From assembly GCF_900155735.1 (NCBI RefSeq), contig NZ_LT707054.1:96041-131756 (forward strand): a stretch of 35,716 bases of DNA, written 5' to 3'. The notes below the pieces were generated by a model. It was given only the letters and a program-made list of their open reading frames with translations, was not told the DNA's origin and searched no databases. Positions 1-35,716 of this stretch are shown one piece after another (position 1 is the first letter of the stretch; each line of letters begins with the position of its first letter). This DNA comes from Intestinibacillus massiliensis (GTDB taxonomy: Bacteria > Bacillota > Clostridia > Oscillospirales > Butyricicoccaceae). A program made the translations under genes and the position numbers.

Positions 1-186
1 TGTATTGACTCGCCTCTTTCTACGTCGTTGCCCTTAGTATACATCTTCCCGCGCGGTACAACCCTCTTTTTTACCGGATTGAAACCGGAATTTGCTGCAA
101 AAAACGCATGCGCCGCCCATCGGCTGCTTAAAATAACAATCATATGCCTTCTATTCCCGTAGACAGGCCCATTCCCCCGTCAATCC
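1..186. other. Left-edge intergenic stretch
   Basis: No gene is visible here. On the minus strand, downstream of the LacI-type gene, a weak GC hairpin around 100-118 is followed by a six-T run (minus strand), which could be its terminator. A CCGG-flanked segment at 74-88 resembles a LacI-family operator (see findings). A poor minus-strand promoter-like pair with TATACT lies near 37-42, pointing to a gene left of the window. Confidence 0.4.
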
Positions 187-2403
187 TTATCCGTCCGCCG
201 GCGCCTCGCCCGCGATCAGGCGCTCCAGGCGGCGGCGCGCGCATGCCAGGATATCATAACAGTCCGCATCGCTACCGAGCGCCGCCGCGACCGCGTCCGC
301 CAGGATATCGTCCACGAGGCCGGGGTCGACGAGCCGCCCAAAGGTGTCGTATACCGCCTCCCGCACGCCGCCGTTTGCATAGACACGGTCGACAAAGCCC
401 AGCCACTTGTGCTGGCGGCGCAAGCCGGCATCCTGGTACACCGCAAGCGTCGGGATTCCGCCGCACATGCGCATATTGGCGACCGCGGCGCGGTCGGTCA
501 GCATCCATTTGAGGTAATTGCAGCAGGCCTCCGGCTGCGCCGTGGCGCGGTGCACGCCAAGCGACCAGCCGCCCAGGATCGACCGGTAAAGCGGCACCGG
601 CGCGACTTCGATAAAATTTTCAAACGTGTCGCCGTGGTACTTGTCCGGGATAAAGTGCGAGGTAAAGGAATGCACCATCGGCACCTCGCCGCGCAGCAGC
701 AGCTCAATTACCTCGTCGTCGATCCCGCCCGCCCGCTGCGGGCAGGCGGAAGCGGCGGTCTGCCGCAGGTTTTGCAGGGCGCGCACGCTGCCGTCCTGGT
801 CAAGCGCCACCTTGCCCCATTTGTCCACAATATGCCCATGGAACGCCCATTGCCGCGGCAAAAACTCGTTGACGCGTGCATTTGGCCGCGAGAGCGTCAT
901 CGCCGTGCCATAGTCGAACGGCGACAGCGGGTTATTCCCACGCGTAAAAAACTCGCTGATGAGCCGGAATTCCGTCCAGTTGCGCGGCACAGCGAGTGGG
1001 AACCCGTATTGCGCCGCAAATTGCGCGCGCATTTCCGGGTCGGAAAAGCAATCGCGCCGGTAGTAGATTGCCTGGATACCGGATACCACTGGCACGATAT
1101 CCCGCCGCTCCAGGTTGCGGAAAAACGTTTTTTGAATGGATTCCGGGTATTTCTTCGTCAGTTCCGCCGCCAGCGCGCGCCCCGTTTCATACAGCAGGCC
1201 GCGGTTGACGAAATGCGGCAGCCACGGCAAGTCGAGCATAAGCAGGTCGTATTCGCTGTGCGCGGCGAGCGCCTCCCGCTCGGCCGCCTCCTTGAGCGTG
1301 TTGTAATCCACGCGGTCAAACACGGCGCCGACGCCGGCCTGTTCGCGGGCGCAGGCCGAAAGGCGCTCGAGCGCGTCGGTCGATTCGCAGTCAAGCGCTA
1401 GCACCCGCAGCGACCTGCGCCCGGGCAGGACGGGGATTGCCTCCTGCGCCCAGTCCGCCCGCGCGCGGATGCGGACGGTCTGCTTATCCATAGGGCATTT
1501 GCTTTCCGCCGCGCGCAGCAGCAGCGCCGCCGCTTCCTCCCCCGCGCGCGCCGCCTGCCGGGCGATCGGGAGGATGGAACGGTAGGCTGGCTGCAGGTTC
1601 CAGCCGTCGCCCGCGAGCGCATGGATTTCCATGGAAAGCCCGCGCAGGCCGAGCAGCTCGTAAAGCGCCAGCGCCAGCGGCATGTCCGACACGACCGCGG
1701 CGCGGTACTGCTCGCCGTCCTCTTCCAGGGCGGAAAAAAGCTGCTTGAAGGCCTCATTCCGCACCCGGCTGACCGTGAGCACCCGCCCCGCGCCGGCGGC
1801 GGAGCAGAACCCCTCCTGCGCCTCCTGCTCCGCGGTGTTCTGCACGCTGCTGCGGATAAACAGCAACGATGACGCGGGCAGCCGTGCGGCCAGGCTGCGC
1901 GTGCGCGCATAGACCAGCGTCTTATTGTCAAACAGCACCTGATGGCTATCCAGCCCTGGCAGGCGGCTTTCCACCAGCACCAACGGCAGGCCGCCTTCCG
2001 CATAAGCCCGGTAATGCCGCAGGCTGCGCGCCCCGCTAGGCACGGCGGCCAGCCCCATCACCCCGATGTCCGCCAGGCTGCGCAGCATTTCGGCCTCGAT
2101 CCGCACGTCCCCCTGCGAAAGCTTGAGCACGGCGTAGCAGCCGCTTTCATCGAGCGCCTGCAAAATCCCCTGGTATATCTCCCCGTAGGGCGGATCCAGG
2201 CTGGGCAGGAGCACGCCGGCAAGCCGCGTTTTATGTGATTTTAGGTTGCGTGCGAGGTAACTGGGGTGGTATTGCAGCGCTTGCATCGCGCGGCGCACCC
2301 GCCCATAGGTTTCCCCCTTCATGGAGGCTTTCCCGTTTAAAATATTGGAAACCGTGGCCACCGATACGCCTGCCAGCTTCGCGACATCCCGGATCGTCGC
2401 CAT
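187..2403 (-). CDS. LacI-family regulator fused to a solute-binding-protein domain
   Basis: A 738-residue protein, about twice the usual LacI-family length. Residues 1-50 form a standard LacI helix-turn-helix (TIRDVAKLAGVSVATVSN). Residues about 58-325 look like the periplasmic-binding-type sensor of LacI/GalR regulators. From about residue 330 to the end the protein reads like an ABC-type sugar solute-binding protein (SBP_bac_1/8 style: WTEFRLISEFFTRG, GGWSLGVHRA, YLKWMLTD). No signal peptide precedes this part, so the binding domain should stay in the cytoplasm. The ATG is preceded by AGGGGGG at 6-7 nt. The likely role is a carbohydrate-responsive repressor whose second domain may sense another ligand. 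Its target is probably its own promoter or a gene left of the window. The domain assignment of the first half is strong; the function of the tail is inferred. Confidence 0.85.
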   Translation of the reverse strand: MATIRDVAKLAGVSVATVSNILNGKASMKGETYGRVRRAMQALQYHPSYLARNLKSHKTRLAGVLLPSLDPPYGEIYQGILQALDESGCYAVLKLSQGDVRIEAEMLRSLADIGVMGLAAVPSGARSLRHYRAYAEGGLPLVLVESRLPGLDSHQVLFDNKTLVYARTRSLAARLPASSLLFIRSSVQNTAEQEAQEGFCSAAGAGRVLTVSRVRNEAFKQLFSALEEDGEQYRAAVVSDMPLALALYELLGLRGLSMEIHALAGDGWNLQPAYRSILPIARQAARAGEEAAALLLRAAESKCPMDKQTVRIRARADWAQEAIPVLPGRRSLRVLALDCESTDALERLSACAREQAGVGAVFDRVDYNTLKEAAEREALAAHSEYDLLMLDLPWLPHFVNRGLLYETGRALAAELTKKYPESIQKTFFRNLERRDIVPVVSGIQAIYYRRDCFSDPEMRAQFAAQYGFPLAVPRNWTEFRLISEFFTRGNNPLSPFDYGTAMTLSRPNARVNEFLPRQWAFHGHIVDKWGKVALDQDGSVRALQNLRQTAASACPQRAGGIDDEVIELLLRGEVPMVHSFTSHFIPDKYHGDTFENFIEVAPVPLYRSILGGWSLGVHRATAQPEACCNYLKWMLTDRAAVANMRMCGGIPTLAVYQDAGLRRQHKWLGFVDRVYANGGVREAVYDTFGRLVDPGLVDDILADAVAAALGSDADCYDILACARRRLERLIAGEAPADG

Positions 2404-2426
2404 GCCAATCCCCCCTTTTCCATTTT

Positions 2427-2455
2427 AGCATACGCGCCCCGGCGGCAGGGCGCAA
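2427..2455 (-). promoter_or_regulatory. Promoter of the LacI-SBP gene
   Basis: On the minus strand TTGCGC (2450-2455) and TATGCT (2427-2432) are separated by 17 nt, upstream of the start at 2403. A near-palindrome with central ACCGGT at 2476-2489 lies upstream and may be a LacI-type operator. Confidence 0.45.
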
Positions 2456-2493
2456 GCAAAATGCAAAACCAATTTTTGAACCGGTCTAATTCT

Positions 2494-2545
2494 CAAAAAA
2501 AGGACTCCCCGGCGCGCAGGATGCATCCTGTACGCCGGGGCGTCC
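2494..2545 (-). terminator. Intrinsic terminator of the SLH/zinc-ribbon operon
   Basis: A long stem-loop (CCCCGGCG at 2507-2514 pairing with CGCCGGGG at 2533-2540, plus a nested CAGGAT/ATCCTG palindrome and outer GGAC/GTCC) is followed on the minus strand by seven T (2495-2501). Confidence 0.8.
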
Positions 2546-2570
2546 TACGGCTGGGCAGAGGCGCGGCGGG

Positions 2571-2762
2571 TCAGTCCTCGTCGTCGTCAAAGTCCGGGTC
2601 GTAATCCTTGAATAGCGCCGGTTCCGGGCTGGAAAACGGGGGCGGCACCTCCTGGCCGAAAAAGTTCAGCCATTTGCCGCATTCCTCGCACTGCCACGCG
2701 CCCCGGTCGTCGCCGCTTGAAACATAAATCTCGTTCCCGCAGCCGCACTCGATAATAAACAC
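2571..2762 (-). CDS. Small zinc-ribbon-like protein
   Basis: A 63-residue protein starting at GTG, with AGGAAG about 9 nt upstream. It has two cysteine pairs, CGCG near residues 7-10 and CEEC at residues 25-28, as in a short zinc ribbon, and an extremely acidic tail (DYDPDFDDDED). It begins 27 nt after the SLH-protein gene and is followed by a strong terminator, so it is the last gene of that transcription unit. I do not recognise a named family. A cytoplasmic metal-binding or protein-binding role is a guess. Confidence 0.65.
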   Translation of the reverse strand: MFIIECGCGNEIYVSSGDDRGAWQCEECGKWLNFFGQEVPPPFSSPEPALFKDYDPDFDDDED

Positions 2763-2789
2763 TGCTTCACACTTCCTGTCCCGCTAAAA

Positions 2790-4190
2790 TTACGCCGCCT
2801 GCAGCTCCTGCAGGCGCATCAGCATGGCGGCGGCTTCCGCGCGGGTGGTGACGCCCTGCGGGTCAAGCCGCCCCGCTTCCTTCCCGGTAAGCAGGCCGCT
2901 GCCCACCAGATCCGTTACGGCCGCCTGCGCCCAGGCGGATACTTTCCCGCTGTCGCTGAACGCCCCGAGCGTACCGCCTGCGGCGCCCTGGTAGCCGCAG
3001 GCGCGGCGGCAATTATAGACCATGGCCGCGAACTCCTCCCGGGTCACGCGTTCCTCCGGGGCGAAAATGCCGTTGCCGACGCCCTGCGCGACATCGTTTT
3101 CCGCCGCCCAGATGACGGCAGGCGCGTAATATGCGTCCGCCGGGGTGTCGGTATAAGGCGGCCGCGCGCCGTACACCGCAGGGCTGCCCTGCATCCGGTA
3201 CAGCACGGTTACGGCCATGCCGCGCGTAATGGGCGCGTCCGGGCTGAACGCCGTGGCCGACGTGCCGGAAAACAGCCCCTTGCGGACGGCCTCGTTTACA
3301 ATATCCTCCGCCCAGTGCCCTTCCATATCGGCAAACTTCGGGGCGGCCGCCGGTTTTTCTTCCGGTTGCGGTTCCGCACCCCCGTCGATCGAGGGCTGTT
3401 CCAGGACGACTTTCTGCGAAGCGCCCTCCAGCACGCCGTCCGCCCAGCGGGCTTCGCCGGCAGAGAAGGTGTACACGTTGCGCCCGGCGGTGCGTACGAC
3501 CGCGCCGCCCTCCGTCACCGTCATGCCGGGGATGGAGAGCGAAGCGCCCAGCATGGCCGCCTTGCTGCCCACGGCGGTCACCGAACCGCCGATTACCTTG
3601 AGCGCCGCATCCGCCTGGACCGCGACCGTGTCGGACGCGGCGGCCAGCATGCCGCCGCGGATCGAGATTTCGCCGCCGTTGCCCTCCTCGTCCGACAGCG
3701 CCTGGATCGCGACGTCGGCGGTCTGCAAGTCGAAAATGCCCTCGGATATCTGGATATCGCCGCCGGTGACGGAAATCGCGCTGCCGTTCGTCACGATGGA
3801 CAAGCTCGCGTCCGCGGATTCATTTTCCGCCGTGCGGGTCAGGAACGTCAGGCTGCCGCCCTTCAGCGCAATCGCGGGGCTTTTGCCGCTGTGCAGCTTG
3901 TTGCGCCCAATGAACTGGATGGTGACGTCCTCGTCCTCCGGCAGCAAAATACAGCCGCTTTTGCCCGCGCTGTCGATATCCACGCCGTGCAGCGTCAGCA
4001 GCTTATTGTCATGGTTCCATGTCCAGCCCTGGGACGCCATACGGTCGTCGTTTTTATCCGCCCGCCGCAAATCAATGCTCTCAATTTGCGTATGGCGCAC
4101 CGAATCCGCCGCCGCGGCCGAAAGCGGCAGCAGCGTGCAGGCCATAGCCGCCGCGATGAGCGCGGCAAGCCCTTTCCATGTTTTCCTCAT
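2790..4190 (-). CDS. Secreted surface protein with three C-terminal SLH domains
   Basis: A 466-residue exported protein. I chose the ATG at 4190 because AGGAGG sits 7 nt upstream and a classic signal peptide follows (MRKTWKG, a hydrophobic alanine/leucine core, cleavage near SAAAA-D). Residues about 30-260 are a repetitive beta-rich region with many short glycine turns (LHGVDI, ISVTGGDIQI, ISIRGGML), like a right-handed beta-helix or carbohydrate-binding-type fold. Three S-layer-homology modules follow at about 286-335 (FADMEGHWAEDIV), 346-400 and 410-461; these bind secondary cell-wall polymers and anchor the protein to the wall. The ligand of the N-terminal region cannot be told. A longer reading frame upstream has no ribosome-binding site. 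Confidence 0.85.
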   Translation of the reverse strand: MRKTWKGLAALIAAAMACTLLPLSAAAADSVRHTQIESIDLRRADKNDDRMASQGWTWNHDNKLLTLHGVDIDSAGKSGCILLPEDEDVTIQFIGRNKLHSGKSPAIALKGGSLTFLTRTAENESADASLSIVTNGSAISVTGGDIQISEGIFDLQTADVAIQALSDEEGNGGEISIRGGMLAAASDTVAVQADAALKVIGGSVTAVGSKAAMLGASLSIPGMTVTEGGAVVRTAGRNVYTFSAGEARWADGVLEGASQKVVLEQPSIDGGAEPQPEEKPAAAPKFADMEGHWAEDIVNEAVRKGLFSGTSATAFSPDAPITRGMAVTVLYRMQGSPAVYGARPPYTDTPADAYYAPAVIWAAENDVAQGVGNGIFAPEERVTREEFAAMVYNCRRACGYQGAAGGTLGAFSDSGKVSAWAQAAVTDLVGSGLLTGKEAGRLDPQGVTTRAEAAAMLMRLQELQAA

Positions 4191-4354
4191 GCCTGATCCT
4201 CCTAGATGATATGCCCGTGCGGCCCTTTGCCGCGCAAAGCCCTTTTGCACATAGCATACCACAATGCGCGTGTTTTTACCACCGTTTTGTTTGTGCGACA
4301 TAGGCCGCGCCCGCCGTGCATATAGATGTACAAACCGGAAAAGGGGGACTTTGC

Positions 4355-5302
4355 ATGACTTTAACCGTGGTTGCGGTTTTATTTTTTGCCCTGGGGCTTT
4401 ACCTGACCATGCGCGGTGGGGACGCGTTTGTCGAAGCGGCGACCTTTATCGCCGAGGTGACCGGCATCCCCAAGATCATCATCGGCGCGACGATCGTCAG
4501 CGTGGCCACCACCGCGCCCGAGCTTTTCGTCAGCGTGCTCGCCACGCTGCACGGCGCGAACGACATGGCCGCCGGCAACGCGATCGGGTCGGTGTGCTGC
4601 AACATCGGCCTGATCCTCGGCATCTCGCTGCTGTTCCTGCCCGGGCGGCTGCCCGTGCGCGAAATCCGCGTCAAGGGCGCGCTGCTGTTCCTGTCCGCCA
4701 TCCTGCTCGGGGTCTTCTGCGTGGACAACGCCCTAGAGCCGGCGGAAGGGCTTGTGCTGTTCGCCGTGCTCGGGATTTTCCTCTTCCTCAACCTGCGCGG
4801 CGCCAGCGCGGGCAAGCTCCCGCCGCACCACCGGCTGCACGCGGAAACGCCGGCAAAATTCCGCCACGGCGCAAAATTCGTACTCGGCGCGGCGGCGGTC
4901 GTGCTTGGCGCGCACCTGATGGTCGATAACGGCGCGCTGCTGGCGCGCCTATTCGGCGTACCCGAGGGGATCATCGGACTGACGCTGGTCGCCCTGGGCA
5001 CCTCCCTGCCCGAGCTTGTCACCACGCTGACCGCGATCCGGCGCGGCGAGGCCGCGATGTCGGTCGGCAACATCCTGGGCGCGAACATCATCGACCTGAC
5101 GCTTGTGCTGTCCGCCAGCGCCCTCGCCTCCCGCGGCACGCTCGAAGTGACCGCCGCCGTGGCGGCGCGCGATGTGCCGGTCGCGCTGATCCTGACGGGT
5201 ATCGCGCTGCTCCCGGCCATGCGGGACGGGCGTTTCCGCCGGCTCCAGGGCGTCGCGCTGCTCGCGGTCTATATCGGCTATATCGCCAGTTTGATGTTGT
5301 GA
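4355..5302 (+). CDS. CaCA-family sodium/calcium exchanger-like membrane protein
   Basis: A 315-residue integral membrane protein with about ten hydrophobic segments and the two inverted alpha-repeats that define the Ca2+/cation antiporter superfamily. The first repeat contains GATIVSVATTAPELFVSV and GNAIGSVCCNIGL; the second contains GLTLVALGTSLPELVTTL and GNILGANIIDL. The glutamates in the PEL motifs are the known cation ligands of this family. It probably exchanges Na+ (or K+) for Ca2+ at the cytoplasmic membrane; the exact ion is not readable. The ATG at 4355 follows a GGGGGA Shine-Dalgarno. It is divergent from the SLH gene and is followed closely by the peptidase gene, which has its own promoter-like site. 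Confidence 0.88.
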   Translation: MTLTVVAVLFFALGLYLTMRGGDAFVEAATFIAEVTGIPKIIIGATIVSVATTAPELFVSVLATLHGANDMAAGNAIGSVCCNIGLILGISLLFLPGRLPVREIRVKGALLFLSAILLGVFCVDNALEPAEGLVLFAVLGIFLFLNLRGASAGKLPPHHRLHAETPAKFRHGAKFVLGAAAVVLGAHLMVDNGALLARLFGVPEGIIGLTLVALGTSLPELVTTLTAIRRGEAAMSVGNILGANIIDLTLVLSASALASRGTLEVTAAVAARDVPVALILTGIALLPAMRDGRFRRLQGVALLAVYIGYIASLML

Positions 5303-5324
5303 ACCGCCGGATTTATGGTATACT
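5297..5324 (+). promoter_or_regulatory. Putative promoter of the M24 peptidase gene
   Basis: TTGTGA (5297-5302, overlapping the stop of the exchanger) and TATACT (5319-5324) are 16 nt apart. Confidence 0.4.
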
Positions 5325-5360
5325 TAGAGGGAAGTGAGACATAAAGGAGTATCGTATACC

Positions 5361-6560
5361 ATGGCTGATGAACTTCGCCGCGTCCCCAAAAGCGAACTTG
5401 ACAACCGCCTTGCGGCCTTCCGCCGCGGCATGGACGCGCTCGACCCCGGTTGGTCGATGGCGCTGGTGAACCACAAGATCAATATGTACTACCTGACCGG
5501 CACCATGCAGGACGGCGTCCTCGTGATCCGGCCGGACAGCGCCATCCTCTGGGTGCGCCGCAGCTACGAGCGCGGCCGCAACGAGTCCCTGTTCGACGAT
5601 ATCCGCCCGATGCGCAGCTTCCGCACGCTCGGCGAGCATTACGGCGACGTGCCGGAAACCATTTATGTGGAAACCAAGACCGCGACGCTGGAATGGATCG
5701 GCCTTGTGCGCAAGTACCTGCCCTTCCAGGAATTTAAAAGCGTAAACCGGGTGCTAGAGGATATCCGTTCCATCAAAAGCCTGTATGAAATCGGCTGTAT
5801 GCGCCTTGCGGGGCGCAACCACGCGGAGGCGCTCGAGGTCGTCGCGCCCTCCCTGCTGCGCGAGGGCGTCAGCGAGGCCGAGCTGGCCGCCGAGATCTTT
5901 GAAGCGCTGCTGCGCATGGGCAGCCACGGCATTTCGCGCTTCAACCAGCCCCTCGGCGAGGACGTGATCGGCTTCGCCTCCTTCGGCAAGGCCGCGCTCG
6001 TGACCACCGCGTTCGACGGCCCCGGCGGCACGGACGGCACCTGCATCGCCGTGCAGACCATCGGCTCCGCCGAGCGCAAGCTGTCGCGCGGCCGCCTGGT
6101 CTATCTCGACATCCCGAGCGGCATCGAGGGCTACCACACGGACAAGTCCACGGTCTTTTATTTCGGCCGCCTGGACGAAGACCCGGACGGGCAGCTTATC
6201 CGCGAGGCATACGCCTATTGCCAGGCGCTCGAAAGCGAGATCGCCTCGCGCCTCGTCCCCGGCGCGGTGCTGGAGGACGTCTACGCCGAGGTGATGGACA
6301 AGTTCGACGTGCGCTATATCGAGGGCTTTATGAACGGCGGCCGGTTCCTCGGCCACTCGATCGGCCTGACGATGGACGAAACGCCGGTCATTGCGCGCGG
6401 CTTCAAAACAGCCGTACAGGCGGATATGACGTTCGCGATCGAGCCGAAAATCGCGCTGCCCGGCATCGGCACGGTCGGCACGGAAAACACCTACCTCATC
6501 ACGGCGGACGGCGCGGTATCCCTGAGCGGCACGCCGCAGCCCCTGCGCGAAATCTATTGA
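5361..6560 (+). CDS. M24-family metallopeptidase (Xaa-Pro aminopeptidase-like)
   Basis: A 399-residue protein with the creatinase-type N-terminal domain (about 1-135) and the pita-bread catalytic domain (about 140-390). All five expected metal ligands are present: Asp250 (YLDIPSG), Asp261 (HTDKSTV), His332 (GHSIGL), Glu361 (IEPK) and Glu375 (GTEN). It should therefore be an active dinuclear-metal enzyme, most likely removing an N-terminal residue before proline in the cytoplasm; related M24 enzymes such as creatinase cannot be excluded. The ATG at 5361 is preceded by AAAGGAG at 11 nt. An upstream in-frame GTG would add nine residues without a better ribosome-binding site. It ends at a terminator shared with the convergent Na/Pi gene. 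Confidence 0.88.
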   Translation: MADELRRVPKSELDNRLAAFRRGMDALDPGWSMALVNHKINMYYLTGTMQDGVLVIRPDSAILWVRRSYERGRNESLFDDIRPMRSFRTLGEHYGDVPETIYVETKTATLEWIGLVRKYLPFQEFKSVNRVLEDIRSIKSLYEIGCMRLAGRNHAEALEVVAPSLLREGVSEAELAAEIFEALLRMGSHGISRFNQPLGEDVIGFASFGKAALVTTAFDGPGGTDGTCIAVQTIGSAERKLSRGRLVYLDIPSGIEGYHTDKSTVFYFGRLDEDPDGQLIREAYAYCQALESEIASRLVPGAVLEDVYAEVMDKFDVRYIEGFMNGGRFLGHSIGLTMDETPVIARGFKTAVQADMTFAIEPKIALPGIGTVGTENTYLITADGAVSLSGTPQPLREIY

Positions 6561-6561
6561 C

Positions 6562-6606
6562 CCATACAAAATGCCCGCGGCGGGATGCCGCGGGCATTTT
6601 GTATGG
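6562..6606. terminator. Bidirectional terminator between convergent genes
   Basis: A near-perfect inverted repeat, CATACAAAATGCCCGCGG with CCGCGGGCATTTTGTATG around a 6-7 nt loop, carries A/T runs on both sides and so can serve the peptidase gene and the Na/Pi transporter gene. Confidence 0.75.
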
Positions 6607-6646
6607 CGCGATATAAAGGGTGCCGCTTTGGCCGGCACAGCCGCCG

Positions 6647-8428
6647 TTATACGGCGATATTGAGCTTGGACAGGTACTTCTGCTCATAGAAGTGCATCTG
6701 TTCCTCAAAGAGCGGCGTGCTCTTGATCTCGTGCTTGGAATAGCCGTGCGTATCAAACTTGGATGCGCCTTCACAGAGCTGGATGGTGTAGATCGCGATA
6801 TTCGAGCAGTGGTCGCCAATCTTCTCCAGGTCGTGGATGATGTCCAGGAAGGGGACGCCGATCGTAAAGGTGCAGGTGCCCTCGTTGAGGCGCTGGATAT
6901 GGCGGCTCTTGAGCTGGTCCTTGAGGATATCGACGATTTCCTCGATCGGCTCGACGCTGCGCGCGATAGAAGCCGACCGCGTGCTGTAAGCCTCGACCGT
7001 CATATCGATCAGCTCGCCGACCGCGTCGCACATGACGCGGAGCTCGTCGGTCGCGGCGGGCGAAAAGCGGTTGCCCGCCTCAATGAACTCGGTAATGGAC
7101 TCCATGATATTCTGCGCGTAATCGCCCATCTTTTCAAAGTCGCTGAGCGAATGCAGCATTTCGGTATGCAGCTGCTGGCCGTCCTTGGACGGCAGGTTAG
7201 CCTGCATATTGAGCAGGTATTTGCCGATTTCCACTTCCGCCCGGTCGAGGAATGCCTCGTTTTCCTTAAAGGTCTCCTGATCCGGCTCCGCACCGCTGAA
7301 GATCGGGCCGGTGGCCAGCAGGAAGTTGGCCTTGGCCGCGGTGCCCATCTCGGAAATGCACTTCTGGCACTGGTCGAGCGCGATGGACGGGGTCGCAAGG
7401 AAACGGGGTTCCAGCTTGGACAGCGGGTCGGGCTTTTCCTCCCCGGCGGGGATGGTGCGCTCCGCCAGCTTGACCAGCAGGTTCGCGAAGGGCAGGAACA
7501 TCAGGGTGGCGACCACGTTAAACAGCGTATGGAAGTTTGCGATGCCGCCCTTGTCGATCGCGGTCTCCCAGAAGGAGAAGTGCAGCGCGGCATTCAGCCC
7601 GTAGATCCCGACCAGGAAAATCACGGAACCGATGAGGTTAAAATAAAAATGCACCATCGCCGTACGGCGCGCGTTCTTGTTGCCGCCCAGCGAGGACAGG
7701 AACGCGGTGATACAGGTGCCTATATTCTGGCCGAGGATGATCGGGATTGCGGCGGCGTAAGTGATCACGCCCGTGGTGGACAGCGCCTGCAGGATGCCGA
7801 CGGAAGCGGACGACGACTGGATGATCGCCGTGACGATCGCGCCAACCAGCACGCCGAACACGGGGTTCGAGATCGCCGCGAAAATCTGCGAAAACTGCGG
7901 CAGTTCCGCAAGCGGCGCGACCGCGGCCTCCATGGTGGACATACCGATAAACAGGATGCCGAAACCAATCAGGATATCGGCCTTGTCCTTCGTCTTTTTC
8001 TTTTTCGCCAGCATAATGATAATAATACCGGCGAGCACGGCGACATATGCGAGGTTCTTCGGCTTAAGCAGCTGCATAAACAGGCTGTCCCCCAGCCCCC
8101 CGGTCGAATCCAGCCGCAGGATCTGCGCCGTGATGGTGGTGCCGATGTTTGCGCCCAGGATGACGCCGACGCTCTGCTTCAGCGTCATAATGCCGGCGTT
8201 TACAAAGCCGACCACCATAACCGTGGTGGCGGATGAGGATTGGATGACCGCGGTGACCGCCGCGCCCATGATGAGCGCCTTGAAAATGTTGCCCGTCATC
8301 CTCTCCAGTGTCTTTTCCAGCTTTGCGCCCGCCGCGCGCTCCAGGCCGCTGCCCATGGTCGTCATACCATAGATAAACAGCGCCAGGCCGCCGATCAGGC
8401 GCAGAATTGACAGCAAGTCGAATTCCAT
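6647..8428 (-). CDS. Na/Pi cotransporter family protein with C-terminal PhoU-like domain
   Basis: A 593-residue protein. The N-terminal half has two copies of the Na/Pi-cotransporter repeat, each with the diagnostic QSSSA motif (residues 63-67 and 204-208) and a GANIGT/GQNIGT motif. From about residue 370 the sequence turns hydrophilic and helical, with the spacing of PhoU-type three-helix bundles. Sodium-driven phosphate uptake or export across the cytoplasmic membrane is the expected role. The ATG has GGGAGG about 6 nt upstream. The promoter region carries a possible PhoP box and two inverted repeats, which would fit phosphate control. It is divergent from the amidotransferase gene. Confidence 0.92.
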   Translation of the reverse strand: MEFDLLSILRLIGGLALFIYGMTTMGSGLERAAGAKLEKTLERMTGNIFKALIMGAAVTAVIQSSSATTVMVVGFVNAGIMTLKQSVGVILGANIGTTITAQILRLDSTGGLGDSLFMQLLKPKNLAYVAVLAGIIIIMLAKKKKTKDKADILIGFGILFIGMSTMEAAVAPLAELPQFSQIFAAISNPVFGVLVGAIVTAIIQSSSASVGILQALSTTGVITYAAAIPIILGQNIGTCITAFLSSLGGNKNARRTAMVHFYFNLIGSVIFLVGIYGLNAALHFSFWETAIDKGGIANFHTLFNVVATLMFLPFANLLVKLAERTIPAGEEKPDPLSKLEPRFLATPSIALDQCQKCISEMGTAAKANFLLATGPIFSGAEPDQETFKENEAFLDRAEVEIGKYLLNMQANLPSKDGQQLHTEMLHSLSDFEKMGDYAQNIMESITEFIEAGNRFSPAATDELRVMCDAVGELIDMTVEAYSTRSASIARSVEPIEEIVDILKDQLKSRHIQRLNEGTCTFTIGVPFLDIIHDLEKIGDHCSNIAIYTIQLCEGASKFDTHGYSKHEIKSTPLFEEQMHFYEQKYLSKLNIAV

Positions 8429-8440
8429 TCTGACCCTCCC

Positions 8441-8465
8441 GTTAAGCCCGTCTTTTTGGCTTAAC
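8441..8465 (-). promoter_or_regulatory. Inverted repeat in the 5' leader of the Na/Pi gene
   Basis: GTTAAGCC and GGCTTAAC form a perfect 8-bp inverted repeat around a 9-nt loop, immediately upstream of the Shine-Dalgarno of the transporter. It could be an RNA hairpin or a protein site; nothing downstream marks it as a terminator. Confidence 0.4.
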
Positions 8466-8529
8466 TAAAATTTTACAATTTTTTCACATTATCAAATTAA
8501 GTATACCGTGTGAAAAAGCGCACTGTCAA
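8461..8529 (-). promoter_or_regulatory. Na/Pi gene promoter with operator-like repeats
   Basis: On the minus strand TTGACA (8524-8529) and TATACT (8500-8505) are 18 nt apart, a strong sigma-A promoter. A perfect 9-bp inverted repeat, TTTTTCACA (8480-8488) and TGTGAAAAA (8509-8517), brackets the -10. On the plus strand TTAACT (8461), TTTACA (8472) and TTCACA (8483) recur with an exact 11-bp period, like the direct repeats bound by PhoP-type response regulators. Confidence 0.6.
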
Positions 8530-8605
8530 CCTGTATTACAAAAATTACGGAATCCTTTTCAGTTTTGTCCAGACGATAACCTTTTACAATTGGGAGATGA
8601 ATTTT

Positions 8606-9277
8606 TTGAAAAACCCTGTTATACTGTTATCATGCGGCAATACCGCGGGGGAATTGTCGCCGCAGCGCATCCTATCCGCCTATTACGGCGCGGCTTTCAC
8701 CGCGGCGGGCACGCTGGCCGCGGCTTTTACCGGCGGTGCGCCGGAGGCGGCCGCGGGACGTTTCGACGGCCTTGTGCTCACAGGGGGCGGCGACCTTGCC
8801 CCCTCCTATTATGGGCAATCCCCTGAAACCGATACCCTTGCCATAGTCCCGGCGCGCGACCAGGAGGAGCTCGCCCTGCTCGCGGCCTTTGCCGCGCGGG
8901 GCAAGCCCGTGCTCGGCATCTGCCGGGGCGTCCAGGTGCTGAACGTATTCTTCGGCGGCACGCTGGTGCAGCATATGGAAGGGCACGGGGGCGGCGTGCG
9001 CCATACCGTGCAGGCCCTGCCGGGCAGCCGCCTGCGCGCATGGTGCGGCGCGGCCTTTGAAACGAACAGCTACCATCACCAGGCCGTCGATGTACCCGGG
9101 CGTGGCCTGCGCGTCACGGCGCGCAGCACGGACGGCACGGCCGAGGGGCTGGAACACCGCTCCCTGCCGGTTTTTGGCGTGCAGTGGCATCCGGAGCGCC
9201 AGACCGCGGCGACCTGCATGGACACGCCGGACGGCCAGGAAGCCCTGTTCGCAGGCTTTGCGGCGCTGTGCGGATGA
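8606..9277 (+). CDS. Class I glutamine amidotransferase, gamma-glutamyl-GABA hydrolase (PuuD) type
   Basis: About 223 residues. The catalytic Cys is in GICRGVQ (residue 106), with the partner His and Glu in QWHPE (195 and 197) and the family motif NSYHHQAV, as in peptidase C26 enzymes that cleave gamma-glutamyl amides. I prefer the TTG at 8606 because GGGAG lies 9 nt upstream; an ATG at 8597 abuts that same site, and a start further upstream lacks one. It is the first of three collinear genes with 28-29 nt gaps. The physiological substrate is not known; no other putrescine-degradation gene is in the window. Confidence 0.82.
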   Translation: MKNPVILLSCGNTAGELSPQRILSAYYGAAFTAAGTLAAAFTGGAPEAAAGRFDGLVLTGGGDLAPSYYGQSPETDTLAIVPARDQEELALLAAFAARGKPVLGICRGVQVLNVFFGGTLVQHMEGHGGGVRHTVQALPGSRLRAWCGAAFETNSYHHQAVDVPGRGLRVTARSTDGTAEGLEHRSLPVFGVQWHPERQTAATCMDTPDGQEALFAGFAALCG

Positions 9278-9306
9278 AAAGACAAAGATAAGGGATGTAA
9301 TCATTT

Positions 9307-9654
9307 ATGGCACAAAATTATCGGATTATCAACCTGGAGGACGACCTCCCGACGGTCGAACAGGCCATGCGGCGGCTGGTCTGGGAGGTGCGCACCGCGC
9401 GCAAACAGGGCATACGCCTGCTCAAAGTGATCCATGGCTTCGGCTCGTCCGGCCGCGGCGGCAAAATCCGCCCGGCGGCGCGCCGAGAGCTGGAAACCCT
9501 GCAAAAGAGCGGCCACGTCCGCTTTTACATCCCGGGCGAACGGCTTTCGATCTTTGACGCGGACACCCGCCGCGCGCTCGACCTCGTCCCCGCCCTGCGC
9601 GGGGATTCCGACCTCGATCGCCACAACAACGGCGTCACCCTGGTCGTCCTCTGA
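9307..9654 (+). CDS. Smr-domain protein
   Basis: A 115-residue protein whose middle and end match the Smr (small MutS-related) domain: KVIHGFGSSGRGGKIRPAAR, then a hydrophobic strand and the closing NNGVTLVVL. Smr domains are found in MutS2 and as stand-alone proteins, where they act as nucleases on DNA or on RNA at stalled ribosomes. This copy stands alone, without MutS2 core or coiled coil. The spacing of the AAGGGA site to the ATG is rather long (about 11 nt). It lies between the amidotransferase and the zincin gene in the same direction, suggesting co-transcription. Confidence 0.78.
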   Translation: MAQNYRIINLEDDLPTVEQAMRRLVWEVRTARKQGIRLLKVIHGFGSSGRGGKIRPAARRELETLQKSGHVRFYIPGERLSIFDADTRRALDLVPALRGDSDLDRHNNGVTLVVL

Positions 9655-9682
9655 ACGGCAAAACAAAGGAAGTGTATCAATT

Positions 9683-10060
9683 ATGGTAACCATCGACGAG
9701 GCGCATGACCTGCTGGACGAGGTCGCGCAGGAACTGCCCGAGGAATTTTGGGAAGGCCTGAACGGCGGCGTATCCCTGCTGCCGCAGTCCAAGCGCAGCC
9801 CAGAAGCCCGGGCGGACGACCTCTACGTGCTGGGGGAATACCGCATCGACCCGGCGCTGGGGCGCTATATCAACATTTATTACGGCTCGTTCCAGCGCCT
9901 GTTCGGCGATATCCCGCCGCAGCGGCTCAAGAAAAAGCTGCGCAAGACGCTGTTCCACGAATTTACGCACCATGTGGAATCTCTTGCAGGCGAGCGCGGC
10001 CTGGAGATCAAGGACGCGGAGCAGATGGCGCGCTACCTGCGTTCCCACGGCGAAGGATGA
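9683..10060 (+). CDS. Zincin-like metallopeptidase family protein
   Basis: A 125-residue protein with a HExxH zinc site, HEFTH at residues 92-96, followed by HVES, and an N-terminal region rich in acidic residues. It resembles the short stand-alone zincins of family PF06262 (formerly DUF1025). Such proteins have the predicted protease fold, but their substrates are unknown. The ATG at 9683 follows AAAGGA at about 12 nt. It is the last gene before a strong terminator and is probably co-transcribed with the Smr gene. Confidence 0.8.
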   Translation: MVTIDEAHDLLDEVAQELPEEFWEGLNGGVSLLPQSKRSPEARADDLYVLGEYRIDPALGRYINIYYGSFQRLFGDIPPQRLKKKLRKTLFHEFTHHVESLAGERGLEIKDAEQMARYLRSHGEG

Positions 10061-10062
10061 AC

Positions 10063-10105
10063 AAAAAAGCCCCGCGGCTGCATAAGCAGCCGCGGGGCTT
10101 TCCCA
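10063..10105. terminator. Bidirectional intrinsic terminator
   Basis: GCCCCGCGGCTGC and GCAGCCGCGGGGC pair around a 4-nt loop, with six A on the left and a short T run on the right. It serves the zincin gene and the convergent AraC gene. Confidence 0.85.
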
Positions 10106-10117
10106 TGGATACGCCGT

Positions 10118-10972
10118 TTACTGCTTTTCCGCCCGGTAGATGCGGTATGCCGTCGGCGACATGCCGACATATTTGCGGAACAGCTTGTCCAGGTGCCCCG
10201 GCCCGTCGAAGCCGGTGGCCTCCGCGATCCGTGTCACATTCTCCCGCGTGTTCATAAGCAGGGACTGCGCCTCGCCGATGCGCCGCCGCAGGATATACTG
10301 CCGCACAGAATAACCGGTTTCCCGCTTGAACACATGCGCCAGGTGATACGGGCTGACGCGGAACCGCGCGCCGAGCGCCTCCAGCGTGAGCGCCTCTGCG
10401 TAATGCTCCGCGATATACTCCTTGACGCGCGTGCAAAGCGGCGCGCCCGCAGTATCCTGTGCCGCCGCCCCTTCCCCGGCCATCTGTCCCGCCAGCAGCA
10501 CGGCTGCGAGCATGAGCTGCTGGCAAAGCTGCGCGTCCAGGGCGGTGTCTGCGGCGGCATGGTGGTTGATCATGTAAAGCAGCGCGCACAGCTCGTCGAA
10601 CTGTGCAGGACGGTGGAAAACCGGGGAGGCGCCCGGCGGGAGCAAGCAGTTTTCCCGCAAATCCCCGTGCCGGATATTGGTCACGCCGATGCACAGCGTT
10701 TCGTAAGGCATGTCATGGTAAATCAGTTCGTCGTGCACCTGCCCGCTGTTGCAAATCACCACGTCCCCCTCGGAAATCGCGAAGCGCCGCCCGTCCAGGC
10801 AATACATCCCGTGCCCCTGGCAAATAAGCAGGATTTCCACAATGCCGCTGTGGCTGTGCATCATGTGGGAGTGCTCCTCCGTCGTGCGGTGGTCGATATG
10901 TACGAGGTGCGGCTGCCCGGGCGGCAACCCCGCGCGCCCCTCCTCTGTAAACACAATATACTGCTGCTGCAT
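10118..10972 (-). CDS. AraC-family transcriptional regulator with cupin sensor domain
   Basis: A 284-residue regulator. The first 150 residues look like a cupin ligand-binding domain (HSHMMHSHSGIVEILLICQG, FAISEGDVVICNSGQVHD), with several histidines that could bind a metal or sugar. The last 100 residues hold the two helix-turn-helix motifs of AraC/XylS proteins (LTLEALGARFRVSPYHLAHVF and the GFDGPGHLDKLFRKYVGMSPTAYR signature). The ATG at 10972 has GGAGGGG about 9 nt upstream. No target operon adjoins it, so its regulon is unknown; sugar metabolism is typical of this subtype. Confidence 0.88.
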   Translation of the reverse strand: MQQQYIVFTEEGRAGLPPGQPHLVHIDHRTTEEHSHMMHSHSGIVEILLICQGHGMYCLDGRRFAISEGDVVICNSGQVHDELIYHDMPYETLCIGVTNIRHGDLRENCLLPPGASPVFHRPAQFDELCALLYMINHHAAADTALDAQLCQQLMLAAVLLAGQMAGEGAAAQDTAGAPLCTRVKEYIAEHYAEALTLEALGARFRVSPYHLAHVFKRETGYSVRQYILRRRIGEAQSLLMNTRENVTRIAEATGFDGPGHLDKLFRKYVGMSPTAYRIYRAEKQ

Positions 10973-11000
10973 ACCGCGCGCCCCTCCCGGGCAAGCCAAA

Positions 11001-11030
11001 CGGCAAACGGGAGCCGTTTGCCGCTTTTTT
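11001..11030. terminator. Hairpin terminator downstream of rpoD operon
   Basis: CGGCAAACGG and CCGTTTGCCG form a 10-bp stem with a 3-nt loop. The strong T run (six T) is on the plus strand. On the minus strand, where the rpoD operon ends, the stem is followed by TTTGG only, so termination there may be leaky. Confidence 0.6.
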
Positions 11031-11034
11031 ACTG

Positions 11035-11121
11035 TTACTTAAACTTTTTCGCTACCAGGATCAGGATCGGGACCGCAATCGCCGCCCCGATGAGCCAGCA
11101 GGCCGCCATCATCAGTGCCAT
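11035..11121 (-). CDS. 28-residue single-span membrane peptide behind rpoD
   Basis: A short ORF starting with ATG four bases after the rpoD stop. The product begins [10 protein letters not shown], continues as one hydrophobic span of about 22 residues and ends in AKKFK, a positive-inside anchor. The start lies so close to rpoD that translational coupling is possible; no good independent ribosome-binding site is seen. It sits before the operon's terminator hairpin. It could be a chance ORF, but the clean membrane-span-plus-lysine composition in a GC-rich genome argues against that. Confidence 0.5.
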
Positions 11122-11125
11122 CGCG

Positions 11126-12358
11126 TCAGTTCAGGAAGTCCTTGAGCTTCTTCGAGCGGCTCGGGTGGCGCAGCTTGCGCAGCGCCTTGGCTTCGATCTG
11201 GCGGATACGCTCGCGCGTGACGTTGAATTCCTTGCCAACCTCCTCGAGCGTGCGGGTGCGGCCGTCCTCGATGCCGAAGCGCAGGCGCAGGACCTTTTCC
11301 TCGCGCGGCGTCAGCGTCTTGAGCACCTCGACCAACTGCTCCTTGAGCAGCATGAAGGATGCGGCTTCGGCCGGTTCCGGCGCATCGTCGTCCGGGATGA
11401 AGTCGCCGAGGTGGGAATCCTCCTCCTCGCCGATGGGGGTCTCGAGGGAGACCGGCTCCTGCGCGATCTTGAGGATGTCGCGCACGCGGTCGACCGGCAT
11501 GTTCATCTCCGTGGCGATCTCCTCCGGCGTCGGGTCGTGGCCAAGCTCCTGCAGGAGCTGGCGGGAGACGCGGATGACCTTGTTGATCGTTTCGACCATG
11601 TGCACGGGGATACGGATCGTGCGCGCCTGGTCGGCGATCGCGCGGGTGATCGCCTGGCGGATCCACCACGTCGCATACGTCGAGAACTTGAAGCCCTTGG
11701 TGGAGTCGAACTTCTCGACCGCCTTGATCAGGCCGAGGTTGCCCTCCTGGATCAGGTCGAGGAACAGCATGCCGCGGCCGACATAGCGCTTCGCGATGGA
11801 TACGACCAGGCGGAGGTTGGCCTCCGCAAGGCGCTTTTTCGCCCGCTCGCCCGCGGAAATCGCGCGCGTCAGCGTGCGGCGCTCCTCGTCCGTCAGCGCG
11901 CTGCTCTTTTCCTTGAGCGTCTTGACCGCGTCGTTGCCCGCGAGCATCTGCTCCGCGAGCTTGACCTCCTCCTCCGGGCTGAGCAGGTCGACCTTGCCGA
12001 TCTCCTTCAGGTACATGCGCACCGGGTCGTCGATCGCGAAGTTTTCCGCCATCGCGGACGGGTCTGCAAGCTCTTCCTCGGGCACTTCCTCGATCTTTTC
12101 GGCCTCGAACTCCTCGTCCTCGTCCACCAGGTCAAGCGCGGCCAGCTCCGCGCCCTCGATCTCGATGCCCATGCTTTCGAGCGTCTCATACAGCTTATCC
12201 AGCTGGTCGGATTCCAGGTTGACGTCTGCCAGCGCATCCGCCATCTCTTTGAGCGTCAGCTTACCCTTTTTCTTGCCCATTTCGAGCAAATCACGGACGG
12301 CCTGCTTCTGCGCATCCATATCCGGCGCGCCCTGGGGGGCCTGTGCACTCTGTGTCAT
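11126..12358 (-). CDS. rpoD: Primary sigma factor RpoD/SigA
   Basis: A 410-residue principal sigma factor. After an acidic N-terminal region 1.1 come region 1.2 ([22 protein letters not shown]), region 2 with the -10 recognition helix ([18 protein letters not shown]), region 3 ([11 protein letters not shown]) and region 4.2 for -35 recognition ([20 protein letters not shown]). It directs RNA polymerase to housekeeping promoters, many of which are visible in this window. The ATG overlaps the dnaG stop by 4 nt (ATGA), and GGAGG lies 9 nt upstream. It is part of the dgt-dnaG-rpoD macromolecular-synthesis operon. Confidence 0.97.
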
Positions 12359-14127
12359 ACTCTATTTCCTCCATAGCTCTTTTTTTCTCTTTGTTTCCGG
12401 CTCATTGCGAGCAGCGGGTCTTCGCCGTCCAGGGCGCCGTCCGCCTGCCGCAGCGCGCGCTGCGTTTCAATGATGTTTATGTAATCGTCGAGCGCCTTCT
12501 CGCGCTTCCCGACGGCGACCGGGGTGGCCAGGATGCCCGAAAGCAGATCCATTTCGCTTTGCTCCAGCCAGCCCTCGCACGCGGGCACCGTTATCAGGAT
12601 GCCCTTCCCGTGCAGCTCGCGCGCGTAGCCGTAGATTTTCTCCAGCACGGGCGCGGAAAAGTGCCCGGGCGGCAGCCGCTCCCACAGGTAATCCATGGTT
12701 TCCGGGCTTTCAAACACCAGCCGCAGGACGCCTTCCTCCGCGCGCGCGGACTTGACGTCCGTATATTGCAGCGTGCGGTCCTTGGGCTGCACGGCGGCCA
12801 CCGGCGCGCGGATTTCGCGCCGCTCGGCGGTCTTCTGCTTCTTGCGCCGGATGGCGAGCGCGCGGCGCACCTCGACCTGCATGGCCTCCATGCTGATGCG
12901 CGCCATCTGCGCCGCGCGGCCGGTATAGACCTCGCGCTCGACCGCGCCGTCGATCCTGGCAAGCTCCCGCGCCGCGTCCTGCAAAAAGCCGACGCGCTGC
13001 TCGTCCTCGTCCAGGTCGTACTTGGCGGCGATGCTGTCCAGCCGGTAGGCGATATGGTTCTCCGATTGCTCGATCAGGCGCCGGTAAGCGTCCGGCCCCT
13101 TGTCCTTGATGAACTCGTCCGGGTCCTTCGCCCCCGGGATGCGCAGCACCTTGACCGAAAGGTCGGCCTTTTTCAGGATGTCGATGGCGCGCTGCGCCGC
13201 CGCCTGCCCCGCGCCGTCCGCGTCGTAGGAGATGACGATCTCCTTCGTGTGCCGCGCGATCAGGCGCGCCTGCTCCTCGGTCAGCGAGGTGCCGAGCGAG
13301 GCCACCGCCGAGTCGAACCCGGCCTGGTGCAGCGCGATCACGTCCATATAGCCCTCCGCGAGGATAAAGTACTCCGCCTTGGTCTTTTTCGCGATGTTGA
13401 GGGCAAAAAGGTTCCGGCTTTTGTGGAACACCATCGTTTCCGGGGAGTTGAGGTACTTCGGCTTGGAGTCGTCCATGACGCGCCCGCCGAAGGCGATCAC
13501 CTGCCCGCGCGTATCGATGATCGGGAACATCACGCGGTTGCGGAAACGGTCGTAAACGTGCCCTTTTTCGCTCTTGGACGCAAGCCCGGCGTCCAGCAGC
13601 TCGTCCTTCGTGTAGCCCTTGGCCTGCATCGCGTCCAGCAGCGCGGAAAAGCTGTCCGGCGCAAACCCGAGGCCGAAGCGGTTCATCGTCTTGCGCGTCA
13701 GCCCGCGCCTGGCGAAATACTGCTGCACGCGCACATGCTCCGGCGCCCAAAGCTCGTCGTAAAAAAACCGCGCCGCATCCCGGCACAGGCACAGCACCCG
13801 CTCCCGCCGGTGCGCCGCGCGCGGGTCCGCCCGGTCCTCTGGCACCTGCATGCCCGCCTGGTTGGCCAGGAAGCGCACCGCGTCCGGGAACTCCAGCCCC
13901 TCTGCGCGCATAATGAAATTGATCACGCCGCCGCCCGCGCCGCAGCCGAAGCAGTGGTAAATCTGCTTGTCGGGCGCGACCGAAAAGGAGGCCGACTTCT
14001 CGTTGTGGAAGGGGCACAGGCCAAAGTAGTTCGCGCCGCTCTTTTTGAGCTGCACATACCGCGAAACCACGTCCAGGATATCGCACCGGGCGGTCAGTTC
14101 GTCGAGGAAACCGCGGTCAAACGCCAT
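12355..14127 (-). CDS. dnaG: DNA primase
   Basis: A 590-residue primase that makes RNA primers for the replication fork. The N-terminal CHC2 zinc finger has Cys38, His41, Cys59 and Cys62. The TOPRIM catalytic core follows, with the conserved glutamate in [16 protein letters not shown] and the DxD in SYDADGAGQ. The C-terminal part is the helicase-binding region. AAGGAGG lies 8 nt before the ATG. Its stop overlaps the start of rpoD, and dgt lies 36 nt upstream in the same direction. Confidence 0.97.
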
Positions 14128-14163
14128 ACTTTAGTCCTCCTTCCTCGTGATAGAATACATGTT

Positions 14164-15174
14164 TCAGTCGTCAAACGGGTTCCAGCTCTTGGGGATAAAG
14201 AGCTTTTTATACATCATGATCGAGTACCGGTCGGTCATGCACGCGATGTAGTCGCACACCACGCGCGCGCGGCTGTCCCGGTCCATCAGCTGCCGGTAAT
14301 CCTCCGGCAGCTCGTCGATATGCCCGTAAAAATACCCATACAGCGCGCGCAGCATATCCATCGCCCGTGCCTCCTCGGCCTGCGCCTTGGTGCCCTTGTA
14401 GATGCTCTGGAAATTGAAGCGCCGCAGCGCCAGCATGGCCTCGTGGATTTCTGCGTCCATGCCGATGCCGCCGGTGCGCTCGCCGTATGTAATCATATTG
14501 CTGACCAGCGTATCGATGCGCTGGCCGTGCGTGTCCCCGAGCGTCGCGCGCAGTTCTCCGGGGATATCCGCCTGCCGGATCAGCCCGGCGCGCAGCGCGT
14601 CGTCGATATCGTGGTTGATGTACGCGATGCGGTCGGCAAAGTGGATGATCTGCCCTTCCAGCGTCTGTGCCTTTTTGCCGCCGGTGTGGCAGACGATGCC
14701 GTCGCGCACCTCCCAGGTCAGGTTCAGCCCCCGGCCATCGTGCTCGATGCGCTCCACCACGCGCAGGCTCTGCTCGTTGTGCCGGAAGCCCTCCTCGCAC
14801 ACGTCATTGAGCGCGGCCTCGCCCGCGTGGCCGAAGGGCGTATGCCCCAGGTCGTGCCCGAGCGCGATCGCCTCGGTCAGGTCCTCGTTAAGGCACAGCG
14901 CGCGGGCGACGGTGCGGGCGATCTGCGCGACCTCCAGCGTATGCGTCAGCCGGGCGCGGTAATGGTCGCCCTCGGGCGAAATGAAGACCTGCGTCTTGTT
15001 GGACAGCCGCCGGAACGCCTTGGAGTGGATGATGCGGTCGCGGTCGCGCTGGTAGCAGGTGCGCATGGGGCAGGGGGCGATTTCCCGCTCGCGCCCGCGC
15101 GTATGCGCGGCCAGTGCGGCGCCCTTGCCCAAAACCTGCGCTTCCCGCGCCTCCAGCCGTTCCCTTACCGTCAT
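14164..15174 (-). CDS. dgt: dGTPase-like HD-domain deoxynucleotide triphosphohydrolase
   Basis: A 336-residue HD-domain phosphohydrolase. It has the family block KAFRRLSNKTQVF, His78 in LTHTLEV, and the HD pair His107-Asp108 in GHDLGHTPFGHAGE that binds the metals. This group hydrolyses dGTP or other dNTPs to the nucleoside and triphosphate and helps balance nucleotide pools. I start it at the ATG 15174, preceded by AGGAAGG at 10 nt; an upstream TTG would add ten residues. It is the first gene of the operon with dnaG and rpoD, a frequent arrangement in Clostridia. Confidence 0.92.
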   Translation of the reverse strand: MTVRERLEAREAQVLGKGAALAAHTRGREREIAPCPMRTCYQRDRDRIIHSKAFRRLSNKTQVFISPEGDHYRARLTHTLEVAQIARTVARALCLNEDLTEAIALGHDLGHTPFGHAGEAALNDVCEEGFRHNEQSLRVVERIEHDGRGLNLTWEVRDGIVCHTGGKKAQTLEGQIIHFADRIAYINHDIDDALRAGLIRQADIPGELRATLGDTHGQRIDTLVSNMITYGERTGGIGMDAEIHEAMLALRRFNFQSIYKGTKAQAEEARAMDMLRALYGYFYGHIDELPEDYRQLMDRDSRARVVCDYIACMTDRYSIMMYKKLFIPKSWNPFDD

Positions 15175-15218
15175 AGCCGCCCTGCCTTCCTGCGTCCGCC
15201 ACAAACCGTTCTACATGT

Positions 15219-15224
15219 ATAATA
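15219..15224 (-). promoter_or_regulatory. Extended -10 of the dgt-dnaG-rpoD operon
   Basis: On the minus strand TATTAT is preceded by TGG, an extended -10. No good -35 is visible. It lies 45 nt upstream of the dgt start. Confidence 0.35.
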
Positions 15225-15323
15225 CCAAGCGGGTTTGTCTTTCCCTCTTTTTTTTCGTAAATTATTTTTTAAATATTATCCCGGGCGCGCCCTGCGTGCA
15301 ATCCGCAAGTTTTCGCGCCCCTC

Positions 15324-15352
15324 TTGCAATCTTTCCCAAAGTATGCTATGAT
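15324..15352 (+). promoter_or_regulatory. Plus-strand promoter without an evident gene
   Basis: TTGCAA (15324-15329) and TATGAT (15347-15352) are 17 nt apart. Transcription would begin near 15359 and run antisense through the sRNA toward the terminator at 15713-15756. Confidence 0.45.
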
Positions 15353-15360
15353 TACTCATG

Positions 15361-15461
15361 GAAAACAAAAATGCGGCAGCCTCCCGGGTGTGACAGCACC
15401 CGGGAAGCCTATGCAGGTGAGCACGCACCTACACAACGGCCATTCACAGGCCGTACCGCGG
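15361..15461 (-). ncRNA. Putative ~100-nt cloverleaf sRNA
   Basis: The minus-strand transcript would start at about 15460, set by the promoter at 15467-15495. It folds into a four-way junction. P1 is 15455-15459 with 15373-15377 (GCGGU/GCCGC). P2 is ACGGCC (15449-15454) with GGCCGU (15436-15441). P3 is AGGUG (15426-15430) with CACCU (15415-15419). P4 is a 13-bp stem of 15397-15409 with 15378-15390 around a CUGUCA loop. P4 abuts P1, and P1 is followed at once by a U-rich tract (15362-15372), as in an intrinsic terminator. I see no match to 6S, SRP, tmRNA, RNase P or common riboswitches. Whether it acts in trans or as a leader of the dgt operon 187 nt further on is unknown. Confidence 0.6.
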
Positions 15462-15466
15462 ATTAC

Positions 15467-15495
15467 AGTATACCACATTTCCCCCTTTTTTACAA
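15467..15495 (-). promoter_or_regulatory. Promoter of the putative sRNA
   Basis: On the minus strand TTGTAA (15490-15495) and TATACT (15467-15472) have a 17-nt spacer and a TGG extended -10. The predicted start coincides with the first stem of the RNA. Confidence 0.65.
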
Positions 15496-15712
15496 CCCCG
15501 GGCCAGCCACCGCCTCCGGTTTATTTACATTTTTGTACATAAACCCTGGCCCGGCGTCCCATCGCGGCAAAAAGGCAGCCCCCTTTTGCCGCCCTGTTTT
15601 GCGTTCTGGTTGTGGCGCGTCCCCTCCTCGGGATTTGAACTGTATGGGGGTTTGTGGCGCTGTTCCCCGCGCCCGCGTTTCTGACGATATGCGGCTTTTG
15701 CCGCCCCGCCGG

Positions 15713-15756
15713 ACGCTGTGTAGGACTTCAACATCCTGCGCAGCGTTTTTTGTTTT
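15713..15756 (+). terminator. Orphan plus-strand intrinsic terminator
   Basis: CGCTGTGTAGGA pairs with TCCTGCGCAGCG (12 bp with two G-T pairs) around an 8-nt loop and is followed by TTTTTTGTTTT. No plus-strand gene precedes it. Confidence 0.65.
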
Positions 15757-15890
15757 CCCGCGCACGGCGGGAGGGGTTTTGTCCTTTTTTTTATCCCCTC
15801 CCTGTCCGCGGCGTGCGGAAAACCGGCGGGGCGGCGTGGTGCGCCGCCATCCGGCACGTCCCCCGGCCGGGCGGGGGGCCACAGAAAACT

Positions 15891-15924
15891 AACACGGACA
15901 GCGTGATGCTGTCCGTGTTTTTTT
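15891..15924. terminator. Terminator downstream of yigZ
   Basis: AACACGGACAGC and GCTGTCCGTGTT form a 12-bp stem with loop GTGAT. Eight T follow on the plus strand; on the minus strand, the yigZ side, AGTTTTC follows. Confidence 0.75.
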
Positions 15925-15932
15925 GCGCCTGT

Positions 15933-16568
15933 TTACTTGACCCGCCTGCCCATGAACCTGCTTTCCATCACCTCTGCGTACACCGTGCCCGCGGTCGCGT
16001 CCGCCAGCGCCCGGTTGAGCGCCGCCGCGCCCCCGGCAGGGATGGTGCAGGTCAGCGTCACATCCGCGCCGAAGTCCGTGTCCTCGGCCGCGCAGTCGAA
16101 ACCGGGCAGCATATGCAGCACGGTTTCGTATAGGTGGTAGGGGCAGGCCACCAGCAGCACGTCGTACAGGCTCATGCGCTGCACGCCCGCCGCCGCGACG
16201 GCGATTTTCGCGCCTTCGGTATAGGCGCGCACCAGCCCGCCCGTGCCGAGCAGGATGCCGCCGAAATAGCGCGTCACCACGCAGCACACATCCACCAGCC
16301 CCTCGTGCCGCAGCACCTCGAGGATGGGCAGCCCGGCGGTGCCCTGCGGCTCGCCGTCATCCGAATACCGCATCATATTGCCCTCGCGCAGGATATATGC
16401 CCAGCAATTGTGCGCCGCGTCCCAATAGGTTTCGCGCATTTCGCGTATTTTGGCGGTCGCTTCCTCCGGCGTTTCCACATGCCACAGACGCCCGGTGAAT
16501 TTAGAGCGTTTTTCCTCAAACCTGTCCTCGCCGTAGGGTTCGGCGGGAATGAAATAGTCCTTTTCCAA
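15933..16568 (-). CDS. yigZ: YigZ/IMPACT family protein
   Basis: A 211-residue protein of the YigZ/IMPACT family (UPF0029). The family signatures are visible: RSKFTGRLWHVETPEEA near the start, AAHNCWAYIL, YSDDGEPQGTAGLPILEVL, and VTRYFGGILLGTGGLVRAYTEG. The bacterial proteins are cytosolic, and their molecular role is poorly defined; the eukaryotic relative IMPACT affects translational control. It starts with TTG, supported by AGGTGA 5-6 nt upstream, and begins 19 nt after hflX, so the two are probably co-transcribed. Confidence 0.92.
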   Translation of the reverse strand: MEKDYFIPAEPYGEDRFEEKRSKFTGRLWHVETPEEATAKIREMRETYWDAAHNCWAYILREGNMMRYSDDGEPQGTAGLPILEVLRHEGLVDVCCVVTRYFGGILLGTGGLVRAYTEGAKIAVAAAGVQRMSLYDVLLVACPYHLYETVLHMLPGFDCAAEDTDFGADVTLTCTIPAGGAAALNRALADATAGTVYAEVMESRFMGRRVK

Positions 16569-16587
16569 GCTGTCACCTGCCGTGCCG

Positions 16588-17859
16588 TCAGCCGTCCGTC
16601 ATATAGGCCTGCATCCGCCCATAGGTTTTATCGTCGACCACCGCCTCGACCATCGTGCCCTCCGCGGCGTATTCCACCGTCAGCACCTGCGCCTCGCGGT
16701 GCAGCGCGTCGAGCAGCGCGCCTTCGCTGTACGGGATGAGCAGGCGTACGCGGTGCTTGCCGCGGCCGAGCGCGGTCTCCACCGCGGAAAGCAGGCGGTC
16801 AAGCCCCTCGCCCGTTTTGGCAGAGATGCGCACGCCCTCGCGCTCGGTAAACTCGAGCACGTCCGGGTCGCACTTGTCGGACTTGTTATATACCATGATG
16901 CAGGGGATTTGCTGCGCGCCAAGCTGCGCGATGACCCGCTCGACCGTGCGCACCTGCTCGCGCCACTGCGGGTCGGACAGGTCGGCGACGTGCAGCAGCA
17001 GGTCGGCGTAGCTCAGCTCCTCCAGCGTCGCCTTGAAGGCCGAAACCAGATGGTGCGGCAGCTTGCGGATAAAGCCGACCGTGTCCGACAGGAGGATTTC
17101 CTGCGTGTCGGAAATGCGCTTTTTGCGCGTCGTCGGGTCGAGCGTGTCGAAAAGGCGGTCGTTCGCCTCGATGCCTGCGCCGGTCAGGGTGTTGAGCAGC
17201 GTCGATTTGCCCGCGTTGGTATACCCCACGATGGCCACGAGCGGCAGCTCGGTCTTTTTGCGTTGGCGGCGCTGCACCGCGCGCACCTGCCGCACCTGTT
17301 CCAGGTCGCGCTTGAGCTTGTCGATCCGGCTGCGGATGTGGCGGCGGTCGCTTTCCAGCTTGGTTTCGCCGGGGCCGCGCGTGCCGATGCCGCCGCCGAG
17401 GCGGCTCATGGACTTGCCCAGCCCGGCCAGCCGCGGCAGGATATACTGGTACTGCGCCAGCTCGACCTGGAACTTGCCCTCGCCCGTGCGGGCGCGCTGG
17501 GCAAAGATATCGAGGATCAGCCCCGAGCGGTCGAGTACCGTGCGCCCGGTGATCTCCTCCAGCGTGCGCATCTGGGAGGGTGAAAGCTCGTTGTCAAATA
17601 CAATGAGATCCGCGCCGTTTGCATCCGCCAGCATGCGGACCTCCTCGGCCTTGCCCTCGCCGATAAAGGTGCGCGCATCGGGCGCGGGGCGGTTTTGCAG
17701 CGCCCGGCCGACGCATGCGCCGCCCGCCGTTTCCAGTAGCGCCTCCAGCTCGTCCATCGTCTCCTCGGTGGAGTCCTCCTCCGCGGTAAAGCTGCGGCAG
17801 GACAGCCCGACAAGCACCGCGCGTTCCTTCTGATATTCCTGTTCTATGTTGTCCGTCAA
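16588..17859 (-). CDS. hflX: GTPase HflX
   Basis: A 423-residue ribosome-associated GTPase that splits or rescues stalled ribosomes. The HflX N-terminal domain contains DARTFIGEGKAEEV and GGIGTRGPGETKLE, followed by a coiled linker and the G domain: G1 GYTNAGKST (212-220), G3 DTVGF (259-263), G4 NKSD (325-328) and the SAK G5 motif. I prefer the TTG at 17859 because GGAGG lies 8 nt before it; an in-frame ATG at 17886 with GGGGG upstream would add nine residues. A conserved palindromic promoter element lies about 100 bp upstream. yigZ follows directly. Confidence 0.93.
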   Translation of the reverse strand: MTDNIEQEYQKERAVLVGLSCRSFTAEEDSTEETMDELEALLETAGGACVGRALQNRPAPDARTFIGEGKAEEVRMLADANGADLIVFDNELSPSQMRTLEEITGRTVLDRSGLILDIFAQRARTGEGKFQVELAQYQYILPRLAGLGKSMSRLGGGIGTRGPGETKLESDRRHIRSRIDKLKRDLEQVRQVRAVQRRQRKKTELPLVAIVGYTNAGKSTLLNTLTGAGIEANDRLFDTLDPTTRKKRISDTQEILLSDTVGFIRKLPHHLVSAFKATLEELSYADLLLHVADLSDPQWREQVRTVERVIAQLGAQQIPCIMVYNKSDKCDPDVLEFTEREGVRISAKTGEGLDRLLSAVETALGRGKHRVRLLIPYSEGALLDALHREAQVLTVEYAAEGTMVEAVVDDKTYGRMQAYMTDG

Positions 17860-17956
17860 TGTACGTACCTCCGGTCTGGGGCGCATCCTGCGTCCCCCTG
17901 TGCGGCGTGGCCTGCGGTAGCGTCGTTTGCTGCGTACCGCGATTCGTGGAATAGCC

Positions 17957-17993
17957 GGTATAATGGCCGCTTTGCGGCTATTATACCACATTC
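17957..17993 (-). repeat. Copy 1 of a 37-bp promoter-palindrome
   Basis: Read on the minus strand this segment differs from the one at 24066-24102 at three of 37 positions. It contains TGG plus TATAAT (17980-17985), then AGCCGC-AAA-GCGGC, then ATTATACC, giving a palindrome centred just downstream of the -10. With TGGATA at 18003-18008 (17-nt spacer) it would be the hflX promoter. Confidence 0.7.
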
Positions 17994-18042
17994 CCGCCGC
18001 TTTATCCAGACGTACTTTCCCGCGCCCCCGCAGGCAAAGGCT

Positions 18043-18071
18043 GCGCCGTGCGGCACTGGGCCGCACGGCGC
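18043..18071 (-). terminator. Hairpin after the anti-sigma gene
   Basis: GCGCCGTGCGGC and GCCGCACGGCGC form a perfect 12-bp stem with a 5-nt loop, 11 nt beyond the stop at 18082. The U-tract after it is weak (AGCCTTTGCC). Confidence 0.55.
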
Positions 18072-18081
18072 GTTAAAAGCT

Positions 18082-18777
18082 TTATTCCACATTTTCCGCA
18101 ATTTTCAGGGTTTCCGCCTTGTCAAACGGGCCGCTGATTTTGAAAACCGATTCGCCGTCCGACCAGATGACCGCATAGCCGTCGTTTGTCTTGAAGAGCG
18201 CCGCGTCGTAGCCGCGCACCTTGACCTGCTCCGCCGGCTCGTCCGAGTTCTGGTACATGACCGTCGAGGTCGTCTGGCTCTGCTCATAGATCATTTCGTC
18301 GTCGCCGTTGGCGTAGAGCGCCAGCAGGTGCATGTCGCTGCCCGCGGTGTCGGTGAGGCGGTAGCCCTCCGGCAGGTACATCGGCAGCTTGAAGTCGCCT
18401 TCTATCGCACCGCCGCCCGTCTTGCCGGGCGTCTGGAACTGTATCCGCGTGCCGCCGCTTTCCGAGCTGTCCAGCACGATGTTGAGCAGCCGGACGCGCC
18501 ACGCGTCCACGCTCATCATGGTGACCCCCGCAACCGTGACGACCAGCGCCGCCGCCACAACGCCGCGCCCCATATACCGGAAGCATTTGCGCCGCTGTGC
18601 CGACCGCCGTATTCTGCGCAGGAGGGCGTCCATCCGCCCTTCGAGCGCCGGGGAGGGCACGGCGTCGCCCACCGGATGCGCCGCGTCGCAGAACTGGTCG
18701 TAAAGCGCGCCGAGCTCTTCCTCCGCCGCGCACGAGAGCAGCTCGCCCAGGATATTGTCCGCCTGTTCCGTATTCAC
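18082..18777 (-). CDS. Membrane anti-sigma-like protein with DUF4367-type domain
   Basis: A 231-residue protein starting with GTG; the start overlaps the sigma-factor stop by 4 nt (GTGA), with AAGGGGG 9 nt upstream. Residues 1-65 are a helical cytoplasmic part expected to bind the sigma factor. Residues about 70-90 are one membrane span, and residues about 110-231 are an extracytoplasmic domain with the LPEGY motif, typical of DUF4367 proteins. I see no HxxxCxxC zinc motif, so it is not a ZAS-type anti-sigma. Its role as a signal-responsive inhibitor of the upstream sigma factor is inferred from the coupling. Confidence 0.78.
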   Translation of the reverse strand: MNTEQADNILGELLSCAAEEELGALYDQFCDAAHPVGDAVPSPALEGRMDALLRRIRRSAQRRKCFRYMGRGVVAAALVVTVAGVTMMSVDAWRVRLLNIVLDSSESGGTRIQFQTPGKTGGGAIEGDFKLPMYLPEGYRLTDTAGSDMHLLALYANGDDEMIYEQSQTTSTVMYQNSDEPAEQVKVRGYDAALFKTNDGYAVIWSDGESVFKISGPFDKAETLKIAENVE

Positions 18778-19325
18778 AACGCGTCGCCCCCTTTCCCTGC
18801 CAGCCACTCCTTCACCTTCTGTTTGGCGCGGTGCAGCCGCTGGTTCACCAGGTTTTCCTCGATCCCGAGCACCTTTGCAATTTCCACGCCCGATAGCCCC
18901 GCGCCATATTTGAGCAGCAGCGGTTCCGCATATTTGGGATCCAAAAACCGCAGCGCCTGCCGCAGCTCCTCCATGGACTCCTTACGCAGCAGCAGGTCGA
19001 GCAAATCCTCCTGCTGCATGTCCGGGTTCTCCCCATGCGCTTCGTGATCCAGCGTCTGCGCGCCGATCGTGCGCATCTTGCTTTCATAGAGGTCCGCCAC
19101 CGCCTGCCGGCACATTAAAACCAGCAGGCCGCCCGTCCTCCGTTCATTATCTTCATCTATCCGGTCTGCCAGCCCAATGACCTTTTCGAAGGTTTGCTGC
19201 ACCGCGTCTTCCGCCAGCTGGCGGTCGTCCGTCGCGGCCATCGCGGCCCGCAGCATGGCACCGGCATATTTCCGATAGAGGCGCTCCACCTTGTCCGCGC
19301 CGCCTGCCGATCCATCCGCCTTCAT
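18774..19325 (-). CDS. ECF-type RNA polymerase sigma factor
   Basis: A 183-residue sigma-70 family protein with region 2 (YRKYAGAMLRAA, LAEDAVQQTFEKVI) and region 4 (LRFLDPKYAEPLLLKYGAGLSGVEIAKVLGIEENLVNQRLHRAKQ) only, as in extracytoplasmic-function sigma factors. The ATG at 19325 has AAAGGTGG 8 nt upstream; an upstream TTG frame runs through the promoter and is rejected. It is co-transcribed with the overlapping anti-sigma-like gene. Its target promoters are not known; its own promoter looks like a housekeeping one. Confidence 0.88.
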   Translation of the reverse strand: MKADGSAGGADKVERLYRKYAGAMLRAAMAATDDRQLAEDAVQQTFEKVIGLADRIDEDNERRTGGLLVLMCRQAVADLYESKMRTIGAQTLDHEAHGENPDMQQEDLLDLLLRKESMEELRQALRFLDPKYAEPLLLKYGAGLSGVEIAKVLGIEENLVNQRLHRAKQKVKEWLAGKGGDAL

Positions 19326-19361
19326 CCCAAAATCCACCTTTACATAAATTGCCTTGCCTTT

Positions 19362-19390
19362 ATTATACAAATCTTTCCGTAGGTTTGCAA
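19362..19390 (-). promoter_or_regulatory. Promoter of the ECF sigma/anti-sigma operon
   Basis: On the minus strand TTGCAA (19385-19390) and TATAAT (19362-19367) have a 17-nt spacer. Confidence 0.65.
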
Positions 19391-19509
19391 TTTATTTTCT
19401 TGGCGGCAGGCCAGTGTCTTGGCTGTATCTGTAATTATATGAGTTTTCTTCCAGTCCAGGGGGAAAGGGGGCGCCGACCCGGCAGCCTCCTTCGGTGGCC
19501 AAATCGGCG

Positions 19510-19761
19510 TTATCCCACGCAGTAGCTCGCTTCATATGCCGTCTGCATATGGAGCAGTTTGCCGCACGGATTGGCCAGATAGGCGAACCCGTTCTCCACG
19601 ACATCGTAAATATGCAAGGGGGAAACCTCGTAATAGTTGAGCAGATACGTAAAAAACGCCGCCCAGAGCTTGCTTTCCGTTACATCGTGCACTGCAATGC
19701 CCTCGCCCTCAATGCCGTACTGTGTAACCCCGCCGCTCTCGCGGCTGACAATCCGATACAT
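19510..19761 (-). CDS. Small protein, DUF6514-like
   Basis: An 83-residue cytosolic protein (MYRIVSRES...YGIEGEG...HDVTES...SPLHIYDVVEN). The pattern YGI, an aspartate-serine block, then a helix and SPLHIYDVVE resembles the small clostridial DUF6514 proteins, whose function is unknown. I use the second ATG (19761), since AGGAGG is 7 nt before it and only 1 nt before the first ATG. It has its own promoter with an inverted repeat around the -10. Confidence 0.65.
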   Translation of the reverse strand: MYRIVSRESGGVTQYGIEGEGIAVHDVTESKLWAAFFTYLLNYYEVSPLHIYDVVENGFAYLANPCGKLLHMQTAYEASYCVG

Positions 19762-19767
19762 GGCCAT

Positions 19768-20042
19768 ACCTCCTGTTTTTAGAAGAAAACTCCATTCCCT
19801 TTAGGGCGTCCCATCCAGCCCTATATTATATATACGGCTGGAACCATGCAAAACTTACAGCGTCCGACAAAAAAATTTAAACTGCTAAAGCGATAGCACA
19901 GAAACGCCGCCCGCCCCGTCCCCACGCCGGACGCGGGCAGCGCGATATCCGCAAGCCAGCCCTTCACCGCCCCGCGGGATGGGAAATAGCCGCTGGCGTA
20001 CATACGGAACCCTTCCACACCAGCAGATGGTCTGCGCGCAGC
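19768..20042. other. Intergenic region upstream of the DUF6514-like gene
   Basis: The minus strand has TTGCAT (19846-19851) and TAATAT (19823-19828) 17 nt apart, or TATAAT at 19825-19830 with a 15-nt spacer. A 7-bp inverted repeat, TCCAGCC (19814-19820) and GGCTGGA (19836-19842), brackets the -10 and may be an operator. A 65-codon minus-strand frame at 19821-20018 has no ribosome-binding site or coherent composition. Nothing else is seen. Confidence 0.45.
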
Positions 20043-20076
20043 AAAAAACCCCGCCGTCCCAACCGGGACAACGGGG
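20043..20076 (-). terminator. Terminator of rpmE
   Basis: CCCCG and GTCCC pair with GGGAC and CGGGG around a 4-nt loop, with six T following on the minus strand (20043-20048). Confidence 0.8.
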
Positions 20077-20090
20077 CCTCTTCTCTGTGA

Positions 20091-20294
20091 TTACTTGTCG
20101 AGATTGAATCTCTTCTTAAAGCGGTCAACACGTCCGCCTGTATCTACCAGCTTCTGCTTACCGGTAAAGAACGGGTGACACTTGGAGCAAATTTCGACAG
20201 AGATGTTCTCCTTGGTGGAGCCGGTTTCAATCACATTGCCACAAGCGCAACGAATCGTCGTCTGCTTGTAGTTGGGATGGATACCTTCCTTCAT
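20091..20294 (-). CDS. rpmE: 50S ribosomal protein L31
   Basis: A 67-residue ribosomal protein of the large subunit that contributes to the intersubunit bridge. It begins MKEGIHPNY, the usual L31 start, and carries the zinc-binding cysteines Cys16, Cys18, Cys36 and Cys39 (CACG and CSKCHPF), so it is the zinc-containing C+ form. AGAGGTGA lies 7 nt before the ATG. It is monocistronic, with its own promoter and terminator. Confidence 0.98.
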
Positions 20295-20338
20295 GCTTGT
20301 TTCACCTCTTTCCGCATAAGCCTTACAGTCGTACGATT

Positions 20339-20367
20339 ATGATATCACAGCCCCCGGCAAAATGCAA
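20339..20367 (-). promoter_or_regulatory. Promoter of rpmE
   Basis: On the minus strand TTGCAT (20362-20367) and TATCAT (20339-20344) have a 17-nt spacer and a TGA extended -10. Confidence 0.6.
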
Positions 20368-20406
20368 GAACTTTTTTATCCTGGCATGCATAAAAACGCC
20401 GCAATT

Positions 20407-20832
20407 TTACAGCAGCCCAAAGCCGGGGCTTTCCATCACGGCTTCCATCCCGCATAGGCAGAACGGATGCCCGGCGGGGTCAAACATCACCCTCCAGGTA
20501 TCGGAAAACTGCTGCTCCGCGACGGTCGCCCCGCAGCGCAGCGCGTATTGCACGGCTTTTTCCAAATCATTCACGGCGAAATCCAAATGCGCCATTTGCT
20601 GCTGCGCGCCCGGTTCTTCCGGCCACACGGGCGGCTGGTACGCCGGGTTGCACTGGAACGTGATGCCCGGATACGCGCCCTGCGCCGTACCGGGCGCGCC
20701 AATGCAGGCCCAGTCTTCATCGTGGAACGCAATTTCCCAATTGAGCAAGCCCGCATAGAATTTTGCCAGCCCATACGGGTCCTTGCAGTCCACCGTAAAC
20801 GAATACATCTTGATTTTCAGCCCGTCACCCAT
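20407..20832 (-). CDS. VOC-superfamily (glyoxalase/bleomycin-resistance-like) protein
   Basis: A 141-residue vicinal-oxygen-chelate protein made of two beta-alpha-beta-beta-beta modules: FTVDCKDPYGLAKFYAGLLNWEI in the first, and AHLDFAVNDLEKAVQYALRCGA then VMFDPAGHPFCLC in the second. His84-type (AHLDFAV) and GHPFCLC positions fit the usual metal or ligand site. Substrate is unknown: such proteins include glyoxalases, epimerases and drug-binding proteins. AAAGGG lies about 8 nt before the ATG. It lies downstream of luxS in the same direction with a 76-nt gap, so co-transcription is possible. Confidence 0.85.
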   Translation of the reverse strand: MGDGLKIKMYSFTVDCKDPYGLAKFYAGLLNWEIAFHDEDWACIGAPGTAQGAYPGITFQCNPAYQPPVWPEEPGAQQQMAHLDFAVNDLEKAVQYALRCGATVAEQQFSDTWRVMFDPAGHPFCLCGMEAVMESPGFGLL

Positions 20833-20908
20833 TGCAAAAACCCTTTCAGCCCGTTGGGGCGCGCTTCCCTTTCGGCACGGCGCCGCGTGCCTGGGGAACC
20901 GTTATTTT

Positions 20909-21100
20909 TTACGCCTCGTCCGTCCCATCCGCGCAGCCGCCTTCATAATAACTGCCGTTGTAGCTGTCGACGACCTTTTTGCTGAGCGGCGACAGCAGCA
21001 TGCCGGCCGCCAGGCCGGAAAGCGCCGCAATGGCCAGGATCAGCGCGCGCTCCGTCGCCGGCCGCTCGTCGCCCACCAGGCTTTTCATCCATTTACACAT
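20909..21100 (-). CDS. Small single-span membrane protein behind luxS
   Basis: A 63-residue protein starting MCKWMKSLVG, with one hydrophobic span (ALILAIAALSGLAAGMLLSP) and a short soluble tail ending in acidic residues. The glycine-alanine span followed by LSPLSKK resembles YtxH-type small membrane proteins, but I am not sure of the family. Its start is 13 nt after the luxS stop, and its GAGGAGG Shine-Dalgarno overlaps that stop, so the two genes are translated from one message. Confidence 0.65.
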   Translation of the reverse strand: MCKWMKSLVGDERPATERALILAIAALSGLAAGMLLSPLSKKVVDSYNGSYYEGGCADGTDEA

Positions 21101-21113
21101 TTGCAATACCTCC

Positions 21114-21572
21114 TCATTCCGGATAAGATAGCTGTCCCGCCGTCCAGCCCGCGAGCACGGGGAGCATGCTGCACGCCATCTTGCGCGCGCCCTCAAGGTC
21201 GTGCTCCAGGTAGTTGCCGCACTCCGGGCGGCTTACGCCCGGCACCGCGCCTTCAAACGAGGCGACAAACGCCATCGTATCCTGTACCAGCTTGATCGCG
21301 TCCTGCGCCGCCATGTCCCGCACCAGGAAATAAAAGCCCGTGCGGCAGCCCATCGGGCCGCAGTAAATGACCTGCCCGCCCAGCGGCGAATTGCGCGTAA
21401 ACGTGGCGAACAGGTGCTCAAAGGTGTGCATAGCCGCGTTTTCCAGGTATACGCCGCCGTTCGGCTTGACCATGCGGATGTCATAGGTCGTAATATCCCC
21501 GTCCACGCGGGAAACATACATGCCCGGCGTCAGGGTATCGTGGTTTACTTCAAAACTGGCAATCCGTTTCAT
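21114..21572 (-). CDS. luxS: S-ribosylhomocysteine lyase LuxS
   Basis: A 152-residue enzyme that cleaves S-ribosylhomocysteine to homocysteine and DPD, the precursor of autoinducer-2. The zinc ligands His49 and His53 are in HTFEHLFAT, and the third, Cys118, is in PECGNY; the catalytic Cys76 is in GPMGCRTGFY. GAGGA lies about 6 nt before the ATG. It is divergent from mtnN, which supplies its substrate, so the two complete the two-step SAH detoxification route. The minus-strand TATAAT at 21607-21612 with a TGA extended -10 is its likely promoter. Confidence 0.97.
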   Translation of the reverse strand: MKRIASFEVNHDTLTPGMYVSRVDGDITTYDIRMVKPNGGVYLENAAMHTFEHLFATFTRNSPLGGQVIYCGPMGCRTGFYFLVRDMAAQDAIKLVQDTMAFVASFEGAVPGVSRPECGNYLEHDLEGARKMACSMLPVLAGWTAGQLSYPE

Positions 21573-21606
21573 GTGATCCTCACTCCGTAATTATCTGTGT
21601 CCTTTG

Positions 21607-21689
21607 ATTATATCACAATCCGCAAAAAACAAAAGCGGTATTTGAATTTTTGCCCCGCCTTGACGGAAAAGCGCCGCATCCTGTATAAT
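21607..21689. promoter_or_regulatory. Divergent promoters of luxS and mtnN
   Basis: For mtnN, TTGACG (21660-21665) and TATAAT (21684-21689) are 18 nt apart on the plus strand. For luxS, TATAAT (21607-21612) on the minus strand has a TGA extended -10 and no clear -35. Confidence 0.6.
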
Positions 21690-21731
21690 GGATCCCAAGC
21701 ATACTATTTGTTATAAAAGGAGAGTTTAAAT

Positions 21732-22412
21732 ATGGTTTGGGGAATTTTAGGCGCGCTCGACGAGGAGGTCGCGCTGATCCGGGAAAAAATGGACGTACGC
21801 GAAAAGGCGGAGCTGCTCGGCACCTGCTTCTATCAGGGCACGGTTTCCGGCAAGGAGGTCGTCCTTGCGTGCTGCGGCATCGGCAAGGTGAACGCGGCGG
21901 TCTGCACGGCGACCCTGATCCAGCGTTTCGGCGCGGGCTGCGTCATCAACGTCGGCATTGCCGGCGCGATGCGGCACGGCCTGCACGTGATGGACGTGAT
22001 CGCCGCGCGCGAGGTGGGCTTCCACGACCAGGACGCGGTTATGCTGCATTACTATCCGGAAAAGGAGTTTTTCCAAACGGACGGCGGCCTGCTCGACCTG
22101 TGCACCCGCGCCTGCGCGCAGCTCCCCGGCATGAAGGGGACGTTTTCCCCCGGCCGCATCGTTTCCGGCGACGTGTTTGTGAGCGATAAGGCCACAAAGG
22201 ACGCCATTAACGCCCGCTATGCGCCGGATTGTGTCGAGATGGAGGGCGCGGCGGTCGGCCATGCCAGCTATATGCACGACGCGCCCTTCCTGGTCATCCG
22301 CACCATGTCGGACACTGCGGACGACGGCGCGCAGGAAAGCTACGACAACTTTATCCACGACGCGGCGGCGCAGAGCGCGCACATCATCCTTAAGATGTTG
22401 GAAATCGGCTGA
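21732..22412 (+). CDS. mtnN: 5'-methylthioadenosine/S-adenosylhomocysteine nucleosidase
   Basis: A 226-residue MTA/SAH nucleosidase (Pfs). It starts WGILGALDEEV with the catalytic-base glutamate, has the INVGIAGAM glycine turn, VEMEGAAVGHAS for ribose binding, and the catalytic aspartate in IRTMSDTAD. It cleaves adenine from SAH and MTA; the SAH product is the substrate of LuxS, whose gene lies divergently beside it. AAAGGAG lies 9 nt before the ATG. bioY follows on the same strand with its own promoter. Confidence 0.96.
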   Translation: MVWGILGALDEEVALIREKMDVREKAELLGTCFYQGTVSGKEVVLACCGIGKVNAAVCTATLIQRFGAGCVINVGIAGAMRHGLHVMDVIAAREVGFHDQDAVMLHYYPEKEFFQTDGGLLDLCTRACAQLPGMKGTFSPGRIVSGDVFVSDKATKDAINARYAPDCVEMEGAAVGHASYMHDAPFLVIRTMSDTADDGAQESYDNFIHDAAAQSAHIILKMLEIG

Positions 22413-22423
22413 CCCCGGCAGGA

Positions 22424-22469
22424 AACCGCACCGTTAACTTTTCCCTTGACAATAGTTTACGGTGCGGTT
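22424..22469. repeat. 15-bp inverted repeat over the bioY -35 region
   Basis: The 15-nt arms at 22424-22438 and 22455-22469 pair at 14 of 15 positions around a 16-nt loop that contains the bioY -35. It may be the mtnN terminator hairpin (ATACTTTT follows) or an operator. Confidence 0.5.
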
Positions 22470-22516
22470 ATACTTTTACCAGTGTGGTAAACCATATGTT
22501 TTATTTAAGTTTACAA
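22446..22516 (+). promoter_or_regulatory. bioY promoter with BirA-type operator
   Basis: TTGACA (22446-22451) and TATACT (22469-22474) have a 17-nt spacer. Just downstream, TGGTAAACC (22485-22493), 14 nt, then AGTTTACAA (22508-22516) matches the biotin-repressor pattern TTGTAAACC-N14-GGTTTACAA with one mismatch per half. Bound BirA would block initiation or early elongation. Confidence 0.75.
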
Positions 22517-22529
22517 AAGGAGAATGAAC

Positions 22530-23084
22530 ATGAAAACCCCTGTCAAAACCATGGTGTCGGCTGCGCTGCTCGCCGCGCTGACCGCCGTTTGCTCACAAAT
22601 CGCCATCCCCCTGCCGTGGGGCGTCCCGCTGAACCTGGGCACGCTGTCGGTCTTCCTCGCCGGCGCGCTGCTCGGCGCAAAGTGGGGCTTTATCAGCCAG
22701 CTTGTGTACGTGCTGCTCGGCGCGGTCGGCGTGCCGGTCTTTGCCGGGTTCCGGGGCGGGCTGGACGCGCTCGCCGGGCCGACCGGCGGTTACCTGCTGG
22801 GCTACCTGCTGGCTGCGCTGCTTATCGGCCTGCTGGTGCAGTACCGGCCGCAGAAAAAATGGATGCTGCCGCTTTCCATGGCCTGCGGGCTTGCCGTGTG
22901 CTACGCCTTCGGCACCGCCTGGTTTATGATCCTGACCGGCACGGGGCTGCTGGCCGCGCTCGCGCAGTGCGTGCTGCTCTTCCTGCCGGGCGACGCGGCA
23001 AAAATCGCCGTCGCCAGCCTGGTCGTCGCCCGCGTGGGCGCGCTGCGGCTGCGGCAGCCCACCCAGGACGTCCCCGCAGCCTAA
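22530..23084 (+). CDS. bioY: Biotin transporter BioY
   Basis: A 184-residue integral membrane protein, the biotin-binding S component of an ECF-type vitamin transporter. It has about six hydrophobic segments and the family motifs: QIAIPLPWGVPLNLGTLSVFLAG near the start, then GAVGVPVFAGFRGGLDALAGPTGGYLLGY, which lines the biotin site. No EcfA/EcfT genes are adjacent, so it must use shared modules encoded elsewhere. I use the ATG at 22530, 7 nt after AAAAGGAG; an ATG two codons earlier is too close. The BirA-like operator in front supports biotin repression. Confidence 0.95.
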   Translation: MKTPVKTMVSAALLAALTAVCSQIAIPLPWGVPLNLGTLSVFLAGALLGAKWGFISQLVYVLLGAVGVPVFAGFRGGLDALAGPTGGYLLGYLLAALLIGLLVQYRPQKKWMLPLSMACGLAVCYAFGTAWFMILTGTGLLAALAQCVLLFLPGDAAKIAVASLVVARVGALRLRQPTQDVPAA

Positions 23085-23123
23085 AAAGAATCCCCGCAGG
23101 ACCCAGGTCCCGCGGGGATTTTT
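23085..23123. terminator. Bidirectional terminator between bioY and the hydratase gene
   Basis: AATCCCCGC and GCGGGGATT, with inner GGACC/GGTCC, form a hairpin with A5 on the left and T5 on the right. Confidence 0.8.
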
Positions 23124-23124
23124 G

Positions 23125-23931
23125 TCATTCGCCCTTATATTCCGGCTCGCGCTTTTCCAGGAACGCGTTCAGCCCCTCCTCAAAATCCTTGTGCCGCGCC
23201 ATATACCGCGTATAGGTGACCTCCAGGTCGTTTTTGCGCTTCATCTGGAAATCCTCCTGCGCGTTGAGGCAGGCCTTGAGGTAGCGCAGCACCAGCGGGC
23301 CGCGGCGGCAGATTTCGCGCGCCTTGCCCATGGCGGCCGGCATCAGCTCGTCCACCGTATCGACCACCTGGGTCACGCCGCCGTACTTTTGCAGCTCCTC
23401 CGCGGTGATGAACGAGCCGCAGTAACACATGTCGCGCTGGATTTGCGGGGGCAGGATGCGGCCGAGGTGGCCGGAACCGCCGACAACCGACAGCTTGGCT
23501 TCCGGCGCGCCGAACTGCGTGCCCTTGACCGCGATCGTGATATCCGCGCCCGCCGGGTAGCACAGGCCGCCGCCTAGGCAGTGCCCGTGCACCGCACAGA
23601 TGAGCGGTACGCGCAGCTCGTACAGCGCAAGCGCGCCGTCATAATAGACCTCCTGGGTGTTGGTAACGTCCTTGTCGACGACGCTCTGCTTGAAGCGTTT
23701 GATATCCACGCCCACGCAGAAGGTCTTCAGGTCGGAATGCAGGATGCATACCCAGATATCGTCGTCATGGTTGATGTAATCGCACAGCAGCAGGATTTCT
23801 TCCTGCACCGTGCCGCTCGCCGCGTTGACCGGCGGGTTATGCAGCGTCATAATGCCGATATGGTCCTCAACCGTCAGAAAAACCTGCTCCAGCGTGTGCC
23901 CGCCGACCGCTTCCACGTTCCTTGTCGCCAT
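23125..23931 (-). CDS. Enoyl-CoA hydratase/isomerase family protein
   Basis: A 268-residue crotonase-fold protein. It shows the CoA-binding and oxyanion-hole segments (FCVGVDIKRF; GHCLGGGLCYPAGADI) and the second active-site region GAPEAKLSVVGGSGHLGR. The fold covers hydratases, isomerases and thioesterases, and the catalytic residues do not settle which. The ATG at 23931 is preceded by GGAGGA at about 10 nt, with a consensus promoter upstream. It is divergent from 4-hydroxybutyrate dehydrogenase, which hints at a role in crotonyl-CoA or butyrate metabolism, but that is inference from position. Confidence 0.88.
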   Translation of the reverse strand: MATRNVEAVGGHTLEQVFLTVEDHIGIMTLHNPPVNAASGTVQEEILLLCDYINHDDDIWVCILHSDLKTFCVGVDIKRFKQSVVDKDVTNTQEVYYDGALALYELRVPLICAVHGHCLGGGLCYPAGADITIAVKGTQFGAPEAKLSVVGGSGHLGRILPPQIQRDMCYCGSFITAEELQKYGGVTQVVDTVDELMPAAMGKAREICRRGPLVLRYLKACLNAQEDFQMKRKNDLEVTYTRYMARHKDFEEGLNAFLEKREPEYKGE

Positions 23932-24002
23932 ACTATTTCCGTCCTCCCGCAATATATCCCGCGCGCCGCGCCGCGGCGCCCTTTGTTTTCCAATACATCT
24001 TC

Positions 24003-24031
24003 ACTATACTGTTTTGCTTGCATTTTGTCAA
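24003..24031 (-). promoter_or_regulatory. Promoter of the enoyl-CoA hydratase-like gene
   Basis: On the minus strand TTGACA (24026-24031) and TATAGT (24003-24008) are 17 nt apart. Confidence 0.7.
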
Positions 24032-24051
24032 CACATTGCACGAAAATGCCG

Positions 24052-24079
24052 TTGACACCCCTGCCGAATATGGTATAAT
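24052..24079 (+). promoter_or_regulatory. Promoter of 4-hydroxybutyrate dehydrogenase gene
   Basis: TTGACA (24052-24057) and TATAAT (24074-24079) are 16 nt apart with TGG before the -10. The palindromic repeat overlaps the -10 and the start point. Confidence 0.65.
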
Positions 24080-24102
24080 AGCCGCAAAGCGGCGGTTATA
24101 CC
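24066..24102 (+). repeat. Copy 2 of the 37-bp promoter-palindrome
   Basis: It matches the reverse strand of 17957-17993 at 34 of 37 positions. The core is GGTATAAT-AGCCGC-AAA-GCGGC-GGTTATACC (24072-24102), a palindrome that starts at the -10 and would form a hairpin at the 5' end of the transcript. Weaker similarity between the copies appears to continue about 30 bp further downstream. Confidence 0.7.
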
Positions 24103-24250
24103 TATGGCATCCATGTTTGCGAAATACGGCGCAGAATTTGGCATTGGGGCTGTATGCCCGCCGCCGCTGTGGTATAATGGCGTTAAGGGAATTTTTGCGC
24201 GCCGCCCCGCCGTGGCCGGTGCGCGTACTATGACACAGGAGGCCAGACCC

Positions 24251-25366
24251 ATGAAAGAATTTAAAATGTACCTCGACCTGCTTTACTATGATTCCTTCAA
24301 GGAATTTATGGAAGACGCGGCGGTCGGAGAAGGCGATTTCGTCCTGACGAATGAGTTCCTGTACAACCAGTTCGTCAAGCCGCTGGAGCCGTCCTGCGGC
24401 GCGCTGTTCATCGAAGCCTACGGCCTTGGCGAACCGACGACCGAAATGGTCGACCGCATCCGCGCCGACCTGCCGGACGGCGTGCGGCGCATCATCGCGA
24501 TCGGCGGCGGCAGCGTGCTCGACATTGCGAAGATGCTGTCCCTGCACGTGTCCTCCGGCAAGACGGAGGACCTGTTCCTCGGCGACGAGGCGCCCAGCCG
24601 CGTCTATGACGTTTACGCCGTACCCACGACCTGCGGCACCGGCTCCGAGGTGACGAACGCCTGCGCGGTCGAACTCGTCAGCCTGCACACCAAGCGCGGC
24701 CTGAACAACAACCTGATGTTCCCCGCCAAGTCCGTCCTGATCCCCGAGCTGATTTCCGGCCTGCCCTACAAGTTCTTTGCCACCAGCTCCATCGACGCGC
24801 TGATCCACGCCGTCGAATCCTATATGTCCCCCAAGGCCTGCCCGCACACCGAGCTGTTCTCGAAGGAAGCCATCCGCCTGATCCTGCGCGGCTACCAGTA
24901 CATTGTGGAAAACGGCCTTGAAAAGTGGACCGACCTTGCGGACGAGTTCATCCTCGCGTCCAACTATGCCGGTATCGCCTTCTGTTCCGCGGGCTGCGCG
25001 GCCGTGCACGCCCTGAGCTACCCGCTCGGCGGCAAGTACCACATCCCGCACGGCGAGGCCAACCAGCTTGTATTCGCGGCGACCTTCCGCAAATATAAGG
25101 AGAAAAAGCCGGAGGGCAAGATCAACGACCTGGAGGCGCTGTTCGGCGAGCTGCTGGGCGTGCCCTCCGACCAGGCGCTTGAAGCGGCCTTTGCCCTGTT
25201 TGACAAGGTGCAGCCGCGCAAGCCCCTGCGCGAGTTCGGCGTTTCGGACAGCGAATTCAAGGACTTTGCCGAGGGCGTGATCGCCGGGCAGACGCGCCTG
25301 CTGAACAACAACTATACCCTTCTGTCCCTGGAGGATATGGTCGAAATCTATCAGGCGATCTATTAA
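24251..25366 (+). CDS. 4hbD: 4-hydroxybutyrate dehydrogenase (iron-containing ADH family)
   Basis: A 371-residue group III alcohol dehydrogenase. It closely follows what I remember of the C. kluyveri enzyme in length and in segments such as GEGDFVLTNEFLY, YGLGEPTTEM, IIAIGGGSVLDIAK, PTTCGTGSEVTN and GLPYKFFATSSIDALIHAVESY. GGGS binds NAD(P). The metal ligands are expected among the Asp/His residues of DALIHA, HALSYPLGG and HIPHGEA. It interconverts succinate semialdehyde and 4-hydroxybutyrate, a step in forming crotonyl-CoA and butyrate from succinate. AGGAGG lies 8 nt before the ATG. Other genes of the path (sucD, cat2, abfD) are not adjacent. Confidence 0.9.
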   Translation: MKEFKMYLDLLYYDSFKEFMEDAAVGEGDFVLTNEFLYNQFVKPLEPSCGALFIEAYGLGEPTTEMVDRIRADLPDGVRRIIAIGGGSVLDIAKMLSLHVSSGKTEDLFLGDEAPSRVYDVYAVPTTCGTGSEVTNACAVELVSLHTKRGLNNNLMFPAKSVLIPELISGLPYKFFATSSIDALIHAVESYMSPKACPHTELFSKEAIRLILRGYQYIVENGLEKWTDLADEFILASNYAGIAFCSAGCAAVHALSYPLGGKYHIPHGEANQLVFAATFRKYKEKKPEGKINDLEALFGELLGVPSDQALEAAFALFDKVQPRKPLREFGVSDSEFKDFAEGVIAGQTRLLNNNYTLLSLEDMVEIYQAIY

Positions 25367-25377
25367 GCAGATACAGG

Positions 25378-25422
25378 ATAAAGAGAAGGCCGGGAGCAGT
25401 TTGCTCCCGGCCTTCTCTTTAT
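25378..25422. terminator. Bidirectional terminator, 21-bp perfect stem
   Basis: A 21-nt arm at 25378-25398 pairs perfectly with 25402-25422 around a 3-nt loop; AAAG and CTTT ends give short A/T tracts for both the dehydrogenase and the convergent MATE gene. Confidence 0.85.
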
Positions 25423-25430
25423 GATTTTAT

Positions 25431-26810
25431 TTATGCGTTGCCCATCCCGGCGTCGGGCGTCAGGAAACGCAGCTCCTTGGTGTAAATGCGCCAGAGCAGC
25501 GCCATGGAAACCAGGAAGGAAACGATCTCCGCGACCGGGAACGCAAACCAGACGGCGGGCAGGCCGGACAGCTTTGCCAGCACAAAGGCCACCGGCAGGA
25601 TGACGACGAGCTGGCGCGCGACCGATACGATCAGGCTGTCCACACCGCGGCCGACCGCCTGGAATACCGTGGAGTTCACGATACCAAACGCCGCACCGAT
25701 AAAGGACAGGCTGATCAGCCGCAGCGCCGGCACGCCGATCTCCAGCATTTCGTCGGACGCGCTGAACATGAGCAGCAGCTTATCCGGCAGCGCCCAAAAG
25801 ATCGCCGTGCCGACCGCCATAATGCAAAACGCGGCGATAAACGTGACCTTATAAGCGCCCATCAGGCGGTGCCGGTCGCGCGCGCCGTAGTTATAGCCCA
25901 TAACCGGCATCGCGCCCTGCGTCAGGCCGAAGACCGGCATGAAGATGAAGCTCTGCAGCTTAAAGTAGACGCCGAGCACCGCAACCGACGTCGCGGACAG
26001 CGTGTTCAGGATCGCGTTCATGCCGGTCAGCATGACGGACGCGATCGCCTGCATAACGATGGACGGGAAGCCGACCTGATAGATCTGGCGCACAATGTAG
26101 CCGGAAAATTTGAACCCGCGGAAGGTGACGCGCAGGCCGTGGTTGTGCCGGAACAGAACGGTCAGGCCGATCGCCATGCTGACGAACTGGCCGGTGACGG
26201 TCGCGATCGCCGCGCCCGCGATGCCCAGCTTCGGGAATCCGAACAGGCCGAAAATCATGATCGGGTCCAGGATGATGTTGACGATGGCGCCCGCAAGGTT
26301 CTGGATCATCGGGAACAGCATGTTACCCGTCGCCTGGATGGTCTTTTCCGCGCACATGGACACGATCGGGAAGCACGCAAGGCCGATGACGATACGCGTA
26401 TATACACAGCCGCCCGAAAAGACCTCCGCATCGTTTGTGAACGCGTGGAAATACGGCACGGTCGCGACGACCGCCAGGATCAGGAACGCCAGGCCGCTCA
26501 GCACCGCGAGCACGATGCCGTGCGTCGCGGCATGCCCGGCCTCCTCCACGTTCTTTTCCCCCAAGCGGCGCGAAATCAGCGAGTTTAAGCCCACGCCGGT
26601 GCCCACGCCGACCGAAATCAGCAGCATTTGCAGCGGGAACGCCAGCGATACCGCAAGCAGCGCCTTTTCGCTGATCATCGCGACGAAAATACTGTCGACG
26701 ATATTGTAGAGCGCCTGGATCAGCATCGCAATGATCGCAGGCAGCGCCATCGTCGCAATCAGGCGGCCGATGGGCATCGTCGCCATCTTGTTTTGTCTCT
26801 TTTCTTCCAC
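25431..26810 (-). CDS. MATE-family efflux transporter
   Basis: A 459-residue integral membrane protein with twelve predicted spans in two homologous halves, as in MATE multidrug/cation antiporters. Characteristic stretches are MPIGRLIATMALPAIIAMLIQALYNIVDSIFV at the start and the matching IYQVGFPSIVMQAIASVMLTGMNAIL in the second half. Drug or metabolite export driven by Na+ or H+ is expected; the substrate is unknown. I start it at the GTG 26810, 7 nt after AGGAGG. The in-frame extension upstream to 26879 runs through a terminator hairpin and is more likely an untranslated leader. Confidence 0.9.
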   Translation of the reverse strand: MEEKRQNKMATMPIGRLIATMALPAIIAMLIQALYNIVDSIFVAMISEKALLAVSLAFPLQMLLISVGVGTGVGLNSLISRRLGEKNVEEAGHAATHGIVLAVLSGLAFLILAVVATVPYFHAFTNDAEVFSGGCVYTRIVIGLACFPIVSMCAEKTIQATGNMLFPMIQNLAGAIVNIILDPIMIFGLFGFPKLGIAGAAIATVTGQFVSMAIGLTVLFRHNHGLRVTFRGFKFSGYIVRQIYQVGFPSIVMQAIASVMLTGMNAILNTLSATSVAVLGVYFKLQSFIFMPVFGLTQGAMPVMGYNYGARDRHRLMGAYKVTFIAAFCIMAVGTAIFWALPDKLLLMFSASDEMLEIGVPALRLISLSFIGAAFGIVNSTVFQAVGRGVDSLIVSVARQLVVILPVAFVLAKLSGLPAVWFAFPVAEIVSFLVSMALLWRIYTKELRFLTPDAGMGNA

Positions 26811-26831
26811 TTTACTTCCTCCTACCAAACC

Positions 26832-26873
26832 AAAAAACAGGGCTGCAACGGCAGGGTAACCCGCCATGCAGCC
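26832..26873 (-). terminator. Terminator or attenuator in front of the MATE gene
   Basis: GGCTGCA and TGCAGCC, with inner GGC/GCC and GGG/CCC pairs around TTA, form a stable hairpin followed by six T on the minus strand (26832-26837). It lies between the promoter at 26889-26917 and the Shine-Dalgarno, so it can end thiD transcripts and attenuate the MATE gene. Confidence 0.7.
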
Positions 26874-26888
26874 TTTCACTGTTGTTCT

Positions 26889-26917
26889 ATTCTAACGCAA
26901 TAAAAATTTGATTGCAA
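26889..26917 (-). promoter_or_regulatory. Promoter of the MATE gene
   Basis: On the minus strand TTGCAA (26912-26917) and TAGAAT (26889-26894) have a 17-nt spacer. Transcription would start near 26882, just before the terminator hairpin. Confidence 0.55.
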
Positions 26918-26955
26918 TCCCCAATTTGCAAAAAACCGCTCTTTTCCCTGCAAAA

Positions 26956-27756
26956 TTACAGGATGCGCGCCATATGGCACAGCGGGCCGTTGCCCGCGCC
27001 GAGGTCAAGCCCCCAGGCGATCGCGTCCGTAATATACGCCTTGCCCCGGCGCACGGCCTCCACGAGCGGCAGCCCCTGCGCGAGGTAGGCCGCGACCGCG
27101 GACGATAGCGTACAGCCCGTCCCGTGCGTATTCGGGTTTTGCAGCCGCGCCGCGCCCAGCCACAGGGGTTCGCCGCCGTCAAGCAGCAGGTCGTCGCTTG
27201 TCCCGTCCTCCAGGTGGCCGCCCTTGAGCAGCACCGCCGCGCCGGTTTGCGCGGACAGCGCGCGCGCCGCCGCGAGCATATCGCCGCGCGTCCGCACCGG
27301 CAGGCCGGTCATCTCCGCGGCCTCGGGCAGGTTCGGCGTAATGAGCGTGACGAGCGGCATCAGCGCCTGCATAAGCGCGCCGGACGCGTCCGCATCCAGC
27401 AGCCGCGTGCCACTGGTTGAGATCATGACCGGGTCGAGCACCGTATATCGCGGCGCGTAGGCGCGCAGGGCGTCCGCCACCGTTCGGATGGCCTCCGCTG
27501 TGCCAAGCATGCCGATCTTGACGGCGTCCGGCACGATATCCGTAAATACGGCCTCGAGCTGCGCGCGCACCATCCCCGCCGGGACGGGATGCACCGCATG
27601 GACGCACGCCGTGTTCTGCGCCGTCACCGCCGTGATGCAGCTTTCGCCGTACACGCCGAGCGCGGTGAAGGTCTTGAGGTCGGCCTGGATACCCGCGCCG
27701 CCCGAGCAGTCCGACCCCGCAATGGTCAGCACGGCGGGCAGCGTGCGGCCGGCCAT
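26956..27756 (-). CDS. thiD: Hydroxymethylpyrimidine/phosphomethylpyrimidine kinase ThiD
   Basis: A 266-residue ribokinase-fold kinase that phosphorylates HMP and HMP-phosphate for thiamine synthesis. It begins PAVLTIAGSDCSGGAGIQADLKTF, has GTRLLD and LITPNLPEA in the middle, and ends its active site with NTHGTGCTLSSAVAA, where the GTGC turn holds the anion hole and catalytic residue. The ATG shares one base with the stop of the HAD gene (TGATG), indicating translational coupling. A probable thiE lies at the right edge of the window, but no HMP synthase is seen. Confidence 0.95.
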   Translation of the reverse strand: MAGRTLPAVLTIAGSDCSGGAGIQADLKTFTALGVYGESCITAVTAQNTACVHAVHPVPAGMVRAQLEAVFTDIVPDAVKIGMLGTAEAIRTVADALRAYAPRYTVLDPVMISTSGTRLLDADASGALMQALMPLVTLITPNLPEAAEMTGLPVRTRGDMLAAARALSAQTGAAVLLKGGHLEDGTSDDLLLDGGEPLWLGAARLQNPNTHGTGCTLSSAVAAYLAQGLPLVEAVRRGKAYITDAIAWGLDLGAGNGPLCHMARIL

Positions 27757-28430
27757 CAGCCTGCCGCCTTTCCCGCGAGCTTGCCCGCGAGCTCGTCAAA
27801 GCTGCGCTCGATGAACAGGTCGCTCACCGAACGGAGCAGCGTCTCCCCGGCCGCGTACGCCGGCTCCGCCAGGCCGCACACGGCAAAGCCCGCCTTTTTT
27901 GCGGTCTCCGCCGCATAGGGCGCGTCCTCAAAAACCATGCAGTCCTCGGGCGCACAGCCCATGCGCGCCGCTGCCTGCAAATAAATATCCGGTTCGCGCT
28001 TGCTGACGCCGATGTCCTCGATGGTCAGCAGGAAATCAAAATACCGCAGCATATCGCGGTCGAGCAGCGCCTTTTCCGCGTGCATCCGCGAGGTCAGCGT
28101 CGCAATGCAGCAGGGTACGCCCTCGCCGCGCAGGCGTTCGAGGAAGCCGGTCACGCCGTCCTTCGGGCGCGCTAGGCGCGCATAGCGTTCGGCGATCGTG
28201 TCGTTCAGTCCCGCCGCCATCTGCTCCGCGGTCAGCGGCACCTGCGGGTAACGCCGGGCAAAGTATTCCGCCGTCTGGTACTGGGTATGCCCTTCGATCG
28301 CGGCGTAATCCTCCGGCGTGATGCGCACGCCATAGGGGTCTAAAAAGCCCTGCGAGAGCTGGTGCCACACGCACATAGAATCCAGCACGGTACCGTCCAT
28401 ATCGAATATTGCGCCTTTAATCAACTTCAT
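27756..28430 (-). CDS. HAD-superfamily phosphatase coupled to thiD
   Basis: A 224-residue HAD hydrolase with motif I DMDGT (residues 10-14, with the nucleophile and acid aspartates), motif II threonine in CIATLTSR, motif III lysine in VSKREPDIY and motif IV FEDA. The insert after motif I is a helical C1 cap, as in phosphoglycolate/beta-phosphoglucomutase-type enzymes. The substrate is unknown; the overlap with thiD suggests a phosphate ester in thiamine or pyrimidine metabolism. The ribosome-binding site before the ATG is weak, and the start region is duplicated 30 nt upstream. Confidence 0.88.
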   Translation of the reverse strand: MKLIKGAIFDMDGTVLDSMCVWHQLSQGFLDPYGVRITPEDYAAIEGHTQYQTAEYFARRYPQVPLTAEQMAAGLNDTIAERYARLARPKDGVTGFLERLRGEGVPCCIATLTSRMHAEKALLDRDMLRYFDFLLTIEDIGVSKREPDIYLQAAARMGCAPEDCMVFEDAPYAAETAKKAGFAVCGLAEPAYAAGETLLRSVSDLFIERSFDELAGKLAGKAAG

Positions 28431-28460
28431 TCCGTTTCATCCGCCTTTAATCAGTTTCAC
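28411..28460 (-). repeat. Imperfect tandem duplication of the HAD gene start
   Basis: The first 20 nt of the gene (28411-28430) recur at 28441-28460 with 16 of 20 identical, period 30. The upstream copy reads GTG then MKLIKGG and a stop that overlaps the second copy's ribosome-binding region. Confidence 0.6.
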
Positions 28461-28816
28461 TTTTTTGCAATCCATCCCGCAGCCCGGGGCTTGCAAGGCT
28501 CGCGCCGCCCTATCCCGAAGCCTTTTACAGGCTTTTCAAGCATGTTATCTGATGCTGAAGTATATTATACCGTTTTTTATCCCAAAAGGCAATCCGTGCC
28601 CGGCATAAACGCCTGCCCGGCGGTACGGTGGCGGTGCACCGCATGGGCAACCATCCACCGGGTATGCCACATACCCCCGCGTGCAAAAAAAGCAGTTGAT
28701 GCGGGGGACGTTTTGCCGTATGATGGAGATACAGCTTTGGAAGCCCCGTTTTATAGGGATTTGCCCACCTCATTGGCGATAAAGCAACTGGTTGCAAGCC
28801 GATCAAGGAGAATTTT
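28461..28816. other. Divergent promoter region, HAD-thiD and the ParB-like gene
   Basis: The minus-strand promoter has TTGCCT (28587-28592) and TATAAT (28564-28569) 17 nt apart and gives a leader of about 125 nt, in which I see no TPP-riboswitch core. The plus-strand promoter has TTGATG (28696-28701) and TATGAT (28719-28724), also 17 nt apart. A hairpin GGGTATG-CCA-CATACCC lies at 28660-28676. No gene is visible. Confidence 0.55.
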
Positions 28817-30088
28817 ATGCTGTTTCAAAAAGAAAAAGTAAAGGTGCTCGCGCACCACACCGGCAGGCTGGCCGCCTTTCCTGCGGAGCACCTGCTGCTC
28901 TCCGTGCAGGGCAGCCGCGGGGCGCTCCACATGGGCTGGCATGATACCGGGCAAGCCGAGCCGGATGATGGGCTGGGCTACCGTTCCATCCTGTACCTGG
29001 GCGAAACCCCACTGATCCAGATTTTAGGCAGCGGCTGCCCCACCTGCGAAAGCCTGTTGGCGGCCGGGTACGGCCTGCCGGGGGACTGTAACGCGCTCCA
29101 GGCGGTAAGGGCGGCATTGGGGCAGCCCTATGCCGGGCTTGCCGACGCGGTGGCGCGTGTGCGCCCAATCCTCGGCCTGCTCCAGCCGGGCATCTATACG
29201 CTGTCCTATTCGGGCTACTACCCTACAGACGGTGACGGGCGCTTCTTCTGGGACATACCGGAAGCGCCGACCCCCTATAAAGCGACGGCGGAATACTATA
29301 ACACAGAGAATTACGGCGTACTGCCCTGCTTCCCCTGTTTCCTGTACCCCGCCCAGGGCGCGGGGACGTACGACCCCCGGCGGGTGGCGCACTACCGCCG
29401 GCGCCTCCAGGCGGGCGAGGATATCCCGCCCGTCCTGGCCTATTCGCTTTGGGGATACATGGGCGTGCTGCTCGACGGGCACCATCGCGCTTGCGCCTGC
29501 GCGCTGGAGGGGAAAACCGTGCCTGCCCTGACCATCTCCCGCCCTGGGCGCATCTGGCATGAGCAAGTCCCCTACCTCCTCTGGCCGGATGGGGAGGAGG
29601 TTCCGGCGTCTTCCCTGACCCCGACGCAGCAGGCTCTTCTTGCCCATCCGGCCGGGAAGAAGCACCCGGGGACGCCCCCGCCCATGGAACCTTGTATCCA
29701 TTTCCGCCGGGCGTGGGAGCCGGCATATCGCAAGGCCGCACGACAATTTCCCACCTGTACCGACGTCGGCGCATTGGCGCTTTATCCGGGCATCGGGCTG
29801 GACGCGGACGGCCTGCGCCTACTGGCGATGGACGACGACTATGAGGCGCCGGGCTTGGCTGCACAGCTGCTCCGCTATGCCGCGCGGCAGCCCGGGGCGG
29901 ATGCGAAAGGGCTGGCGATGGCCTTTATTGCGCCTGGATACCCGGCGGTACTGCGGCAGAGTGCCTTTGCAGTTTTGGATCAAATCAAAGGCGACCCCGA
30001 AATCGACGATTTAATGATTTCTGTCCTGGTCAATTGTGAACGGAAGGACGACCCCATCTACCGGATCGCCGACAGGCATTGGGAATAG
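28817..30088 (+). CDS. Protein with ParB-like nuclease-fold motif and two CxxC pairs
   Basis: A 423-residue cytosolic protein that I do not recognise as a whole. Residues about 200-245 (EDIPPVLAYSLWGYMG, LLDGHHRACACALEG, VPALTIS) match the ParB/sulfiredoxin-type core, in which DGHHR (220-224) is the nucleotide-binding or catalytic signature. There are CxxC pairs at Cys74-Cys77 (GCPTC) and Cys171-Cys174 (CFPC). The C-terminal 90 residues look helical and repeat-like (APGLAAQLLRYAARQ, PAVLRQSAFAVLDQI). AAGGAG lies 6 nt before the ATG, with a good promoter upstream. No ParA or centromere-like repeats are nearby, so chromosome partition is unlikely. A modification or kinase-type activity is only a guess. 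Confidence 0.6.
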   Translation: MLFQKEKVKVLAHHTGRLAAFPAEHLLLSVQGSRGALHMGWHDTGQAEPDDGLGYRSILYLGETPLIQILGSGCPTCESLLAAGYGLPGDCNALQAVRAALGQPYAGLADAVARVRPILGLLQPGIYTLSYSGYYPTDGDGRFFWDIPEAPTPYKATAEYYNTENYGVLPCFPCFLYPAQGAGTYDPRRVAHYRRRLQAGEDIPPVLAYSLWGYMGVLLDGHHRACACALEGKTVPALTISRPGRIWHEQVPYLLWPDGEEVPASSLTPTQQALLAHPAGKKHPGTPPPMEPCIHFRRAWEPAYRKAARQFPTCTDVGALALYPGIGLDADGLRLLAMDDDYEAPGLAAQLLRYAARQPGADAKGLAMAFIAPGYPAVLRQSAFAVLDQIKGDPEIDDLMISVLVNCERKDDPIYRIADRHWE

Positions 30089-30223
30089 GGGGAGGGAACA
30101 GAACCATGCGGGGTGCGGCGTAATGGGCTGCACAGGGATAGATTAAAAGCACCCCCTTCCGCTTTAGGGCAAAATCGCCCAGCGGCGGCAAAGGGGACGG
30201 AATCAGAAAGGGAGTTACGCACG

Positions 30224-31003
30224 GTGACCACGTTTGCATTAAAAATTACCGCCCTGGTCTTGATGGTGCTCGACCACGTGGGCTTATATTTCCAGCCCTT
30301 CCTGCCGCCATGGCTATTCTTGCTGCTGCGGCTTATCGGGCGGGGGAGTTTTCCCCTTTTCCTCTTTTGCATGGCGCAGGGCTATTCCCACACCCACAGC
30401 CGGAAGGCCTACCTCTTGCGGCTTTACATCGGCAGCCTCTTTATGACCGTCTTTACCCTCGCCATACGCCATCTTTTTCCCGCTGAGGGCTTTGGCTACA
30501 ACAACCACAACATCTTCCTGACCATGCTGCTGGTGGGTCTCCTCATCAGCACCCTGGAAACGGTGCAGCGCGACCGGAAGAAGGGGCTTTGGATGGCGGC
30601 GGGCATATTCGCCGTCCAGGTGCTCTATTTCGCCGTCTTCCACTTCGTCCCCTTCGTCAAACACAATGTCGGCGGCGACATCCTCGCTGGCGTGATCCCC
30701 AACCTGGCGCTGAGCGAATATGGGCTGGAATTCGTAATCCTGGGGGTGCTGATGTATTTCCTGCGCGGCCGCAAGGACCTGTTCGCCGCGACGTATCTCC
30801 TGTTCTGCACCGCGCAGTTTGGCTATGAGGCCGCCTGGAGCGCGTTGGGCTTTCCCATCCAGTTCGCCATGGCCATCGCCCTCCCGCTCATGCTGCGCTA
30901 TAACGGCCAAAAAGGCCGGGGGATGAAGTGGTTTTTCTACATTTTTTATCCCGCCCATACCTTCCTGCTCTTTTACCTGGCAAACTTCGTATGGCAACCG
31001 TAG
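30224..31003 (+). CDS. TraX-family membrane protein
   Basis: A 259-residue integral membrane protein with about eight spans. The start FALKITALVLMVLDHVGLYF and GRGSFPLFLFCMAQGYSHTH are hallmarks of the TraX family, named after the F-plasmid pilin acetylase; the closing YIFYPAHTFLLFYL is also typical. Chromosomal members are probably membrane acyltransferase relatives of unknown substrate. The start is GTG at 30224, supported by AAAGGGAG 9 nt upstream; the longer frame has no such site. No conjugation genes are near. It follows the ParB-like gene by 135 nt and may be co-transcribed. Confidence 0.85.
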   Translation: MTTFALKITALVLMVLDHVGLYFQPFLPPWLFLLLRLIGRGSFPLFLFCMAQGYSHTHSRKAYLLRLYIGSLFMTVFTLAIRHLFPAEGFGYNNHNIFLTMLLVGLLISTLETVQRDRKKGLWMAAGIFAVQVLYFAVFHFVPFVKHNVGGDILAGVIPNLALSEYGLEFVILGVLMYFLRGRKDLFAATYLLFCTAQFGYEAAWSALGFPIQFAMAIALPLMLRYNGQKGRGMKWFFYIFYPAHTFLLFYLANFVWQP

Positions 31004-31386
31004 CGAAAATACCGGGAACCAGCCGGCGACGCCAGAGAGGAAGCCCCGTAGCGGGCGGGAAGGCTGCATTTTCGCCGCCCGCCATATTCTCCCATTGGGG
31101 AGCCTTTCGGGCGACGTCCGGCACAGGGGCTTCCCAGCGCAGTTTGACGCGTCCGACCTCCCCGAACCCTCTTCCCCCGCCGGGCAGCTTGCCAAACGGG
31201 GCATCCCGCGAGCCGTGGTTATGCCTGTCCCAAAGCGGATACTGCCGGAGTTACAAAAAAGGCGCTGTCATATGGAAGCACTCCGCTTCCTTCATGACAG
31301 CGCCTTTCTTTTTATAAGCGAGGGGGGGGCAACCACGCCCCTCCCGCGCCCCTCCGTACAATCCTTTTATGCCCGCGCGGATATGG
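31004..31386. other. Intergenic stretch between the TraX-like gene and asrC
   Basis: No gene is supported. An 8-bp inverted repeat, GCGGGCGG (31051-31058) and CCGCCCGC (31075-31082), and the strong terminator at 31255-31313 are the only clear structures. Confidence 0.5.
31255..31313. terminator. Bidirectional terminator
   Basis: AAAGGCGCTGTCAT and GGAAGC pair with GCTTCC and ATGACAGCGCCTTT around a 5-nt loop. T5 follows on the plus strand and T6 on the minus strand, ending both the TraX-like gene and the asr operon. Confidence 0.85.
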
Positions 31387-32454
31387 CTATCGCTGCGGCC
31401 CCGCGGTATGGTGGAGTGCCGGCGGCTTTACATTGAAATTAGAACGGTACTCCGTCTCATGCCAGTAAATATCCTCGGCTACCAAGCATTCCGGATTCAG
31501 TACCACCCCGTCCAAGATGAGTTCCTTGAATTTTTTATAGCCTGCCCGGTCAATGAGATGGCCGCCATGGAGGTATTCCGGCTTGTAGTCCATCACCCAG
31601 GCGGAGAACTTCTGCCAGTTGCGCAGGACCGCGAGTATCACGTCCTCCGTGGCCCAGTTGAGGAACATCTTGCCGGTGCGCGGCGTCTGCCGCCCGGTGC
31701 GCCCGCCCAAAATGACGCGGTAAAACTTTTGGGCGTCCCGTGTCCAAGCGCCGGCAGGGCACGCACGCACGCACTCGCCGCAGCCCACGCAGCAACACGC
31801 ATCCTTTTCGACCTTGCCCGTGTTCTCATTGAGCGCGAGGACACGGGACGCCCGCTCTTCACAGGCGCGCACGCATGCGCCACAGCCCAGGCACCGCTCC
31901 GGGTGATAGGTCATGTGGGCAATGCCGATCACGCCAAAGTCGCACAGGTGCGCCTTGTTACAGTCGTTCGGGCATCCGGAGATGTTCAGCTTAATGTGAT
32001 AGTGGCTGGGGAAAATAATGGGTTCGATCTTCCTCGCCAGTTCAAAGGTATTGCAGTTGCCGAAGATACAGTGGTAGTTGCCGATACAGGCGGTAATATT
32101 ACGGGCGCCGATCGTGGGATAACCGCTCTTGGGGTCCCACGGCTGCGGCTTGCCCGCTACCGTATCCATGTCCGCGCCGCAGAGGGTTTCGTCCACCTCC
32201 CGGATATACGTTTCCAAATACGCGTTGACGGCCGGGATATCCTCATACTTGATGCCGGGGATTTCAAAGGACTGGCGGGTGCCGAAGTGGAAGTTGCCGT
32301 CGCCCCAGGTTTTGGACAAATGCTCCACCATAGACAGGTACTTGGCGTCCACCATGCCGCCGGGCACCCGCATTTGGAGCATGAACTCCCCAGGCACCTT
32401 GGACTGCCGGAAACAGTTTAACCGTAGATTTTTGACGTTAATATCATGGTTCAT
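31387..32454 (-). CDS. asrC: Anaerobic sulfite reductase subunit C (siroheme catalytic subunit)
   Basis: A 355-residue siroheme/iron-sulfur protein that reduces sulfite to sulfide. The siroheme-cluster motif Cx5C...Cx3C is Cys123, Cys129, Cys161 and Cys165 (ACIGNYHC; SGCPNDC). A ferredoxin domain is inserted after it, with 4Fe-4S motifs at Cys188/191/194/198 and Cys222/225/228/232. AAGGAG lies 8 nt before the ATG. It is the last gene of asrABC, 16 nt after asrB. Confidence 0.95.
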   Translation of the reverse strand: MNHDINVKNLRLNCFRQSKVPGEFMLQMRVPGGMVDAKYLSMVEHLSKTWGDGNFHFGTRQSFEIPGIKYEDIPAVNAYLETYIREVDETLCGADMDTVAGKPQPWDPKSGYPTIGARNITACIGNYHCIFGNCNTFELARKIEPIIFPSHYHIKLNISGCPNDCNKAHLCDFGVIGIAHMTYHPERCLGCGACVRACEERASRVLALNENTGKVEKDACCCVGCGECVRACPAGAWTRDAQKFYRVILGGRTGRQTPRTGKMFLNWATEDVILAVLRNWQKFSAWVMDYKPEYLHGGHLIDRAGYKKFKELILDGVVLNPECLVAEDIYWHETEYRSNFNVKPPALHHTAGPQR

Positions 32455-32470
32455 GGCATGTTCTCCTTCC

Positions 32471-33262
32471 TCAGTCCACCAGTGCGCTGGCAATGGGGTA
32501 TGGGAATACCGGGCCGTCCAGGCAGACATATACCTCGTTGATTCGGCAGTGGCCGCACTTGCCGATGGCGCAGGACATCTTCCGTTCAAAGCTCATCCAG
32601 ATTTTGTCCGGTTCTGCGCCGCACTTCAAAAGCTCCAGGCCGGTAAAGCGCATCATGGACGGCGGCCCCACCACCGCGACGGCGTATTCCCCGCCAAAGG
32701 TGCTAAAGGGGACCTCCTTGACAAAATCCGTCACAAAACCCGTCCTCCAGCCTTCCTTCTGCGCGGCGTCCAGGGCATAGATGGTGTTAAAACACCCTTG
32801 CCAGCCGTCCAGCTCCCCGCGGAACAGGATGCCGCCCTCGTCTTTGAAGCCCGAGATTAAGTAGACGTCCTGCACGTAGCCGGGATGCTCCTGAAAGAAG
32901 CGGAGCATCGAGCGGACTGGCGCCAGGCCGGTGCCGCCCGTGATAACCACCACGTGCTTCCCCTGGAACGACTCCAAAGGCCACCCCTTGCCATAAGGCC
33001 CCCGGAGGAAGAGCGCATCCCCCGCCCGCTTGGTAAAGATACGATCCGTGACCTTGCCTACGGAACGGATAGTGAACTCCAGCCAACCGTCCCCTTGGGC
33101 GGAAACGGAGATCGGCACCTCGCCGACCTTTGGGATGGACAGCTGCATAAACTGCCCGTGGGCAGGATGGACGTCGGTGGCCACACGGAAAGTCCATTCA
33201 TGCGTGCTCTCCTGATGAACCTGCAGTATCTCGCAGCATTGGGGCTGAACAGGATTTACCAT
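32471..33262 (-). CDS. asrB: Anaerobic sulfite reductase subunit B (FAD/NAD-binding)
   Basis: A 263-residue flavoprotein of the ferredoxin-NADP reductase superfamily that feeds electrons from NAD(P)H to the sulfite reductase. It has the FAD-binding block GPYGKGWP, the nucleotide-binding GGTGLAPVRSML, and near the end the cysteine cluster Cys231, Cys236, Cys239 and Cys247 (CAIGKCGHC), a 2Fe-2S site as in dihydroorotate dehydrogenase electron-transfer subunits. AAAGGAG lies 9 nt before the ATG. It lies 14 nt downstream of asrA. Confidence 0.95.
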   Translation of the reverse strand: MVNPVQPQCCEILQVHQESTHEWTFRVATDVHPAHGQFMQLSIPKVGEVPISVSAQGDGWLEFTIRSVGKVTDRIFTKRAGDALFLRGPYGKGWPLESFQGKHVVVITGGTGLAPVRSMLRFFQEHPGYVQDVYLISGFKDEGGILFRGELDGWQGCFNTIYALDAAQKEGWRTGFVTDFVKEVPFSTFGGEYAVAVVGPPSMMRFTGLELLKCGAEPDKIWMSFERKMSCAIGKCGHCRINEVYVCLDGPVFPYPIASALVD

Positions 33263-33276
33263 AGCATGTCTCTCCT

Positions 33277-34311
33277 TTACTCTGTCAGGTCCGCTTTGAT
33301 CTCCGCAACCGCCGCGTTCATTTTTTCTACCGTGGCGGCGATGGAGATGCATTCCGGGCAACGGCGGATACAGCGGCCGCAGCCCACGCACATATGGGAG
33401 CCGCCGAAGCGCGCCTTATAGTCGTAATACTTGTGGAACACCTTGTAGCGCATCCGCTCCCCAGGCGTGGGGCGGAGCTCGCGTTGGCCCGCCATCTGGT
33501 CGAAACCCGCGATTTGGCAGGAATCGGTCACGCGGCGGCGCTCCCCCACCTCGGGGTTGTCGCCGTACTGGATATCCCGGGTGGTGAAACAGGTGCAGGT
33601 GGCGCAGGCCACCGTGCAGCTGCCGCAGGAGATGCACCGGCTGTCGTACTCCTTCCACATGGGATGCTGCCGCAGCAGCCCGCGGACCTCCGGGTCGTCC
33701 AGGTCGGGGACCGATACTTTGAGCGCGTTCTCCTCCACAAAGGCCGGATGGTACTCGGTTTCCGGCAGGCCGCTGAAATAGGGTTTGAACGCCTCGTCCG
33801 CCACCTGCACCAGCGCGCCGTCCCCGCTAAAGCGGAAGGCCAGCGCATAGTTGTCCGTCCGGTTCGAACCCATGGAGACACAGAAGCAGGTGTCGTCCCC
33901 GCCGTTGCACTCCATCATGGCAAAGGTCACCAAATTGCGCATCCGCTCGTAATAATAGTCGTCGAACCCGCCATTCCCGGCATAAATCCTGGACTGTACC
34001 TCCTGGGCGTGGATGTCACAGGGACGCGCCAGCAGCAATATCGGCTTCTGGGGATCCTTGCTTGCACGGAACTCCTCTTCTGTAAAGTAAAACAGGGTTT
34101 GCTGGATGGGGGAAAGCACCTCTTTTGCCGGGAAGTCGGATTTTGTGTCCCACACGATGTCGCCAAAGGACTCCACCTCGGCGTACCGGATCATATCCGT
34201 GTCCGAGTACCGTCCCTCCTGCGGGAACCGCTTGGGGGCATACACCCGGTAATCCTTCCGGAGTGCTTTCAGGACGTCATCGCCCTGGTCCATTGTCAGT
34301 AAATAACCCAT
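33277..34311 (-). CDS. asrA: Anaerobic sulfite reductase subunit A (iron-sulfur electron carrier)
   Basis: A 344-residue electron-transfer protein with two 4Fe-4S ferredoxin motifs, Cys226/229/232/236 (CISCGSCTVAC) and Cys308/311/314/318 (CVGCGRCIRRC), and extra cysteines between them (CATCTCF). The N-terminal part has the ARPCDIHA stretch shared with hydrogenase/CoB-CoM-reductase beta-type subunits. AAGGAGG lies 8 nt before the ATG. It is the first gene of asrABC, which lets the cell use sulfite as electron sink or detoxify it. Confidence 0.95.
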   Translation of the reverse strand: MGYLLTMDQGDDVLKALRKDYRVYAPKRFPQEGRYSDTDMIRYAEVESFGDIVWDTKSDFPAKEVLSPIQQTLFYFTEEEFRASKDPQKPILLLARPCDIHAQEVQSRIYAGNGGFDDYYYERMRNLVTFAMMECNGGDDTCFCVSMGSNRTDNYALAFRFSGDGALVQVADEAFKPYFSGLPETEYHPAFVEENALKVSVPDLDDPEVRGLLRQHPMWKEYDSRCISCGSCTVACATCTCFTTRDIQYGDNPEVGERRRVTDSCQIAGFDQMAGQRELRPTPGERMRYKVFHKYYDYKARFGGSHMCVGCGRCIRRCPECISIAATVEKMNAAVAEIKADLTE

Positions 34312-34359
34312 TCCACAAACCTCCTTCAATACATCTGCGCGCCGTTTCCTTGTTCCTCC

Positions 34360-34408
34360 ATCATAGCACATCGAAGTCCCGGAATAAAATACGGAATTAT
34401 CATAGCAC
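34360..34408 (-). promoter_or_regulatory. asrA promoter region with 10-bp direct repeat
   Basis: GTGCTATGAT occurs twice on the minus strand (34360-34369 and 34399-34408), start-to-start 39 nt; each includes a TATGAT that could be a -10. The proximal one is the better placed for asrA, but its -35 is poor, which would fit activator dependence. Confidence 0.4.
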
Positions 34409-34439
34409 CATAACGTACGGTAATGCCCAGGCGCCGCTG

Positions 34440-35336
34440 TCAGGCGTTTGCCTGCGGGAAACCGCACAGCTCTTCAAACAGGCTGCGGAACTCCGATTCG
34501 AAGATGCTGCCCTTCCGCCAGAGGAAGGTGAATTCATGGTAAATGGGGAACCCCTGCACGGGGACTTGCCGCAGGCTGCCCTCCTCGAGTTCCCGCGCCA
34601 CGGCCCTGCCGTATAAAAAGGTAATGCCACAGCCGTTTTTCACCAGCTCCTTGATCACATGCAGGTCGCTGATTTGGATGGTGTGGCGGAAGTCGGAGAC
34701 ATAGCAGTTTTGCTCCGCCAGGGCATGGACGAGCACTTCCCGCGAACCGGAGCCGGGGGTGCGCAGGATCAGGTTTTCCCCTAACAGGTCTTCGATGGAC
34801 AGCGTGCCATTTGGCAGCGCATAGTTTGCAGCACAGACGCAGAAAAAGGGTTCGGAGCTCCAGGGGATGCTGTCGAACTCGCTCCTGGTGAAGTACCCCT
34901 CCACGACGGCGAAGTCCAGGTCGCCCCGGTCCAGCGCGTCCAGCAGATGCTGGGTGTTGTCTACGGCCATGTAGATATCCGCGTCAGGGTGGCGGGAAAG
35001 GTAGCCCGACAAATGGGCGGGCATCGCGTATTCCCCGATGCTCATTGTGGCGCCGAACCGGATGGGCCTATCCATCCCCCGCCTGCCCTGGAGTTCGCGC
35101 TTGAGCTTTTCCTCATCATGGCACATGGCCAACGCAGCCCAGCGCAGCTGTTCGCCCTCCGGCGTCAATGTGAGCCGTTTGCCCTCGTAGGTGAAAAGCT
35201 TCACCCCATAGTAATCCTGCAGGAAGTGTATGTGGCGGGTCACGGCCGGCTGCGTCATACACAGCGCCTCGGCAGCCCGTGTGAAGTTGAGATATCGGCA
35301 AACCGCCAAAAAAGTCTCGATCCGGAAATCCAGCAT
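34440..35336 (-). CDS. LysR-family transcriptional regulator
   Basis: A 298-residue LysR-type regulator: helix-turn-helix in residues 1-60 (MLDFRIETFLAVCRYLNFTRAAEALCMTQPAVTRHI) and the two-lobed inducer-binding domain after about residue 90 (IRFGATMSIGEYAMP, LDFAVVEGYF). It lies directly upstream of asrABC in the same direction and is the obvious candidate regulator of it. The ATG at 35336 has AAAGGGG about 8 nt upstream. The inducer is unknown; sulfite, cysteine precursors or sulfide are possible. Confidence 0.9.
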   Translation of the reverse strand: MLDFRIETFLAVCRYLNFTRAAEALCMTQPAVTRHIHFLQDYYGVKLFTYEGKRLTLTPEGEQLRWAALAMCHDEEKLKRELQGRRGMDRPIRFGATMSIGEYAMPAHLSGYLSRHPDADIYMAVDNTQHLLDALDRGDLDFAVVEGYFTRSEFDSIPWSSEPFFCVCAANYALPNGTLSIEDLLGENLILRTPGSGSREVLVHALAEQNCYVSDFRHTIQISDLHVIKELVKNGCGITFLYGRAVARELEEGSLRQVPVQGFPIYHEFTFLWRKGSIFESEFRSLFEELCGFPQANA

Positions 35337-35358
35337 TATGGTCGCCCCTTTCGCTTCC

Positions 35359-35387
35359 AGTATATCGCGAATCCGCAAGGGATACAA
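35359..35387 (-). promoter_or_regulatory. Promoter of the LysR gene
   Basis: On the minus strand TTGTAT (35382-35387) and TATACT (35359-35364) are 17 nt apart. Confidence 0.55.
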
Positions 35388-35415
35388 AGGAAATCGTAGG
35401 CGGCGCGGGAATGTA

Positions 35416-35460
35416 AAACAGCGTTGCCCCTATCCCGGAAGGAAGGGGCAACGCCGTTTA
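35416..35460 (-). terminator. Terminator between the right-edge gene and LysR
   Basis: GCGTTGCCCC (35421-35430) pairs with GGGGCAACGC (35445-35454), with AAAAC/GTTT outside. On the minus strand TGTTTTAC follows. Confidence 0.6.
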
Positions 35461-35600
35461 TGCCATATTTCCCGCTCACTGCGGCTGGGAGCATCCCCAA
35501 AAGCCGGTTTGGGGCACGGTTCCCAAAAGATCGTGCCCTGCATGCTGGGACGGTTGATGCGTTTGTGCGGCCGGCCGCAAATATCACATGCCGCGCCTTG

Positions 35601-35716
35601 TCACCCGGCGCACACCCCGTCCGCCGCGGCACGCAGCACGCGCGCCGCCTGCTCAATGTCCTTACGCCCGTATACCGAGGAGATCGCGCACAGCCCCGCC
35701 GCGCCGCAGCCGGCAA
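35601..35716 (-). CDS. thiE: Probable thiamine-phosphate synthase, C-terminal end (partial)
   Basis: The gene is cut by the window edge; only the last 37 residues are present, ending at TGA 35601-35603. They read AGCGAAGLCAISSVYG, then KDIEQAARVLRAA. The Gly-Ala-x-Gly-[hydrophobic]-x-[Ile/Val]-Ser segment followed by a helix with DIEQAA is the usual end of ThiE-type TIM barrels, where it closes the phosphate site. The call rests on this short piece alone. thiD is about 8 kb away on the same strand, not in the same operon. Confidence 0.5.
   Translation of the reverse strand, partial: AGCGAAGLCAISSVYGRKDIEQAARVLRAAADGVCAG

Follow-up and report, generated by a model that had tools for sequence, protein, structure and literature searches.

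A dispersed family of cloverleaf antisense RNAs in Bacillota with a proposed role in transcription attenuation of varied accessory genes

The stretch of Intestinibacillus massiliensis DNA analysed here (35,716 nucleotides of contig NZ_LT707054.1; hereafter the window) contains a compact minus-strand element that an initial annotation, made from the sequence alone, described as an unassigned small RNA of about 100 nt. This raises the question of what the RNA belongs to, and whether it stands alone. The predicted transcript folded into a cloverleaf of four stems (Table 1) with a minimum free energy (MFE) of -57.9 kcal/mol, against -35.5 +/- 3.4 kcal/mol in 200 dinucleotide-preserving shuffles (z -6.6), none of which folded as low (0/200). 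The lengths first proposed for P1, P2 and P4 (5, 6 and 13 bp) agreed with the MFE fold, as did the abutment of P4 on P1 and the U-rich tract following at once (AUUUUUGUUUU, directly after the cloverleaf on the minus strand); P3, proposed as 5 bp, was 10 bp long. The promoter read by eye is present, with a TG preceding its -10 element, and the start expected at about 15460 falls one base ahead of the 5' arm of P1. A scan of positions 15100-16100 found 2 promoter-like sites, where shuffled sequence led to an expectation of 0.3.

Table 1. Coordinates of the features at the window locus (position 1 is the first letter of the window).
Feature	Position	Strand	Basis
Cloverleaf antisense RNA, about 100 nt (predicted transcript)	15361..15460	minus	fold z, pair coordinates, covariation, family members
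P1, 5 bp	15459-15455/15377-15373	minus	MFE fold
P2, 6 bp	15454-15449/15441-15436	minus	MFE fold
P3, 10 bp	15435-15426/15419-15410	minus	MFE fold
P4, 13 bp, abuts P1	15409-15397/15390-15378	minus	MFE fold
RNA promoter: TTGTAA (15495-15490), 17 nt, TATACT (15472-15467), extended -10	15467..15495	minus	sequence and promoter scan
Convergent promoter into the RNA: TTGCAA, 17 nt, TATGAT, extended -10	15324..15352	plus	sequence and scan
Predicted leader transcript, ending at the attenuator if that terminates	15359..15758	plus	inferred from promoter and hairpin positions
Attenuator: terminator hairpin 15712-15745, then UUUUUUGUUUUCC	15712..15758	plus	scan, pattern match
Gene place of other modules; no credible gene here	15759..15932	plus	only short or overlapping ORFs before the UPF0029 gene
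HD/HD_assoc gene	14164-15204	minus	flanks the window copy
UPF0029 (yigZ-like) gene	15933-16568	minus	flanks the window copy

The initial impression that the RNA matched no familiar class was borne out by Rfam searches. Rfam 15 gave 0 matches in the whole window, a search of 15200-15950 at E up to 10 returned nothing over the RNA, and 20 related loci searched at E up to 1 gave 5 matches, none of which overlapped the RNA. A tRNA or tmRNA identity of the cloverleaf was rejected, since neither ARAGORN nor Rfam had such a match in the window. At one related locus (L025, 1221-1390, minus strand) a cyano_tmRNA match below threshold (30.3 bits; gathering 70) lay about 110 nt past the RNA copy. In the available parts of two RNA-discovery papers (PMC11109978, PMC2864571) nothing on a cloverleaf family of this kind was found, and a literature search of titles and abstract openings, with most subscription papers and all bioRxiv preprints outside its coverage, returned no description of the family. 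Judged by sequence comparison, the cloverleaf RNA is a new family that is not in the Rfam catalogue.

Copies of the RNA were found well beyond the window. A DNA search of 60 relatives gave matches in 6 genomes including its own, each from another genus. When 394 sampled genomes of the order were searched with a covariance model built from four sequences (R1), 49 proved to carry the RNA, in up to seven copies each. A wider model (R2), used for class and phylum, gave 18 carriers among 391 sampled genomes of the class, of which 14 lie outside the order, and 9 among 398 of a phylum sample at E up to 1e-4, of which 8 lie in other classes; over the three samples together, a carrier genome held up to eight copies. 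Removing identical bodies and two weak or minus-strand hits (L063:2032, L044 minus) left 132 distinct copies. A pattern that described P3 and nothing else returned 96 stretches from named genomes. The 80 loci listed among these came, by their titles, mostly from Oscillospiraceae or other Clostridia (Flavonifractor, Oscillibacter, Agathobaculum, Pseudoflavonifractor, Evtepia and others), and all 80, fetched on P3 alone, matched the whole cloverleaf model. No match was found among 72,556 plasmid records; one phage record (MT836507, a distant match confirmed by the model) and one locus among viral contigs matched at E below 1e-17.

Several copies occur in repeated arrangements. A 6 kb contig (L062, 3591-5589) has four diverged copies in tandem and in one orientation inside 2 kb, the weakest scoring 21 bits, and tandem pairs occur at L056 and L069. 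In genome G025 three copies (L007, L008 and L009), two of them near contig starts, lie inside a larger repeat of about 500 bp that is 88-94% identical, which suggests duplication of whole regions. A MITE reading was set aside, the inverted flanks being read as promoters at set spacing with a gene usually behind; P4 as a recombination site was also rejected, its arms lacking conservation.

Covariation supported the fold. Across the 80 P3-pattern loci and the window, a set in which most of P3 is fixed by the pattern itself, 98.9% of cells pair and 349 cells are changed on both sides (shuffle mean 102). In the model-found set 97.1% of cells pair, with both-sided changes in 29 of 32 pairs, including 9 of 10 in P3. 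In these alignments, both of which were fitted to the model, base-pair covariation exceeded every shuffle and every register slide, which, with the 80 of 80 loci matching the whole model, places the cloverleaf beyond chance. G-U is the commonest pair at 5 of the 32 pairs, and its complement would give A-C mismatches; this argues that the minus-strand RNA is the selected fold.

The initial description of a small RNA therefore stands in so far as it is structured and covarying, has its own promoter and terminator and matches nothing in Rfam. Its description as a stand-alone RNA is incomplete, because the opposite strand has its own promoter and a P3-repeating hairpin, both outside the interval first annotated (15361-15495), and the RNA is most likely the antisense partner of a convergent transcript. 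The predicted leader from that promoter holds the full complement of the RNA. The hairpin at 15712-15745, 258 nt past the RNA start, repeats both P3 arms (UGUGUAGG and CCUGCGCA). In the whole 2.84 Mb genome, the P3 pattern had two matches, the P3 of the RNA and the attenuator; a backward control pattern had one.

The same arrangement recurred across the family. Among 124 copies (8 of the 132 were left out for short flanks), a sigma70-like promoter lay upstream of the RNA in 99%, a second promoter faced back into the RNA from downstream in 94%, and both were present in 115; the second promoter was 11-14 nt from the model end in 97 of the 124. With the promoter weight matrix used, which was not fitted to these copies, the same score was reached in 16-45% of controls (shuffled, other strand, farther away). 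Across loci, a transcript from the second promoter would contain the complement of the whole RNA and, past the RNA start, a hairpin terminator in which the P3 arms and the UUUUUGUUUU tail occur again. A scan blind to P3 counted any hairpin carrying a T-run as a terminator. In the stretch 40-190 nt past the RNA start, 86 of 121 copies had one on the leader strand (at a median of 90 nt) and 35 had none; as controls, the opposite strand gave 3 of 121 and the stretch at 900-1050 nt gave 9 of 111. An earlier count of P3-like hairpins had also given 86 hits, three of them at least 500 nt away and probably due to chance, and the blind scan is the cleaner count. Another 29 copies, after one weak hit and two short rows had been left out, came for the most part from beyond the order (the exceptions being L252, which belongs to it, and the viral L254 and L255); 17 of them had a terminator and 12 had none, with 3 on the other strand. 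The hairpins of L253, L257, L266 and L275 are unlike P3 and may be ordinary terminators.

Attenuators resemble the P3 of their own RNA more than that of others. The longest string shared between the attenuator 5' arm and its own P3 was 6.13, against 5.66 when permuted (2/5000; 63 non-redundant copies), a small difference because most arms are alike. In the further 17 copies with a terminator, mostly outside the order, the match was repeated (5.88 against 5.04, 0/5000). In a separate comparison the U-tracts of RNA and attenuator agreed at 10.45 of 14 positions within a copy and 9.40 with others (0/5000); all these permutation tests are inflated by the shared ancestry of related copies. The match was clearest where the arm had drifted (10 nt shared in L086, 9 in L092 and 7 in L078), and no clear own-arm match was seen in copies of L051, L098 and L062 (3-4 nt shared). 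These comparisons suggest that the attenuator is a copy of one RNA helix, P3, together with the RNA's tail.

The genes behind the attenuator are varied. Gene calls were made with simple scripts and loose rules, one ORF being reported for each of 92 loci, some of them surely wrong. A protein scan of 84 of 88 candidates (L048, L190, L175 and L183 were left out, and ORFs under 55 aa, including that of the window, excluded) found, as the commonest families, Cu_amine_oxidN1 (11), phage integrase (10), TraX (5), SLH (5) and NPCBM (5), followed by DUF4230 (4), the IS605 OrfB helix-turn-helix (3) and serine recombinases (2); 25 of the 54 families among the matches were listed. One PemK/MazF-like protein lies behind an attenuator. 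Most modules carry larger proteins, such as integrases, TraX and SLH proteins, in place of the small hydrophobic toxin ORF of type I toxin-antitoxin systems. A plasmid copy-number role would call for a rep gene or primer; there was no rep family among the 25 of 54 families listed and no plasmid match. No gene cluster was common to most copies, the largest comprising 10 loci in mixed positions, and a free sRNA or a mobile repeat was first suggested by this lack of a conserved neighbour. At L040 three related genomes have the RNA, leader and gene, and a fourth (G065) lacks all three, the interval measuring 1.18 kb with the module and 0.11 kb in G065; this joint absence counts in favour of the attenuation reading given below. 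In the unannotated gut phage of record MT836507 (L255, 5650-6150) a complete module was seen by eye, with convergent promoters, RNA, attenuator and a small ORF with a ribosome site behind.

These data bear on whether the RNA acts in trans. A stand-alone sRNA family, whose variable loops would pair with unrelated mRNAs and for which promoter and hairpin of the other strand would be incidental, would agree with the RNA having a promoter and terminator of its own, with the lack of a neighbour gene common to most copies and with the window copy, which has no gene behind its attenuator. We consider it unlikely, as most copies have both a convergent promoter and a P3-like terminator, each at its set distance, and the hairpin tracks the drift of P3 in its own RNA.

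The best explanation, to which we assign a probability of roughly three in four, is that the RNA, encoded in cis, acts as an antisense regulator of transcription attenuation on the opposite strand. The parts of such a system, namely both promoters, the RNA fold with its covariation, the repeated terminator and the varied genes behind, were established by comparing copies. From these we infer transcription, contact between loops, binding and a repressive sign of control. The convergent promoter would make a leader carrying the exact complement of the RNA, followed by the terminator hairpin that repeats P3 and the U-tract. When the RNA is absent, the complement of P3 (anti-P3) in the growing leader would pair with the 5' arm of the attenuator as an antiterminator, allowing read-through and leaving the gene on. 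When it is present, binding to the leader would probably begin at the variable P3 and P4 loops; with anti-P3 occupied, the attenuator would fold, transcription would stop and the gene would be off.

Computed leader structures were consistent with this switch. In a nascent leader cut just past the attenuator 5' arm, the arm was predicted to pair with the anti-RNA region at P>0.5 in 78 of 91 loci, mainly with anti-P3, and a shuffled arm did so in 6 of 91; for the window this probability was 0.71. In the full leader (n=91) the extended terminator stem had a mean probability of 0.36 when free, compared with 0.68 when the anti-RNA region was blocked and 0.64 when that region was shuffled (paired Wilcoxon P below 1e-12). 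Blocking took only 39 of the 91 loci from below to above 0.5, hardly changed the terminator probability at L040-L043 and raised it from 0.118 to 0.271 in the window, which has an unusually long leader. In the full leader at equilibrium the hairpin core prevails (computed probability 0.80), so the switch would have to be kinetic; kinetic control is usual in attenuation. Also weighing against the attenuation reading are the copies in which the blind scan found no terminator (35 of 121, and 12 of the further 29) and the window copy, with no gene to control.

Antisense control could also proceed by promoter collision, or by a duplex that blocks or destabilises the message, the hairpin being an ordinary terminator. 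Collision is likely between promoters that face each other about 170 bp apart, icsA/RnaG shows such interference besides attenuation (PMC5394118, as far as its available parts go), and the 35 of 121 copies without a terminator point the same way. Such control would nevertheless leave unexplained both the repetition of P3 and tail in the terminator and the pairing of the nascent arm with anti-P3, and we regard it as improbable. The same parts could work with the opposite sign, RNA binding favouring read-through; the sign of control rests on prediction, but the rise in computed terminator probability from 0.36 to 0.68 (n=91) upon blocking makes this a distinctly poorer candidate. Least probable is a type I toxin-antitoxin system with the RNA as antitoxin. 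In its favour are the position of a convergent antisense RNA beside an mRNA, the shortness of some ORFs behind attenuators and the one PemK/MazF-like protein; against it, the families found among the 84 proteins scanned were for the most part those of integrases, TraX and secreted or surface proteins rather than of small toxins.

Antisense-controlled attenuation is, to our knowledge, known from few plasmid and virulence genes, and pIP501 RNAIII and pCF10 Anti-Q are of the same kind as the pT181 attenuator. By analogy with the available parts of the source papers, the proposed mechanism would be of the pT181 and icsA/RnaG kind. As in those systems, an antisense RNA lies against the leader of its target, each with a predicted promoter of its own (115 of 124 copies), and an intrinsic terminator lies between the antisense region and the gene (86 of 121 copies, and the window at 15712-15758). 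For icsA/RnaG of the Shigella virulence plasmid, the parts of PMC5394118 available describe antisense RNA and target arising from convergent promoters 120 nt apart, and a kissing contact that drives the nascent message into a Rho-independent terminator rather than an antiterminator fold. The cloverleaf system is predicted to share the convergent promoters, the kissing contact and the message driven to a terminator; for an antiterminator alternative removed by the RNA, the computed folds give a paired nascent arm in 78 of 91 loci and a crossing of 0.5 upon blocking in 39 of 91. Unlike that single case, a 450-nt RNA inside a coding gene, the cloverleaf RNA is a dispersed family of about 100 nt whose attenuator repeats one RNA helix and its tail. 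In pT181, according to the accessible text of PMC3753616, hairpins of antisense RNA and leader kiss, transcription is attenuated and specificity can be changed in the first hairpin; the likeness in antisense RNA, kissing hairpins and attenuation is again predicted for the cloverleaf. Whereas pT181 concerns one plasmid rep gene, the cloverleaf occurs at many chromosomal loci beside unrelated genes and had no match in the plasmid records. The nearest chromosomal family found, from partial views of the sources, is DonS of Bacteroides: DonS-type RNAs (PMC7366714, PMC10994844) form a 78-128 nt cis-antisense family beside accessory genes of gut bacteria with a negative effect, as predicted here. They differ in phylum, in being confined to susC homologs of PULs, in their divergent arrangement and in having no repeated attenuator in the parts of the papers seen; the cloverleaf has varied genes beside it. 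What appears new is thus the conserved 100-nt cloverleaf, the attenuator that copies helix and tail, the wide spread and the variety of genes.

The loops that would begin recognition vary strongly. Between copies with near-equal stems, the P3 loop differed by 56%, against 5% in the P1-P3 stems, within the same genome (16 pairs), and by 67% against 8% between genomes (208 pairs). Since the between-genome difference is also high, loops change fast everywhere; an excess of loop variation among paralogs was unsupported, between-genome pairs differing more than same-genome pairs. Loop change would suit copies for which cross-reaction has to be avoided. The P4 loop could be parsed in 100 of 132 copies and had six bases in 84, in 47 of them after the loop was widened past a weak closing pair. 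Four reverse-complementary pairs (UUGGCG/CGCCAA, UUGCAG/CUGCAA, UUGCCG/CGGCAA and GUCGGA/UCCGAC) account for 58 of the six-base loops, and letter-shuffled loops gave at most two such pairs (0/2000 reached four). L082 and L088, which have common neighbours, carry CGCCAA and UUGGCG, respectively; it looks as if the P4 palindrome had been inverted between copies. UUGGCG is the commonest P4 loop (21 of the 100 parsed; its complement CGCCAA, 7), and is also the recognition loop of some plasmid antisense RNAs, which act on translation of rep genes. This likeness is a lead of 6 nt only, and the cloverleaf is proposed to act in transcription attenuation instead; a literature search for the UUGGCG recognition loop of plasmid antisense RNAs did not find it.

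A broader picture, tentative and in our estimate slightly short of even odds, is that of a portable silencing cartridge spread across Bacillota, in which convergent promoters, a cloverleaf RNA and a helix-copying attenuator precede unrelated accessory genes (recombinases, transfer, IS605 and surface genes). Its loops would change from copy to copy, in part through an inverted P4 palindrome, letting copies co-exist without cross-talk like plasmid incompatibility groups. If true, a single conserved layout would exist in dozens of natural versions across a widespread family that is chromosomal for the most part, and this would suggest how common gut Clostridia keep their mobile and surface genes quiet. 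It would also provide a searchable signature for silenced accessory genes and a set of natural RNA switches, maybe orthogonal, and would make the diversification of antisense recognition loops testable.

The window copy has the promoters, RNA, leader and attenuator, with a longer spacer than usual, and there is no credible gene between the attenuator and the UPF0029 gene; it is therefore probably an orphan or decayed module. Neither R1 nor R2 found a second copy in its genome. The flanking HD/HD_assoc and UPF0029 genes, which we take to be dgt and yigZ, are separated by about 190 bp in a sister species (G001), compared with 730 bp here. A module ancestral to dgt was rejected, no copy being found at 18 of 18 dgt loci in other genomes of the host's taxonomic family, searched to about 1.5 kb on either flank; a single hit of 8 bits near dgt in L117 (E 4.1) was taken as chance. 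Inside the long leader spacer, 15615-15660 on the minus strand reads GTTCAAATCC... followed by ACCA, by eye like a tRNA T-arm and 3' end; ARAGORN found no tRNA in the window, and the stretch is perhaps an integration remnant. A hairpin with T-runs on both sides at 15891-15919 probably serves as a terminator both for the UPF0029 gene and for any transcript arriving from the left.
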